A DNA stretch of 64,000 nucleotides from Arabidopsis thaliana (lineage: Eukaryota > Streptophyta > Magnoliopsida > Brassicales > Brassicaceae), in assembly GCF_000001735.4 (NCBI RefSeq), contig NC_003074.8:19289261-19353260 (forward strand), read 5' to 3'. Position 1 is the first letter of the stretch. Every line of letters begins with the position of its first letter. A program made the translations under genes and the position numbers. Positions 1-64,000 of this stretch are shown here, one piece after another. The notes under the pieces are model-generated. The model had not been told where the DNA came from. It saw nothing but the letters and a program-made list of their open reading frames with translations, and did no database searches.

Positions 1-389
1 TTTTGCACTAGTGCATAACTTTCTCATATCACAAGTTTTTTAGCATCTCTTTGTAGAGTTGGAACTTTTCATCATTGACACCATTTCTTCGTGCAAAACA
101 CCTATTCTCGATATTGACTCATATACACAAGACATGCGTATGAACCATATCATTGATCCAATTATATATAGTTTTGTTTTTTTTTCTACTACTTATGGAA
201 GAAACCCAAAGTAGAGTGTTTTTAAATATGTTGTCTTAGTGTTAATTGAAAAAACTAAACTGTTTTTTCTAACAAGAACAAAAAAACTGATCGTCTTAAA
301 ACTCCACTGTAAGGTAAAAACAGTTGACGAAAAAAAAGGAAAAAAAAAAGAAGGTAAAAATAGTTGTATGAAGACAGACGTATATCTAC
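1..389. other. AT-rich intergenic DNA, no gene seen
   Basis: AT-rich sequence with A and T runs. The short open frames on both strands are low-complexity and match no family I know. Nothing supportable is seen before the paralogous 5' leader that begins near 390. Confidence 0.6.
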
Positions 390-1698
390 AAAATGCTGTC
401 ATTCATTTTCTAAACCTTTCATCTCTCTTGTTTCTTCAAATTCAACTCCTAACTCGTATTCTGAGATAACTCGTAGTCTAAAATCATCAAACTACTCGAA
501 GCAATTCTTTTAAATTCTTTCATTCAAACACTCGAATCACATGTTGTACAAACGTATATTTTTCTCTTTGAATATAATTTGACATTACATTCAAAAAAAA
601 AATCATCAAACTACAATACCAACGTCCAAGTGATTTCATAAACCTTATAATAGACAATAATTAGTACATTCAGGAATCAGGAGTTTATTGGAGTCCTAAA
701 ACATGATTTAAATGATCAATATACCGAAAGAGTGAAGCAAGATGCATGTTCAGAAACCAATTTAGAAAAAAATCTAAATCGATTCCAAACTTAAAAACGA
801 CTCTAATTAATCACCAAAGAGAACTACTTAATTAGACTTACTTCTTGATTGACTTGGATATTGGTGAGACTAAGGTAAACACTAAGTACAATCATATGTA
901 CGACTTTGTAAAGTTTACGATATTTCAGCTACATTGGAGAAAAATGTAAATTCCACGAACAAGAGCATTAATCGACCAATTTGGAACAATAAACTAAAGA
1001 GTAATTAATATGATATTCATGTTATGATTCCTCAAATTTTACAACATTTAATTTTAAAGTGATTATTTTGTTTCCAAATTTCACACACGTGTCTCTAACA
1101 TCACAAATCCATTGTAGTAGCCAAACACATTTTCCAAGCCACAACCGAGGAGTTGGTTTGTCAAGTGACACAAGTCACTTCAATTCTATTAGTCGCGAAA
1201 ATGTGCTTTCACTTAAGGAGAAAGATCTAATCAAGAAGTTCCCCGGACAACCTTTCGGCATTAGTTTCAGACAGTACGGCGGTTATGTGGCCGTCAACGA
1301 ACCAGCCACTCGGTTTTTGTACTATTATTTTGTGGAAGCCATCAAACCTAGTAGTTCTACTCCTCTTGTGATCTGGTTTAACGGAGGTACCTATAGAAAA
1401 TATATATTCCCTATACAAAACTCCTTTACTTGGAACTAGTTATATATTTTTATTTTTTTACATCTAATTAGACTCTTCAAAAACTTGAAAAGATAAGTCT
1501 TCTATTAATATCTAGTTTTTGAGGATGTATAATTTCCTATAATCGTTGAGAATTATACAAGAACAAACTTTTTATAAAAAAAAATACAGGACCGGGGTGC
1601 TCATCTGTAGGACTTGGGGCATTTCAAGAGCTTGGTCCATTCCGCGTACATAGCGACGGCAAAACGCTTTTCCGCAATCTTTATTCATGGAACAACGG
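390..1698 (+). pseudogene. Truncated serine carboxypeptidase-like pseudogene (SCPL36/37 paralogue)
   Basis: Bases about 390-470 resemble the SCPL36 leader (3724-3805), sharing words such as cattcattttc. About 600 bases of unrelated DNA follow. Exon 1 then resumes near 1090 and runs to 1386, giving [27 protein letters not shown] and LVIWFNGG, ending at a GT donor. Exon 2 (1590-1698) is still in frame with the oxyanion-hole motif GPGCSS, the ELGPFRV block and YSWNN, again followed by a good donor. The intact copies use 105 bases for exon 2; here it is 108, reading SVGLGAF instead of SLGGAF. The start codon and signal peptide of exon 1 are lost, and no exon 3 with the catalytic Ser, Asp and His follows. 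The gene is therefore dead, although the remaining exons are well preserved, which suggests recent loss. Confidence 0.85.
844..880 (+). pseudogene. Possible relic of F-box/WD40 gene exon 4 plus splice donor
   Basis: Over 37 bases I count 33 identical to 13357-13394, which is the end of exon 4 of the F-box/WD40 gene with its splice donor (shared words ttgattgactt and taaggtaaac). Exon and donor are aligned, as expected of a decayed duplicate. It lies inside the roughly 600-base stretch that interrupts the SCPL pseudogene. The match is short, so chance or convergence cannot be excluded. Confidence 0.35.
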
Positions 1699-2250
1699 TA
1701 CATGATTGATTGTTTACTATCAGTTTCTGCTTCTTTTGATGATTGATTGAGAAGATCTAAAGCATAAGACACAAAGTATATTATTATATTGTTTACTTTC
1801 AGTTTCTACTTCTTTTTAATGTTTTTAAAGTTTGTAGATGTTGTTTAGATCTTGAGTGATGTTTGATGAATTTAGATAAAGTAATTTGTCTTCTAAACCC
1901 AAGGCAAGTGTTCATAATTGACATTAGGATGATTTTACGTCATATTTTGCTTATTATGCTTCATATGTTTAATGGCTTACTTATTTTATAATGAAGCAAG
2001 TAGAGACTAAACCAGACTAAACAAAGACTACAGTTCGATAGAAATGATATGGATGACGTGGTATAGAGCCTATAATGAGCGTCGAGCTTATACAATGATA
2101 TGCATTCATGTGTTAATATTTTCTTCAAGTTGTTATATTGTAACATTTTAATTTACTTTGAATCAAAGAAAGACATAAGTATTAATTCTGATCACCAATG
2201 ACCAAGTTTATAGAACAATGACATTTTTACAAGTTATACACATGCTAATG

Positions 2251-2252
<2 letters not shown>

Positions 2253-2285
<33 letters not shown>
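2253..2285. repeat. (AT)n microsatellite
   Basis: About 16 uninterrupted AT units in AT-rich DNA downstream of the SCPL pseudogene. Likely polymorphic in length. Confidence 0.9.
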
Positions 2286-2289
<4 letters not shown>

Positions 2290-2439
2290 CGATTTAGATA
2301 TCTAATAGTCAAAGGGTTACAATTTATTTTTCTTAGAAAAACTTTTAATTACAAATATTCTTTTATTTTAGATAATAATTCACAAGACCTAATAGATTCT
2401 TAGTTTATAATAAATATATCTTAGTTATAATATATATAT

Positions 2440-2504
2440 TAATTTTTTGCGGGTGAATATTTTTATATTAAATTTACCCACGCATCGCGTGAGACATTTT
2501 CTAG
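2440..2504 (+). mobile_element. Helitron-like 3' terminus (element mostly undefined)
   Basis: The end of this stretch has the layout of a plant Helitron 3' end: a short GC-rich hairpin (CACGC-ATC-GCGTG, 2479-2491) in AT-rich DNA, nine bases of spacer, then CTAG (2501-2504) followed by T. The preceding gcgggtgaat and aaatttaccca words are typical, as far as I remember, of small non-autonomous Arabidopsis Helitrons. I could not fix the 5' TC end; the element may start anywhere in the AT-rich DNA after about 1700. It sits between the surviving exons of the SCPL pseudogene and a possible exon 3 relic, so its insertion may be what broke the gene. No RepHel protein is present. Confidence 0.5.
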
Positions 2505-2505
2505 T

Positions 2506-2528
2506 GTATATATATATATATATATATT
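2506..2528. repeat. (TA)n microsatellite beside the Helitron-like end
   Basis: About eleven TA units immediately after the CTAG terminus. An AT-rich target is usual for Helitrons, which insert between A and T. Confidence 0.8.
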
Positions 2529-3020
2529 GGTAGTATACCATCCAAAAATATGACTTACGCAAGAAGTAAAACTGTTGTTCACCTAGACCATTTTCTTCTC
2601 TTTCCATTGTTGTTTACGTCGTCTAATCAATGATCTATAACTTCTAAATGCACATACATATGCATCGATCATCAACAAATTATACATTAGTTAGTAATTG
2701 TAGGTCTAACAAGTCTCCTCGATCAACTTGCTCTCTAAGGGAAAGCAATTGATCACGAACATCAAACTCAATACATTATTGAAGGCAATTGAGGGTCATG
2801 CATGACACACCTCTCTCATTAACTGAACTTCATTAAAATCTTATTAATCATGAAACGAAACTCTTCTCTCCTATAGATGACTGAATATTATGATTGTATT
2901 AATTCACAATTAGAGCTCACAGGAGTTTATATAGGTAAATACGTAAAGTTTAGACACTAGAGATTTTCCTAATGAAAATTAAGTCCTTAATACATATATT
3001 TTACACAAGGCGCTTGCGTG

Positions 3021-3050
3021 TGGATTTGCAGAGGCGAACATGTTACTTCC
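3021..3050 (+). pseudogene. Possible relic of SCPL exon 3 acceptor
   Basis: The stretch tgga-tttgcag|aggcgaac-tgtta resembles the intron 2/exon 3 junction of SCPL36 (4436-4465) and SCPL37. It reads EANML where the intact genes read EANVL. Similarity is about 80% over 30 bases and stops at once. Its position and strand fit the lost 3' half of the pseudogene at 390-1698, split by the Helitron-like insertion, but the match is short. Confidence 0.35.
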
Positions 3051-3302
3051 TCTTGGTAAAGCTTCGTTTACTCTTGGACAAATTAATACGCCATCTAGAT
3101 GGTATTGACATAGATTTTATTTATTTATTTTATATGCCTCACAATCCAGCAATTATAATAATTCAACGAAACGGAATATAATGTCTTTAGCATCATCTAG
3201 GAAGCGATTAAGTCCCTAATTAAACCATATATTGTTAAAATAGTTGGGACATCTAAAGAAAATTTGCAATCGGTTATTATATGTGTAAGTGCTACTACAC
3301 AC

Positions 3303-3810
3303 GAAGAAAAATAATGTGGATCTCTTGAAGCAATCGGCTAAGGATATTGAGCCTAGAGAATAACCAGACGGTTTTCAACACATAAAGGAAAATTTTCAAG
3401 AAATTCGATACTTTTTTTTTATGGGAGACGAGACAACTTTTATAATTATTTACAAAAATATAGTTTCATTTGATTTATAAGTTGGTTATAAATTGACTTT
3501 ATTTTTAATAATTAAATATAATTTAATGTGTTTATTTAAATAATTTAGTTATAAAGACGCCATGCAATTGTTGTTAAAACCAAAAGATGCACTGTTTGTT
3601 AAAAATAAATATATGCTTTATTTACGGCGGGACAAGTAGTTATTATGTTATGGGATTTATAGTTAAGTTGTTGCAAAAAGGTTAAATTTGGTTATAAAAA
3701 TAGTTGTCAAACGAATACCTATAAAAAGCTTCCATTCATTTTCCAAACCATTCGTCTCCATTTCTTTTCAAATCCTTCTCCTAATTCTCATAGGATTCCT
3801 AGATAATAGA
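3303..3810 (+). repeat. SCPL36 upstream region, duplicated before SCPL37
   Basis: This promoter region is visibly similar to 6468-6983. Shared blocks include gtggatctcttgaag, gatattgagc, gacggttt, gaaattcga, tttcatttgatttataag, acaagtagttattatg versus acaggtagttattatg, and the whole leader. A TATA box lies at 3720-3727 (TATAAAAA), 84 bases before the ATG. It was copied together with the gene, so the two genes probably began with the same regulation. Confidence 0.8.
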
Positions 3811-5442
3811 ATGGGAAAACGACAAGATTGGTCTGTGACTGCTTGTATTTTCCTGTTCTTGTCTTTGGCATCACAAATCCATTGTAGGAGCCACATACCT
3901 TTTCCAAGCCCTAAGCGAGGGGTTAGTTCGTCAGGTGACACGAGCCACTTCAATGTGATTCAACGCGAAAGTGTGCCTTCGCCAAAGGACAAAGATCTAA
4001 TTCAGCAGCTCCCCGGACAACCTTCTGACGTTACTTTCAAACAGTACGGTGGTTATGTGGCCGTAAACAAACCAGCCGGTCGGTTTTTGTACTATTATTT
4101 CGTTGAAACCATCAAACCCGGTAACACTACTCCTCTTGTGATCTGGTTCAACGGAGGTATGTACATATAGAGAACATGTATTCCCTCTAGAAACTCCTTT
4201 ACTTGGAACTAGTTATATATTTTATTTTTTTACAGGACCGGGCTGCTCATCTCTAGGTGGGGCATTTAAAGAGCTTGGTCCATTCCGCGTACATAGCGAC
4301 GGCAAAACTCTTTTCCGCAATCCTTATTCATGGAACAACGGTACCTAGCTATAATTTCTAAAAATATATTATTAGAAACCAACAAGGTATATTCTCAAGA
4401 CATATTGAGATCAACTAAGTATGCTATTACATATGGAATTGCAGAGGCGAACGTGTTGTTCTTAGAAACGCCGGTAGGGACAGGGTTCTCATACTCAAAC
4501 TCTCCAATAAATGGGAAACAAGGAGACAAGGCAACAGCAGAGGATAACTACATGTTCTTGGTGAATTGGCTTGAAAGGTTTCCGGAATATAAAGGAAGAG
4601 ACATTTACATCGCCGGTCAGAGTTACGCTGGCCACTATGTTCCCCAACTTGCCCAAATCATCCTTCACCGTAACAACCAGACCTTAATCAACCTGCGTGG
4701 CATTTTGATTGGTAATCCATCACTTAACAGGGAGATCCAGGATGATTTCGGCTACAAATTTATGTTTAGTCATGGTTTGATATCCCAACAGCAAATGGAC
4801 AATTATAATAAATTCTGCACGGACTCCGACTTATATGATTGGGACAAGTGCCATTTGGCGTCCCAAAAAATAGAAGCTCAAAAAACACACTTGGACATTT
4901 ACAACATATACGCTCCATTGTGCCTAAACTCCACATTGAGCAGCGAACCCAAGAAATGCACCACAATAATGAAGGCTGATCCGTGCAGTGGGAACTATTT
5001 GAAGGCGTATCTTAACATAAAAGAGGTTCAAGAAGCGATACATGCCAACACCACGAAAATACCGTATGAGTGGACCTCTTGCAATACGAAACTACTTTGG
5101 GAATGGAACGAAAAAGATAGGTATGTCTCATTGACACCTATCCTTCAGGAGCTGATGGGGAAGGGTGTCCGAGTCATGCTGTACAATGGAGACGTGGACC
5201 TGGTGATTCCATTTACATCTACATTGGCCGTGGTGAAGACGATGAATCTGACGGTTGTAAAGGAATGGCGTCCGTGGTTTACCGGAGGACATGTGGGAGG
5301 GTTCACAGAGGATTACAAAGGGAACTTAACCTTTGTAACTGTGAAAGGAGCAGGTCATAGTGTTCCTACGGACCAACCTATACATGCTCTTAATATCTTT
5401 ACAAGCTTTATCCGTAACACTCCACTCCCTCAAACAGCCTGA
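3811..5442 (+). CDS. SCPL36: Serine carboxypeptidase-like 36 (S10 family)
   Basis: Secreted or vacuolar hydrolase of MEROPS family S10, which removes C-terminal residues from peptides; some plant members act as acyltransferases. Exons 3811-4156, 4236-4340 and 4445-5442 give 482 aa, the length I recall for At3g52000. Residues 1-25 form a signal peptide ending SQIHC. The oxyanion-hole motif NGGPGCSS is built across the first splice junction. The nucleophile Ser210 lies in GQSYAGHY, Asp402 in NGDVD and His455 in GAGHSVP, so the triad is complete. Most family members have Glu, not Gln, just before the nucleophile. Several NxT sites (NTT, NLT) suggest glycosylation. It belongs to the SCPL36/37/39 tandem group; the true substrate is unknown. 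The ATG was chosen because it starts the signal peptide and aligns with both neighbours. Confidence 0.95.
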
Positions 5443-5948
5443 TTTCTAACTTGTACCACCCCTATAAACTTAATAGGACACTTTGGTCCATTGATTGAAT
5501 GATCTAATGATAAGTATGATGTGTATGCGTCTGTGATACAACACTCAACAAATTATACTTAAGTTAATTATTGTCAAGGAAATAAAATTTCGAAATTATC
5601 AAGCATAAATTTAATACAGCAGTAGCCACTTTACATAAACAAAGTTCAATCCCAAAAATGCATTGTTTCTCTTCCAAACATAACTTGTTCAAATCTATAA
5701 CATTCCTGTTGTTTTACTGATCATCATTCCAAGTTAGCAGATGAATATTCCCATTTCCTTGATATTCTCTTAATAGGCCAAAATTGTGTCATAATGTCTC
5801 TAGTTAGATTCGGTTGCTTATCTCTTGTAATGCAACGCTTCTCTCGGAACGGCATTGTCGAATTCTCCGGTGACCAATAATCTGATTGCACCAGCAGGGA
5901 ATCTGTTATTTTGATCTGATCCTTCAATTGGCTGTGAGAGTGAGAACA
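5443..5948. other. SCPL36 3' flank and possible TON1-type upstream DNA
   Basis: The first roughly 290 bases (tttctaacttgtacc, cactttggtcca, tgtgatacaacac) recur after SCPL37 at 8669-9000, so the duplicated unit includes the 3'UTR. From about 5700 the sequence changes character and runs without interruption into the TONNEAU1-like exon at 5949; it may be that gene's old 5' region. Confidence 0.6.
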
Positions 5949-6038
5949 ATGGACGATGATTATACTAGAGAGATGATGGATCTCAAGACCTTAGACACTC
6001 GAACCCTAGAGAAGAAAGATGTTCTCGCTAAGATCCGG
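5949..6038 (+). pseudogene. Isolated first exon of a TONNEAU1 (TON1)-type gene
   Basis: Thirty codons from an ATG to a clean GT donor (cgg|gtaac) read MDDDYTREMMDLKTL and then TRTLEKKDVLAKIR. From memory this is nearly identical to the N-terminus of TON1a/TON1b (At3g55000/At3g55005), the FOP-like centrosome-related proteins needed for the preprophase band. The main differences are one extra Asp and Asp in place of Val and of Gly. No exon 2 encoding the rest (LisH region) follows in the next kilobase, where SCPL37 begins. It is a 5' fragment carried by a partial duplication from elsewhere on the chromosome. It could be transcribed, but it cannot make a TON1 protein. Confidence 0.8.
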
Positions 6039-6194
6039 GTAACTTTTTTATAGGGTTCCTGCTTCCAGATCTTTGGTTAGTGGATCTAATGTCTTTGATA
6101 TATTCTCGATGATGTATACATTTGGAATCATGTGAATTCTCGTACTTAGAAATTGAGTCTGGTGAAAAAGTTATAATCTTAATTGGATTCTTTA

Positions 6195-6300
6195 ACGTTT
6201 TGTGTGACTACTGTAAATTTGGTCACTCTTTGTGTGTTGATATGTATTGAATCTCCATCAACATTCGTGTCTTACTGTCTTGTGGTACTACAAGGTCTTG
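6195..6300 (+). repeat. Spacer block repeated at about 9607-9700
   Basis: The words ctgtaaatttggtcactcttt, gttgatatgtat, and cattcgtgtctt recur in the same order at 9625-9682 in the next intergenic region. It lies downstream of the TON1-like exon, so both spacers may carry remains of the same imported segment. No coding content is seen. Confidence 0.7.
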
Positions 6301-6467
6301 CTGTCACGTGAGTAACCAGAGGGTCCAGAGAGGAGGACGGGAGAGATGCCCCCATAATTATTTTCTGAATCGCGACTTCAACTTAAGTTTTTCGATTAGT
6401 CAAGAAACGTAACTACACATTTGATAGCATTATTACGTCTCCAATAGTAAAGTCCTCTATTGCTACT

Positions 6468-6983
6468 TCACACGAAAAAAATGTTTGTGGATCTCTTGAA
6501 GTAACTAGCTAAATCGTGAGGATATTGAGCTGGAAATTGTCTAAGATTTGAGAATTATTAGACGGTTTCTAAACGCTCAAAAGGGACTTGAAGAAATTCG
6601 ACTTTTTTTTATTGGAACCTAGGCAACTATATCATTATTTACAAAGAATTAGTTTCATTTGATTTATAAGTTTGTTACAGTTAAACCTCGAAAATATAAC
6701 GATAGATAATGGCTGCTAAAAAAAGATAAAAAAAAATGTGGATTCAATGTTTGATAAGAAAAAAATATTGTTATATTTTATCTACGGAGGACAGGTAGTT
6801 ATTATGTTCTGGCCTTGTCGGATTTGTTGTTAAGTTTCTACAAAAGGTTAAATGGGTTATTAAAATAGTTGTCAAAAGCCAAAATAAAACCTATAAAAAT
6901 GCTGCCATTCATATTCCAAACCATTCGTCTCCATTTCTTTTCAAATCCTTCTCCTAATTCTCATAGGATTCCAAAATAAGAGA
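6468..6983 (+). promoter_or_regulatory. SCPL37 promoter and leader (paralogous to SCPL36 promoter)
   Basis: Copy of the block at 3303-3810, with a TATA box TATAAAAA at 6892-6899 and a leader almost identical from ccattcat to the ATG. The copies differ by several indels, so expression of the two genes may have diverged. Confidence 0.7.
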
Positions 6984-8668
6984 ATGGTAAAACAACAAGA
7001 TTGGTCCGTGACTACTTGTGTTTTGCTATTCTTGTTTTTGGCATCACAAATCCATTGTAGGAGCGGAATACATGTTTCAAAACGTTTGGAGGGGTCAAAG
7101 CAAGGAGATGGTAAGTCAGGTGATACGAGCTTCAATGTGCTTCGTCGCGTGCTTTCGCCAAAGGAGAAAGATCTAATCAAGAAGCTCCCCGGACAACCTT
7201 CCGGCGTTAGTTTTAGACAGTATGGCGGTTATGTGCCCGTAAACGAACCATCCAGTCGGTTTTTGTACTATTATTTTGTGGAAGCCATCAAACCCAATAC
7301 ATCTACTCCTCTGGTCATCTGGTTCAACGGAGGTACACATAGAGAATATAGATTCTCTACAAACTTTTTTTTTTTTATTGGACTCTTCTACAACGTGAAA
7401 AGATATAAGTCTTCTACCATCTATAAACAAACTTTTTTATAAAAATACAGGACCGGCCTGCTCATCTCTAGGTGGGGCATTTCTAGAGCTTGGTCCCTTC
7501 CGCGTACATAGCGGCGGCAGAAAACTTTTCCGCAATCCTTATTCATGGAACAACGGTACTTTTTAAAAACTTTATTAATTAGAAAATTTAGTGTGTTTTC
7601 ACAAGATATATATGATGCATGAGATCAATTAAGTATACGATTACGTATGGAATTGCAGAGGCGAACGTGTTGTTCTTAGAATCGCCTGTAACGACAGGTT
7701 TCTCGTACTCGAGTAATCCAATTGATTTGGAGGAATTGGGGGAGAAAGGGGACAAGGCAACAGCAGAGGATAACTACATTTTCTTGATGAATTGGCTAGA
7801 AAGGTTTCCCGAATATAAAGGAAGAGACATTTACATCGCCGGTCAGAGTTACGCTGGCCACTATGTTCCCCAACTTGCTCAGATCATCATTCACCGTAAC
7901 AAGAAAACCTTAGTCAACCTACGAGGAATTTTGATCGGTAATCCATCACTTCTCACATCGATCCAGGATCCATACGGCTACGAATTTATGTTAAGTCATG
8001 GTTTGATGTCCCAACAACAAATGGACAATTATAATCAATTCTGCCTAAGAGATGACTTATATGATAATGACAAGTGCGCACTTTCGGTAAAAACAATCGA
8101 TGATGCAAAAAAGCACTTGGACACTTACAACATATACGCTCCTGTGTGTCTAAACTCCACGTTGAGCAGGATATCCAAGAAATGCACCACAGTTTTGGAG
8201 GTTGATCCGTGCAGTAAGGACTACTTGAAGGCTTATCTTAACAGAAAAAAGGTTCAAAAAGCGATACATGCCAACACCACCAAATTACCGTATGAGTGGA
8301 CCTCTTGCAATAACGAACTGACTGAGAATTGGAGCGAAAATGATAGAGACACCCCGATGATACCTATCCTCCACGAGCTGATGGGCGAGGGTGTCCGAGT
8401 CATGATCTACAATGGAGACGTGGACCTGGAGATTCCATTTGCATCTACATTAGCCGTGGTGAAGGAGATGAATCTAACGGTTGTAAAGGAATTTCGTCCC
8501 TGGTTTACGGGAGGACAGCTGGGAGGGTTCACAGAGGATTACAAAGGGAACTTAACCTTTGTAACTGTGAAAGGAGCAGGTCATAGTGTTCCTACGGACC
8601 AACCTATACATGCTCTTAATATCTTTACCAGCTTTATCCGTAACACTCCACTCCCTCACACAGCCTGA
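6984..8668 (+). CDS. SCPL37: Serine carboxypeptidase-like 37 (S10 family)
   Basis: Exons 6984-7332, 7451-7555 and 7659-8668 give 487 aa, the length I recall for At3g52010. The intron positions and phases are the same as in SCPL36. A signal peptide (MVKQQDWSV to SQIHC) is present. Catalytic residues are Ser215 in GQSYAGHY, Asp407 in NGDVD and His460 in GAGHSVP. Two oddities affect the active site: Gln replaces the usual Glu before the nucleophile, and the oxyanion motif reads NGGPACSS instead of NGGPGCSS. The last exon is strongly similar to SCPL36, nearly identical over its final 150 bases, which points to recent duplication or gene conversion. Probably a secreted or vacuolar peptidase or acyltransferase, but activity should not be assumed. 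Confidence 0.94.
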
Positions 8669-10048
8669 TTTCTAACTTGTACCACCTCGATTGACTGAAC
8701 AATATACGTTGGTCTATAAACTTAATAAGACACTTTGGTCCAGTTATTGAATGATCTAAAGATGGTTATGATATGTTTTGTATATGTATATAAACCAATT
8801 TACAATGTTGTTTACGTCGTACGTCTAAATAATCAATGATTAAGTTCTAAATGGACATACATATGCGTGTGTGATACAACACAACAAATTATAATGAAGT
8901 TTGTTAAGCAACCAAAATGTCGAAATTGTCGAGCATAAGATCAATACAACAGTAGTCACATACACAATTCTTAAGCCCATAATGCGTTGTTTCTCTTCCA
9001 AAAACAATTTAGAATTTCAATATTCAATATTCAATATCTTTTATACATTTCGTTGCTTTTATTGTTTCACTGCTGTTTTACTGAATGTCATTTGAAGTTA
9101 TTTACGTTTTTCCACAACTGCAAAATTGTGAAGTTTTTCATGTGAGATTTCAGAGATAGGAGGACTGATAGGGAGTGAGTGAGACCACATGAGACTTTAC
9201 AGATGATTTTTTTTCTTTTTTCAATTTCAAAATAAGGTAAGGATTTTGGGGGTTTTGAAGAAATTTTCGTTGTTTTGGTAAAGCACATGTTTGAATTAGG
9301 TAATATTTTTTAAATGGGGTATATATTAAATGACAATATTTTAAAAACAACATCTTATTCAGGCAAGATAAAAGTTCATGTAGTTTTCTTCCGAAAAAGG
9401 TTGGTGTCCTTATTAGAAAATTTCCCATAAAATTAATAATAAGTTCATGATTTATTATTTATATAAAATTTAGCTATGCACCAATATGTAGCTTTGTAAT
9501 CTATATACATATTCCTGCCTACCAAAAAAAAATCTATATACATATTCCTTTTTTATATATATTTCTTCTCAAAATAACTGGCATTATCACCAATACAGAT
9601 TTTTCCAAAGTTGTGTGAGATCTGTAAATTTGGTCACTCTTTTTGTTGATATGTATATTGAATTTGATCATTCGTGTCTTGCAGTTAAACAAGGTCATGG
9701 CGGAAGTCTAAAATAAAGAGTTTTCCGTCTTTGTTTTCTTAAATAAAAGAAAAAATTAGTTACAAAAATAGAGAATTCTGTTTTGCCAAATTTTAGGAAA
9801 CAATTTTTCTGAAAACTTTTTGTTTTGGTTTAACTTTTAAGGGTTACAAAAATTGAAAAAAGCAAAGCTTGTTTGGAGTAGTTACAGAGGGAAATTAATT
9901 GTTAAGTTGTTACAAAAGGTTATGTGTGATTAAAATAGTTGTCAATAACCAAAAATGTATCCATAAAATCAGTTCATTCATTGTCTCAATTCTTTCATAC
10001 AAACTTCATTCTGCTTTCTTTCATAAAGATCCAATCAAACATAATTGA
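8669..10048. other. SCPL37-SCPL39 spacer
   Basis: Begins with the duplicated SCPL 3' flank (to about 9080), continues through AT-rich DNA with no convincing gene on either strand, and holds the second copy of the 6195-6300 block at about 9607-9700. The last 100 bases are the SCPL39 leader, with a weaker TATA-like element (ccataaaatc, near 9961). Confidence 0.6.
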
Positions 10049-11816
10049 ATGGGAGAACTACAAGACTGGTCGGTAACCACTTGTCTCCTCCTTTTATTGT
10101 TTCAAGCGTCACAAATCCATTGCACGAGCCAAACACATGTTTTAAACCGTCTTTTGTACCGCTCGAAGCGAGGGTTTGGTTCGTCGGTTGACACGAACCA
10201 TTTAAATGCCATCCGTCACTTAAGCGTGTCTTCACCCCAAAACACCAGCGGTGTTAACCAACAAGAGCAAAAGGAGAGAGATCTAATTGAGAATCTGCCC
10301 GGACAGCCTTCAGTTAGTTTTAGACAATATGGCGGTTATGTGACCGTGAATGAGTCAGCAGGTCGATCCTTGTACTATTATTTCGTGGAAGCCACCAAAA
10401 CCAAAAAGTCTTTACCCCTTGTTCTATGGCTAAACGGAGGTATGTATCTACCATCTAGTTCTACTTTTTTTTGTTTTTTCCTATTCGTTGAGAAATCATA
10501 CAAGTAACAAAATTGATGAATTTTGTCCACAAAACATAAACATTCATACACAATTATATATATATCTATTTTTAAAATATGCAGGACCTGGTTGTTCCTC
10601 CCTATATGGGGCATTTCAAGAGCTTGGTCCATTCCGCATATATGGCGACGGCAAAACACTCTATACCAATCCTTATTCATGGAACAACGGTACAAACCTT
10701 CTTCTTATGGAATCTTTCGTCTATCTTCTTTTTTTTGGATAGTACTATATTTATTATTAGAATCTCCCGCAAAATTTAAAAGTATTATTTACGTGTGGAT
10801 TCGCAGTGGCGAACATATTATTCTTAGAATCTCCAGTAGGAACGGGATTCTCGTACACGAACACAGAGTCGGATTTGGAGAATCCCGGGGACATGAAAGC
10901 AGCAGCTGATAAATACATCTTCTTGGTGAAATGGCTGGAGAGGTTTCCGGAATATAAAGGAAGAGAATTTTACATTGCTGGTGAGAGTTACGCCGGGCAC
11001 TATGTTCCACAACTCGCACAAACCATCCTTGTTCATAACAAGAACCAAAACTTCATCAACCTACGTGGCATTTTGATTGGTAACCCGACTCTGAACGACA
11101 TAGTCGAAACAACGGGTTCGTTTGATTATTTAGTAAGCCATGCTTTACTCTCACAAGATAGTCTCCTTAGCTACAAGGAAAACTGCGCAACTGACACTCC
11201 AAAAATGGAGGTGGATTGCATCGCATTGAGTATGAAAATCGACGACGACATAAAAAAAATGAACCTATACAACATATTGACTCCTACGTGCATAAACGCC
11301 ACGTTGACCCCGTTGACTAACCAATCCAAAGAATGCACCACTGTGCTGCAGTATGAACCGTGCGGAATGCAATACATAGCAGCTTACTTAAACCGGGAAG
11401 ACGTTCAGCGTTCCATGCACGTCACGAAATTGCCGCACACGTGGATGCTATGTAATGAAGCCACAGGATTCAATTGGAACCAGACGGATTATTCTGCATC
11501 GATGCTACCTATTCTCAAAGAGCTGATGAAACATGATCAACTTCGAGTCTGGGTGTACACTGGCGACACGGATACGGTGATTCCGTTGACAGTTACAATG
11601 CACGCTCTGAAGATGATGAATCTAACGGCTGTTACGGACTGGCTTCCGTGGTTTAGTGAAGGACAGGTGGGAGGTTTCACAGAGGAATACAAAGGCAATT
11701 TTAGATACGCCACAGTGATAGGAGCTGGTCATGAAGTTCCTCTTTACAAACCTAAGGCTGCTCTTACTCTTTTTAAACATTTTATCCGCAACTCTCCTCT
11801 CCCTCTTACCCCTTGA
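10049..11816 (+). CDS. SCPL39: Serine carboxypeptidase-like 39 (S10 family)
   Basis: Exons 10049-10439, 10585-10689 and 10807-11816 give 501 aa (At3g52020 as I recall). It shares both intron positions with SCPL36/37 but is clearly more diverged. It has a longer linker after the signal peptide (ending SQIHC), containing an SSPQNTSG stretch. Active-site motifs are canonical: [16 protein letters not shown] with Ser226, GDTD with Asp421 and GAGHEVP with His474. It is the only intact member of the cluster that keeps the family's Glu beside the nucleophile. The role is inferred as a secreted or vacuolar serine carboxypeptidase; the substrate is unknown. Confidence 0.95.
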
Positions 11817-12611
11817 TCATCTATACACTTTGTAACAACACCACAACACTCTTTTTTCTTTTTTCTTTTTCACATTCATGTAATTATTATATAGGTAAAT
11901 GTTAATTGTGATTTTCTTGGATAATCTGCAAAACTAACAGAAAAAAACGGATTTAAAATTTAAGTAACTAACCAAAAAAATTGCGTATTTTGTATATCAT
12001 AAATTTTTTGGATCGTTAAGTAGATCTTTCTACTTTCACATGCATGAACATAAGGTGCCAACAACAAGCTAGATATAACATTTTTTTACCGATTATTCCG
12101 ACATGGTGAAAATGGTGTTTCCCCTTATAAAATAGCCAAACTTTTTTGTTTATTTGGAGTAAGTTTATAACCACAAAGATGAATTTTATTTATTTATTTT
12201 CATGTTTGATTTGCGACGAATGTTAAAACATATAATTTAACACTAAAAATTTGTACTGAACTGCAATACATTACATATATAAACAATATTTTCTAAAAAT
12301 TGGCTCATTTATTGTAATTCTATTCAGTTCTAGAAAAGAACTCGTAGACTCAACGACTAGTAATTTTAATAAAATTACGTTAATTTCGTATTTTTTCTTT
12401 TTTCTTTTGTCATCAGATATTATTTAGGGCCAATCTTTTAGGAATCGCGTCATATTTCGTTAATTTCGTTCAATAGCGCAAAAAAAGGTTTCGATATCTA
12501 AATTATTGATACAGTTCAAATCATAATAAATTCGGAATTCAGGGTTTAATAAATTTCGGTTTACATAGATGAATAATCGGTTCAGTTGAGAGTCGTGTTT
12601 TGTTTAAAAAA
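11817..12611. other. SCPL39 3' flank and F-box gene promoter
   Basis: AT-rich DNA with no convincing coding frame, relic or RNA gene. It must hold the SCPL39 3'UTR and the promoter of the next gene, but I see no distinctive motif. Confidence 0.5.
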
Positions 12612-14967
12612 ATGGGGAGAACAGAGACCGGCGACGAATCGTCGGCGAGAAAGATGCGACGTAAAGTACCCACGTCGATCGAATCTCTAGACGCCGATAT
12701 ACTGTGCATCATCTTCTCTTTTCTTGATTTGTTCGACCTCGTTCATTGTACCGTCGTCTGCAATTCCTGGTACTCCCTTCAATCCAAATCCCTAGCTTCT
12801 TTTTTCTCATGGTTGCGAATCCCGTGTTGACCTTATTCGAACTTTTTTCTTATTGAGGAATGCTGTTATCAAAAGGCTGAAGCTGCTACAAGCTTCTTGC
12901 CGGAAGATGCACCATCTCGGTTCCGACTCTCCCAGTAGCTCCACGTCACTTGATCGTCCAGCTGAGATAGATGTGGAGGATTTTGCGATGAAGCATCACA
13001 AGATGGCATTGTTAAGGGGTCGAATCGAAATTGAGCGATGGGAAGCTCATTCTCACCGGTGAGGCAATTTTTCCATTGGGATTGTTTTTCAATGTTCCAG
13101 AGATTTTGTTTACTCTTGCCATGTTTCTAATGTTCTCTATGTCAGGGTTTCTCAGTGTCGAATGAAGAAAGGTTTGCTTCTTACTGGTGTCGGTGATAAG
13201 GTTAGGATTTTTTTTAGTATACAATTCGATTAGGTATTGTATGTGTTATCTAAGTAGCACTGGCTAAGTTAATCTGACTACTTTGATCAGGTTATGCGCC
13301 TCTGGTCATTAAAAAGCTACAAATGCATGGAAGAATACTCCCTTCCTGATGCTTCTTCCTTGATTGACTTCGATTTTGATGAGAGTAAGGTAAACCTTCT
13401 CTAAAGGTCATGGATATTACTTAAACTGGGAATGAGCTAAAAATGGATTTAATGATCAATGATGATACAGAAACCTCAGTCAAGTCACTGACATGAATTT
13501 CTGAAACCACCAGTATAGCAGTATAATCTGTTTCCATGTCACAGTTTGCCTCACCTGTTGTAGCTGAATATTTCCTTTTGGCTAAATCTTGCTATTTTCT
13601 ATAGAAATTGGAAGTTGTATCTCTAGCATGGGAGTATTTTGATTCTGTTGTTGTTGTTGTTGTTGAGATTGTTGGCTTGGTTGGTACCCGCATTAGCATA
13701 TGGAGGAGAAATGGACAAAGAAGCATTTTTCCATCTCGTGCAGGCACCTTTCCTAAAGGCCTTTGTATGCGGTATGTCAGAAGATACTCTCCTGATATCA
13801 AGTTCCTGAGAACCTATCTGTTTCTATAGAAAGATCAACTGATATTCCATGTTACTGACAAAAGTCGGTGTGATACTTCAACATGGCTACCTAGCCCCTC
13901 TGCCCCTGTAAGGTTGTTGGCTTCTCTATCCACACTGATAAGTTGTATGTTTTCTTTTTCAACCAGTTACATTGACCCAGAAGCTGTAGTTGGATGCGAG
14001 GATGGAACAGCTCGTGTATTTGATATGTACAGTAAGACATGTTCACAGATCATTAGGTAAGCTATGTATTATGTGTCTGTTGTGTTATGGAACAACACAG
14101 TGAAACTGGAAAAGAACGGTTTTTCATTATCAAAATTGTTTACAATTTCTTTTGAGAAAGCTAAATCACAATTTTCCTATCAGATTGGTTAATAACTATG
14201 TATGTAATTGCAGGACTCAGGGTGGGCCAATAACATGCTTATCTCTAAGCGATAATCAACTATTTCTTAGTGGGTCGTCACTCGGGAGAGTAACAGTATC
14301 TGACCCTTTGATGGATCAACCAGTGGCCACTCTTAAATCCACGATAACTGCAGGAGGTAAACTCAAACTCAATGTCAGATTGCATCTCCAGTGACATTTC
14401 TTAAAGCAACCTCCATTCTCTACAGGTATACAGACAATCTGTTTTAACCAAGGCACTAATCTCGCCTTCATTGGAACAACTGGTGGATATGTTTCATGCT
14501 GGGACCTCAGGTATGTTAAAATAGTCGTCTAAGGTTTTTTTCAAAGATGCAAGTTTTAATTCACTATCTTAAGACGTTATAACCAACTATTATCTAACAG
14601 GAAAATGGATAGATTGTGGGAAAAACGAGTGAGTCCTAATGTCGTGTACTCAATACAACAGCTAAGGAATGACACATCGGTTATGGTAGCTGGTGGAATA
14701 GACGGTGTGCTGCGTATGATTGATCAGAAGAGTGGAAGGGTTTTATCTAGAGTTATAATGGACGATAAATTCTCCACAACATCAACAAGGAACAACCAAG
14801 TGGTGATAGAGAAAAGAAGAGGAAAAAGAGTTTCTCAAGACATGGAGATTGATAAAATCGAAAGGAAAGTTCGGCCTCAAATCAGTTGCATAGCAATGGG
14901 GATGAAGAAGATGGTAACGGCTCACAATGGTAAATGCATAAGTGTATGGAAGTTCAATCTCTCGTAA
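12612..14967 (+). CDS. F-box protein with WD40 repeats
   Basis: Nine exons: 12612-12769, 12858-13058, 13146-13200, 13291-13389, 13605-13771, 13967-14056, 14214-14356, 14426-14510 and 14601-14967. All have GT-AG junctions and give 454 aa (At3g52030 as I recall). An F-box spans about residues 18-60 (LDADILCIIFSFLDL, then VCNSWNAVI) and would bind ASK1/SKP1. The rest reads as degenerate WD40 blades with RLWSLKSY, GTRISIWRRNG, GTARVFDMY and CISVWKFN closing strands, a likely substrate platform of an SCF ubiquitin ligase. Target unknown. The first ATG after an in-frame stop is at 12612. Exon 5 encodes six consecutive valines from a GTT repeat. Confidence 0.93.
13647..13664 (+). repeat. Coding (GTT)6 microsatellite
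   Basis: Six GTT codons in exon 5 of the F-box/WD40 gene encode a run of six valines between DS and EIVG, within a WD40 strand. Slippage would lengthen or shorten the protein by single valines without a frameshift. Confidence 0.9.
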
Positions 14968-15107
14968 AGTAACAATAAACTTGTTTGTAAGTGACGAAAT
15001 TGGTAACAATAGCATTATAAATGATTGATTTAAAGACAAAACCGATTGGATTGTGTAAGAGCTACAAAAGTTGAAACACTGGAAACAAAAAAAGAAGGGT
15101 TTGTTGT

Positions 15108-15542
15108 CTATTTGGCGGATTTCTTGGATGGCTCAGGTTGAGATTCAGCTTTGATGATATTGAGTTGACCACCTTCTTTACAAGCTGCATTAGTTGCTTT
15201 CACTTCATTGCAATGGTTTATGAATTTCGTAAGCTCCTGCTCCACACAACACCAACCAATAACTCACAATTAAAGATCCAATCGATTCAGAATTTAGGGA
15301 GATTGAAGAATATAGAAATTACCCGATCAGTGTCCATCTCTTTCGTCATCTTTGTTGGTTTCACATTTCTCTTCCCTGGAACAAGAAGATGATAAAATCT
15401 GAGAAATCAAAATCGAAAGGGATTTGTGTGAAGTAAAAAAAAAGTGAATACCTTTGCGAGTTTGAATGGATTTGCCATGGCGATTAGGAGCAATAGTCTT
15501 CCTCTTCTGTTGGCCCTTGAACTGATTGCTCTTCTGCGTCAT
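15108..15542 (-). CDS. Small basic conserved protein, 90 aa
   Basis: Three exons on the minus strand (15542-15452, 15375-15323, 15236-15108) give 90 aa. The N-terminus (MTQKSNQFKGQQKRK, then NRHGKSIQTRKGKR) is rich in Lys, Arg and Gln. The C-terminus (TKFINHCNEVKA, then GGQLNIIKAE) is more balanced and ends in KKSAK. I recognise it as the At3g52040-type conserved protein of unknown function. The basic N-terminus suggests a nucleolar or RNA-binding role, which is only inference. It is divergent from the exonuclease gene and shares a short promoter with GGCCCA-type elements. Confidence 0.88.
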
Positions 15543-15640
15543 CTTTGGATCGTCGTTTCTAGCTAGGGTTTTCTCTTCTGTCGAAGGGTTTTTGTTGTAA
15601 TAGAAGAAGAAGAAGAACAACAATCAAAAGCCTATATAAT

Positions 15641-15688
15641 GGGCTCTTAAGGCCTTTATTTATATGGGCTGATTAATTATTGGGCCCA
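15641..15688. promoter_or_regulatory. Cluster of TGGGCC/GGCCT elements in a bidirectional promoter
   Basis: GGGCT (15641), AGGCCT (about 15650), TGGGCT (15665-15670) and the palindrome TGGGCCCA (15681-15688) lie between two divergent genes whose start codons are about 355 bases apart. Such site II/UP1-like elements bind TCP factors and are common in plant genes for growth, ribosomes and organelle functions. Confidence 0.65.
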
Positions 15689-15898
15689 ATTTGGAGTTTT
15701 CTAAATTCAACTCTGCTAAATTTTTGGGAGGCAGAAGATTTTGTTCCGAGGAAGACACGGATACGCAGAAAGCGGTAAAATCCTCCTTCTTCGTCGTCCT
15801 TGTAAAAACCCTTTCTCATTTTTGGAAGGTTCTTTCAAAATCCTTTCTTCGATTGCTTTCGGATTCTCGCTCGCTTCTTCGATTTTTGGTTTTGATTC

Positions 15899-18800
15899 AT
15901 GGTGAATGTGTTTCCTCCGCTAAGGTTAAACGCTCTTCTTCTTCATGACAGTACTTTCAGTGACGTCATGACGCTGCATCTGTATCATCACTCCCGTTTT
16001 CTATGGAGGAATCTCTGTTTTCCTCGGAGTGTTGGAAACTTGTGTAATCGGAACTGTTCTCTCATCTCTCCTTCCCTTGCACGCTCTGCGAAGGTGATAC
16101 TTGTACTTGTATCGTTCAATTCTGAGCTATTTAGATGTGGTTTTTACTCTTGTTATGTAGTCTACATCTGAATCATGGCTCTGATTAGTTTGATATACAG
16201 ATTTTCTGAATCAATTGAATGTTTCTTTCGCGACATTTCTGTTTACTATAAACTCAAAATTGATCTCTGAAGGATACTTATTATTTCGTTCTAATGTTGA
16301 TATAAACATTTGTGGTACACAGTACTATTGCAGTTCCGTAGCTGTTTCTGAATTCTCAAATGAAGCAGCTAGTGGCAGCACATTGACTTCTATAAGTGAA
16401 GATGTTACGCCACAGTCGATAAAATATCCTTTCAAGTCAGAAGAAAGAGTAGCTAGTACTGCTGCTTCTTCAAATGGCAGAGTGATGCTTATTGATGGGA
16501 CATCGATTATATACAGGGCTTATTATAAGCTTTTAGGTAATTCTGCTACTCATGTGTACATCAAATGTTAATTTTTTTTCCTCCCGATCTCACACTTATT
16601 GACATTTGATTGGGCATGTGCAGCAAGGTTGAATCATGGTCATCTGGCTCATGCTGATGGAAATGCGGACTGGGTTTTAACAATATTTTCATCTCTTTCT
16701 CTTGTAAGTGATATCTTGAGTATTGTTCTCCAGATGTTCATTTTTACTGTACTTAAATCTGATGGTTGAGAAAAGCTTCTTGTAGCATTAACGATGGCTG
16801 ACCAAGTAATCATGGTTGCGTATAATTATGTTTCCTTAAGGCTAAAGTTTATCTTTCTTGTTATAACTTTCGCATTCGACTTCTTACCTTGTTTCATTGT
16901 GTTCTCATTTTCAGCTGATTGATGTTTTGAAATTTCTCCCATCCCATGTGGCGGTAAATTCCATTATCCATTTAACATCGCATTTCTTTATATCTGTGAT
17001 GATCGAATGAAGTTCTTGTAGTTTTCTTAATGTTGGATAGCCCCTACTGACTTAATTAACTGTGTCCATGCAGGTGGTGTTCGACCATGATGGTGAGTCC
17101 TAATGTAATAGTCTTCTATAATTGGTTAAATTCATGGACGTCTATCTACTTCATGTGGTGATGTAGGAAGAATTCAGGTTTTTGGGGACTTTTAGTGTCT
17201 ATAGTTAACCACTTTGAGTGTGCCTCTCAGATGATTTAAACTAATTCATTGATATAAGCCCTTATTTCAAACTCTATAGTTATGGCCTCTATACTTCCTG
17301 ATTTTAATTACTCAAGTATGTGTATGATTTCCCCTTATCAATTGATGCTAATTGCTCCTCTAGTCATCTATAATTTTGATTTTCATCATCCTCTTTCAGA
17401 TGAATAGATAAATAATTGTCTTCAGCTTGTTGAATGTTGTTGCCCGAAAACTTAGATTATGTTGAGTGTTGATGTTTTCAACTTCATTTGTATCATAGTG
17501 AATGGATAAAAGTTTCAGATTTCAACTTCTGGCCACTACTGAGAACATTTATTCGATAGGCCTAAGAGTAAGCAGGTGGAGATCTAGATGGTGATATATT
17601 GACCAAAATTGATTACTTAATCTTGATAATCATTACTGTACTATTTATGGAATATTCCACTAAGTTATCTAGAAAAGCTTCTAGTAATGCATAATAGTGG
17701 TAATCTGACAAATATCATGTAGTAATCATGGTTATGTCATATGTGAGGCAAGAAGATTAAATGCTTTCTGGACCTATACGTCTCTAGTTACTCTTTTTTA
17801 ACAAAATAGAGCCTTTTTCAGGAGTTCCTTATGGCACTACTTCTAATTCATCTACAGGTTATCGTTCTGCAAAAGGTAAGCTCCATGTCCTTAGTCAAAC
17901 TAAAGTAATTTAATTGACAGTATAAGAAGTGGTCATTTTTGCATGAGAGTTTAGTTAGTATGCTGACTCGATGGTGATGTATGTAATATCATCGCCGATG
18001 ATCTCCAATTGCTATACAAGCCTTCAGTATATTGCTTCTAAATATATAAACTTGCAGTTTGAACTGATTTTCTGCTGTGTGCCTAGGAGAAATTATTCCG
18101 GAAATTATGGCTTACTTGCCAAGGATGATATTTGAAGTGAAATGCCAACTTTGTCTTCCTTTGGGTGTTTTGCTTGCCGCTTTTGGGCAGTCATAAACTT
18201 TGGTGTAGATAACAGAGGGTCGGTCATATGCGCTTCCATGGCGGTCTTTGGCTATTTGTAAAATAAACTTAGGTCATATCCAATGATGAACGTAGGTCCA
18301 GTATGCTTGATGTCTTTTGTTGTTTCCGTTCTGTACATACTGACATAGATATGCATATCCAATACTCTCTTCTTTCTACGTGATGGGTTCACTTGGCTGC
18401 TCAAACTGTAAATTTTAGGCTTTTTGGCACTCTAAACCTCGACATGATTCTCCCTTGTCTTTGCGCAGAGTGTGAAGGATTATTTTTATGCATCAGTATC
18501 AAACCTATCTTTGTTCATGTTTAAATTTTTACAGGCATGAACTTCCGTCATACTCTCTACCCAGCATATAAAAGTAATCGTCCTCCCACACCTGATACCA
18601 TAGTACAAGGACTTCAATATCTCAAAGCGTCCATCAAGGCAATGTCTATAAAAGTTATAGAGGTAAATCATGCACATGATTGCCATATTTCCTTTCATTG
18701 TGATGATTTCTCACTAATGGGCAGACATTCCATGAAGACAGGTGCCAGGTGTAGAAGCTGATGATGTTATTGGAACACTGGCTATGCGAAGCATTAGTGC

Positions 18801-20138
18801 CGGTTTCAAAGTACTCATTTTCAGCTATTCGAGAAGTGTTCACTACTTATTGAATGCTCAGGGTCTGTTCAATTTGTCCTTTTCCTAGAAGTGGACTGAT
18901 CATTTGTTTGTTACCCCTTTACAGGTCCGAGTTGTCTCTCCAGACAAAGACTTCTTTCAGATTCTTTCTCCCTCGTTGCGTCTTCTTCGACTAACACCAC
19001 GCGGATCAGAGTATGAAATTCATGTTAGATGGATAATTGCCTCATTGTAGAATTTTGCGTATTATGAAACCATAGTTGCTCTTTGTATCCTGTATGTTTT
19101 TTCCACTCAGTTGTGTCAAGGCTACTGCTTCTTGTGGCAGGATGGCTTCTTTTGGAATGGAAGATTTTGCTAAAAAGTTTGGAAATTTGGAACCAGCACA
19201 ATTTGTTGATATCATCGCCCTTGCTGGAGACAAGTCTGATAATATTCCAGGTTAAGCCCACTTCCTCTACCCCTCACGAAATTGTTAATTTCTGGGGATA
19301 TTCCTTTCATAGCCGCATTTTGTGTATCACAGAAAAGTTGAGCAAAAGTGCACAATCTACATACAAACGTTTAGCCAAAGTGCACACAGGAAAGGGCTAA
19401 AGTGATCTAATGATGTTTGTGTGATGCAGGAGTTGATGGTATTGGGAATGTGCACGCAGTGGAACTGATATCTAGATTTGGTATTCACTGAGTCATGCTA
19501 TATTCTTTGATTTCATTGATTTGCGCCCCATGTTTCCTATTACTCACTTTTATTGCATTATCAGGCACGTTGGAGAATCTGTTGCAGTCTGTGGATGAGA
19601 TCAAAGAAGGAAAAATAAAGGAGGTGAGTGAACAAGTGTTGCAGAGGTTAGGCAAGCTAGTGCTTCTGTGATATGCAAGGCCTAATATTATAATCTTCCT
19701 TGTCTTTGCAACAGTCTCTAATAGCTAGTGCGGATCAAGCCATTCTTAGCAAGAAATTGGTAGGTTTTCCTGTTTTTCTTTCATACTTTCATTCATTTAT
19801 TCAGTTGTTAAGTTCACAAGGTAGGGATGATGAATTGTGTTAATGGCAGGCACTGTTACGGTCTGATCTCCCAGATTACATAGTACCGTTCGACACGAAA
19901 GATCTTACTTTTAAGAAACCAGAGGTTTGTATTTGTATGACGATATACATCTACTACAATAGACTAACTGAAAACAGAAAGATTAGTAACAGAGGATAAT
20001 TTGTGAAATGTACAGGACAATGGTGAGAAATTGAGTAGCCTGTTAATCGCGATTGCGGATTACGCAGAAGGATTTTCAGCTGATCCAGTCATCAGAAGAG
20101 CTTTCAGGTTGTGGGAAAAACTGGAAGCAGTGCCATGA
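15899..20138 (+). CDS. Organellar-type 5'-3' exonuclease (Pol I exonuclease domain)
   Basis: Fifteen exons: 15899-16093, 16323-16536, 16624-16703, 16915-16953, 17074-17092, 17822-17875, 18535-18662, 18742-18810, 18925-19010, 19141-19250, 19430-19480, 19565-19623, 19715-19759, 19850-19924 and 20016-20138. They give 448 aa, or 425 aa from the in-frame ATG at 15968. It corresponds to At3g52050. It has the PIN/5'-nuclease metal motifs MLIDGTSIIYRAYY, VVFDHDG, GVEADDVIGTLA, VVSPDKDFFQIL and LAGDKSDNIPGVDGIG (helix-hairpin DNA-binding loop). This matches the exonuclease half of bacterial DNA polymerase I without the polymerase. The N-terminus is rich in Ser, Arg and Leu, consistent with an organelle presequence. 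Likely role: RNA-primer or flap removal in plastid or mitochondrial DNA replication. Exon 5 is only 19 bases and exon 6 is a 54-base cassette. Confidence 0.93.
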
Positions 20139-20855
20139 TGATATTTTATGCATCTTTTTTCTTACTCGTTTCTTTGTATTGGGTACATAAAATAGAGTAA
20201 GTTCAAGCCAAGCTTAGAAAGTTCTCCCACAAAACATTAAAGCGATACTTTCACAATCCTTTTGTAAAGCATGCTTTATTGTAACTATGGAGAATGATGA
20301 AGTTGATGCTAATTTAGAATGCTCCTCCATGGGAGGTTCCATTACATAAAACACAAGGGAGATGATAACTTCAAGCTAGCCTCTTCTGAACACATCTAAA
20401 ATGCTGTCTGAAACTCTGTTCACTTTGCTAAAACAAGAATCTCTTCTGTCTTTTAGTTGAATAGGTAAACTAACGTTAATATCATTTACTATTATTAGTA
20501 TCCGCTAAATTGATTATAAAAAAAGGTCAAGTTAATGCCTCATGGAGACATATGATGATGATGATCAAAGTAAATTATAAACTAAGAAGAAAATATTCGT
20601 CTCTATTGAATTAATTATGTACATTAGTGACAATAAGAACTAAAAATATTCTAAACAAATTAACAATGAAAGAAAAGAGACAAGGTACTAAACTAGTACG
20701 TAAATTAGTAGACAAACTCCTTCATTGGATCTCAAACCAAATCGAAAACCAAGGACCAAGGTAGCATTATGCTTTTGATGATGGGGTCTGAAAGTGTGTT
20801 ACCACTTACCACCTTGTGACAACTTTGGAACACTGAGTATTGGTGAAACCACTAC
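20139..20855. other. Exonuclease gene 3' region and spacer
   Basis: Holds the exonuclease 3'UTR, then AT-rich DNA. I see no coding frame or repeat before the phytocyanin fragment. Confidence 0.5.
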
Positions 20856-21114
20856 TCAAAGCTTAAGCCCGTTCGCACAGTGACCCGGCTTTGAGCTTAT
20901 GAAATAATGGACTCCGGGGTTTGGTGAGCCTGACGAGATCGAGGCCTGTCTTGTGCACGGCTACTGGAGAAGTGGGGTCGCAATATCTGAATTCACGATG
21001 ACCGCTGATTTCTAAGACATCGACGTTGTCTTCGATGTTGTATTCTAAAACAAGATTGTCTCCCACTTTAAACTGTTTCTCCACGCTCCAATAGATAAAA
21101 TCACAAAAGCACAA
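20856..21114 (-). pseudogene. Phytocyanin (early nodulin-like) exon with frameshift
   Basis: The minus strand encodes most of a plastocyanin-like domain: WSVEKQFKVGDNL, YCDPTSP, KTGLDLVRLTKP. The open frame then continues as nonsense. Dropping one C from a CCCC run (GGGG at 20916-20919 on the + strand) restores PGVHYFISSKPGHC then GLKL and a TGA at 20856-20858, the normal end of the domain. This is one clean single-base frameshift. The first exon, with signal peptide and N-terminal strand, is not found upstream. Even without the shift, the copper ligands are mostly missing: Asn for the first His, Ser for the ligand Cys, Leu for Met. This places it near the non-copper early nodulin-like (ENODL) group. 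Probably a 5'-truncated pseudogene. Confidence 0.8.
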
Positions 21115-21726
21115 TCTGACCGACAGTATAACAATAAGCCATCTAGTTCACAATCAATGGGCTGGACTAGATGATTCATTAATTAAAAGAACGTCATATG
21201 ACCATAACTTGGTGCATTTTCACCATTGTTTTGTTACTTTGCAATTAGTAATTCATCAAAGTAAAAACACTTGAAATAACAAAGATCTTTTCATTCACAC
21301 TTTTTTCGAAACAAAAGAGAGGGAACAACACTTTTGCCATTCCCTCTCTCTCCCGTGGAAAGGAGCTGAATTACAAAAGAAAAGCCGATTTGGCTTTATC
21401 TTAATGATGATGCTCTCACTTTGCCTTTGGGGGCTCTCTATTTACATTCTTTTTTACATCCATTTTCCCATATCTCTACCTTCCCTAGAGACACACAAAA
21501 GCTTAAAAAACACAGCAATTTTCACACACACACACAGAAGTTCATCTTTATTTAGCCACTCTTCTTCGAGCGCCAACACAAGCTTCTTCCTAAACCTTCC
21601 TTATGATGATATCTGAAACCTGAACACAATAACAAGAAGATAAGCAAATTGAAACTAAACTCTCAAACTGTATTCATATTTACACATTGAGATTTCAGTG
21701 TTATACCTAATTTACTTTCACCGAAT
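21115..21726. other. GNTL 3' flank
   Basis: Downstream of the minus-strand GNTL gene, so it contains its 3'UTR. CT-rich and A-rich stretches only. I looked for the missing first exon of the phytocyanin fragment on the minus strand and found no signal peptide. Confidence 0.45.
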
Positions 21727-22767
21727 TCAATCCCTAAAGATCACAGCATCTGCAATCTCCATAAGCGGTTGCAATGACTCCGGCGTGAATTTTCTGGCGA
21801 AGAAATAGTCTAAACTCGAATTAGATCTCCGCAGAGAGTGAATCAGCTGCGGCGAGATCTCAGAGGCATCGTACGTGTGAGGATGACCACCAACACTACC
21901 GGTCCAATTAACACGTGTGAGTGTAAAGTGACTACATCCTTGAGGATCCTCAAGAGACAACAAAGTCGGAAAATAATGTTCTTCAGGGTAACAAGATTCA
22001 ACATCAAGGCATGGTAATTTGAATTTCCTCCATAGCTTTCTCTCTTTGATCACCATTAGAGCATGACGTTTCGCTAATACGAAGAACTGAGATCCAACAC
22101 GGAAGTCTTGGTACTGGATCTCAGGAAGCATCGCGTCGTCTCCTCTTGCGTTGTATCGTTTCAGAAGGAACGGTTCATCGGAGAGGATCTCGATGAAGCT
22201 TTGTTGATGATGATCGGAGAAGAGGTGGTTGTGGATGTAAGAGAAGGAATGGAGAGGGATACAGTGTTGTGAGATTAAAGCGAAATAGAGATTGTTAGGA
22301 TCGTCGAGGATTGCGTTTGCTAGTAATCGTCGTTCGGCGGAGATTAACGTCGGAGAAGCTCGTGCGGTTCTTCTCGCCGGGATGAACTTAGCGTTGATTG
22401 ATGAAGAATCGAGAAGAGGAGAGACGGAGGAGGTTGGATCTGCGTGGATGTAAACGTTGTAGAGATCTTGGTGACCTTGGAAGAAGCTTTCCCAGAGAGG
22501 TAAGAAGGTTAGATCGGAGTTTGTTAGGAAGAGGAAAGCGATCTTTGGGGGTGGATTTGGAGAGAGGGAGATGAGACGACGGTTGTTGTTGGTGGAGGAA
22601 GAGACGACGGCGCGGTGGAAGAGAGAGAGGTCGTCTAGGTCATCGGCGGTGGAAATGAGGGTAGAGGAAGAGAGAAGGATGTGTGGTGAGAGGATGAAGA
22701 GGAAGAAGAGAAGAGAAAGAGAGAGGAAGAGAGATAGAGAATAAACGAGTGTAGAAGATGAGAACAT
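21727..22767 (-). CDS. GNTL: Core-2/I-branching glycosyltransferase-like protein, plasmodesmal type
   Basis: A single-exon gene of 346 aa. Residues about 8-31 form one hydrophobic anchor (type II membrane topology), followed by a lumenal domain of the plant DUF266/GT14-like family: KIAFLFLTNSDLTFLPLWE, YNVYIHADP, NLYFALISQHCIPLHSF, GSQFFVLAKRHAL, CYPEEHYFPT and NWTGSVGGHPH. These match the branching beta-1,6-N-acetylglucosaminyltransferase fold. I recall At3g52060 described as AtGnTL, a plasmodesma-associated protein reported to affect callose and virus movement. Enzyme activity is inferred from family only. The 5' leader carries a CTT repeat. Confidence 0.9.
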   Translation of the reverse strand: MFSSSTLVYSLSLFLSLSLLFFLFILSPHILLSSSTLISTADDLDDLSLFHRAVVSSSTNNNRRLISLSPNPPPKIAFLFLTNSDLTFLPLWESFFQGHQDLYNVYIHADPTSSVSPLLDSSSINAKFIPARRTARASPTLISAERRLLANAILDDPNNLYFALISQHCIPLHSFSYIHNHLFSDHHQQSFIEILSDEPFLLKRYNARGDDAMLPEIQYQDFRVGSQFFVLAKRHALMVIKERKLWRKFKLPCLDVESCYPEEHYFPTLLSLEDPQGCSHFTLTRVNWTGSVGGHPHTYDASEISPQLIHSLRRSNSSLDYFFARKFTPESLQPLMEIADAVIFRD

Positions 22768-23492
22768 CTCTCTGTATACAACAACACAGAATTTCTCTGA
22801 GGAAGAAGAAGAAGAAGAAGAAGAAGATTGATTGAAATGAATGAGTTAGAAAAAATTCTGATGTGACAATAAAAAGGAAAAAGGGGAATAATGACGTCAG
22901 CAAAATGGGGACACGTGAAATTATTTTTAAAATTATTTGGGACAATCGACACAGTTGCTCTATCGCTATTTGTTTACGTGGGGCTGTTCTCTCTCTATTT
23001 ATATAATAATGAGATACGGTTTTTTCAGCAACCAGATTTTAAAGTTATCTGATTAAATCTAATAATAGGATAGAGATAGAGTCACAGAGACATGTTGTTG
23101 ACTTTATGACATTATTTTATTCTTTGCTTATCCACTCAGTCATCATTTATCTCACCAGTCAGACATAATGTGTTGTTGTTGTGAATTTGTAGATGCTTCC
23201 GACTATACCTGATTACCTGGCCATTCAGAATCGGTTTGGATCAAAAAATTTGGGTTTTCGGTTTAGAAATCGAAACAAACCGAATTAGTTGAAACGAACC
23301 GAATAGAAATTCGGCCAATTTGGTTTTGCATTGGCGTGTACCTTGTGACTACATGTGTGTGTGTTAGATGAGATCTATCCACCCATTTTTCAAATCATTT
23401 TTGTCGTTAAGCTATCAAGATTCTGATATTTTCCTGCTCACTTTTGATTCCCAAAACAAAAAACTTTCTTCAATTATTCTATTCATCTTCTC
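22768..23492. promoter_or_regulatory. Divergent promoter region of GNTL and the 114-aa gene
   Basis: About 725 bases between two divergent genes. It contains TGACGTCA (22891-22898, a bZIP/CRE-type palindrome) and ACACGTG (22911-22917, G-box core). No coding content is seen. Confidence 0.55.
22802..22825. repeat. (GAA)8 microsatellite in the GNTL 5' leader
   Basis: Eight GAA units on the + strand, read as CTT in the GNTL transcript, about 35-60 bases before its ATG. CT-rich leader repeats are common in plant genes and can affect expression. Confidence 0.85.
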
Positions 23493-23837
23493 ATGGCGGC
23501 TCTCTCCACCACCTTCTACTACCACCCACTCTGCACTAACCACCGTACAAAGAGACAAGCCTCAAGCAGACACGGAGTTAGATCTATGAGAGTGATGTCT
23601 TGTCGGAAGCAGAAATTACCAGAAGAGAATGAAGGAGTGATCCAGAGAACATTGAGAAGGATGATTTCAGAGGCTGGGAAGATTGGGAAGAATCTGAAGC
23701 CAGAGAAGAAGAAAGGAGACGTCAAGGACCTGATGCTTATGAGTCTCTCTTTTGCTGTTTATGTTTATATCTCTCAACTATTGGTTTGTGCTTACTTCTC
23801 CTGGCAACATCTCAGCTTCCCCAAATCTTCATGGTAG
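23493..23837 (+). CDS. Small putative plastid membrane protein, 114 aa
   Basis: A single exon of 114 aa. The N-terminus (MAALSTTFYYHPL, then RTKRQASSRHGVRS) is rich in Ser, Thr and Arg and lacks acidic residues, as in a chloroplast transit peptide. The middle is basic (IQRTLRRMISEAGKIGKNL). Near the end, LMLMSLSFAVYVYISQLLVCAY can span a membrane once. It corresponds to At3g52070. I do not recognise a functional domain; the location is inferred only from composition. It is divergent from GNTL. Confidence 0.8.
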   Translation: MAALSTTFYYHPLCTNHRTKRQASSRHGVRSMRVMSCRKQKLPEENEGVIQRTLRRMISEAGKIGKNLKPEKKKGDVKDLMLMSLSFAVYVYISQLLVCAYFSWQHLSFPKSSW

Positions 23838-23989
23838 TAGCTAAGCTAGCTCCTCCTTGTAAATTCTGCACAAATCAGTAATAAGATAAGAAATTCAATT
23901 CCGACATAGGAGAATTGAGAGTTGTGATCTTTCACTTTGGTCTTATATAATTGAATTGTTAAGCTTCTCATACCTCTTTATCTGCTTTA

Positions 23990-24576
23990 ACTCCGGCAGA
24001 AAAGGCAAACCAACCATTGCGATAACACTATCAACCAGTTAAGGCTCTTTGTTTTAGAGCCGAAAGGAGATGCAAGAGCCTCGGGCAGAGTCGCTGAGTA
24101 TGCCTTGAAAACCAAAACTTTGACCGTAATTGTTAGAAAGAAAGAGAGATTCCTAACCATTTCGTATTGGCCTCCTCCAATTTATCCTCCTTAAACAGAG
24201 AGCCCCATCCATTTTCCTTCTGTGTGCTGCACCAAACCTTTCCTCCATAGTCATATCACTGCGAGCTTTTCCCTGTACAATCCAACCTCTAAGTCAGCTA
24301 TAAGCAAAGAGCTTGGGATAAAAGCTTGGTTGTGGAGTGTTCAGGTAAGGAAACAAGAATCAGCAAATGATCTTAAAGAAAAAACGTTCCTCCTTTGTTT
24401 CATCAAATCCAACAACTTCAGCGTCATCTAACAATTCCGCTATAGATGGAACATTGGGAAAAAGAAGAGTTTCCATCTCTCCTATATGCTAAATTCCCAG
24501 CAAACATGCAAGAGCGCACGTTCACCAGACTTGATGCTGGAAACACCAATAGCTAAACCGGCCATTACTTGTATCT
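23990..24576 (-). pseudogene. Decayed copy of FKBP42 / TWISTED DWARF1 (TWD1)
   Basis: Three islands on the minus strand appear in the order of TWD1 (At3g21640, also called ULTRACURVATA2). 24576-24393 reads AGLAIGVSSIKSGERALLHV, then after small indels LFPNVPSIAELL and EVVGFDETKE, the end of the FK506-binding domain; an acceptor-like acag precedes it. 24272-24158 reads GKARSDMTMEERFGAAHRR, KMDG and, after a frameshift, LFKEDKLEEA, the start of the TPR domain, again after an AG acceptor. 24060-23990 reads KTKSLNWLIVLSQW and LVCLFCR, the C-terminal membrane anchor. The parental AGLAIGVASMKSG and LFWLIVLWQW are easily recognised. Intron positions seem kept, so it was a genomic rather than a processed copy. 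Stops, frameshifts and deletion of most of the TPR region make it non-functional. Confidence 0.85.
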
Positions 24577-25829
24577 CTGTTCATAGAGGACATTTCACTC
24601 CTTAGTTTTTAATCTTGTTTAAAGCTCTGTATACTAACATAAACATGCATGAATCAGCTTTAAAGCAACAAAAGAAAGAAAGGAAAACTCAATTTCTTTC
24701 CTCCCAAATATTCTTTTTCATTAGGTTCACATGAAACGCAAGATTTAAGACCTCAGCTTTACTATCAACTTTAGGTAGGTAAGACTACCTACCATTTTGA
24801 GAAGGCTCACAATGCAAAAATGGAACTCACCATCCTTGACTGATTCGGTTTCAGCTCCAGCAAACCAAAGTGTTTCTAATAAACTTGGCCGTGCATTGAA
24901 CCACGGAGTTCCAAAATCAATGTCTGTTTAAATCATTGGCCCCAGAATTTGAACTACACACAGAGTCACAGACATTCATTACGATGGTTGAATGAAATGG
25001 TCTTGACTAAGAAGTAAGAACAACTATGCACAATTGAGAAACTATTAGCTCGATTTCCAGAAACTATCACTATCGTAATATAAAAGTCCCAGGATCGACC
25101 AAATCGGACGAGAAAGACTCAATGAAGAAACCCCATAAAAACATGGTCGAAGTCAGTATAAACAAAATCAAGAGTTTGGTCGTCGTTGTGGATTTGGAGG
25201 AGAGGAGAGTGAGCTTACAGAGTATGAGAAGCGAGAAGCTCAGGGGAAGTGTGACTCGTCGTCGTCGTCTTCGAAGTCACTCACGACCATCGAGAGATCT
25301 GATGATTTTGGTAAAATATCAAAAAAGGACTTCAACTTTTCACTTAAGTCAAAACAAGCCCCTATAAATAAATTCTGTTATTTAAGCCTTGAGGCTTGAG
25401 CTGCGTCTTTGTTGTTCACTAGGAGAGTTATTTGAGCGGATAATTTACTAAAACTGAATGTCCATCTCCCAAACAAACATTTTACGTTTTCATGTTATAT
25501 AAAAGAATACTATATCGTTAGCTAGAATATTGTAGTTAAATATTAAAGTAGTGTATTTTACATTTTGTCTGAACTTTGTCATCTTTGTTTCATGAATGGT
25601 CAATGGTGAATAATGGGGAGAGAAGGAACGTGAATAAAGGGATCCACAAGTGTCTCCACCATTTTCTGAGTAAAAACAATCACATCCTTTCATTTTCAAA
25701 CCCCTAAACCAAATTGTAAAGTCAGAAAAAAAGAAAAAAAGAAACACACATACAAATCGAAAAGCTTTTCTTCATCTCCCACGTTACAATAAGCCCTAAG
25801 AACGAATAAGGCAACTACAGAGAGAAAAG
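24577..25829. other. Spacer with possible minus-strand transcript, and CHX28 promoter
   Basis: Upstream (minus strand) of the FKBP42 relic there is an exon-like block 24953-24831 bounded by gtgtag and gtgagt. Further up, 25360-25219 carries a short acidic open frame (MVVSDFEDDDD, 16 codons) ending near a gtaagc donor. Neither matches TWD1 that I can see, so this could be an unannotated non-coding or chimeric transcript. From about 25400 to 25829 the DNA is AT-rich and acts as the CHX28 promoter and leader. Confidence 0.4.
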
Positions 25830-28475
25830 ATGAATTCAACTACAACAAAAAACGTTTGTGGAGACAAATGGTACCTTAACCTAGACAGGCCAGAAGAGGC
25901 ATTGAAGATTCTTGTATTCATTGCCATTTTCGTCGTCCGAACTCTCCTCCATTATCTCATGAAGCCTCTAGGCCAACCTTACCTCACCACCGACTTTGCT
26001 GTATGTCAAATATCTTTTTGTTCTTTGTCTATCTCTTTTGATTTCTATATTAACTCAAATTTTCTATGCATCAGATAGGGCTAATTCTAGGTAATATTCC
26101 AAGGTTTCGAGGGGCATTCTCGGGGCCTTACTCTATAACCCTCAACAACATAATAGAATTTGGAATGATCTGCCATATGTTTGTCATGGGTCTAGAGATG
26201 AATCCAAGCGTTCTTCTCAGACCACCAACCAAAGATGCATTCATTGCCTACACAAGCATGATCACGACCTTTGTTCTCGCCTTTGTCACAACTCCTTTCC
26301 TCCACTATACCAAAACTTCTCCTTACATTTTCTCCCTCGCCCTCTCCCTCATGGCCTCAAGCACCGGTTCTCCTATCCTAACCCGCGTCATCGCCAATCT
26401 CAAAATCAGAAAATCCGATCTTGGAAAACTTGCATCAGCCGCAGGTGTCCATACGGACATGATCTCTACCTTGCTTTACTGCTTCGGCTTCATTTTCTTC
26501 CCTACGGAGAAACCTCTCGCTCGTCCTCTCCACAGATTCTTCAGAGCCCTCCTCATGTTTTGCCTCTTCCTCGCTCAGGTCACTTTCACTTCCATTGTAT
26601 CCCCAATCTTTCTTAATTGGGTCAACAACGAGAACCCTGAAGGTAAACCACTCAAGGGGTCACACCTTGTTATGTCCCTGGCATTTGTCGTCTTGATCTG
26701 CAGTTTCCCAACTTGGCCACCTGAATCAATGTACAACCCAATTCTCAGTGCATTCACGGCTGGTCTCTTCCTTCCAAACAAAGGAAGAATGTCGAAATGG
26801 ATCATCAACAAAATCAATTACTTGCTCAGCACGGTCTTCTACCCTATCTTCTTCTTCTGGGTTGGATTCATAATCCACATGAGAAACTTTGACATTACTG
26901 ACAAAATGGCGTGGGTAAGATTCTTTTCTCTTCTTGGCACTGTTATAGCCGGAAAAGTCACCGGAACAGTCTTGTGTGGTTTACTACTCGGTTATCATGT
27001 CCCGGAAACCGCATCCTTAGGACTGCTTTTGACCACTAAAGGCCATTTTCATGTCTACTTGGCAGCTTTAGCCATTCGGGTACCATCAAGCTTTCTCTTT
27101 ATGTTTTGTTATTTAAGCTATCATCAAAGTAAGATCTTTACTCTCTTTCTTTTTCGTTTGATGCAAATGCAGACTAACAGGGTGAAAAGTACGACCGGTG
27201 CATTGATCATATTTATCATTGTCTTCACGGTGGTCTACTCCCCATTCGTGGTCATGGACATCATCAAACGCGCTAGAAAGCGGGTGCCTGTGCACATCAT
27301 GGCGCTTCAATGGCTCGATCCAACAACTGAACTTCGGATCTTGATTGGTCTCCACGGTCCCCACAACATTGGTTCTACGCTCAACGTTATGGAGATCTGC
27401 CATGGTGGCCGTGAGCCGGGTTCCATATTCTATGCGACTGACATGGTGGAGTTGACTGATGAGATTGCAGCCACGCTGAAGAAGGGCGGAGGAGCCGGTC
27501 AGAGTAATGATTCAGTGACGGTAACGGATAGGTCGGTGACGGAAATGAGAGAGAGTATAACGGCAGCTGTGAATGGGTACGGAGAGCTCCGCAATGGACA
27601 AGGTGTGACAGTGCGGCGGATGCTGGCGTTGTCCACGTTTGTGACCATGGCCCATGACGTCTGCGGTTTGGCTGATGAACTTATGGTTTCCATTATAATT
27701 CTACCGTTCCATAAACGGCTGAATCCTGATGGTACTCTCGATGCTGGTCATGCTGGGTTCCGTCATGTGAACCGCAAGGTAATTGTTCCATCTCAGTAAT
27801 ACTCTGTTTCTTTCAGTTCTCAGAGAGATAATTTGGCATTTGTGTGTGCAGATTCTGAAGAACGCACCATGTTCAGTAGGAATTCTTGTGGATAGGTCGT
27901 TCGGGCAAACAGAAGAGGCATGGAGACCAGGAGCGTCCATGGGCATTGCTATAATATTCATAGGTGGCAGAGACGACCGAGAGGCACTAGCCTTCGCTGC
28001 ACAAGTGGCTCGACATCCTGCTGTGAAATTAAAGGTTATACGTTTCTTGGAAGACAAGAGCTCTCAAAACGCACAAAAACGAAGCAGCATCCTGAACAGA
28101 GCGAGTGTGGTAGATCAAGAGGAGGAAATGAAGCTTGATGATGAATGTTTTGCTGAGTTCTACGAAAGATACATAGCTGGAGGTGGAAGAGTGTCTTACA
28201 TGGAGAAGCATCTCACCAACTCCTCTGAGACTTTCACAGCTCTTAAATCACTAGATGGAGAGTATGGGCTGGTGATTGTAGGAAGAGGAGGGGGAAGAGC
28301 GAGCAGTGGGTTAACCACCGGCCTCAACGACTGGCAGCAATGTCCAGAGCTTGGTCCCATAGGTGACGTTCTTTCAGGATCAGATTTCTCACACAACACA
28401 TCAATGTTAATTATTCAGCAGCAGCGTACTCGGGGTCAGCTAGAAGGGCTTCATGATGACTTCACTATACTGTGA
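25830..28475 (+). CDS. CHX28: Cation/H+ exchanger CHX28 (CPA2 family)
   Basis: Exons 25830-26000, 26075-27079, 27173-27778 and 27852-28475 give 801 aa, the length I recall for CHX28 (At3g52080). The first roughly 420 residues form about a dozen membrane spans of a monovalent cation:proton antiporter (GLILGNIPRFRG, FVMGLEMNPSVLL, SLMASSTGSPILTR). The second half is the large cytosolic domain of plant CHX proteins with two Usp-like folds (ELRILIGLHGPHN, then SVGILVDRSFG, SMGIAIIFIGGRDDREALA). The usual membrane-embedded Asn-Asp pair after SAAxV is not seen; this copy reads SAAGVHTDMIS. The third intron (27080-27172, 93 bases) keeps the frame open. CHX genes are often pollen-expressed; the substrate is not predictable here. 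Confidence 0.94.
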
Positions 28476-28808
28476 ATATCTGTACAAATGCACTTTACTT
28501 AGTAGCTTGGGAAGAGTAGTAGCTTCACCATCACAACTCTTAAAGAGACTTTGTACAATAGTTCAAACATTAAGCGGTTTATGTAGATAGAATGGTAAAA
28601 AGAAGAGGTAATCTAAGCATTACTTCATAGCATCCTGAAATGGTGTTGAAACATAGAGTTAAAAGAAGTTACAGGCCGATTTGTTTTTGATTTATACAAA
28701 GCATAACTAGGGAAAATTTCCCAAGCTCATTATTAGTCTTGATTGGTGCTTAGCAAAAGACAATGTAAAACGTTTTCCCCGATGTGCTGATGGAGAACTC
28801 CAAGTTCC
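28476..28808. other. Convergent 3' regions of CHX28 and NRPB11
   Basis: The two genes point at each other, so this 330-base stretch contains both 3'UTRs. Nothing else is seen. Confidence 0.5.
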
Positions 28809-29738
28809 TTAAAACTGATTCGAAAACTTGGCCACCTCTGCCTGAAAACACAGAAGGGTATACCATAAGACCAGGTACATCAAACAACATCAATAGCATT
28901 TGATATTCGTCTAGCTTATTAACCACATAATCAGATAAGTATATCCGAAGAGAGAAACTTATGTACCTCAAACTGGTTCTTCAAGTAGTCGAGCTCCTTG
29001 TCCAAGTCATTGATGGCCTGGTTGTATGCTTGCATTGGGGAAGACTGGCTTGTTGTGTGAATCTACATACAGAAACCACTTTCACAATTAAACAACAACA
29101 TACAAGATCTTTCTATAAGTCCTTAAGCAACCAGTAATCCCAGAGGAAACTGTTAACACTAGAAGCTTAAACCAAGAAATATTCACGGTTTCCAAACAAC
29201 CATACACTACTTTTAAGTTCCTAAACCAATCTTTTGGATCCTAAGGTCAATCAATGAACTGAAAAAAACGCAGAGGATAGCATTGTTCTTTCCAATTCAA
29301 AGCAACAGGCTCTACAGTAGAAGCAACTGAAAAACTTGGAACTTACCCTCACTATGATTTTGTACTTAAGAGGATGAGGAAGTTGGTATCCAGCAAACAA
29401 GACATTCTCGTCGCGATGAAGTTGCCTAAAACAAAAATTTCAGAACAGAGCTGACAAAAATTAGGGCTTTCTTCTTTCTGAGAAAAGAGTTGCAAAATCA
29501 ACAAAAAGACGTACATGCGGACAATGTTTCCAATCGTATGGTCTTCTCTCTCAACCGTGAAGGAAGCAGCATTGATGATCTTCGTATCCCTATCATAAGA
29601 AACCCTAGAACATAGAAATCGAGAGGGTTTAGCACATGTAAGAGGACTATCGAGTATGATTTCGAGTGATAGAAACTTCAATTACTTCTTGGTGCCTTCA
29701 GGGACGACGAATCGCTCATATCGTTCGGGAGCATTCAT
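28809..29738 (-). CDS. NRPB11: DNA-directed RNA polymerase II subunit RPB11
   Basis: Five exons on the minus strand (29738-29686, 29604-29515, 29425-29347, 29062-28967, 28841-28809) give 116 aa, as for Arabidopsis RPB13.6/NRPB11 (At3g52090). The RPB11/RpoA N-terminal dimerisation fold is clear: [32 protein letters not shown] and [17 protein letters not shown]. It pairs with NRPB3 in the alpha-like assembly core. In plants the same subunit also serves Pol IV and Pol V, so it works in mRNA synthesis and RNA-directed DNA methylation. It shares a 344-base divergent promoter with the PHD gene. Confidence 0.96.
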
Positions 29739-30082
29739 GGCTTAATCGGAGATTTCAAGCTTCGCTCTCTTTTTCGCCGCAGAGAGACAGTCAAGAGTTC
29801 TTCAGTTTCTTTCTGGCAAACAAAATATAATACGACGTCGTTTTTCATAAAAGAAAAAAGATCGAATCTCCACGTGTTATATTATTATTGGTGTATACAG
29901 TTTGGGTCGGATCGGGCCGATAAAACATAATATTTCCGTTTAAGGACCTCTAGGTTTATATTATTTACACAATAAAGGACGAGTGATTTAATTCAGAAAC
30001 CTAACAAAAAATTCAGGAAAAAAAGAAAAGAAGTCAGATCCCTAAAAATCGAACCCGAAAGCGTAAAACTTGAAAACCGACT
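29739..30082. promoter_or_regulatory. Divergent promoter NRPB11 / PHD gene
   Basis: 344 bases separate the two start codons. Visible elements are acgacgtcg (29832-29840, ACGT core), ccacgtgt (29871-29878, G-box core) and a cgggccga word near 29915. No clear TATA box is present for either gene, which fits housekeeping expression. Confidence 0.55.
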
Positions 30083-33000
30083 ATGGCCTTTCACGTAGCT
30101 TGTCCAATTACATGGTATGTTTTTTTTTCTTTCTTTTGGCGCCTCCTTTACTCGTTGGCTTGTTTGTTTTTACTAATCGAATTGTTCTAATTTGGGGGTT
30201 TTCTTCTTTCTTTCGTTCTTTCTCCGCAGCCGGAAAATTTGCTTCTGCGTTTTGGGGTTTTCTCGGAATCTTCATGGTAATGAAGTCAAGGATGTGTATC
30301 TCAAAGAGATCCATTCTCTTCAGGAGTTCGTGCGAAACCCCTGGGATGCTGAGGTTTCCAAGGACGGTACCGTTCAGATCCATGTGCCTAAGCTTGCTGT
30401 TTTCGATACTGGTCCTCGCATTGCGGCTAGAAATGTTGGTGTTGGGAGTGATTCGGCGATGGAGGTTGTTGCTGCATCATCGAATTTGGTACCAGCTAAA
30501 CGCACCTTGGTGTTGCAGAAGAAGGCTGTGGAAGTTTATGCTGCGAATGATTGTTCTGGCGACTTAGAGGTTCGAATTCTTACTTGCGAAACTTGTTTTT
30601 GTGGTTAGGGGTTACTGCTATGTCAATTGAATTGAACTTGTTTATAGGAATCTGTCTTTGTGAGAAAACGTGTTTTCAGTGATGTTGATTATCTGTATCT
30701 CGTGTATGTGTTTTGGTGTTGTCCTGTCTTTTCGGGTTCTGTAATCTATGATTTATATGTAAACTACTTGTGATTTTTTGGATGATTATGAAGTCTATTC
30801 TCGTCAAGACACTAATTCAATGTTATGTCTTTCTCTATGTAGGTTTCAGTCAAAGACCTCAATGAAGAAGATCATGATCATCACAGTGCAAGCATAACAT
30901 GTCACATGTGCTATTTGGTTGAAGTTGGGAAGAGTGAGAGAGCCAAGATGCTTTCTTGCAAATGTTGTGGGAAGAAGTATCATAGAAACTGCGTGAAGTC
31001 TTGGGCCCAACATAGAGGTATTGTTTCATAGGAATCTATTGTTTATGACTTATGAGTCTTTCTGCCTAGATTCTTATACCGGTTTTTGCTAGCAGATCTT
31101 TTTAATTGGAGCTCTTGGGCGTGCCCATCTTGCCGAATCTGTGAGGTATGTTCGGACACAACTTTGTGCTCAATGATTATTCTTGCTCTTTACATGCTGG
31201 GCTAGGTATGACTGCTGCTTGATTATTTGTATTCTTTTGATCATTTTTCCTTTAGGGCTGCGGGACTTTAGGGGATCCAAAAAAGTTTATGTTCTGCAAA
31301 AGATGTGATGATGCATATCATTGTGATTGCCAACATCCTCGGCACAAGGTATAGTATTTATTGCGTCTGTATAAGGTTCTTATCTTATCTTTTGCAAATT
31401 GGTTTATTTTAATCTCTGAATATTACAGAATGTTAGTTCTGGACCCTATTTGTGTCCTAAGCACACCAAATGTTACAGTTGTGAGTCTACAGTCCCTGGG
31501 AATGGCCAGAGCTTACGGTATTTAACTTTTTGCCTTGTGATACTTGAAATTTATTCATGTAAAGTGCACTATCTCTTATTATTCCTTCTAAACTTTGCAG
31601 GTGGTTTTTGGGGCATACTTGTTGTGATGCTTGTGGAAGGTTGTTTGTTAAGGGGAATTATTGTCCTGTATGTTTGAAGGTATATTTACATATTCTCCTC
31701 CTCGGTGATAGGAAAACGTGCGCTCTGTTTCCAAGCATCATATTTAGATATTCTTGGCCATAATTAATAGAGTTATGTATTTTGGAGTTGTTACCCTATA
31801 CTATCCAGACATCTGTATTGCAAAAGCAGTTATTTGCAGAATTTTCTTACATTCTTTGAATTGACAAATTATTTTGATTTCATCACGTAGGTTTACAGGG
31901 ACTCGGAAGCAACGCCAATGGTGTGTTGTGACTTTTGCCAGCGCTGGGTTCATTGCCAGTGTGATGGAATTAGGTACATATCGTTAATGAAATTGTACTT
32001 CTGTGTCCTGTAAGCATGTCTCCCAAGTGTGTATCCAAATACTTTAAAATAACGCTAACTTTGTAAGCTACCATCGCAGCGATGAGAAATATATGCAGTT
32101 TCAAGTGGATGGGAATCTTCAATACAAATGTTCTACTTGTCGTGGGGAATCCTACCAGGTGTGTTTCATGGGTCCTTAAGTCTTTTTTGCTATCTCATAT
32201 TTGTCCCAGGTTCTAGTTGATTGCTGTGAATGACAATTTGGTTATCCCATTTTCTCTTTTCTGATTTGTGTTTATGATGCCAGGTCAAGGATCTTGAAGA
32301 TGCTGTACAAGAAATTTGGAAGCGAAAAGATATGGCTGATAAAGATCTAATTGCTAGCTTGAAAGCTAGTGCTCGGGTTGTTGGGCAAACTGGTGGTGCC
32401 CCTCTTATGAATCAGCCTGGCTCTGTGGAAAGAAAAGTTTCTGAAAAGGCTATGGTCAATGGTGAAGAAGAGAAGCCATTGAGAGTTCTCAGGATAAAAA
32501 GTAGCAGGCCTCAAGATTCAGATAGTGAGAAATTTGGAAAACACGCTACAGAGCTGAGCACTGTGAAGGCGAAAAAGTTGGTGATAAGTATAGGTCCTCG
32601 AAAGACAGGGGTTACAAACTCTACGAGCTGCGATGTATCAAAGACTGCCTCCAAATCAAATGGTATGTGTAGTGTCATTTTTGCATGTTCAGTAAACTTA
32701 TATGAGAAAGATACACTCTGATTATTTTCGGTTTGTTCTTTCTTTAAAATTGGTATACATAGACATACTTATAAAGAGCTTTGGTAATTACAGGAAAGCA
32801 AGAAAAATTGCAAGCAGAGGAAACGTTTTCCCGGGAAGAGCGTCGCAGCTTGCTGGGAAAGAATAGTGACGAAAAGAGAGGGTCTCGAGGTGAAGTAACT
32901 ACTTTAAAGGCTGAGGGCGGATTCATAGGGAGACACTCAGATGGTAAAGGAGATTTAAATAGTGGCTCGCATGATTCATCGCAGAAAGATTCAAGGCGAT

Positions 33001-33513
33001 TGTTGAAATTGAAAATAAAAAAACATAATCCCGAGGGCCAAGAAAGTGAAGCCCCTAGCATTGTATATGAAAGAAGTAAATCTGGTAAAGGACATAGGTC
33101 AAAGAGGAAAAGAGCATCACCTCCAGCTGAGAAGTCAGCGTTCAATGAAGATGAAGATGTATCGCTGTCACGAGAAGACAGTTTGTTAGACGAAATGCTT
33201 GACGCTAGTTGGATTCTGAAGAAGTTGGGGAAAGATGCGAAAGGAAAAAAAGTTCAAATACACGAGGCCTCGGATGATTCATGGTATATGAGATTATATT
33301 GTTTTTTGCTATTGAACTTCTTTAATTATTCCAAGTCTCTAACAAATGAGGAACCAAAAAAACAGGGAGAAAGGAGTTGTAAGTGAAGTAGGAGGAGCTG
33401 GAGGCACCTCGAAGTTGATGGTGACGCTAGAGAATGGAAAAGTGAAGACGGTCGAGCTCGGGAAGCAAGGGGTTCGATTTGTTCCTCAGAAACAAAAGAG
33501 AACGAGAACGTGA
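30083..33513 (+). CDS. PHD-type zinc-finger protein
   Basis: Twelve exons: 30083-30114, 30230-30569, 30843-31017, 31096-31145, 31256-31348, 31429-31517, 31601-31679, 31891-31973, 32080-32158, 32284-32662, 32794-33283 and 33366-33513. They give 678 aa (At3g52100). Residues about 125-355 hold a Cys/His array with at least three zinc-binding modules, each with PHD spacing: CHMCYLV to WACPSCRICEGC, FCKRCDDAYHCDCQ to CCDACGR, and VCCDFCQRWVHCQCDG to KCSTCRGES. A Lys/Arg/Ser-rich nuclear tail follows (RRLLKLKIKKHN, HRSKRKRAS), then a short conserved C-terminus (LMVTLENGKVKTVELG, VRFVP). Likely a chromatin reader or scaffold in the nucleus; the histone mark it reads is unknown. Confidence 0.92.
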
Positions 33514-34133
33514 GGCTATCTATTCTTGAGTATCCACATTTAGAAACAACATGAGCTTCTTCTTCTTCTTTATCTTCTATACATCTAGAATATGTATGTA
33601 GCTTGATTAGCTTCACGAGAAGAGGTACCTGCTTAGGGAAACAAGAGGTTTAAATTGTAAAAGATTTGAGAAGAATGAATTCAAACAAGCATTTGATGAC
33701 TCAAGACTTGTAAAGTCAACCCAACAACAACACATGATGTAATTGCCACGCGTCAACAGACATAACGTAGGACCCTTCTGCGGATAAGAATTACCAAAAA
33801 ATTTTACACAAAAAAACATTATTTGGATGAGAAATGAATACGGAACTAGGGAATTAAAAGTGTCGGTCTACAAATATAGCAGTAGATGCTAGAAATGGTA
33901 GGGAATCATATGAGTGATAACATAAAGTTAAAATTGAGTTTGGGAGTTGTGGAATTAAGGGTAACACGTGATAATGAAACCAATCTTCTTATCTCTTCTT
34001 CACTTATTGAATCATCTAACGTTATTTCAATTTTTGTTAGGTACTTGTAATAATAACCCAAATAAAGCAAAAAAATAATAAAATCACGATCTGCGTTTCC
34101 CCTGAAAAAAAAAAACAGAGAGAGGAAAAAAAA
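33514..34133. other. PHD gene 3' region and promoter of the 70-aa gene
   Basis: AT-rich. The first part is 3'UTR. The last 60 bases (A-rich, ending in an A tract right before the ATG) look like a leader. No other gene is seen. Confidence 0.5.
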
Positions 34134-34346
34134 ATGTTGCAGCTGTTTTTCACGATAGCGTTCTCGGCGGCGCCGTTAACGTTGTACATACCGCCGATAA
34201 GATGTTTGACGGTGTTTGTGGAGACGATGGAGGAGATGGGAATGGAAGGTAGGGTTTATAGCTGGAGACTTTTTCCTCGAGCCAGAATTGCTTGGTCAAG
34301 GCTTCTCGATTGCTTCTTCTCCTCTTCACGTCCTCTCTCTTCTTAA
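34134..34346 (+). CDS. Small conserved protein, 70 aa
   Basis: A single-exon open frame of 70 aa. A hydrophobic N-terminus (MLQLFFTIAFSAAPLTLYIPP) is followed by an amphipathic part (FVETMEEMGMEGRVYSWR) and a Ser-rich end (RLLDCFFSSSRPLSS). I recognise it as At3g52105, annotated in Arabidopsis with an uninformative DIS3-like name. The first 22 residues could be a signal or membrane anchor. Function unknown. It converges on the minus-strand gene at 34665. Confidence 0.65.
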   Translation: MLQLFFTIAFSAAPLTLYIPPIRCLTVFVETMEEMGMEGRVYSWRLFPRARIAWSRLLDCFFSSSRPLSS

Positions 34347-34664
34347 AAATTATGTTCGTCTTTCTTCTCCTTGTAGATATATGTTCTCCTTAATTTCCCT
34401 TCTTGATATGTTTTTAATTTGAGATTTAGGTTTTTGGGTTTTGGTTCTGTTGTTGTTGATCTTAATAAAATGATTAGAGATGGATCTGAATTCTAATCTT
34501 ATCTTTATTTTAAACAAATCGTTGTATGTGTAAAAGTAAGAGATTGAATCAAATTTGCCCAGAATTATATATCTGAGCAAGATAATCATCTCGTTAGTTA
34601 CAGTTGAATAAAATGAAATTAACAAAAGAATGAATCAATATAGAAAGAATTTGGTGAAGGTTTT

Positions 34665-36372
34665 CTAGTTGGCTAAAGTGCAAGGCTTTAAGAACCAGAG
34701 AACGTCCAATCCCCTTGTTGCTTCTTTGCTTTCTCCACTCTTTCTGTTCTTTTCTTCTTCAGCTTCATCTTCCTTTCTCTTCAACACTTCCTGTGTACAA
34801 AACCACCCAAATTTGTTTGTTATGTTTGGTTCTTCTTCTTTCTCTAATTGGTATTGATTAGACTAGAAGAGTCGGACTTTAAAGCTTGTATGTGTCTGTT
34901 TTTAGCAGGGAAAAGGAAAGTGTTGATTACATACCGTAGGTTTGGTCCTCAAGGGTTTCAATGTAGCTGTCCGGTTCTCAGAGAAGCATTGAGGAGATGG
35001 TGGGTTTGTCCTGATTTGCTGCAGGAATCGTTCGTGTCCTTTGTTCTTTATAGTCTCCAGTTTTAGAGGAACTGGGATGTTCTCTGCATCATCCATTCTC
35101 CTAAAAAAAATCCTCACAGAATCCAAAGTTTAGTACTTTACGCACTAAACTCATCAATTGTATACATATCTAAGGCTCAAACATATAAAGGAACTTACTT
35201 CTTTCTTCTACCCTCCTCTCCTTTGTTTTTTACAGTCTCCACATTAAGTGAGACAGGAATGTTCTCTGCATCATCCACTCTCCTGCAAATCATCATTAGA
35301 AGTTTAGTAAAGTCACTTCTATGTAGGTTGTGCATAACACTATTTTACTGAAAAAATGACAAAACTTACTTCTTTCTTCTACGGTTCTCTTTAAATGTGC
35401 TTCCTTTAACATCCGTGGACTCAGGGAGCTTATCTTTGCTTACTTCAAGCAGTGGCTTTCTTTCCTTTTTCAATTCCAAGTCATGAACAGAGTAAGGCTG
35501 ATTTACTATTTCACCCACTTGATGACTCTCCTTCACTTCAGATTTCCCAGTATCTTCTCTCTCAGTAACCCTTGTGGCTAATCTCTTCAATTCATAGCAG
35601 AAATCTGAGATATGACCAAATATGTCTCTCCCTGAAAACAGATTTCTAGCTGATTGTGTGCTCTTTAGTCTTGGAACTTCTTTATTCATCTTCTTGACAG
35701 AAGTTGATTTAATTGCTGCTCTCCATGATTTTGCTTGGTAGCTTGGAGGTGTGGCTAAGTTCGGGTTCTGATTTTCACTTTCTTGGTTGTTTGGAGTAGA
35801 AGGTGATAAAGCATATCCCCTCCTCCTACAAGTAAATTGAAACAGAGTGTGAACCAAAAAGCATTCAAAGGCTATAGCAAAGAATTGAGATTGGAGATCC
35901 TTAAGTTAGAGATCAGTACCTCTGATTCTGCTCTGTTAGAGTCTCATTCGTATCCCTCAGACTTGGATGCTTCGAAACAGAAAACGCAGGAAATTATTAA
36001 AGGTGAAACCTTTGTGATTGTCAAGAAACTGTAATTTCATATCTTTATGAGGAAACAAGAAAGTAAATAAGAAGGGAGAAACAAACCTTGGAAGAAGTCG
36101 GCGTTGAGAAAAAGTCCTCAGGTCTCTTGGGATGATTACATTCTGGAGTTGAAGATAAAACCAGAATCAGTAAAGAACGATAGAATAGAAGCAGAGATAC
36201 AAGAATAGTTTCTTTATTTACCAGGTTTGCAGAACCAAGCATCGTCGTCAATGGAGTCAAAATGGGTAGGGGCCAAGAAATCGAACCATTTAGGAGCTCT
36301 GATGTGTTCGTAAAAAACGTCTTCAACAAAACGAGAATCGATTCTCTTCCAATCGATATGAGCAGGCTCCAT
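34665..36372 (-). CDS. Basic protein of unknown function with duplicated exon
   Basis: Seven exons on the minus strand (36372-36222, 36142-36087, 35969-35920, 35825-35370, 35282-35199, 35100-34935, 34790-34665) give 362 aa (At3g52110). The N-terminus is conserved-looking and acidic/aromatic (MEPAHIDWKRIDS, FYEHIRAPKWFDF, then DDDAWFC, and PKRPEDFF). The rest is charged and probably disordered with many Lys-rich stretches, ending FLKPCTLAN. The PEDFF and WFDF blocks suggest a protein-interaction role, perhaps with microtubules, but that is a guess. Exons 5 and 6 begin with near-copies of one another (RVDDAENIPVSL and RMDDAENIPVPL). Confidence 0.88.
35034..35383 (-). repeat. Tandem exon duplication, about 170-180 bases per unit
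   Basis: The block tctctgcatcatccaytctcct (35080-35101 and 35262-35283), its upstream partner gtctcca, and the donor-side block acttctttcttctac (35368-35382 and 35197-35211) occur twice, spaced 171-182 bases apart. The copies correspond to exon 5 and the start of exon 6, plus intron. Both copies keep working splice sites in the same phase. Confidence 0.85.
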
Positions 36373-36762
36373 GAGAGAAGAATACACAGAGATACAGAGA
36401 GAAAGGATGGAGTTGTTGGTTGGAGAGAAAAAGAAAAGGAGAAGACGAATGTAACCGTTGTAGTGAACGTTACAGGTCCATGTGGACACGTGGCTTTCTC
36501 TTGTTACCGTTGCAGCTTTATTTAATAACACTAGCCAATCCACGTGGAAAAAGAAACGAGACGTGGGAAGGGAATGAATGAGTTTCTTTATTACGGGCCA
36601 TAAACGAGCTTATTGGGCCATAACTGATCTGAGTTCAGGCTGCATTGGGTCGGACCAGCGAGTTATCCGCTCCAACAACTTGATAACGGGTCGGGTCTCC
36701 CAGCAAAAGCTTCTCGGGTAAGCCTCCACTGAAACTTGAAAATTTATAAGTCGCATCTCAAC
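36373..36762. promoter_or_regulatory. Divergent promoter with G-boxes and GGGCCA elements
   Basis: Two CACGTG cores (36487-36492 and 36541-36546) and two GGGCCA words (36595-36600 and 36615-36620) lie between the start of the minus-strand gene at 36372 and the leader of COM1. Confidence 0.65.
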
Positions 36763-36772
36763 GCGCGAAAAT
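36763..36772 (-). promoter_or_regulatory. E2F-type site upstream of COM1
   Basis: On the minus strand the sequence is TTTTCGCGCG, a strong match to the plant E2F consensus TTTSSCGC. It lies about 300 bases before the COM1 ATG and probably close to the transcription start, since the leader contains an intron (about 36909-37065). E2F sites typically drive S-phase and DNA-repair genes. Confidence 0.65.
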
Positions 36773-37072
36773 TCCGAAATTATAGAGGGAAAATCACCGC
36801 GACAATCTAAAATTTTGGACACTCAAAATCCCAAATTAGTCTTGTTGCTTTCATCACCGGAATCACTCAAGCTTCTTCGATCTCTCTCGCGTCGTTTCGT
36901 TTCCAAATGTTAGTTTTCTTCTATTCATTTTTTCTTTAAAGTTGTTACACAGATCTCAAAACTAGATCGAATTGTAAGAAATCGAAATTTATTGTAATGT
37001 TTAGGTAGGAGAAAACCCAGTTATTGAATCGTTGAATTGAGTCCATTTACGTTTTCTGATTACAGCTTGAAG

Positions 37073-38985
37073 ATGGGAGATGAAACTGTTGACGGTATCG
37101 AAGCCAAGTATATATCTGGTCTCAGTACTATAATGGTTGCTACAATTCAAGAAGCCAAGGATAGAATTTCTCAGATCGAGTATATTTTTTGTAGCCAGTT
37201 ATTTCCAAATTTTCAATCCAAATCCAAAGCTTTTGAAAAAGTTTATTCAGAAGCTCGTCTTGCTGCTTGTGATACTTGGAAAGATAGAGAGAAAAGTTTG
37301 TTAGATCAGATTGAAGAGCTTAAGGTAGAGAATCAACAGATTAAGTCAGATAAGGAGAAGTTAGCTGAAGAACTTGGTAAAACTGCTTCTATGCCTCTTA
37401 GATTGACGAGTCTACAAGGCTACATCGATCATTTGAAAAAGAAGATGAAGAGTAGATCTAAGATGGTTGGTGATGCAAGAGATTTGTATTATAGGTTAGT
37501 TGAGTTGTTGCAGGTTAAGGGTTTGGATGAGCTTAGCGAAGATGGGATAAATATGATTGTTTCGGAAGTGAAGAGCCTTAAGATGAAGACTGAATTTCTT
37601 CAGGAGGAACTCTCAAAGAAGACATTGGTGACGGAGAATCTGCTGAAGAAACTGGAGTACTTGTCTACAGAAGCTGCAGATGGTGAAAGGAAGTTGAGCA
37701 GCGTTGAAGAAGAGAAACAAAGATTGAAGACTAGGTTGCAGGTTTTTGAGGAGAATGTCGGTAGACTTGAAGAGATACTTAGGCAAAAGACCGATGAGGT
37801 TGAGGAAGGAAAGACAGCTCTTGAGGTTTTGCAGGGTAAACTCAAATTGACCGAGAGGGAAATGTTGAATTGTAAACAAAAGATTGCAGATCATGAGAAA
37901 GAAAAGACAGTGGTTATGGGAAAAGCAAAGGATGATATGCAGGGCAGACACGGAAGCTACTTGGCTGACTTAGAAGCTTTACGTTGCCAGAGTGAAGAGA
38001 AATCATTTGAGTTAGCTATGGAGATAAAGAAAAATAAAGAACTCTCTCGTACTTGCAAAAAGTGGAAGTCCCAACATACTTTTCTCTGCAAAAGGTTTAA
38101 TTTTACTCCTGACAGTGTTCTTCACCAAAGCAGCCTTGAGGATGAGAATAAAGAAATTGGTCAGCATGAGAAATCAGCAATCTCGAGTTGTAAGTATTAG
38201 CCGTCTCTGACCTAGACTACTTTGAACTACCTCTCGCGTTAAATTACTTGCTATAGTCAGTCATCCTTTAGCTGCAGGTTTCTTATTGGTATTAGTAAAC
38301 TCACCCAGCTTGATTTTTTACTCTCTCTATTACAGATCTTGAAAGGAAACACTCAGAAACTGCTGAAGGAGCAGACAAAGTGAGAATTGGTACTGGCTCG
38401 AGTGGCAACAACTATGAGAAAGAGAGTATAATCAAAACAGTGCAGACACCTATCACTTCCATCTCACCAATTGTGCGGTCACCTGGTGCTGCAAAACCTC
38501 CACAGCTAAGCGGATTAAAGCGTCCAGCTTCCATTTGGAGAGACACAAGATCTCGTCAATCTCCTGGAGGACATGATCCTCATGATGATTTTCTAGATAC
38601 TCCCATTGAGAATGTCAAAAGGGTCGCTGGGGAAGAAAAACATGTTCATGATGTTGCTAAGAAAGATGATTCAGACGACGAGACACAGGACATGAATCCT
38701 AAACCGAGTCCATCACGACAGCGAATTCAAATTGCAGAAACGAGTAAAAAGAGTTTCAAGCATGTGGAGTCAGTGAGGAAAAAAGCCGAGAGGGAGAATT
38801 TGAAAGGTATAGAATGTAAACAATGCAAGAAATTCTATGATGCTGTTCATCCTGAGAATGAAGGAAATGGTAACAAAAGCTTGAGATGTGAACATCATGA
38901 AGGTGTGTCGAGGCATCGTTACAGATACGCTCCTCCAATGACTCCTGAAGGGTTTTGGAACATCGGGTTTGAATCCGAAATGTAA
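37073..38985 (+). CDS. COM1: COM1/GR1 (Sae2/CtIP homologue), DNA-end resection factor
   Basis: Two coding exons (37073-38189 and 38336-38985) give 588 aa, the known length of Arabidopsis COM1/GAMMA RESPONSE 1 (At3g52115). Residues about 20-340 are predicted coiled coil (KVYSEARLAACDTWKD, QRLKTRLQVFEENVGRLEEI), a likely oligomerisation region. The C-terminal 60 residues carry the Sae2/CtIP signature: IECKQCKKFYDAV with a CxxC, then SRHRYRYAPPMTPEGFW. It works with the MRE11-RAD50-NBS1 complex to remove SPO11 from meiotic break ends and begin resection, and it responds to ionising radiation. The upstream E2F-type site fits cell-cycle or damage control. The ATG follows a 5'UTR acceptor (tacag at 37061-37065). 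Confidence 0.95.
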
Positions 38986-39982
38986 TTCTGTATCTTGACA
39001 TTCTTTGCATCTACGTTCTTTGGATCGAAAGACTATACAATAAAGTTTTTCTCTGCTTTCTCGAAGAAAATGTCAACTAAAACTCTTGTGATAAGTTATT
39101 TATCAATGATTTAAAGTCAATTCCCTATGCTTTTGTGATCTTCAAGATACAATACAAACACATTCATGCTACTAAGATACTAACTTCAAATCTTGGCAGA
39201 TATCAGCTATAACTATATCAATATGAACTGTTTACGCATGAATCAATCATACAAACACAAAAAGCATAGGAAATTAATCATGCGGTCTAGAAAAATGTGT
39301 AAATACAAACAAATATGGGGGGGGGATTTATTTTAGAAACATTCGGGCTCTTTATGTAAATACAAGAAAATTATGTGTCCAACTGAAAACAACAAACAAA
39401 TATGGGCCTCCTTTACGTGTTATATATTAGATGCACAACAATCGACTTTTCTGATTACGATTCAATCCTCTCCGATCGTTGGCCTCCTGTTTCCGTTTTA
39501 CTCGACATCGTTCCGACGACTTTTGACCTGGAATCGACGCAGGTAACAAGATCGTAATCTGTTTTTTTTGTCTAATTCGGTTTTTCTTCTTCTATGGATC
39601 TTAATTTGATAATTTTTGCTTTGTTTCCGAGCCGATTGAATTGTTGTAACCTAGGTCTTCCTGCCTTTTGCAATTTCCCTTCTTCGCTCTTAGTTGATTC
39701 TAGGTTTCTGTTGGTTAATTTCTGAAGCTTGGTTCTGAGATTTCTAGATTTGTTTTTCCATCTTAGGCGTTTGATAGGATATAATTGTGCTTTTCGTCGT
39801 TCTATGGAATCGAGGACGATGATGCTCCTTTTGTATTTGATTTTATTGAAAACTACCAGAAGAATCCGTATGCTATTGTATTTTCTTTTGAGCTTAAATA
39901 GTTATGTTGGTTGCTAAATAGTTTGAGAGCTTATCTGTTCAACAGTGACTTCAATTCAACTATTGCACTTGGTTTGTTGGCA
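38986..39982. other. COM1 3' flank, promoter and 5'UTR intron of the SURP/G-patch gene
   Basis: AT-rich. It contains a run of seven G (near 39317) and, on the + strand, a non-coding first exon ending cgacgcag|gtaac (donor 39543) and an acceptor aacag (39941-39945), so the next gene has a roughly 400-base leader intron. Confidence 0.6.
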
Positions 39983-42478
39983 ATGGACAAAGGAGCACCT
40001 CCTAGTATTTTTGTGAATGATGGGTCATTCATGGAAAGATTCAGACAGCTTCAACAGGAGAAAGATAAAGACAAGGATAAGGTTGTCCAAGTTGAGGATT
40101 CTAAGCCGGTGAAGATTATATCAAATCCCAAACCTGCTGCTAATAAAATTTCCATTGGATTAAAGCCCAATGATGCCCAGAAGAAAGGTGGTAAGCTTGC
40201 TTTCAGCTTGAAGCAAAAGTCTAAGCTTCTTGCACCTCCTGTGAAGCTTGGTACAGAAGAAGATGAGGATGATGAGGATGTTAAACATGAACAAGGCTTT
40301 GGATCCGTAAAGCGTCAAAAGTTAGAGCAGAGAGACACACCTGTAAAGTCAGCAAAAGTATCGGATGTTGGTAATGCCTGTTTATATAAATATCTTTGTT
40401 CTTTGTGGAAGTTTCTGTGTTGGTTCTACTTATCTTGCTTTTTTATGGTTCCATATTCTCGTATGGGGTTCTCTGTTCCATTTAGTAAGTGTACCATGAG
40501 GGTTCTGAACAATTATGCCATATGATGTCAAGAGTCCCGAGTTTCATGTCCATTGCATGTATTTAGTAATGAATCTGTGTGTCTTAACTGAAAATGAGGA
40601 AGGCCTATGAGTCCTAAGGTGTCAAGAGTATCATGTATGTCTTAATTGATGAAGCTGCGTTTTTCCACTGGAATGGAGAGGACAAAACAGTGTGGAAATT
40701 TAATTGTCTACTTAAATGCAGTGTCTTCCTTAACCAACAATCCAATTGCTGGAAAGATTTGGAATATCTCCCACGCCTGCCACAAGAGTGATTTGCATTC
40801 ATTGTTCATGGACTCGGTATTAATCAGTTTTATAAGTGATATGCAGCACCACCTCCGCCCAGTGATCCTACTGTGAAGAAAGTTGCTGATAAACTAGCAA
40901 GTTTTGTTGCTAAGCATGGAAGGCCATTTGAGCACATTACACGGCAAAAGAATCCTGGGGATACACCATTTAAGTATGTATTTCCTTGTTTCGGAGCTGT
41001 TTAACGTTTCTGGATTCTCTCTTTTATACACATACTATGTTGGTACTTGGGTTTTATTGGCGGTGTTTTTTGACCTTATGTATCTTGTGTCCATTTTTCC
41101 AACCAGATTTCTTTTTGACGAGAACTGTGCGGACTACAAGTACTATGTATTCAGGCTGGCTGAAGAGGAAAAATTAATTTCACAAACCAAGGATTCTGGT
41201 GTACTTCACAGTGGTAAGTATTAGACACCATATAATTATTTTCAGAATATGCTTAGCCAAGCATGTGCAAGGAATATTTGGCTCATTTCTTTTTACTCTC
41301 CGAAAAATTTCTATCCTACAATACGAATTTATATGTGTTCTGTAGTGTGAGTGATAATGTGAGGCTGCTCTTCCTGCTACCATATTCTTAGCTTCGATTT
41401 CCTTCATTTGTCTTTCCAGGTGATGCAGGCTCGCGAACGTCCACAGCAGCAATCCCTTTGCAAAAGCCAGCTTATCAACAAACAGGATATCAGATCCCTG
41501 CCTCAGCTCTCTATGATACTCCTGTGGAACCTGGAGCTTCTTCTAGATCTGCTCAGGCATCAATTACAAGACCCAGCGACAGTATGTTCATTAGCCTTAT
41601 ATCGATCTAGGTTCCTTCCTATTACTGATATCTAGTTTTGATTGTGGGTTATATATGTCTGATCTGCAGGTGACTCCTTTAGTGGGCCGAGGGGTGCAGA
41701 CCCTCTATCAATGATGGAGTTTTACATGAAGAAGGCTGCCCAAGAAGAGAAAATGAGACGTCCTAGGCAGTCAAAAGACGAAATGCCTCCACCAGCTTCC
41801 CTTCAAGGCCCATCTGGTGAGAATGAATCCTAGTGCTATTTATGGTTTTAGGCAGCTGTAAGGTCTTATCGCTCAACCATGTTTGATTTCAGAAACTTCC
41901 TCCACAGACCCTGGAAAGAGAGGTCATCACATGGGTGATTATATCCCACTTGAGGAGCTAGATAAGTTCCTTTCAAAGTGCAATGACGCAGCTGCACAAA
42001 AAGCCACAAAGGAGGCTGCTGAGAAAGCGAAGATCCAAGCAGATAATGTTGGACATAAACTCTTGTCAAAAATGGGTTGGAAAGAAGGTGCTTACTTGCA
42101 TCACTCTATCTGTAAATTGGTGCCCTTGTTTCTTTCTGTATCTTGTGCCTTTATGGAGACAAAGAGCTTAGAAAATTGGAGGAGTGGATTACAGGTGAAG
42201 GTATAGGAAGCTCCAGAAAGGGTATGGCAGACCCTATAATGGCAGGCGATGTAAAGACAAACAACTTGGGAGTTGGTGCTTCCGCTCCAGGAGAAGTCAA
42301 GCCTGAGGATGATATATACGAGCAGTACAAGAAGCGGATGATGCTGGGTTACAAACACAGACCCAATCCACTGGTATTTTATCCATCTTTAGCTCCATTC
42401 TTTTTGTGATAGCACTTCTTTTACTCACCATCTGTCTCAATTGTACTACAGGGAAATCCCAGGAAGGCGTATTACTAA
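39983..42478 (+). CDS. SURP and G-patch domain splicing-factor-like protein
   Basis: Eight coding exons: 39983-40370, 40847-40973, 41107-41213, 41420-41581, 41670-41816, 41893-42087, 42195-42373 and 42452-42478. They give 443 aa (At3g52120). A SURP (SWAP) module lies at about residues 135-185 (DKLASFVAKHGRPFE, then DTPFKFLFDENCADYKYY). A G-patch lies at about 350-385 (DNVGHKLLSKMGWKEGEGIG), and the protein ends NPRKAYY. Animal SUGP1 has the same order of SURP and G-patch; it bridges SF3B1 and a DEAH helicase during branch-site recognition. I infer a nuclear role in pre-mRNA splicing. Exon 4 ends with a one-base phase that splits the Ser codon in SDSDSF. Confidence 0.93.
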
Positions 42479-42820
42479 GGATCAAATCAATGTGTTATGC
42501 GCAATTATTATCTTTGGTTCACCTCAGCACCGTCTGAGCTTTGCTTTTCTATTATAAAGAATGTTCAAGCTTTTAGATTACTGATATATTGAAGTGTTGG
42601 TATGCATTGAATTTGCGTTTCAGTGTGCAAATAGATCTCTTTGACAGACATATCAGTTGAAATACAATGGATTTGTTATTGCTAATGACTGAGATTTTGA
42701 TTCGATTGTCATAACTTTATTAATGTTTTGGAAGTCTGGGACATAATACACTAAGCAGCAAGGTTATTAAAGAGAAAGGTAAATGAAAAAAGAAAAGAAA
42801 AGAAAGATGATATGTCCTTC
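42479..42820. other. Convergent 3' regions
   Basis: The SURP/G-patch gene and the lipid-transfer gene face each other here. Both 3'UTRs fit in these 342 bases; nothing else is seen. Confidence 0.5.
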
Positions 42821-43198
42821 CTAGTTGATGATATCGCAGGGAGGGAAATTAGCAGAGCATCTCTGAGGGAGCTGAAGAGCCATGGAGCGGTCAATGCCAG
42901 AGAGTGGAGGTCCATTGGCAAGGAGGCAAAGACAAGGACGACCAAGTGTGACAACGGCAGAGCAACATATCTCGGTCGGTGGGATCGGGCTAAAAGGAGC
43001 AACTGCTGCTCTACATGGTATGAGCTGTACCAGCGCGGAGAAAAATGTCCTGCTGCATCCTCCCACTTCCTCCTCGGGCAACATTGGTGGTGGAGGTGGT
43101 TGTTGCAGGCCCTCTTGCTGCGCTGCAACAATGGTAAGAACGGTTATGGTCATGAGCAGCGTCATTGCCAACCCAACTCTCATAGCTTTCATCATCAT
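42821..43198 (-). CDS. Non-specific lipid-transfer / seed-storage-type 8-Cys protein
   Basis: A single exon on the minus strand, 125 aa (At3g52130). A signal peptide spans about residues 1-26 (AMTLLMTITVLTIVAAQ). A short proline-rich stretch follows (five P), then the eight-cysteine motif with Cys at 48, 62, 78, 79, 89, 91, 114 and 121: C-C-CC-CxC-C-C, as in plant lipid-transfer proteins. The start ATG was chosen because a TATA box (TATATAAA, about 43244-43252) places the transcript start just upstream, and the longer frame begins only with TTG. A secreted, small lipid-binding protein; the lipid and tissue are unknown. Confidence 0.92.
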   Translation of the reverse strand: MMMKAMRVGLAMTLLMTITVLTIVAAQQEGLQQPPPPPMLPEEEVGGCSRTFFSALVQLIPCRAAVAPFSPIPPTEICCSAVVTLGRPCLCLLANGPPLSGIDRSMALQLPQRCSANFPPCDIIN

Positions 43199-43971
43199 GT
43201 AAACAGCGATGGTAATGAGATGACGCAACAACGAGATGCTGCTGGTTTATATACCATACCATATAATGAAAGGGGTAACAATGTCATGCCGTTTCACACC
43301 TCTCTCCTACCTCACAACCAAATAGCCTCACGATTACTCCGTGTGTGTGTCTCCACTGTCCAGAGCTTTAATCTTCGATCAAACTCACAAAAATTATAAC
43401 ATATCACCGGTTCCTCCTAGCTACAAATATTAAACCCATAATAATAATATTGTGGTCAGTGATTATTCTCACCTACTGTGGGTATCTAAAAACTTGCTTA
43501 AAATTCTGATGATTTGCAATAAATTTCGCATCTTTCCCGCTTTAAAAAAGCCCAAACAAAGCCCATTAGAAACCCAAAAAGGAGGGATTGGTTTGTTATT
43601 CTCTGTATCTCTCTCCTAGTATTCAGCTCTAACACATAGAGAGGAGTCAGAATATCATCAGCCGCCTCTTTCACTTCAACCCTCCTTAAACCTCATCTCT
43701 TTCCTACTCCGCCGCTCTCTCCGTCGTCTCTCCCGTTACTCCATTTCTCTCGACCCCTCCAGGTAATTCCTTTTCAGATCCTCTACTAGACCCTTTACTT
43801 ATTTTAGTGAATTGGTCTTTCTCCATTTCCATCTATCCCTTACGTATCTGTGACTTTTTCCCCCCTTTTGGATTGTATTCCTCATCTTCCTCTGTTTCCG
43901 TCAAATGAATGATCTTTCTGAAATTCAATCACTTTTGTATCGTTTCTGAATCTTTCCTCTAATAGGTGAAA
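43199..43971. promoter_or_regulatory. Divergent LTP/FMT promoter with GCCCA elements and FMT leader intron
   Basis: TATA box for the LTP at 43244-43252 (minus strand). AAGCCCAAACAAAGCCCATTAG (43546-43567) contains two GCCCA words upstream of FMT. The FMT leader has an intron from gt at 43763 to ag at 43965, placing the ATG six bases into the next exon. Confidence 0.65.
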
Positions 43972-46900
43972 ATGGCTGGGAAGTCGAACAAATCGAAGGC
44001 CAAGAGAGCGGCTCAGAGCACTACCACCAATTCCACTACTGATGTTAAATCCGATGCTCCTGCTCCTCCTGTTGCTGCTACTGTTCCTGCTACTGCTCCG
44101 GTTACTGCTGCTGCTGCTCCGGTTGCTACTGCTGCTGCTCCGGTTACTGCTCCCGATAATGGCACCCTCACTGCTGTTGACTCTGCGGTGCCTGAAGCCA
44201 ATGAAGTTGCTCCTACGATTCCTAAGGCTGACGAAAGTGAGTCACAAGTTGAAAATAACGATGCCCAACCCAAGCAAGGTTAGCTCTAATGCTTTTATTA
44301 GTAAATCACCCAATTTTTTAGTATATCTCAATTTGAAGTGTCAGTGTGGTTTTCTCGTAAGCTAAGTAGATTCATCCACACCCTCTTGTGTATTGCTTTT
44401 AAGTGTCTAATTTTTCTGCTTTCACAGGTGAACTCCGTCTTTATCCTGTGTCTGTCAAAACACAAAGTGGGGGTAAAATGGAGCTTCAAGTGAGTTTTTT
44501 TTTTTTTTTTTTTTTTTTTTTGCTTTCTCGCTTATATACTATTGGCTAGTCTTAGAAAATCAAATAGTGTTTTAGTTTCGTCAGGGATTTAATACCTGTA
44601 GATATTTCTTGTAAAGCATTACCTTTTCCTACTGGTTTCTCTTATATATATTGGTGTAAATTACTAAATCTGTCCAATGTTTGTGTTTTCAGTTGAACCC
44701 TGGAGACTCTGTGATGGATATAAGGCAGTTCCTCCTTGATGCTCCAGAGACGTGCTACTTCACTTGTTATGAGTTGTTACTCCGCAATAAAGATGGAGAG
44801 ACTCATCATTTGGAAGACTACAATGAGATCTCTGAAGTAGCTGACATCACCATTGGTGGTTGCTCCTTGGAAATGGTTGCAGGTAGCTAAGTCTGTCTTT
44901 TCTTCATTTTTTTGGGTTGAGACTAAAAACAGAAAGTTGACTTGTTATGTTTCTTCCCACAGCATTGTATGATGATAGATCTATCAGAGCGCATGTTCAC
45001 CGTGCCAGAGATCTTTTGTCTCTTTCAACACTTCACTCTTCTCTATCAACAACACTTGCCTTGCAGTATGACGCAGCACTGAACAAAGTTCAGAACCCTG
45101 GAGGTTTCAAATTTGAATCATTCTCTTAATATTGTTTTGCTTTGCTAATATTTTCATGCACTGCGAAGGATTTATTTATGGCCTCTATATTGAAACAGAT
45201 AAACCAAAGTCTGACGTTCCAGAGCTGGAATGTTTGGGTTTTATGGAAGATGTGCCTGGCTCTCTCAAGAAGTTAATAAATTCTACATCAGAAGAGATCA
45301 GATCTGTGGAAAACATTGTGTTCTCATCGTTCAACCCTCCTCCAAGCCACAGAAGGTATTGAGCAACTTATTTTAGCATTTGTAAAGGCATAAATTTACC
45401 ATTTATGTTGTTTCTTATGAATATATTTGTTGCAGGCTTGTAGGAGATCTAATATATTTAGATGTTGTGACCTTGGAAGGTAACAAGTACTGCATAACAG
45501 GCACAACCAAAACATTTTATGTTAATTCCAGCTCAGGGAATATTCTCGATCCAAGACCAAGTAAATCTGGATTTGAAGCAGCTACGCTGATTGGACTATT
45601 ACAAAAGCTTAGCTCTAAGTTTAAAAAAGGTGGGAAACAGCTTATACACCATTCTTCTTAAGTCTATTCTTTACTCTTTTTATGACGTGATAATCATTCA
45701 ATCTGTTGATTAGCTTCTATTTTTCCTTTTATTTGAAGCTTTCCGTGAAGTCATGGAAAAGAAAGCCTCTGCTCATCCGTTTGAAAATGTTCAATCGCTT
45801 TTGCCACCACACTCATGGCTAAGAACTTATCCAGTACCCGGTGAGTTTAATTTTAGTAGCATTTGAATTGTCATCCATCTTGCACAGACGTACTTGTTTA
45901 TTATAGTATACTTGCGTTCTGCACAGTAGTATGGTTTAGTACCTTAACTCTCTCCTTTCGTGGCTATCTCAACTGTTCTTTCAGAGGTCTTTACTCTGTG
46001 TTATTCAGTTTTATGCACTGATAATGGTTCTGAGATATTCATATGGCAGCCATAGAAGTAGTGTGGTTGAAGGAGTCCTTGTTTTTAATTGCAGAATATG
46101 CAATATATCCTTGAAGTCCCTCTCTAGTGCATTCTCTTTGTGACTGCCTTTTAATGGCCAAGTCATATCTTGCACAATCTCGAATAATATTTTATTTTAT
46201 TTTTTATTATTTATTTATTTATTTATTTATTTTTTTATCTCGAATAATATTCATTTTGATGTTTTTAGTCTTAACAAAATTTTGTAAATTAATTCTCTTA
46301 ATAGAATGTGGTCCATTTCGTTGCGTGTTTATTGACTATGTACTAATTTTCTGTTTTATATATTGAACGTGTGCTTTGTAGCTACACTTGAATTAGTTTT
46401 TCTATTAAATCTAAGCACGGAATGTTGTATCTGGACTCAGATCACAAGCGTGATGCAGCGAGAGCAGAAGAAGCACTTACCATTTCCTATGGTAGTGAGT
46501 TAATTGGCATGCAGAGAGATTGGAACGAAGAGTTGCAATCTTGCAGAGAGTTCCCTCACACTTCTCCTCAAGAGAGGTACAAGCGATACCTAACTACAAT
46601 GATTTCTCGGTAGCATGAAATTTTGAGATTCTGTTCCATTTCAGATTTGTTTCCTTAATTGAAAATTTCCTTCGTTGCAGGATATTACGAGACAGGGCAC
46701 TTTACAAAGTGTCTTCTGATTTTGTCGATGCAGCACTTAACGGAGCTATTGGAGTAATCAGCCGGTGTATACCACCCATAAACCCAACTGATCCAGAGTG
46801 TTTGCACATGTCAGTGTGAATTGTTTGGCCCTTATTTTTGATTCTCCGTGCCAATTCGTTTATTTTATTGATCTAGCTAATTGTGTTCATGAAATTTTGG

Positions 46901-49900
46901 CAGTTTAGTAACTCCCTTTGTGTTTTATAACGTGGACAAATGACAGAGGATCTAGATGTTCACATATTTGTGTTTATGCATTGAGTTTTTCAATTCTGAA
47001 CACTTGCTATTCTTCCACTGTTGTAGGTATGTGCACAACAACATCTTTTTCAGTTTTGCTGTTGATGCCGACATTGAACAGCTCTCCAAGAAACGTCCAT
47101 CTAATCAAATGACGGAGAAGGTGTCCTCATCTGAAAAGGTTTCATGCACAGAAGGAACCTGCGATAATGAAGAGCATAACAACTGTAATGAGGCGCCACT
47201 TGTTGAGAATGAGCAGGCTACGTATGCCTCTGCAAACAATGATTTGAAAGGCACAAAATTATATCAAGAAGCTGATGTCCCAGGGCTATATAATCTGGCA
47301 ATGGCCATTATTGATTACAGAGGCCATAGGGTTGTTGCTCAGGTTTGTTCAAATACTGGAACTTCCAAGTCCTTATTCTTGAGATTGTCTGTGTCTTGCT
47401 TGTGTTCATTTTAATAGTATCTTTGCAATGTGTTTTAGAGTGTTCTACCGGGAATCCTTCAAGGGGATAAATCAGATGCGCTTTTGTACGGTTCAGTCGA
47501 CAATGGCAAGAAAATATGCTGGAATGAAGATTTTCATGCTAAGGTAAATGAATATAGTCTCTTGCTGTTGGATACCGTAGGCATTAATGTGAAAATTCTA
47601 GTAGTAATCTATCTGTACAATATTAATATTAATATTTATCTGTATACTATTATAAGACTGCACGTGTCCTAGCAGAAATATTTGATCCTGATTAATTCCT
47701 TCTTCAGGTGCTAGAGGCCGCAAAGCTTCTTCACATTAAGGAACATTCTGTTATCGATGCATCCGAAACTGTCTTTAAGTTGGCTGCACCAGTAGAGTGC
47801 AAAGGGATTGTTGGGAGTGATAACAGGCATTATCTCTTGGACTTGATGAGAGTGACACCTCGTGATGCCAATTATACGGGCCCAGAGTCACGCTTTTGTG
47901 TCCTAAGACCAGAACTGATCACATCATTTTGCCAGGTACATATTTTCTTTATTATTTAGAAAAGTATGCTCTTGAGTTCCATTGACAACTTATTTTCATC
48001 ATGAAGGCCGAATCATTGGAAAAATCAAAATTTAAAACCAAGGCTGATGAAGGGGGCGATGATTCTTCTAATGTTAGTGCTGATACTTCTAAAGTTGGTG
48101 ATGCATTGATCGATGGAGAGGCAAATGGGGCTTCAAATTCTGATCAGGTATATGTTTCACTTTTTGATCCGGATAGATATGTGCATTAAGCATATGTAGT
48201 ACTGATTGACGTTTCTATTTCAACTGGGATTTGTATGAATATTTAGGAATTTACATCTGCTTGATATACCCTGCTTTTTGTGTTCAATGGCTGCTATTAG
48301 TTTATGTGGATGCTGTGTCTCACTATCAGATTTTATAGACGTAGAATGTTTGTCAAATGAAAAGGCAGACTGACAAAAACCAAATAGGATATGGACCCTG
48401 TAACAATGATGGAAATAACAATTTTACTTGTACATTAGTAGATCTCTACTAAATTAATCAATTGGACTGGGTCTTGCTTGTTCATTCCTCTATTGTTTTT
48501 GCTTTGAGATTCTTTTTCCCATCATTGCTTTCGACTGAATGGATAGAAATGTCTGATAACAGTTGTATCTGAAAAAAACTGTAACTGCTGATATCTGCGT
48601 TTTCTTTACAGAAATCTATTTCAGACAAGCAAAATACCACTGCCGAAGATTATGCAGCCGGGTCTTCTGAAAGTTCCAAATCATGTGATCAAATAGCATT
48701 TAACCCCAATGTCTTCACTGACTTCACATTAGGTGGCAATCAAGAGGTAGGTTATGTTGCTTATAGGTTATATGTTTTAAGATCATCTCTTAAAATTTAT
48801 TTAACTGATTGGATGAATCCTTTTTGGGTTAAACAGGAGATAGCTGCTGATGAAGAAAATGTGAAGAAAGTTAGCTCATACCTTGTGGATGTGGTCCTTC
48901 CAAAGTTTATAGAAGATCTTTGCACTCTCGAAGTTTCTCCAATGGATGGTCAGACTTTGACAGAAGCACTCCATGCTCATGGTGTTAATGTTCGTTACAT
49001 TGGAAGAGTAAGTTTGTCAGCTGTCGTTATCATTTTGTTAGCTATCTCTATGTTTGAGTTTATTAACAGTAGATTTGCTCGACCAGGTTGCTAATGGGGT
49101 GAAGCATTTGCCTCATTTGTGGGACCTTTGTCTGAATGAGATTACTGTAAGATCCGCAAAGCACATTTTGAAGGTAATTTTGACTGTTGTAAAAGCATGC
49201 CACAACAAGAGTTAGGGTATCTGTGGACACGCTTGTAATAGGTTATAATGTTATTTCTATGTTCTTACGTCGTTGTGCAGGACATTCTAAGAGATATAGA
49301 GGATCACGATATTGGATCAGCAGTCTCACATTTCCTCAATTGTTTCTTTGGAAACTATCAAACTGCTGGGGGAAAAGCTAGCGCCAACAGCTCTACTGCC
49401 AAAAATCAAAAGAAGGTTGTCGTGTACTATCAGAGTTTGTTTATTATAATTCCATGTTTGATAATCTTTAATTAGGATATTACAGTTCTTTGGAGCCGTC
49501 TAGAAAAGTTTCTGATGAAACAAGTCATGCTTTTTCTTTTATTAGTTTAAGGTGTGAAACTAAACCTTTAATTTGGATAGGATCAACCCATCACCAAGAA
49601 GGGTCAAGGAAGAGGGAAGGGAAAAGCTTCTTCAAAGAAAAGTTTTTCATCGTATATGATGGTTGACTCCAACATTCTATGGTCTGACATTCAGGAATTT
49701 GCCAAAGCGAAATATGAGGTAAACTGTAGTCATTATTAAGCTAAGCATATTTATTTCTAAGCCAGTTAAATGTTTATTACTATAAGCACCTAAAGCTAAT
49801 GAGAGCCTATTTTCAGTTTGAGTTGCCCGAGCTATCAAGAACTACCGCTAAAAAAGTATCTGTTCTTCGTAATCTTTGCCAAAAGGTAAATAATTATAGA

Positions 49901-52035
49901 CACATTTTCATTCAGAATTTATTTACCAGGGAATCCTGATTATGTCAGTTCATAATTGTTATTAATCACTTCATTTCCCTGTTAACAGGTTGGTGTCAGT
50001 ATTGCTGCTCGCAAATACGACTTCAGTGCAAACACGCCTTTTGAGACGTCAGATATTTTGGATCTTCGGCCCGTAATTAAGCACTCCGTCCCTGTATGCT
50101 CTGAGGCTAAAGATCTTGTTGAGATGGGGAAGGTCCAACTGGCTGAGGTACCTTTTGTTATTTCACACTAGCTAACTTTTGCTTGCTAATTTTTGCCAAT
50201 ATGTTTGTACTGGATAAGATCAGGAGAACCTTATTGTGATATGGATTGGCATTCAACTCTTCAATAAGCATCTCGTTTTAGTTTGCGAAAGTTGCATTAT
50301 GAATGGTTCTTGGTTTAGTTTTTTATGTATGAAAATGATTAAACTTTTGTAGGGCATGCTTAGTGAATCCTACACGTTCTTTTCAGAGGCATTTTCGATA
50401 CTTCAACAGGTAAGTAATCTGTATACGCATCTCGTCCTGTCAAAATAATTTAACACCGAAGTAGCTCATCATATTCTGATTTTAGGTGACTGGTCCAATG
50501 CACAGGGAAGTTGCAAACTGCTGCAGGTATGCGTCCGACTGATTTTTTGTTTTTCTGGAAAAATATCCATGGGCTTTCGTTTTAGTTGCCTTAAGTTTTT
50601 TGTCGTCTTTTGCTTTTCAGGTACCTGGCTATGGTTTTGTACCATGCAGGAGATATGGCTGGGGCCATAATGCAGCAACACAAGGAACTCATTATTAATG
50701 AGCGATGCCTTGGTTTGGACCATCCTGATACTGCCCATAGGTATCAACTATCTTTCTTTTATATTAATGTACTGTGATATTGTACTCTCAGCTATTGACT
50801 TGCTTCAAATGTTTTGATACTGCAGCTATGGCAATATGGCTCTTTTCTACCATGGACTGAATCAGACAGAACTTGCTCTACAAAACATGGGTCGAGCCTT
50901 GCTTCTACTTGGCCTTTCATCTGGCCCTGACCATCCAGATGTTGCAGCTACATTTATAAATGTTGCCATGATGTATCAAGACATGGGCAAAATGGACACA
51001 GCTCTACGTTATCTTCAAGAGGCTTTGAAGAAAAATGAGAGACTTCTTGGTCCTGAACACATTCAGACTGCAGTATGCTACCACGCTCTTGCCATTGCGT
51101 TCAACTGTATGGGTGCATTCAAGCTCTCACACCAGGTACTAAAACTTTCGTAAAGTCTTCTAGATCCCACCTTTCGACTCTGTTCTTGTCAACATGAGAA
51201 CTATATGTCTCACCTTTCGACTTAATTGTTCTGTTCTTGTCAGCATGAGAAGAAAACATACGACATACTTGTTAAACAATTGGGAGACGATGATTCTAGG
51301 ACACGAGACTCTCTAAATTGGATGAAGACGTTTAAGATGCGTGAGCTTCAGGTTTGGTGCACTGATAATGACTGAGGAGAACCTCATTTATCTAGTATAC
51401 ATTTTGTTTGGATTTCTCAAATTTTCTGGTTGGGTTTTGAATCAGATGACTGCACAAAAGCAGAAAGGACAGGCAGCTAATGCAGCCAACACGCAAAAGG
51501 CTATCGATCTCCTAAAGGTATACTTGCAGCTTTAGATTTCGGCATATTTTGCTGAAAAGGAATAACTCCTCTATCTTTGATGTTGTAGAGTTGAAATAAT
51601 AATGAAATCGTTTTCCTGATTGGTATACAATAGGCACATCCAGACCTGATACATGCGTTCCAAAACGCAGCTGCTACTGGGAGGACAAATGCACTGAACT
51701 CTGCTGTCCTTGGGGAGACTCAACCACGGGGCAGAGGTTTTGATGAAAGAGCAGCTCGTGCTGCAGCTGAAGTTAGGAAGAAAGCAGCTGCAAAGGGGCT
51801 ACTGGTTCGCCCCCAGGGTGGTGTTCCAGTTCAAGCCATGCCACCGCTCTCTCAGCTCCAAAACATGATCAATACCGCCACAGTTTCGTCTGAGAAAGGT
51901 GGAGAAAACGGGGAGGCAAAGGTACAAGAGAAGAAAGAATCCTCTGAAAATGGGAAAACAGAAAACCTGGCTCCTGCAGGATTAGGTGCTGGTTTAACAT
52001 CTTTGGATAAGAAGAAGCAAAAAGCCAAAAAATAA
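43972..52035 (+). CDS. FMT: FRIENDLY mitochondria (CLU/CLUH family)
   Basis: Twenty-seven coding exons, all GT-AG and in phase, give 1403 aa (At3g52140). Exons start at 43972, 44428, 44693, 44963, 45199, 45436, 45739, 46441, 46681, 47027, 47439, 47708, 48007, 48612, 48837, 49087, 49281, 49581, 49817, 49989, 50353, 50486, 50621, 50826, 51244, 51446 and 51634. A low-complexity Ala/Pro/Val/Thr N-terminus is followed by the CLU-N region ([27 protein letters not shown]), the CLU domain ([13 protein letters not shown] to [10 protein letters not shown]) and a TPR block at about residues 1000-1200 ([30 protein letters not shown]). Loss of this cytosolic family makes mitochondria clump; animal CLUH binds mRNAs for mitochondrial proteins. 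The C-terminal tail is Lys/Gly rich. Confidence 0.96.
44495..44521. repeat. Poly(T) tract of 27 in FMT intron 2
   Basis: An uninterrupted run of about 27 T, starting a few bases after the donor of the second coding intron. Prone to length change and to sequencing error. Confidence 0.9.
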
Positions 52036-52813
52036 GAAACAGTAGGATCTTGAAGGAAAATGGTGCTCAAAGAAAGTGCACGATTCTAAGTAGTGAAGTT
52101 GGTTTTTGTCTCTGGAAGTCGATAAACCACTTGCTGATTTCATTACATGACAACAACGCTTTTGTACGTTAAGCTTTGTTTTTCTTCCCATTATGTCACA
52201 ACGATTTGGGTAAGTCCCGCTTCCAGGCATGTCTGGCTTTTTTCTTTTTTCTTTTCCCCTCACTTTTCTGCGGGTGTAATTTTATACCACAAAAACGTCA
52301 TTGATTTTCTAGTAACTCCAATAAGCTCACAGTTCACGCTTATACCTAACCTTGCAGCCTTACTATTTTTTTGTGCTCTATACAAAAATCTTTTACTTGG
52401 CTTCTTGTGTCTCTAGAGTCTAGACTTTAGAGGGACACTAGATTGAACTCGACTAACAACGAAGAATCATGGAGTGGATACATCAATTTCGATCAACCAT
52501 TAATGATCATCACATACTTCATTTATGTTCATCTTCCATCAATGATGAAGATGAACAGTGGCCTGTAGTGATGTTGTCACTGGCCAAAACAGTGGTCAGG
52601 CGTAACCCGAACAAGTACCTAAGTGTATATCAACCCATTTAAGTTTAAGTCTGCGGCGTGAGAGACGGGTAAATGGGTAATGTTTCTAGGCCCAAATTAT
52701 AGGCCTTAATAAGGCCCAATTATCCACACAGGTTAGAAGTGAGGACGGCTAATGGATAATGTTGACGACACTCGCAACTTCTTCCTTATCGACACCTACA
52801 CTCTCCTGCTACA
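52036..52813. other. FMT 3' flank, a 57-codon frame, and PSRP2 promoter
   Basis: Contains the FMT 3'UTR, then an intact small frame 52469-52642 (starts MEWIHQFRST, ends YLSVYQPI) that I do not recognise. Just upstream of PSRP2 lie GGCCCAA (52689-52695), AGGCCT (about 52701) and AGGCCCAATT (52711-52720). This element pattern is typical of plant ribosomal-protein genes. Confidence 0.6.
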
Positions 52814-53830
52814 ATGGCGACTTTCCTAACAAATGTTGTTTCAATCAAACCTACAATCTTCTCATTCCAGTCCGAATCCTTCACTCCTTTGCATACACGG
52901 GTCAATGTATTCTCCTCGAAACCCTTTCCTTCTCTCGCTGGAACTTTCTCCCGGAGCTCTAGAACGAGATTCATTCCTTATGCTGTAACGGAGACGGAAG
53001 AAAAACCCGCCGCTTTGGACCCTAGTTCAGAAGCTGCCAGGCGTGTGTATATCGGTAACATACCCAGGACGGTGACCAATGAGCAGCTCACTAAACTTGT
53101 TGAAGAACACGGTGCTGTTGAAAAAGTTCAGGTTTTTATTCATAACATCTCCTTCTTCTATTATTTCTTAGTTAGTTATCATCAAGATTTGTTATTTGAT
53201 GTTGTGTTGATATCATCAGGTGATGTATGATAAGTATTCAGGAAGAAGCCGTCGATTTGGGTTTGCTACAATGAAATCAGTTGAAGATGCTAATGCTGTG
53301 GTTGAGAAATTGAATGGCAATGTAAGTTTTTGAACCCTTAACTGCTTCGTTCTATACATTTTAGTTCTGAATATGACAGAGCTTGTTTTTGGTTTCTCAG
53401 ACCGTTGAAGGGCGTGAGATAAAGGTTAACATTACAGAGAAACCTATAGCATCATCACCTGATTTATCAGTTCTTCAGTCTGAGGATTCAGCATTTGTAG
53501 ATAGCCCTTACAAAGTGTATGTTGGGAATCTAGCAAAGACTGTTACAAAAGAGATGCTTGAGAATTTGTTTTCTGAGAAAGGGAAAGTAGTAAGTGCTAA
53601 GGTTTCAAGAGTACCTGGAACTTCCAAATCCACCGGGTTTGGATTCGTTACGTTTTCTTCTGAAGAAGATGTGGAAGCAGCCATTGTTGCTCTTAACAAT
53701 TCGGTAAGTATCTCTCAACTGTTCCATCTTCTTCGACTATAGAGTGTGCATAATCTTTTTGTCTCATTTTGTTGTTGGTTTTAAAATGCAGTTGCTGGAA
53801 GGACAGAAGATTCGGGTGAATAAGGCTTAG
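52814..53830 (+). CDS. PSRP2: Plastid-specific 30S ribosomal protein 2 (two RRMs)
   Basis: Exons 52814-53131, 53220-53321, 53401-53703 and 53792-53830 give 253 aa (At3g52150). Residues 1-60 form a chloroplast transit peptide rich in Ser, Thr and Arg, with SRSSRTRFIPYAV near the likely cleavage site. Two RNA-recognition motifs follow: RRVYIGNIPRTVTNEQL with RFGFATM, and YKVYVGNLAKTVTKEML with GFGFVTF. The protein sits on the stromal small ribosomal subunit and binds single-stranded nucleic acid; studies link it to stress-dependent translation. The GGCCCA motifs upstream suggest co-regulation with ribosomal genes. Confidence 0.95.
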
Positions 53831-54479
53831 CCTATTGGATCATAAAGAATGTGAAAAGAATCGCTTTGAAGAGTTTTTGTAATGCAAATCATTAGAGCTT
53901 AGTGTATCATCTTGTATTCATTCTAAGTTGAAAATGAAACCATATCTTTTCAAAAGCTTATAGTTGTGGTAATCTTGTTTCTAGGCAGTGTAAACAGAGA
54001 ACTCCAATGACATGAACAAGTCATGCTACATCCAATTCAGAGGTAGGGATGATAATGAAGATCCCCAAGCTAAATTTATCTCCACCAAGTTTCCTTTCCA
54101 TAAATGTATCATACAATGTAAAATTGCTACTTGTGTGACTTGTGAGCTTTGGTCACTCAAAATTTCTTAATTTAGTGTCTACTTCTGTAGCTCTTCTGTT
54201 GCTTGTTATGTTGTAAGTTGATTGCAAATTTGCAACGGTCCTTGTTCGATGAGGAAGAACCAGAGCTTCGAGAAGCACTTGATTCTCATTGGACTTTCGT
54301 TGGCAAACTGATCAAAATCTCGACCAACGGTTCCTCAGAGGTCTCAAGTTCAAAACTTTTTCTCTCTGGGTCCTTACTTCTACCTTGGAACAACTGAGTA
54401 CCGATCTTATCTTTAAATTTCACGGCGAAGGATTAGAAATAAAGAAATTACCTTTCTTTAACTAAAAATCAAGCCAGAG
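53831..54479. other. Spacer with an unexplained 64-codon frame
   Basis: Contains the PSRP2 3'UTR. At 54203-54397 (+) there is an open frame with a protein-like middle (RSLFDEEEPELREALDSHW, then TFVGKLIKIS), acidic then hydrophobic, that I cannot assign. It could be a relic exon or chance. The last 70 bases are the leader of the next gene. Confidence 0.4.
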
Positions 54480-55462
54480 ATGCTTAGCTTGCAGTGTCTT
54501 CCTCCTTTCTTCATCTCCGTCCCAAATCGGAGCACCAATTCTTGCTCCACGGCTCCACTTCGTGCGGTCAGTGACTTCGCTGCTTCTCCGTCGACCTCAA
54601 TCTCTCGCCGTCTTATCCTTCTCCGTCACGCTCACAGTTCCTGGGATGATCTTTCCCTCAGAGGTACTCTGATTCTCCTCTTTCTCGCTCAAAATCGAAA
54701 AATCAAATCTTTAATGTCTCTCTTTCTCTCTGTCTGTGTCTTAACGATAGACCATGATCGTCCTCTAAGTAAAACCGGAGAAGCAGATGCTGCCAAAGTA
54801 GCTCAAATCCTCTCCTCACTCGGTTGGCTTCCCCAACTTATTCTCTCAAGGTAAGTTCCTTCTTCAAATTATCAGTTTTGTTTTTCATTTCGTGATTGAG
54901 AATTGTTGAAATCATTCACTTCACAGCGACGCCACTCGGACTAGAGAGACACTGAAGTCGATGCAGGCTCAAGTAGATGGGTTTATGGAGGCAAATGTAC
55001 ATTTCATTCCTAGCTTTTACTCCATTGCTGCTATGGATGGCCAAACAGCCGAGCATCTTCAAAACATTATCTCCAAATATTCAACCCCTGATATCTCCAC
55101 TATCATGTTAGTTTCTCATCAATCTTTTTTGCTTCATCTTACTTGTGCTGTGTTATCATTTCTTATTTGATTGATACATATAGGTGTATGGGGCATAATA
55201 AGGGTTGGGAAGAAGCAGCTTCCATGCTCTCTGGAGCTTCTATTAAGTTGAAAACATGCAATGCTGCTTTGCTTCAGGCTTTTGGCAACTCCTGGGAAGA
55301 AGTTTGTTGATTCAATCCTTTTTTCAGATATGCATGAGCTCGCTTTTTCTTTGATTTGGAGCTAATTCTTTCTTTTGGCCATCACAGGCTTTTGCGCTGT
55401 CCGGGCCTGGTGGATGGAAACTTGAGGGTCTAGTGGCTCCAGATAGTAGCATCTTTGTGTAA
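54480..55462 (+). CDS. Histidine-phosphatase family protein (SixA-like / phosphoglycerate mutase-like)
   Basis: Exons 54480-54663, 54751-54850, 54927-55106, 55184-55301 and 55388-55462 give 218 aa (At3g52155). A Ser/Pro/Arg-rich N-terminus of about 40 residues suggests an organelle transit peptide. The catalytic RHA motif (LILLRHAHSSWDD), a DHDRPLSKTGEADA block, SSDATRTRET and VCMGHNKGWEEA (second catalytic His) define the histidine phosphatase fold. They are arranged as in short SixA proteins rather than as in glycolytic mutases. The substrate could be a phosphohistidine or a small phosphoester; this cannot be told from sequence. Confidence 0.92.
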
Positions 55463-55808
55463 GAGAATGGAACATTACAAAGCTTCAATTTTTAGCTTTT
55501 TCCATGGTTGCAACTTTTGCTCCTACAGTATGTCATTCTTCAACTTCATGTCTGTTGCATAATATATATAAAAAGGTTGCAACGTCTCATCCTTATGTGC
55601 ATAATTAAGCTCAGTTTTTAGCTACTGAAACAGATGAGTAAATCAAGAGTAGATTGCGTCTCTTTATTGTTTGTTTACCTTATTAATGTAAGATCCTAGC
55701 ATCAGGGATATGTTCAAATGCAATCACACTATTTGAATAAATTGTGGATTTTGCATTGGTGGGTTATTTTATTCATGTTATCATACAATTGTTAACTTTG
55801 ATGAATCC
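55463..55808. other. Convergent 3' regions of the phosphatase and KCS15 genes
   Basis: 346 bases holding both 3'UTRs; AT-rich, nothing else seen. Confidence 0.5.
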
Positions 55809-57331
55809 TCAGAGATTCCATGGGTTGTTATGTCTTGGAGGGTCAATGTTTTTTAGGGCTTTCCATACAACACTATTGCATTTAAACCCTGACCCGAAAC
55901 CGATTTGCCAAACCCTATCTCCTCTTTTCATCTTCGCCTTGTGTTCTAGGTAAGCCAGCTCGTACCATATACTGCTGCTTGATGTGTTCCCGAAACGCTC
56001 CAATGTCCGTCTTGATGCCTCCATATTCTCTTCTGTCAACTTGAGATCCTTATGAATGTCATCAAGTACTTTCTTACTCGATGCTAATACGCATATATGT
56101 TCAAAGGAAGGCTCAAGACGACCAAGCGTTGCAATGTTTGCTTTCAGTGCATGGCGCCCAACTTCCATTACATCTCTAGATACATATAGTCCTTGTTTCC
56201 CATCTCTGTCTTCTCTTAACTCTATGCTCTTGTAACTTGTGTCTTCCATGCCTTTATGGGTTCTTACTAGCTGTTTTATTCACCAGTTACAATGTCATCA
56301 GTCAAAACAAAGAACAGAGCAAGAGTAAATCAGAGTGTTTCTTTGTTCTTCTCACCTGCATAAGTTGGTATTTGGCTCGCCATCTGTCGATACGCCGACT
56401 AGATAGCATAACTGCAGCTGCTCCCATTCGAAAGAAGCAATTTGGTGGAAGCAACGCGACGTCATTACCTGAGTACCAAGTGAAGCTTACTATCTCAGTG
56501 CTCACCACCAAAGCGTAAGAGCCTTGATGAGCGTTTAAAAGATCTTTGGCTAAATCAATGGCTATGACTCCGGCGCTACACCCCATACCACCAAGATTGT
56601 AGCTCTCTGTGTTATGCCTCAGCTTATAATGGTTAATCACCATGGCCGATAGAGATGGCGTGGTGTTGAGGACTCCGCAGTTTAGCACCAGGATCTTGAT
56701 ATGCTTCACATTGATTTTGGTCGCTGCAAGAAGTTCATCAATTGCTCCAAAGATCACCATTGCTGCTTCTTCACGACCATCACGAAGATTGACCCTGTGA
56801 CCAGGCTTGAAGACCACTCTCGGCATGTAGCTCTCCTCTCCTATCCCTGATTGGTCCAGCACTTTTCTTTGAAGCTCGATGGCAGTCTCGTTGAAGTTAC
56901 CAGACTTCATTGCCAGCTCGATGAAGTCGCTTTTTGTGATCTGTACAATTTACATCCACAAAACAACAATGAGAAGACAGAGAAAGAGAGAAGAGAGGTG
57001 GGGATGGAAGAGACATGATGACCTTGAGATGATCGGGTGGGCGGTAACAGGAGAAATCGAGAAGAAAAACAGAGGAAGGAGTAAGATAATGATAGATGAG
57101 GAGGATGAAGAAGGTAGACAAAGGGAAAGCCAAGATTGGGAGAAATCGAGAAACAAAGATGAAGAGAAGAAGAAGAGGAGGAAGGAAGAAACAAAAGGTA
57201 CGTGAGAGAGAGAGAAGGTAAATGTATCCAAGCTTGACATATCTCAAATTATATCCGAGGAAATCAGGACTGCCCTTAGGTGACTTTGACTTAACTCCAC
57301 CATTCACCATCTTTGTTGCCTCTTTTTCCAT
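55809..57331 (-). CDS. KCS15: 3-ketoacyl-CoA synthase 15 (very-long-chain fatty acid elongase), atypical active site
   Basis: Three exons on the minus strand (57331-57023, 56940-56356, 56270-55809) give 451 aa (At3g52160). Two hydrophobic segments at about residues 37-85 would anchor it in the ER. The FAE1-type condensing domain follows: nucleophile Cys224 in [25 protein letters not shown], and Asn393 in [16 protein letters not shown]. In FAE1 the catalytic residues are Cys223, His391 and Asn424. Here the His391 position is Leu360 (HICVLASS where active enzymes have HxCxHAGG), and the conserved His before RFGN is Glu389. It is therefore probably weak or inactive as a condensing enzyme, though the fold looks intact. 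Confidence 0.93.
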
Positions 57332-57778
57332 TTTCACTAAGCATCAAAACCTTGTGGTCTCTCAATAAATAATCAAATAAATATGAGTCAGTGTAACAGA
57401 AAGATGGCTTCTTTGCTGCATGTTACCGTTGAAGTGGCGGGTTTTGCTGCATCATTCAGTTGGTGTGGTGTAACTAAACCAATGCTCGGTTCAGGTAATT
57501 ACCATTTTTTTGACCAATGAGAAGTAATCTCTCATTCTCCAAGCAATAATCGATAAATTCATACAACTGAAATCCATCATCTCCGTTGAAATGTTCAAGA
57601 AGATAATCAGAATTCTGATGTTTCATCCCTGATTGGACTATATTTGACTCAAACCATTATATGTAACCTAAACATTCAACACAAAAATTGTACAGCACAT
57701 TTCAAACCATATTAAGCTTACCAACTCTCACTAATGAAAACTACAAAAGTTTAACCAACGGATCTCTACAATGAATTA
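57332..57778. other. KCS15 promoter and 3' flank of the next minus-strand gene
   Basis: About 450 AT-rich bases. No distinctive motif beyond short AT runs. Confidence 0.45.
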
Positions 57779-59839
57779 TTACTCTGACCAAAACTTCACA
57801 AAGGCTGTCACGAAAGATTTCAGAACTGCCAAGAGAGGATTTGTTTCTTGTCTTCCCATATTAGATTCCCCTTTCCACGATTCACTGAAAACAAGAAGAA
57901 CGAAAGCTATGTGAAAAAGGAGACCCAAACACAATACCAACAACGCTAAAGCACAACTGAGACTTCGGAGTGTGTTCACTCACGGTTTAATTCTGTTTAA
58001 TGTTGCATTGTTTTCTTTTTGAGAGCTGGAACTATCTGGAGCATCAATTTTCCCTTTTTCCATGGTTGCCTTCTTCTCTACACTTGCGACTTCATTCCCG
58101 GCATAGCTACTCACAGTGTCCACTTTTGCTCTGTCGTTCTTACGACTTCCCGACTGTTACACAGTTAAAAGGTTACAAAGTTATCATCCTTTTCTAGATT
58201 TTTCATGTGCCAAGTAGTTTAACTCAGTTTTTAAGAACAATCAACTAACAGCTCCGCGTATATTCAGTTTCACCTTAGTTCTCAAAGTTGGAACATCAAA
58301 ATTGACTACCAAAACATCTTAAAACATTCAAGAGGTTGACTATTCCATCATTAACGTCCTTCAGCCACTATGATGAAAAACCTTATCCTAAACTCAGATA
58401 GGAAAACTAAGAGAATATTTAGGACAACCTGTGGAACACAAACATAATTCTTGCATCGAACCCATGAAGATTATCTAGTTCCAGTATCCAAATAGAATTT
58501 AAAAGGCACACATATACCAGACGAAGCTTACCTCAGTGCTAGATGTTGGCATTTTCTGTTCAGCTGTCAAAGTTCCATTACTAAATTCCTTTGTCTCATG
58601 GACGTTGCCAATCACACCATTCACAACAACTGTCTCTTTAGCATCAGCACATTCAACATCTACTGAAGCAGAATTTACAATTTCCTCTCCAACTTTCTTT
58701 TCCATAGGGACAGAAATATGATTTGGTATTTGACCAACAATGACTTCCGTCCCTATGTCTTCAAGTACAGCAGATGAAGTGGATGATGAAATCTCCCCAA
58801 GATCAACATGATTTACTGTGCTGCGATCAGCTTCCACCTCCGTTTCAGTTCCTTTCCCACCCTCACAAACTTTGTTCAACTCAGTAGGTTGTGCATCCGG
58901 TGAGTCCATCGTTGAAGTCACAGATTTTAATGGAAACGTCTCAACAACTGTTTCTGCTGACATATCAATTGTGCCTAATCCGTTCTTAATTTCGGTCATT
59001 GCTGCTCCTGCATCATTCACTCTATCGTCATTGTTAACAGGCTTTGTGCCGTCTGATTCCATGAAACGAAGTTCCTCAAATCCTTCGTCTTTGTTATCCA
59101 CATCGAGTCTTTTATCCTGTGGTTTGGTGTCAACGCTATCGCACACTGTCTCCATTCTATTTTGTAGCCCTGCATTACTCTTGATATCATTGTCTTCACT
59201 GCAAGATGTTGCAAGCTGAGTCATAGATATGTCAGTGGAGTCCATTGACTGGTGTACGAGCCCAATGTCTTCTTTCAAAAGTTGACTTCCACTCACTTCC
59301 CTGCAATTATCCAAGCAAACCTGGCTACCGTTAACGTTTCCCTCAGGTGACTCAGAAGAAAAATCAAGACTTTGATATGACCCAGAATGAAATCCGTTTG
59401 GGGACAAAGATAAAGGGGGCACAGGATCCATCAGGATTGAACTTGACAGACTTTGATCTTGCACAGAGCCATTTCCCTCAAGTAGCAAGTCACCAGGACC
59501 AAGGACTCTATTTTCTTGGATAATCTCTCTAACAATCTCCCTTATAGTGTAGAAAGATCCACCAACCTCCTTGTGTGTGAGGCTAAGTGAAGGAAAACTC
59601 CCATTGTTTAGTTTCTGATGCCTGAAAACAAACACTAATTACAAAAGCTGGGATTGAAAAGGGAAAATTCAAAATTCCGGCTAAGGAAGAGAATTAGGTG
59701 CATACTTCTTTATAAAAGATTCAACCAGTGTCTTTCTCTCTTCTTTAGGAATCCGATTACGAGTCCTCTTGCCTACAGAATCGTGAGGCTTAGCTAGAGC
59801 AAATATTTGCCCAACGCAAGTAGTCTTAAGAGAGTGCAT
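57779..59839 (-). CDS. Putative organellar DNA-binding protein, 499 aa
   Basis: Four coding exons on the minus strand (59839-59706, 59621-58532, 58153-57984, 57884-57779) give 499 aa (At3g52170). The N-terminus (MHSLKTTCVGQIFALAK) can form an amphipathic presequence. A conserved basic/helical block follows at residues about 25-95 (RIPKEERKTLVESFIKK, THKEVGGSFYTIREIV, ENRVLGPGD), found in a small set of plant proteins annotated as DNA-binding. Residues about 100-430 are acidic, low in hydrophobics and probably disordered, encoded by one long exon. It ends with an amphipathic helix (LAVLKSFVTAFVKFWSE). Start chosen at the first ATG after the leader-intron acceptor. Function is not established; the block's role in DNA binding is inference. 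Confidence 0.88.
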
Positions 59840-60623
59840 GTTGTCTCTCTCTCTTTGTCCTATTATATAATCCTGTAGCAGAAGAGCTAAAGTGAAATCA
59901 GAATCAGACAACATAACAAGTCTACCAAAGAAACACAATTCTTAAGACAGATCCGTTTAGTTCATTATTTCGAAACAGTAACTGTCTAAATAACAAACAA
60001 CAAAACGAAGACTCTCAATCCCAGACAACACACACGAAGAGTGATTCTTATCATCTGAGGACAATTGAATTATTGAAAAGCAAAAACTTCTTCGATAATG
60101 AGAAGAGAGATGCTTATAGTTTGTAGGGTTTACCTGAGACTCTGCAACTGCGAGAAAACGAGAGAGGTCGATAGATTAGAACTCACGAGTCATCTTTGCA
60201 AATGGACTCACTAAACCCTACGCAGTACACAGACACAACACTGTCTCAGTGTTGGGAGGCGCAAGCGGGAATTTGGGTAATTATTTCAACTTTTGGGGCA
60301 AAATCGTCATCTTTCTTTTCTTTATTTATTTCCAGTTTTGACCCCCAACACTTTTTTTTATCGATTTAGACCCTCACAGGTTGACCACTTTCAACCAAAG
60401 ATTACATTTTCATCAATTTTGACCAATCTTCACATGGTGAAAGAATGTAATTAAGAAAAAACAAAGATTTTAAACTATATATTATACTTGAACATAGTAC
60501 TACTAACTTCATGTTTTTTTCTTTTGCTGCTATAAGCGTAACTGTATGTATTACTAACATGAAGCATTTTATTGTTACTAGTAAGTTGTACATTCACATA
60601 GTCTAGTCGGATGCTCTCAACTC
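59840..60623. promoter_or_regulatory. Leader intron and promoter of the 499-aa gene; SEX4 3' flank
   Basis: On the minus strand the leader intron runs from about 60133 (gt) to 59873 (ag). A telo-box-like AAACCCTA lies at 60214-60221, near the presumed transcript start, as in many plant genes for ribosome or organelle biogenesis. The remainder, to SEX4, is AT-rich 3'-flanking DNA. Confidence 0.55.
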
Positions 60624-63600
60624 TCAAACTTCTGCCTCAGAACAAGTCTCCAAGAACTGGATTAGTTTCGAGCGTTCTTCCTCCAACAGCTCAGGGTCTT
60701 CGCTCGATAGTCTCTCCCGAGTTGTACCATCCACACTTGTTGGATCGTCCACTACCTAATTCATTAGTACACAACAACATTACAGCATTAACTCATTCAT
60801 CAAAACTTGTTCAGCTATATGTTAAGAGACAGAGACATTTTTACTTTAGCGTAATTGTTGGTATGGCCGTCTTTGTTAGGTCCTATAAACGGTTCGGCCT
60901 CATTGTGTGTCCATTCACCATCTATGATGTATTTATATTCAAACTGTCCTTCCTGCATTTCAGAAATTGTAGTGGTTGTTGGAAAATGATCAGACACTAT
61001 GCTTAACAGTTAAGAAGAAAACTCACAGGCAGTTCTCTCTTTAGGATCCAGAATCCTGTTCCCTTGTCCAGTGTTAGAGGTATCCTCTACATAAAGAGAA
61101 AAATGGTAAAAACGAAAAGAGCTAAAGAAATACATTACCTTTTATATATATACGTCCAAATAGTTTTGCACAATCATAAGACAATAATTTTCAGAAATCC
61201 AACACTCATCTCTTCCACTTCTTATCAAAGAGGCCATTCTTTTAATAGCAGTGACAAAAGTGCATCCTGGCTTTAAAGCTTATATGGCACACCATAGATT
61301 TAAGAGCAAGGTGTCATAATAAATAAATTGGTTTAAGATAAAATATATTTACCTGTCCCCATCCAATGTCAAGGCCAGAAATTTCTACTCTGGAGAACCC
61401 CTTATCTTTCAGTGTCAGAGTAACAGTCTTCCTCTTGAGTCCTGTAAGCTTTTATCCATATACACCCGGAAACAATAATCAGGAGTCAAGGAACCAGGTA
61501 ACTGTTGCGCACTCATGCTAATCAATGGAACTGAGGTTTTTCAAACATAGGAAGCATTGTGAAAGTTGAACGCTGACTCACAATATCAATTGTTGCATTT
61601 CTGATAGCATCCAGCTTCGGAAAGCACGACCTTTTGCTCTGCAAGAAAATTTCAGAAATGTTATATAAACCAAATTTACGCGTGCCTTTATGTTTCACCA
61701 GCCATCTAGAGATATCAAACTAAAAATGTCTAATGCTAGACTATTTTGGATGAACTAACCCAAGATTTTTGTCTTTTAAAGTGCTATATCTTCAGTGTAT
61801 ATTTACTACAAACCCCTGACCCAATGGTCTATGATTCTAGTTATCATAATTGTCGGTTCATAGGAGAAGAAGGAAATCCCCAAACATCCTCACATAATAT
61901 AACAGGCAGTAACACTAGTAAAACATGATTAACATGTTGGTTACTTAATATAAGTATAAAGAAACACATATAGAGAACATAAACCACAAGTAAATTAGTA
62001 TCTTACCATAAGTAATTTATGAGCTTCCATAAGCTTATAGCCTTGCACCCAGAACATGTATGTCAACTGAAAATGAAATTAATATCCCTTCTCAGTATCA
62101 GTCAGCAAAATGTGAAAACTTGTTCATACCTTCATGAGTCAACCAAATAAGCACAAAATTAAGACAACTACTGTTTGCAACAGTCTTACATTTTTTCAAT
62201 ACTGGAAAGAAAAGGGGGAAAAAGAGAAGAGCTTAGTAACAGGTTTCTGTAACATACCGCAACAGCAGGAGCCCTTCCCATTCCAGCAGTGCAGTGCACA
62301 TATGTAACTCCTCCATTTCGCTTAACAGCTTTGTAAAGAGTACCAACCACGGCTGGAAGACGCATTCTCAAATCAAATGCATCAAAGTCTCTGTTACATC
62401 AATGATATATAATATGTCAATCCCCTACGTTGTGAGTGGGTACGTCCATGGTGAATTTTTCTATGCATGTGCTCGTGAACAGTCTCATATATGCCAAAAG
62501 GGATGATGATGGTTCCAAGTCTTTAGCAGTAAAGAAATTTAGTGAGAATGGGATGATGACTAACTTCTACAGTTACTCTAGTTTGTAAACAGACAAAGGT
62601 GGACGAACAAAAAAGTTAGTTGATAGCAGTGATTTCACACCCGGTAAAAAAAAACTATCACTCACAATTCGTCATAAACCAGTTATTGCTTACACAAAAG
62701 TGTGCTGATTTCCCATTAGCTTAGGAAACGTGATAAAAGTAAAGAGCCCAAAGAAAAAGAAAGTATAACACTTCACTGACAAAACAATAAGAATTTAAAG
62801 ATTGCGTGCCTAAAAGATATCTGAGACTACCCTCCAACAGTGTATATACCTTTGTTCCCTCGCCTATTCAGATAATTCTGGAAAAAAAACTACCTCATAT
62901 GCTTCTTATAAAGTCAAGCAATAAGAAAAATATTGGAAAGGAAACTAAAAATCAACTCATGATCTCTCCTTCGATTCATTACGCATCAGCTTTGAATACC
63001 AATATATTAAAAAGTCACAGCTAGATCGTTGCCTTACCTAATTTCACAGCGAATATGCTGAATATCACTATATTTCTTAGCATAGGCTTGGATGCTGCTT
63101 ATGTCTACTCCAAAATATCTGGAAGGATTGGTCAAGGCATTCTGCACTGCAGATCATTCTTCCTCACTCAATGCGAAGGAAAGTGAAAACAAAATCATAA
63201 TCATGAACAGAAAAAGAGGGCTTTGGAAGGATACTCCAGGTCTGGATCTTGTTGCAAGCAAAATATGGTTTTAACTCCAATTTTACGAAGCTTGTCAACA
63301 TCTTCAGGGGTCTAGCAATAAAGGAGAGCATACAGTAAGAACACGAGGAAAGTACCACATATCCAAAACAAAATCATCATTTGAGAGAAGGATATAAAAG
63401 TGAACCTGTAAGCAGGATCCAACAATTAGATCTGGACGAATAAAGTTGTAGTTCATTCCTAACTCGTGCCTGTAAGTTAGAACTGAAATGAAAGACACAT
63501 GAGAATGAATCAGTGACTGAAATACATAATTAAGGAGAACAAGAAGATAAGTTTGTCAATAAACAAGCAAAAGATATAAGATTCCTTGGTAGACAGATGA

Positions 63601-64000
63601 ACAAAACTAATCAAGATGAAAGATGAAAAACAAGAGTAGAATACAATCCAATGAGCTAAATCAATATTTCCAATATGAGACAAAAAATGGTGGACATCAT
63701 TAGAGTTTCCAATCTAAGGACATGTATAGGTATGATGAAAACAATTTACCAGCACCCATAGCTTGAGTCATGTCTTGGCTATATTCATCAGATTTCTCTT
63801 CATCCTTTGCAACACCACTCATCTCTGAGCTGGATTTTGACTCTGATACTGCCTACACTCAAAGCATTTACAAAAGTGTCAATAAAAGTTAGAAGAAAAA
63901 AACTGATATAACAATATATCTTAAAAGAGGTGTATACATGTAAAACAAGTCGAGATTTTGGATCATTGGCTTTGATCGGAGGCGATATTAGCATCTTCAA
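60624..64000 (-). CDS. SEX4: SEX4 phosphoglucan phosphatase, 5' end cut by window
   Basis: Twelve exons on the minus strand, the first cut by the window: 64000-63938, 63852-63750, 63482-63406, 63311-63235, 63118-63038, 62390-62258, 62066-62007, 61638-61582, 61448-61353, 61086-61027, 60952-60845 and 60755-60624. They encode 348 residues; the full protein (At3g52180) has 379, so about 31 residues of transit peptide lie outside. The dual-specificity phosphatase loop HCTAGMGR carries the catalytic Cys (Cys198 in full numbering). The C-terminal half is a CBM48/20-type starch-binding domain ([28 protein letters not shown]). It removes phosphate from starch glucans in chloroplasts so amylases can act at night; mutants accumulate excess starch. 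Confidence 0.96.

Follow-up and report, generated by a model that had tools for sequence, protein, structure and literature searches.

Results

Genes and features at the locus

We analysed a 64-kb stretch of the Arabidopsis thaliana genome (C3:19,289,261-19,353,260), which we call the window, and searched the whole genome (119.66 Mb, 7 contigs) for sequences related to parts of it. A minus-strand frame of 372 aa (21727-22845) carries a strong Core-2/I-branching enzyme domain (PF02485, E 2.8e-69). To its right is a plus-strand open frame of 114 codons, for which a Pfam search returned no match. Farther right is a plus-strand gene with a Na+/H+ exchanger domain (Pfam, E 3.4e-17), which we take to be CHX28 (AT3G52080), CHX28 being the name used in the initial annotation. 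PMC7582345 equates CHX28 with AT3G52080 and describes poor pollen germination in an insertion mutant.

Between the 114-codon frame and the exchanger gene, on the minus strand, lies sequence related to the TWD1/FKBP42 gene (Table 1). Five collinear blastn pieces align with C3:7618975-7621408, and together they cover sequence beyond the stop codon, parts of exons 7, 5, 4 and 2, intron sequence and the region upstream of the gene. The initial annotation had proposed a TWD1 pseudogene at 23990..24576 and had called the stretch towards CHX28 empty. These limits are too narrow, because blastn homology extends over 23926-25286, and the supposedly empty stretch holds part of exon 2 and the upstream blocks of the relic. 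A weaker gapped alignment runs past the blastn limit to ~25330.

Table 1. Parts of the relic, the blastn pieces that define it and the open frame to its left (positions in the window; parent positions on C3)
Feature	Position	Strand	Evidence
114-codon open frame, left of relic	23493-23837	+	
Whole TWD1/FKBP42 relic, very probably a duplicated, unprocessed pseudogene fragment	23926..25286	-	five blastn pieces
Post-stop remnant (parent 7618975-7619024)	23926..23974	-	42/49 aligned bases identical
Exon 7 tail: C-terminal membrane-anchor codons and stop region	23975..24051	-	67/75 identical
Junction of ~506-bp deletion	24051..24058	-	24057/24058 = parent 7619122/7619629
Intron 5, 5' part, GT donor kept	24058..24157	-	87/99 identical
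Exon 5, start of TPR region, AG acceptor kept	24158..24272	-	102/115 identical
Intron 4, splice donor lost	24273..24389	-	89/107 identical
Exon 4, end of FK506-binding domain, AG acceptor kept	24390..24577	-	157/186 identical
Intron 3, 3' part	24578..24742	-	121/157 identical
Junction of ~355-bp deletion	24742..24747	-	24742/24747 = parent 7620322/7620678
Exon 2 middle, small insertions	24747..24819	-	80.8% over 73 columns, E 3.2e-9
Exon 2 start, intron 1, exon 1 and leader region, strongly decayed	24820..25093	-	weak gapped alignment
Block upstream of TWD1 start codon	25094..25156	-	84.1% over 63 bp, E 6.2e-12
Block further upstream, leader or promoter	25186..25286	-	80.2% over 101 columns, E 5.4e-19
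Piece 1	23926-24057	-	blastn, parent 7618975-7619122
Piece 2	24058-24742	-	blastn, parent 7619629-7620322
Piece 3	24747-24819	-	blastn, parent 7620678-7620744
Piece 4	25094-25156	-	blastn, parent 7621183-7621245
Piece 5	25186-25286	-	blastn, parent 7621318-7621408

Two open frames run over the relic on the opposite strand, one of 109 aa (25038-25367, +) and one of 78 aa (24195-24431, +). By translation the latter is similar to TWD1 read in antisense, which simply follows from the homology, and neither frame is evidence of a gene. Beyond the upstream end of the relic, ~540 bases (25287-25830) separate it from the first ATG of the CHX-type gene, whose upstream region may thus have decayed TWD1 sequence as one component.

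Identity of the parent gene

A genome DNA search with 23990-24576 returned the window itself and a single other place, C3:7,619,059-7,620,158; the longer query 23850-25500 found the same second locus (C3:7.619-7.621 Mb) in five pieces. The top match to this locus scored 543 bits (E 6.9e-153). When 23801-25500 was shuffled 200 times with dinucleotide composition kept and compared with the same 9.9 kb, the best score was 35.6 bits, and 200/200 shuffles gave some match at E<=100. According to this search the genome holds one intact copy of TWD1, although an additional copy might have escaped it if short or very diverged, because only the best candidates were scored and very common words were skipped.

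The gene at 7.62 Mb is AtFKBP42/TWD1: its exon 4 is letter-for-letter identical to residues 102-163 of AtFKBP42 (PDB 2f4e). FKBP42 is TWISTED DWARF1, and twd1-1 is listed under At3g21640, in passages of PMC12484997. Peptides of the relic from two exon 4 frames also had AtFKBP42 as their first match in the PDB, at E 1.3e-6 and 1.3e-7. For the second peptide the next-best other FKBP in the PDB stood at E 0.12, and for the first no other FKBP appeared there up to E 10. Descent from a different FKBP or TPR gene is therefore rejected: FKBP42 came first in both the genome DNA and the PDB searches, and no other family matched better. As the initial annotation had it, the minus-strand sequence derives from TWD1, the only locus besides the window in the genome DNA search.

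A protein search of the genome gave 12 matches, in which pieces of the relic (E 1.8e-5, 4.1e-5 and 5.1e-4) were interspersed with further loci (best E 2.6e-5) that are presumably FKBP genes as well. The protein matches of the relic are short because frameshifts cut it into pieces, and it is the DNA match that decides the parent.

Structure of the relic and loss of coding capacity

The relic has the same exon and intron order as TWD1 (At3g21640), and its aligned bases are 77-89% identical, block by block. The three islands first recognized, namely exon 4, exon 5 and the exon 7 tail, do lie in the order and orientation claimed for them. The large deletion postulated alongside them is real, but there are two: one of ~506 parent bases, running from within intron 5 through exon 6 and intron 6 into exon 7, most of which is gone, and one of ~355, running from within exon 2, whose end is lost, through intron 2 and exon 3 into intron 3. 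Six bases at the first junction (24052-24057) have an ambiguous placement in the alignment. TWD1 is intact. In the relic, exons 3 and 6 are gone, as is most of exon 7; no start codon aligns and no open frame survives. In 24820-25093 there is no blastn piece, and a gapped alignment with many gaps aligns no start codon; both the loss of the start codon and the identity of this stretch rest on that weak alignment. Upstream, relic and parent have in common a GTAAG donor-like site in the block 25186..25286.

The predicted frameshifts were found in all three islands. Exon 4 carries two insertions of 1 bp each; from exon 5, 1 bp and 7 bp are missing; exon 7 has lost 17 bp and gained 2 bp at its stop codon. 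The splice acceptors were likewise said to be retained, and exons 4 and 5 are indeed both preceded by AG. Of the donors, GT persists after exon 5 and is lost after exon 4. Among the 121 codons compared in exons 4, 5 and 7 no in-frame stop codon was found, so that the open frame was lost through indels and missing exons. The relic is unable to make FKBP42 protein.

Intron and upstream sequence is retained and coding capacity is destroyed, as in a duplicated pseudogene. A processed pseudogene, made by reverse transcription, is next to inconceivable here: intron 4, parts of introns 3 and 5 and upstream sequence are all present in the alignment to the parent, and a retrocopy is rejected on that account. 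Because introns and upstream sequence were kept, copying took place at the level of DNA.

Divergence, selection and age

At codon positions 1, 2 and 3, 15/124, 10/127 and 25/125 sites differ from TWD1, and dN/dS over the 121 compared codons is 0.41 (95% interval 0.23-0.81). If the copy is neutral and its parent constrained, ~0.5 is expected. The observed value is thus compatible with neutrality from birth, without being proof of it, and the interval leaves room for some time under constraint before decay set in.

This bears on whether the relic for some time served an ancestor as a second, working TWD1 gene that was lost only later, in which case its decay would be recent relative to its birth. 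Such a history would agree with the third codon positions, which differ about twice as often as the first and second, with a point value of dN/dS slightly below 0.5, with the lack of in-frame stops in 121 codons and with the upstream region having been copied along with the gene. However, 0.5 lies well within the interval, and the same codon pattern arises if only TWD1 is under constraint. We consider a working phase rather unlikely.

The introns differ at 66/363 aligned sites (82% identity, 297/363), a Jukes-Cantor distance of 0.208 (0.158-0.263), with the three individual introns ranging from 0.132 to 0.274. An upstream block is identical at 81/91 aligned bases, which is not significantly more conserved than the introns (Fisher p 0.12), and a conserved promoter is accordingly rejected.

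With a rate of 7e-9 per site per year on both branches, the intron distance would make the relic very roughly ~15 million years old (11-19), a rough figure since the gapped alignment and any constraint on introns affect the distance. An age of ~15 million years would be earlier than the split of A. thaliana and A. lyrata, and the relic is therefore predicted in relatives.

Origin of the copy

Neither blastn nor tblastn of 731 window frames of at least 40 aa found anything common to the window and the 100 kb around TWD1 except the relic itself. With no common neighbours over this distance, the relic is a dispersed single-gene duplicate. Blocks from whole-genome duplication are common in A. thaliana, and both copies lie on one chromosome, as might be the case for a remnant of the last such event. 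Yet the relic stands alone, and 82% intron identity is too similar for an event of that age. A whole-genome duplicate is rejected for want of synteny within 100 kb around TWD1, and we rate this origin as extremely improbable.

A DNA copy of a single gene at a distant site, with no common neighbours, is also what capture and transport by a transposable element of the Helitron or Pack-MULE type would leave. Against this, the flanks (22850-23990 and 25287-25860) had no match elsewhere in the genome, and among 25 of the 45 inverted repeats found, none encloses the relic. Both are weak evidence, since the ends of an old element may have decayed and the search with 22850-23990 overlooks short diverged matches, having missed TWD1 for its own 65 relic bases. 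We regard element capture as distinctly unlikely.

Taken together, these observations very strongly favor a dead, DNA-level copy of TWD1, a reading with which the working phase and element capture overlap. What speaks against it is that splice acceptors and an upstream block have survived, that the 121 codons hold no in-frame stop and that the dN/dS interval is wide. A ~2.4-kb segment with the TWD1/FKBP42 gene, its introns and its upstream region would have been copied as DNA to a site far from TWD1 on its own chromosome, flanked by the 114-aa gene and CHX28. TWD1 is taken as the source and the relic as the derived copy. Exons 3 and 6 and most of exon 7 were probably deleted after copying, and the copy most likely drifted neutrally from birth.

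Discussion

As a dead duplicate of TWD1, the relic resembles the dispersed, fragmented, unprocessed plant pseudogenes described in passages of PMC7935947: it too is fragmented and intron-bearing, far from its parent and without common flanks, and nothing in that description distinguishes it. The same source gives non-processed pseudogenes as tenfold commoner than processed ones in A. thaliana. Published pseudogene tables or TAIR/Araport may already contain the relic. In the main texts of the open-access papers searched, there was no mention of the locus names AT3G52072 or AT3G52070, and At3g21640 was not found together with a pseudogene. For FKBP42 and pseudogene, the pseudogene concerned in the passages found there was ABCB8.

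Could the relic act as RNA? It might be transcribed, for example in antisense when transcription reads through from the 114-aa gene, and the resulting RNA might pair with TWD1 RNA and tune the control of auxin transport. About 20% (250/1332) of Arabidopsis pseudogenes are transcribed according to passages of PMC5187791, and passages of PMC6647327 report 129 predicted trans-antisense RNAs in Arabidopsis; neither AT3G21640 nor any AT3G52 locus occurs in the main text of the latter. The relic and TWD1 have exact runs of 28, 22, 20, 20 and 19 bases in common, some of them intronic or upstream. At the identity of the core, ~0.75 runs of at least 28 bases and 3.7 of at least 19 are expected by chance over 660 sites. 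The observed counts are close to this, so the long runs need no selection. Nothing in the sequence comparisons pointed to a function of the relic. A regulatory role of this kind seems very unlikely to us, and as far as the evidence from sequence reaches, the relic would be inert, plain intergenic DNA.

For work on TWD1 with short reads or probes, the relic is a possible second place, with 77-89% identity in the retained blocks. As dead gene duplicates go it is ordinary, of the usual plant pseudogene type. TWD1 would once have been duplicated and the copy would have died, which accounts for the sequence separating the 114-aa gene from CHX28.
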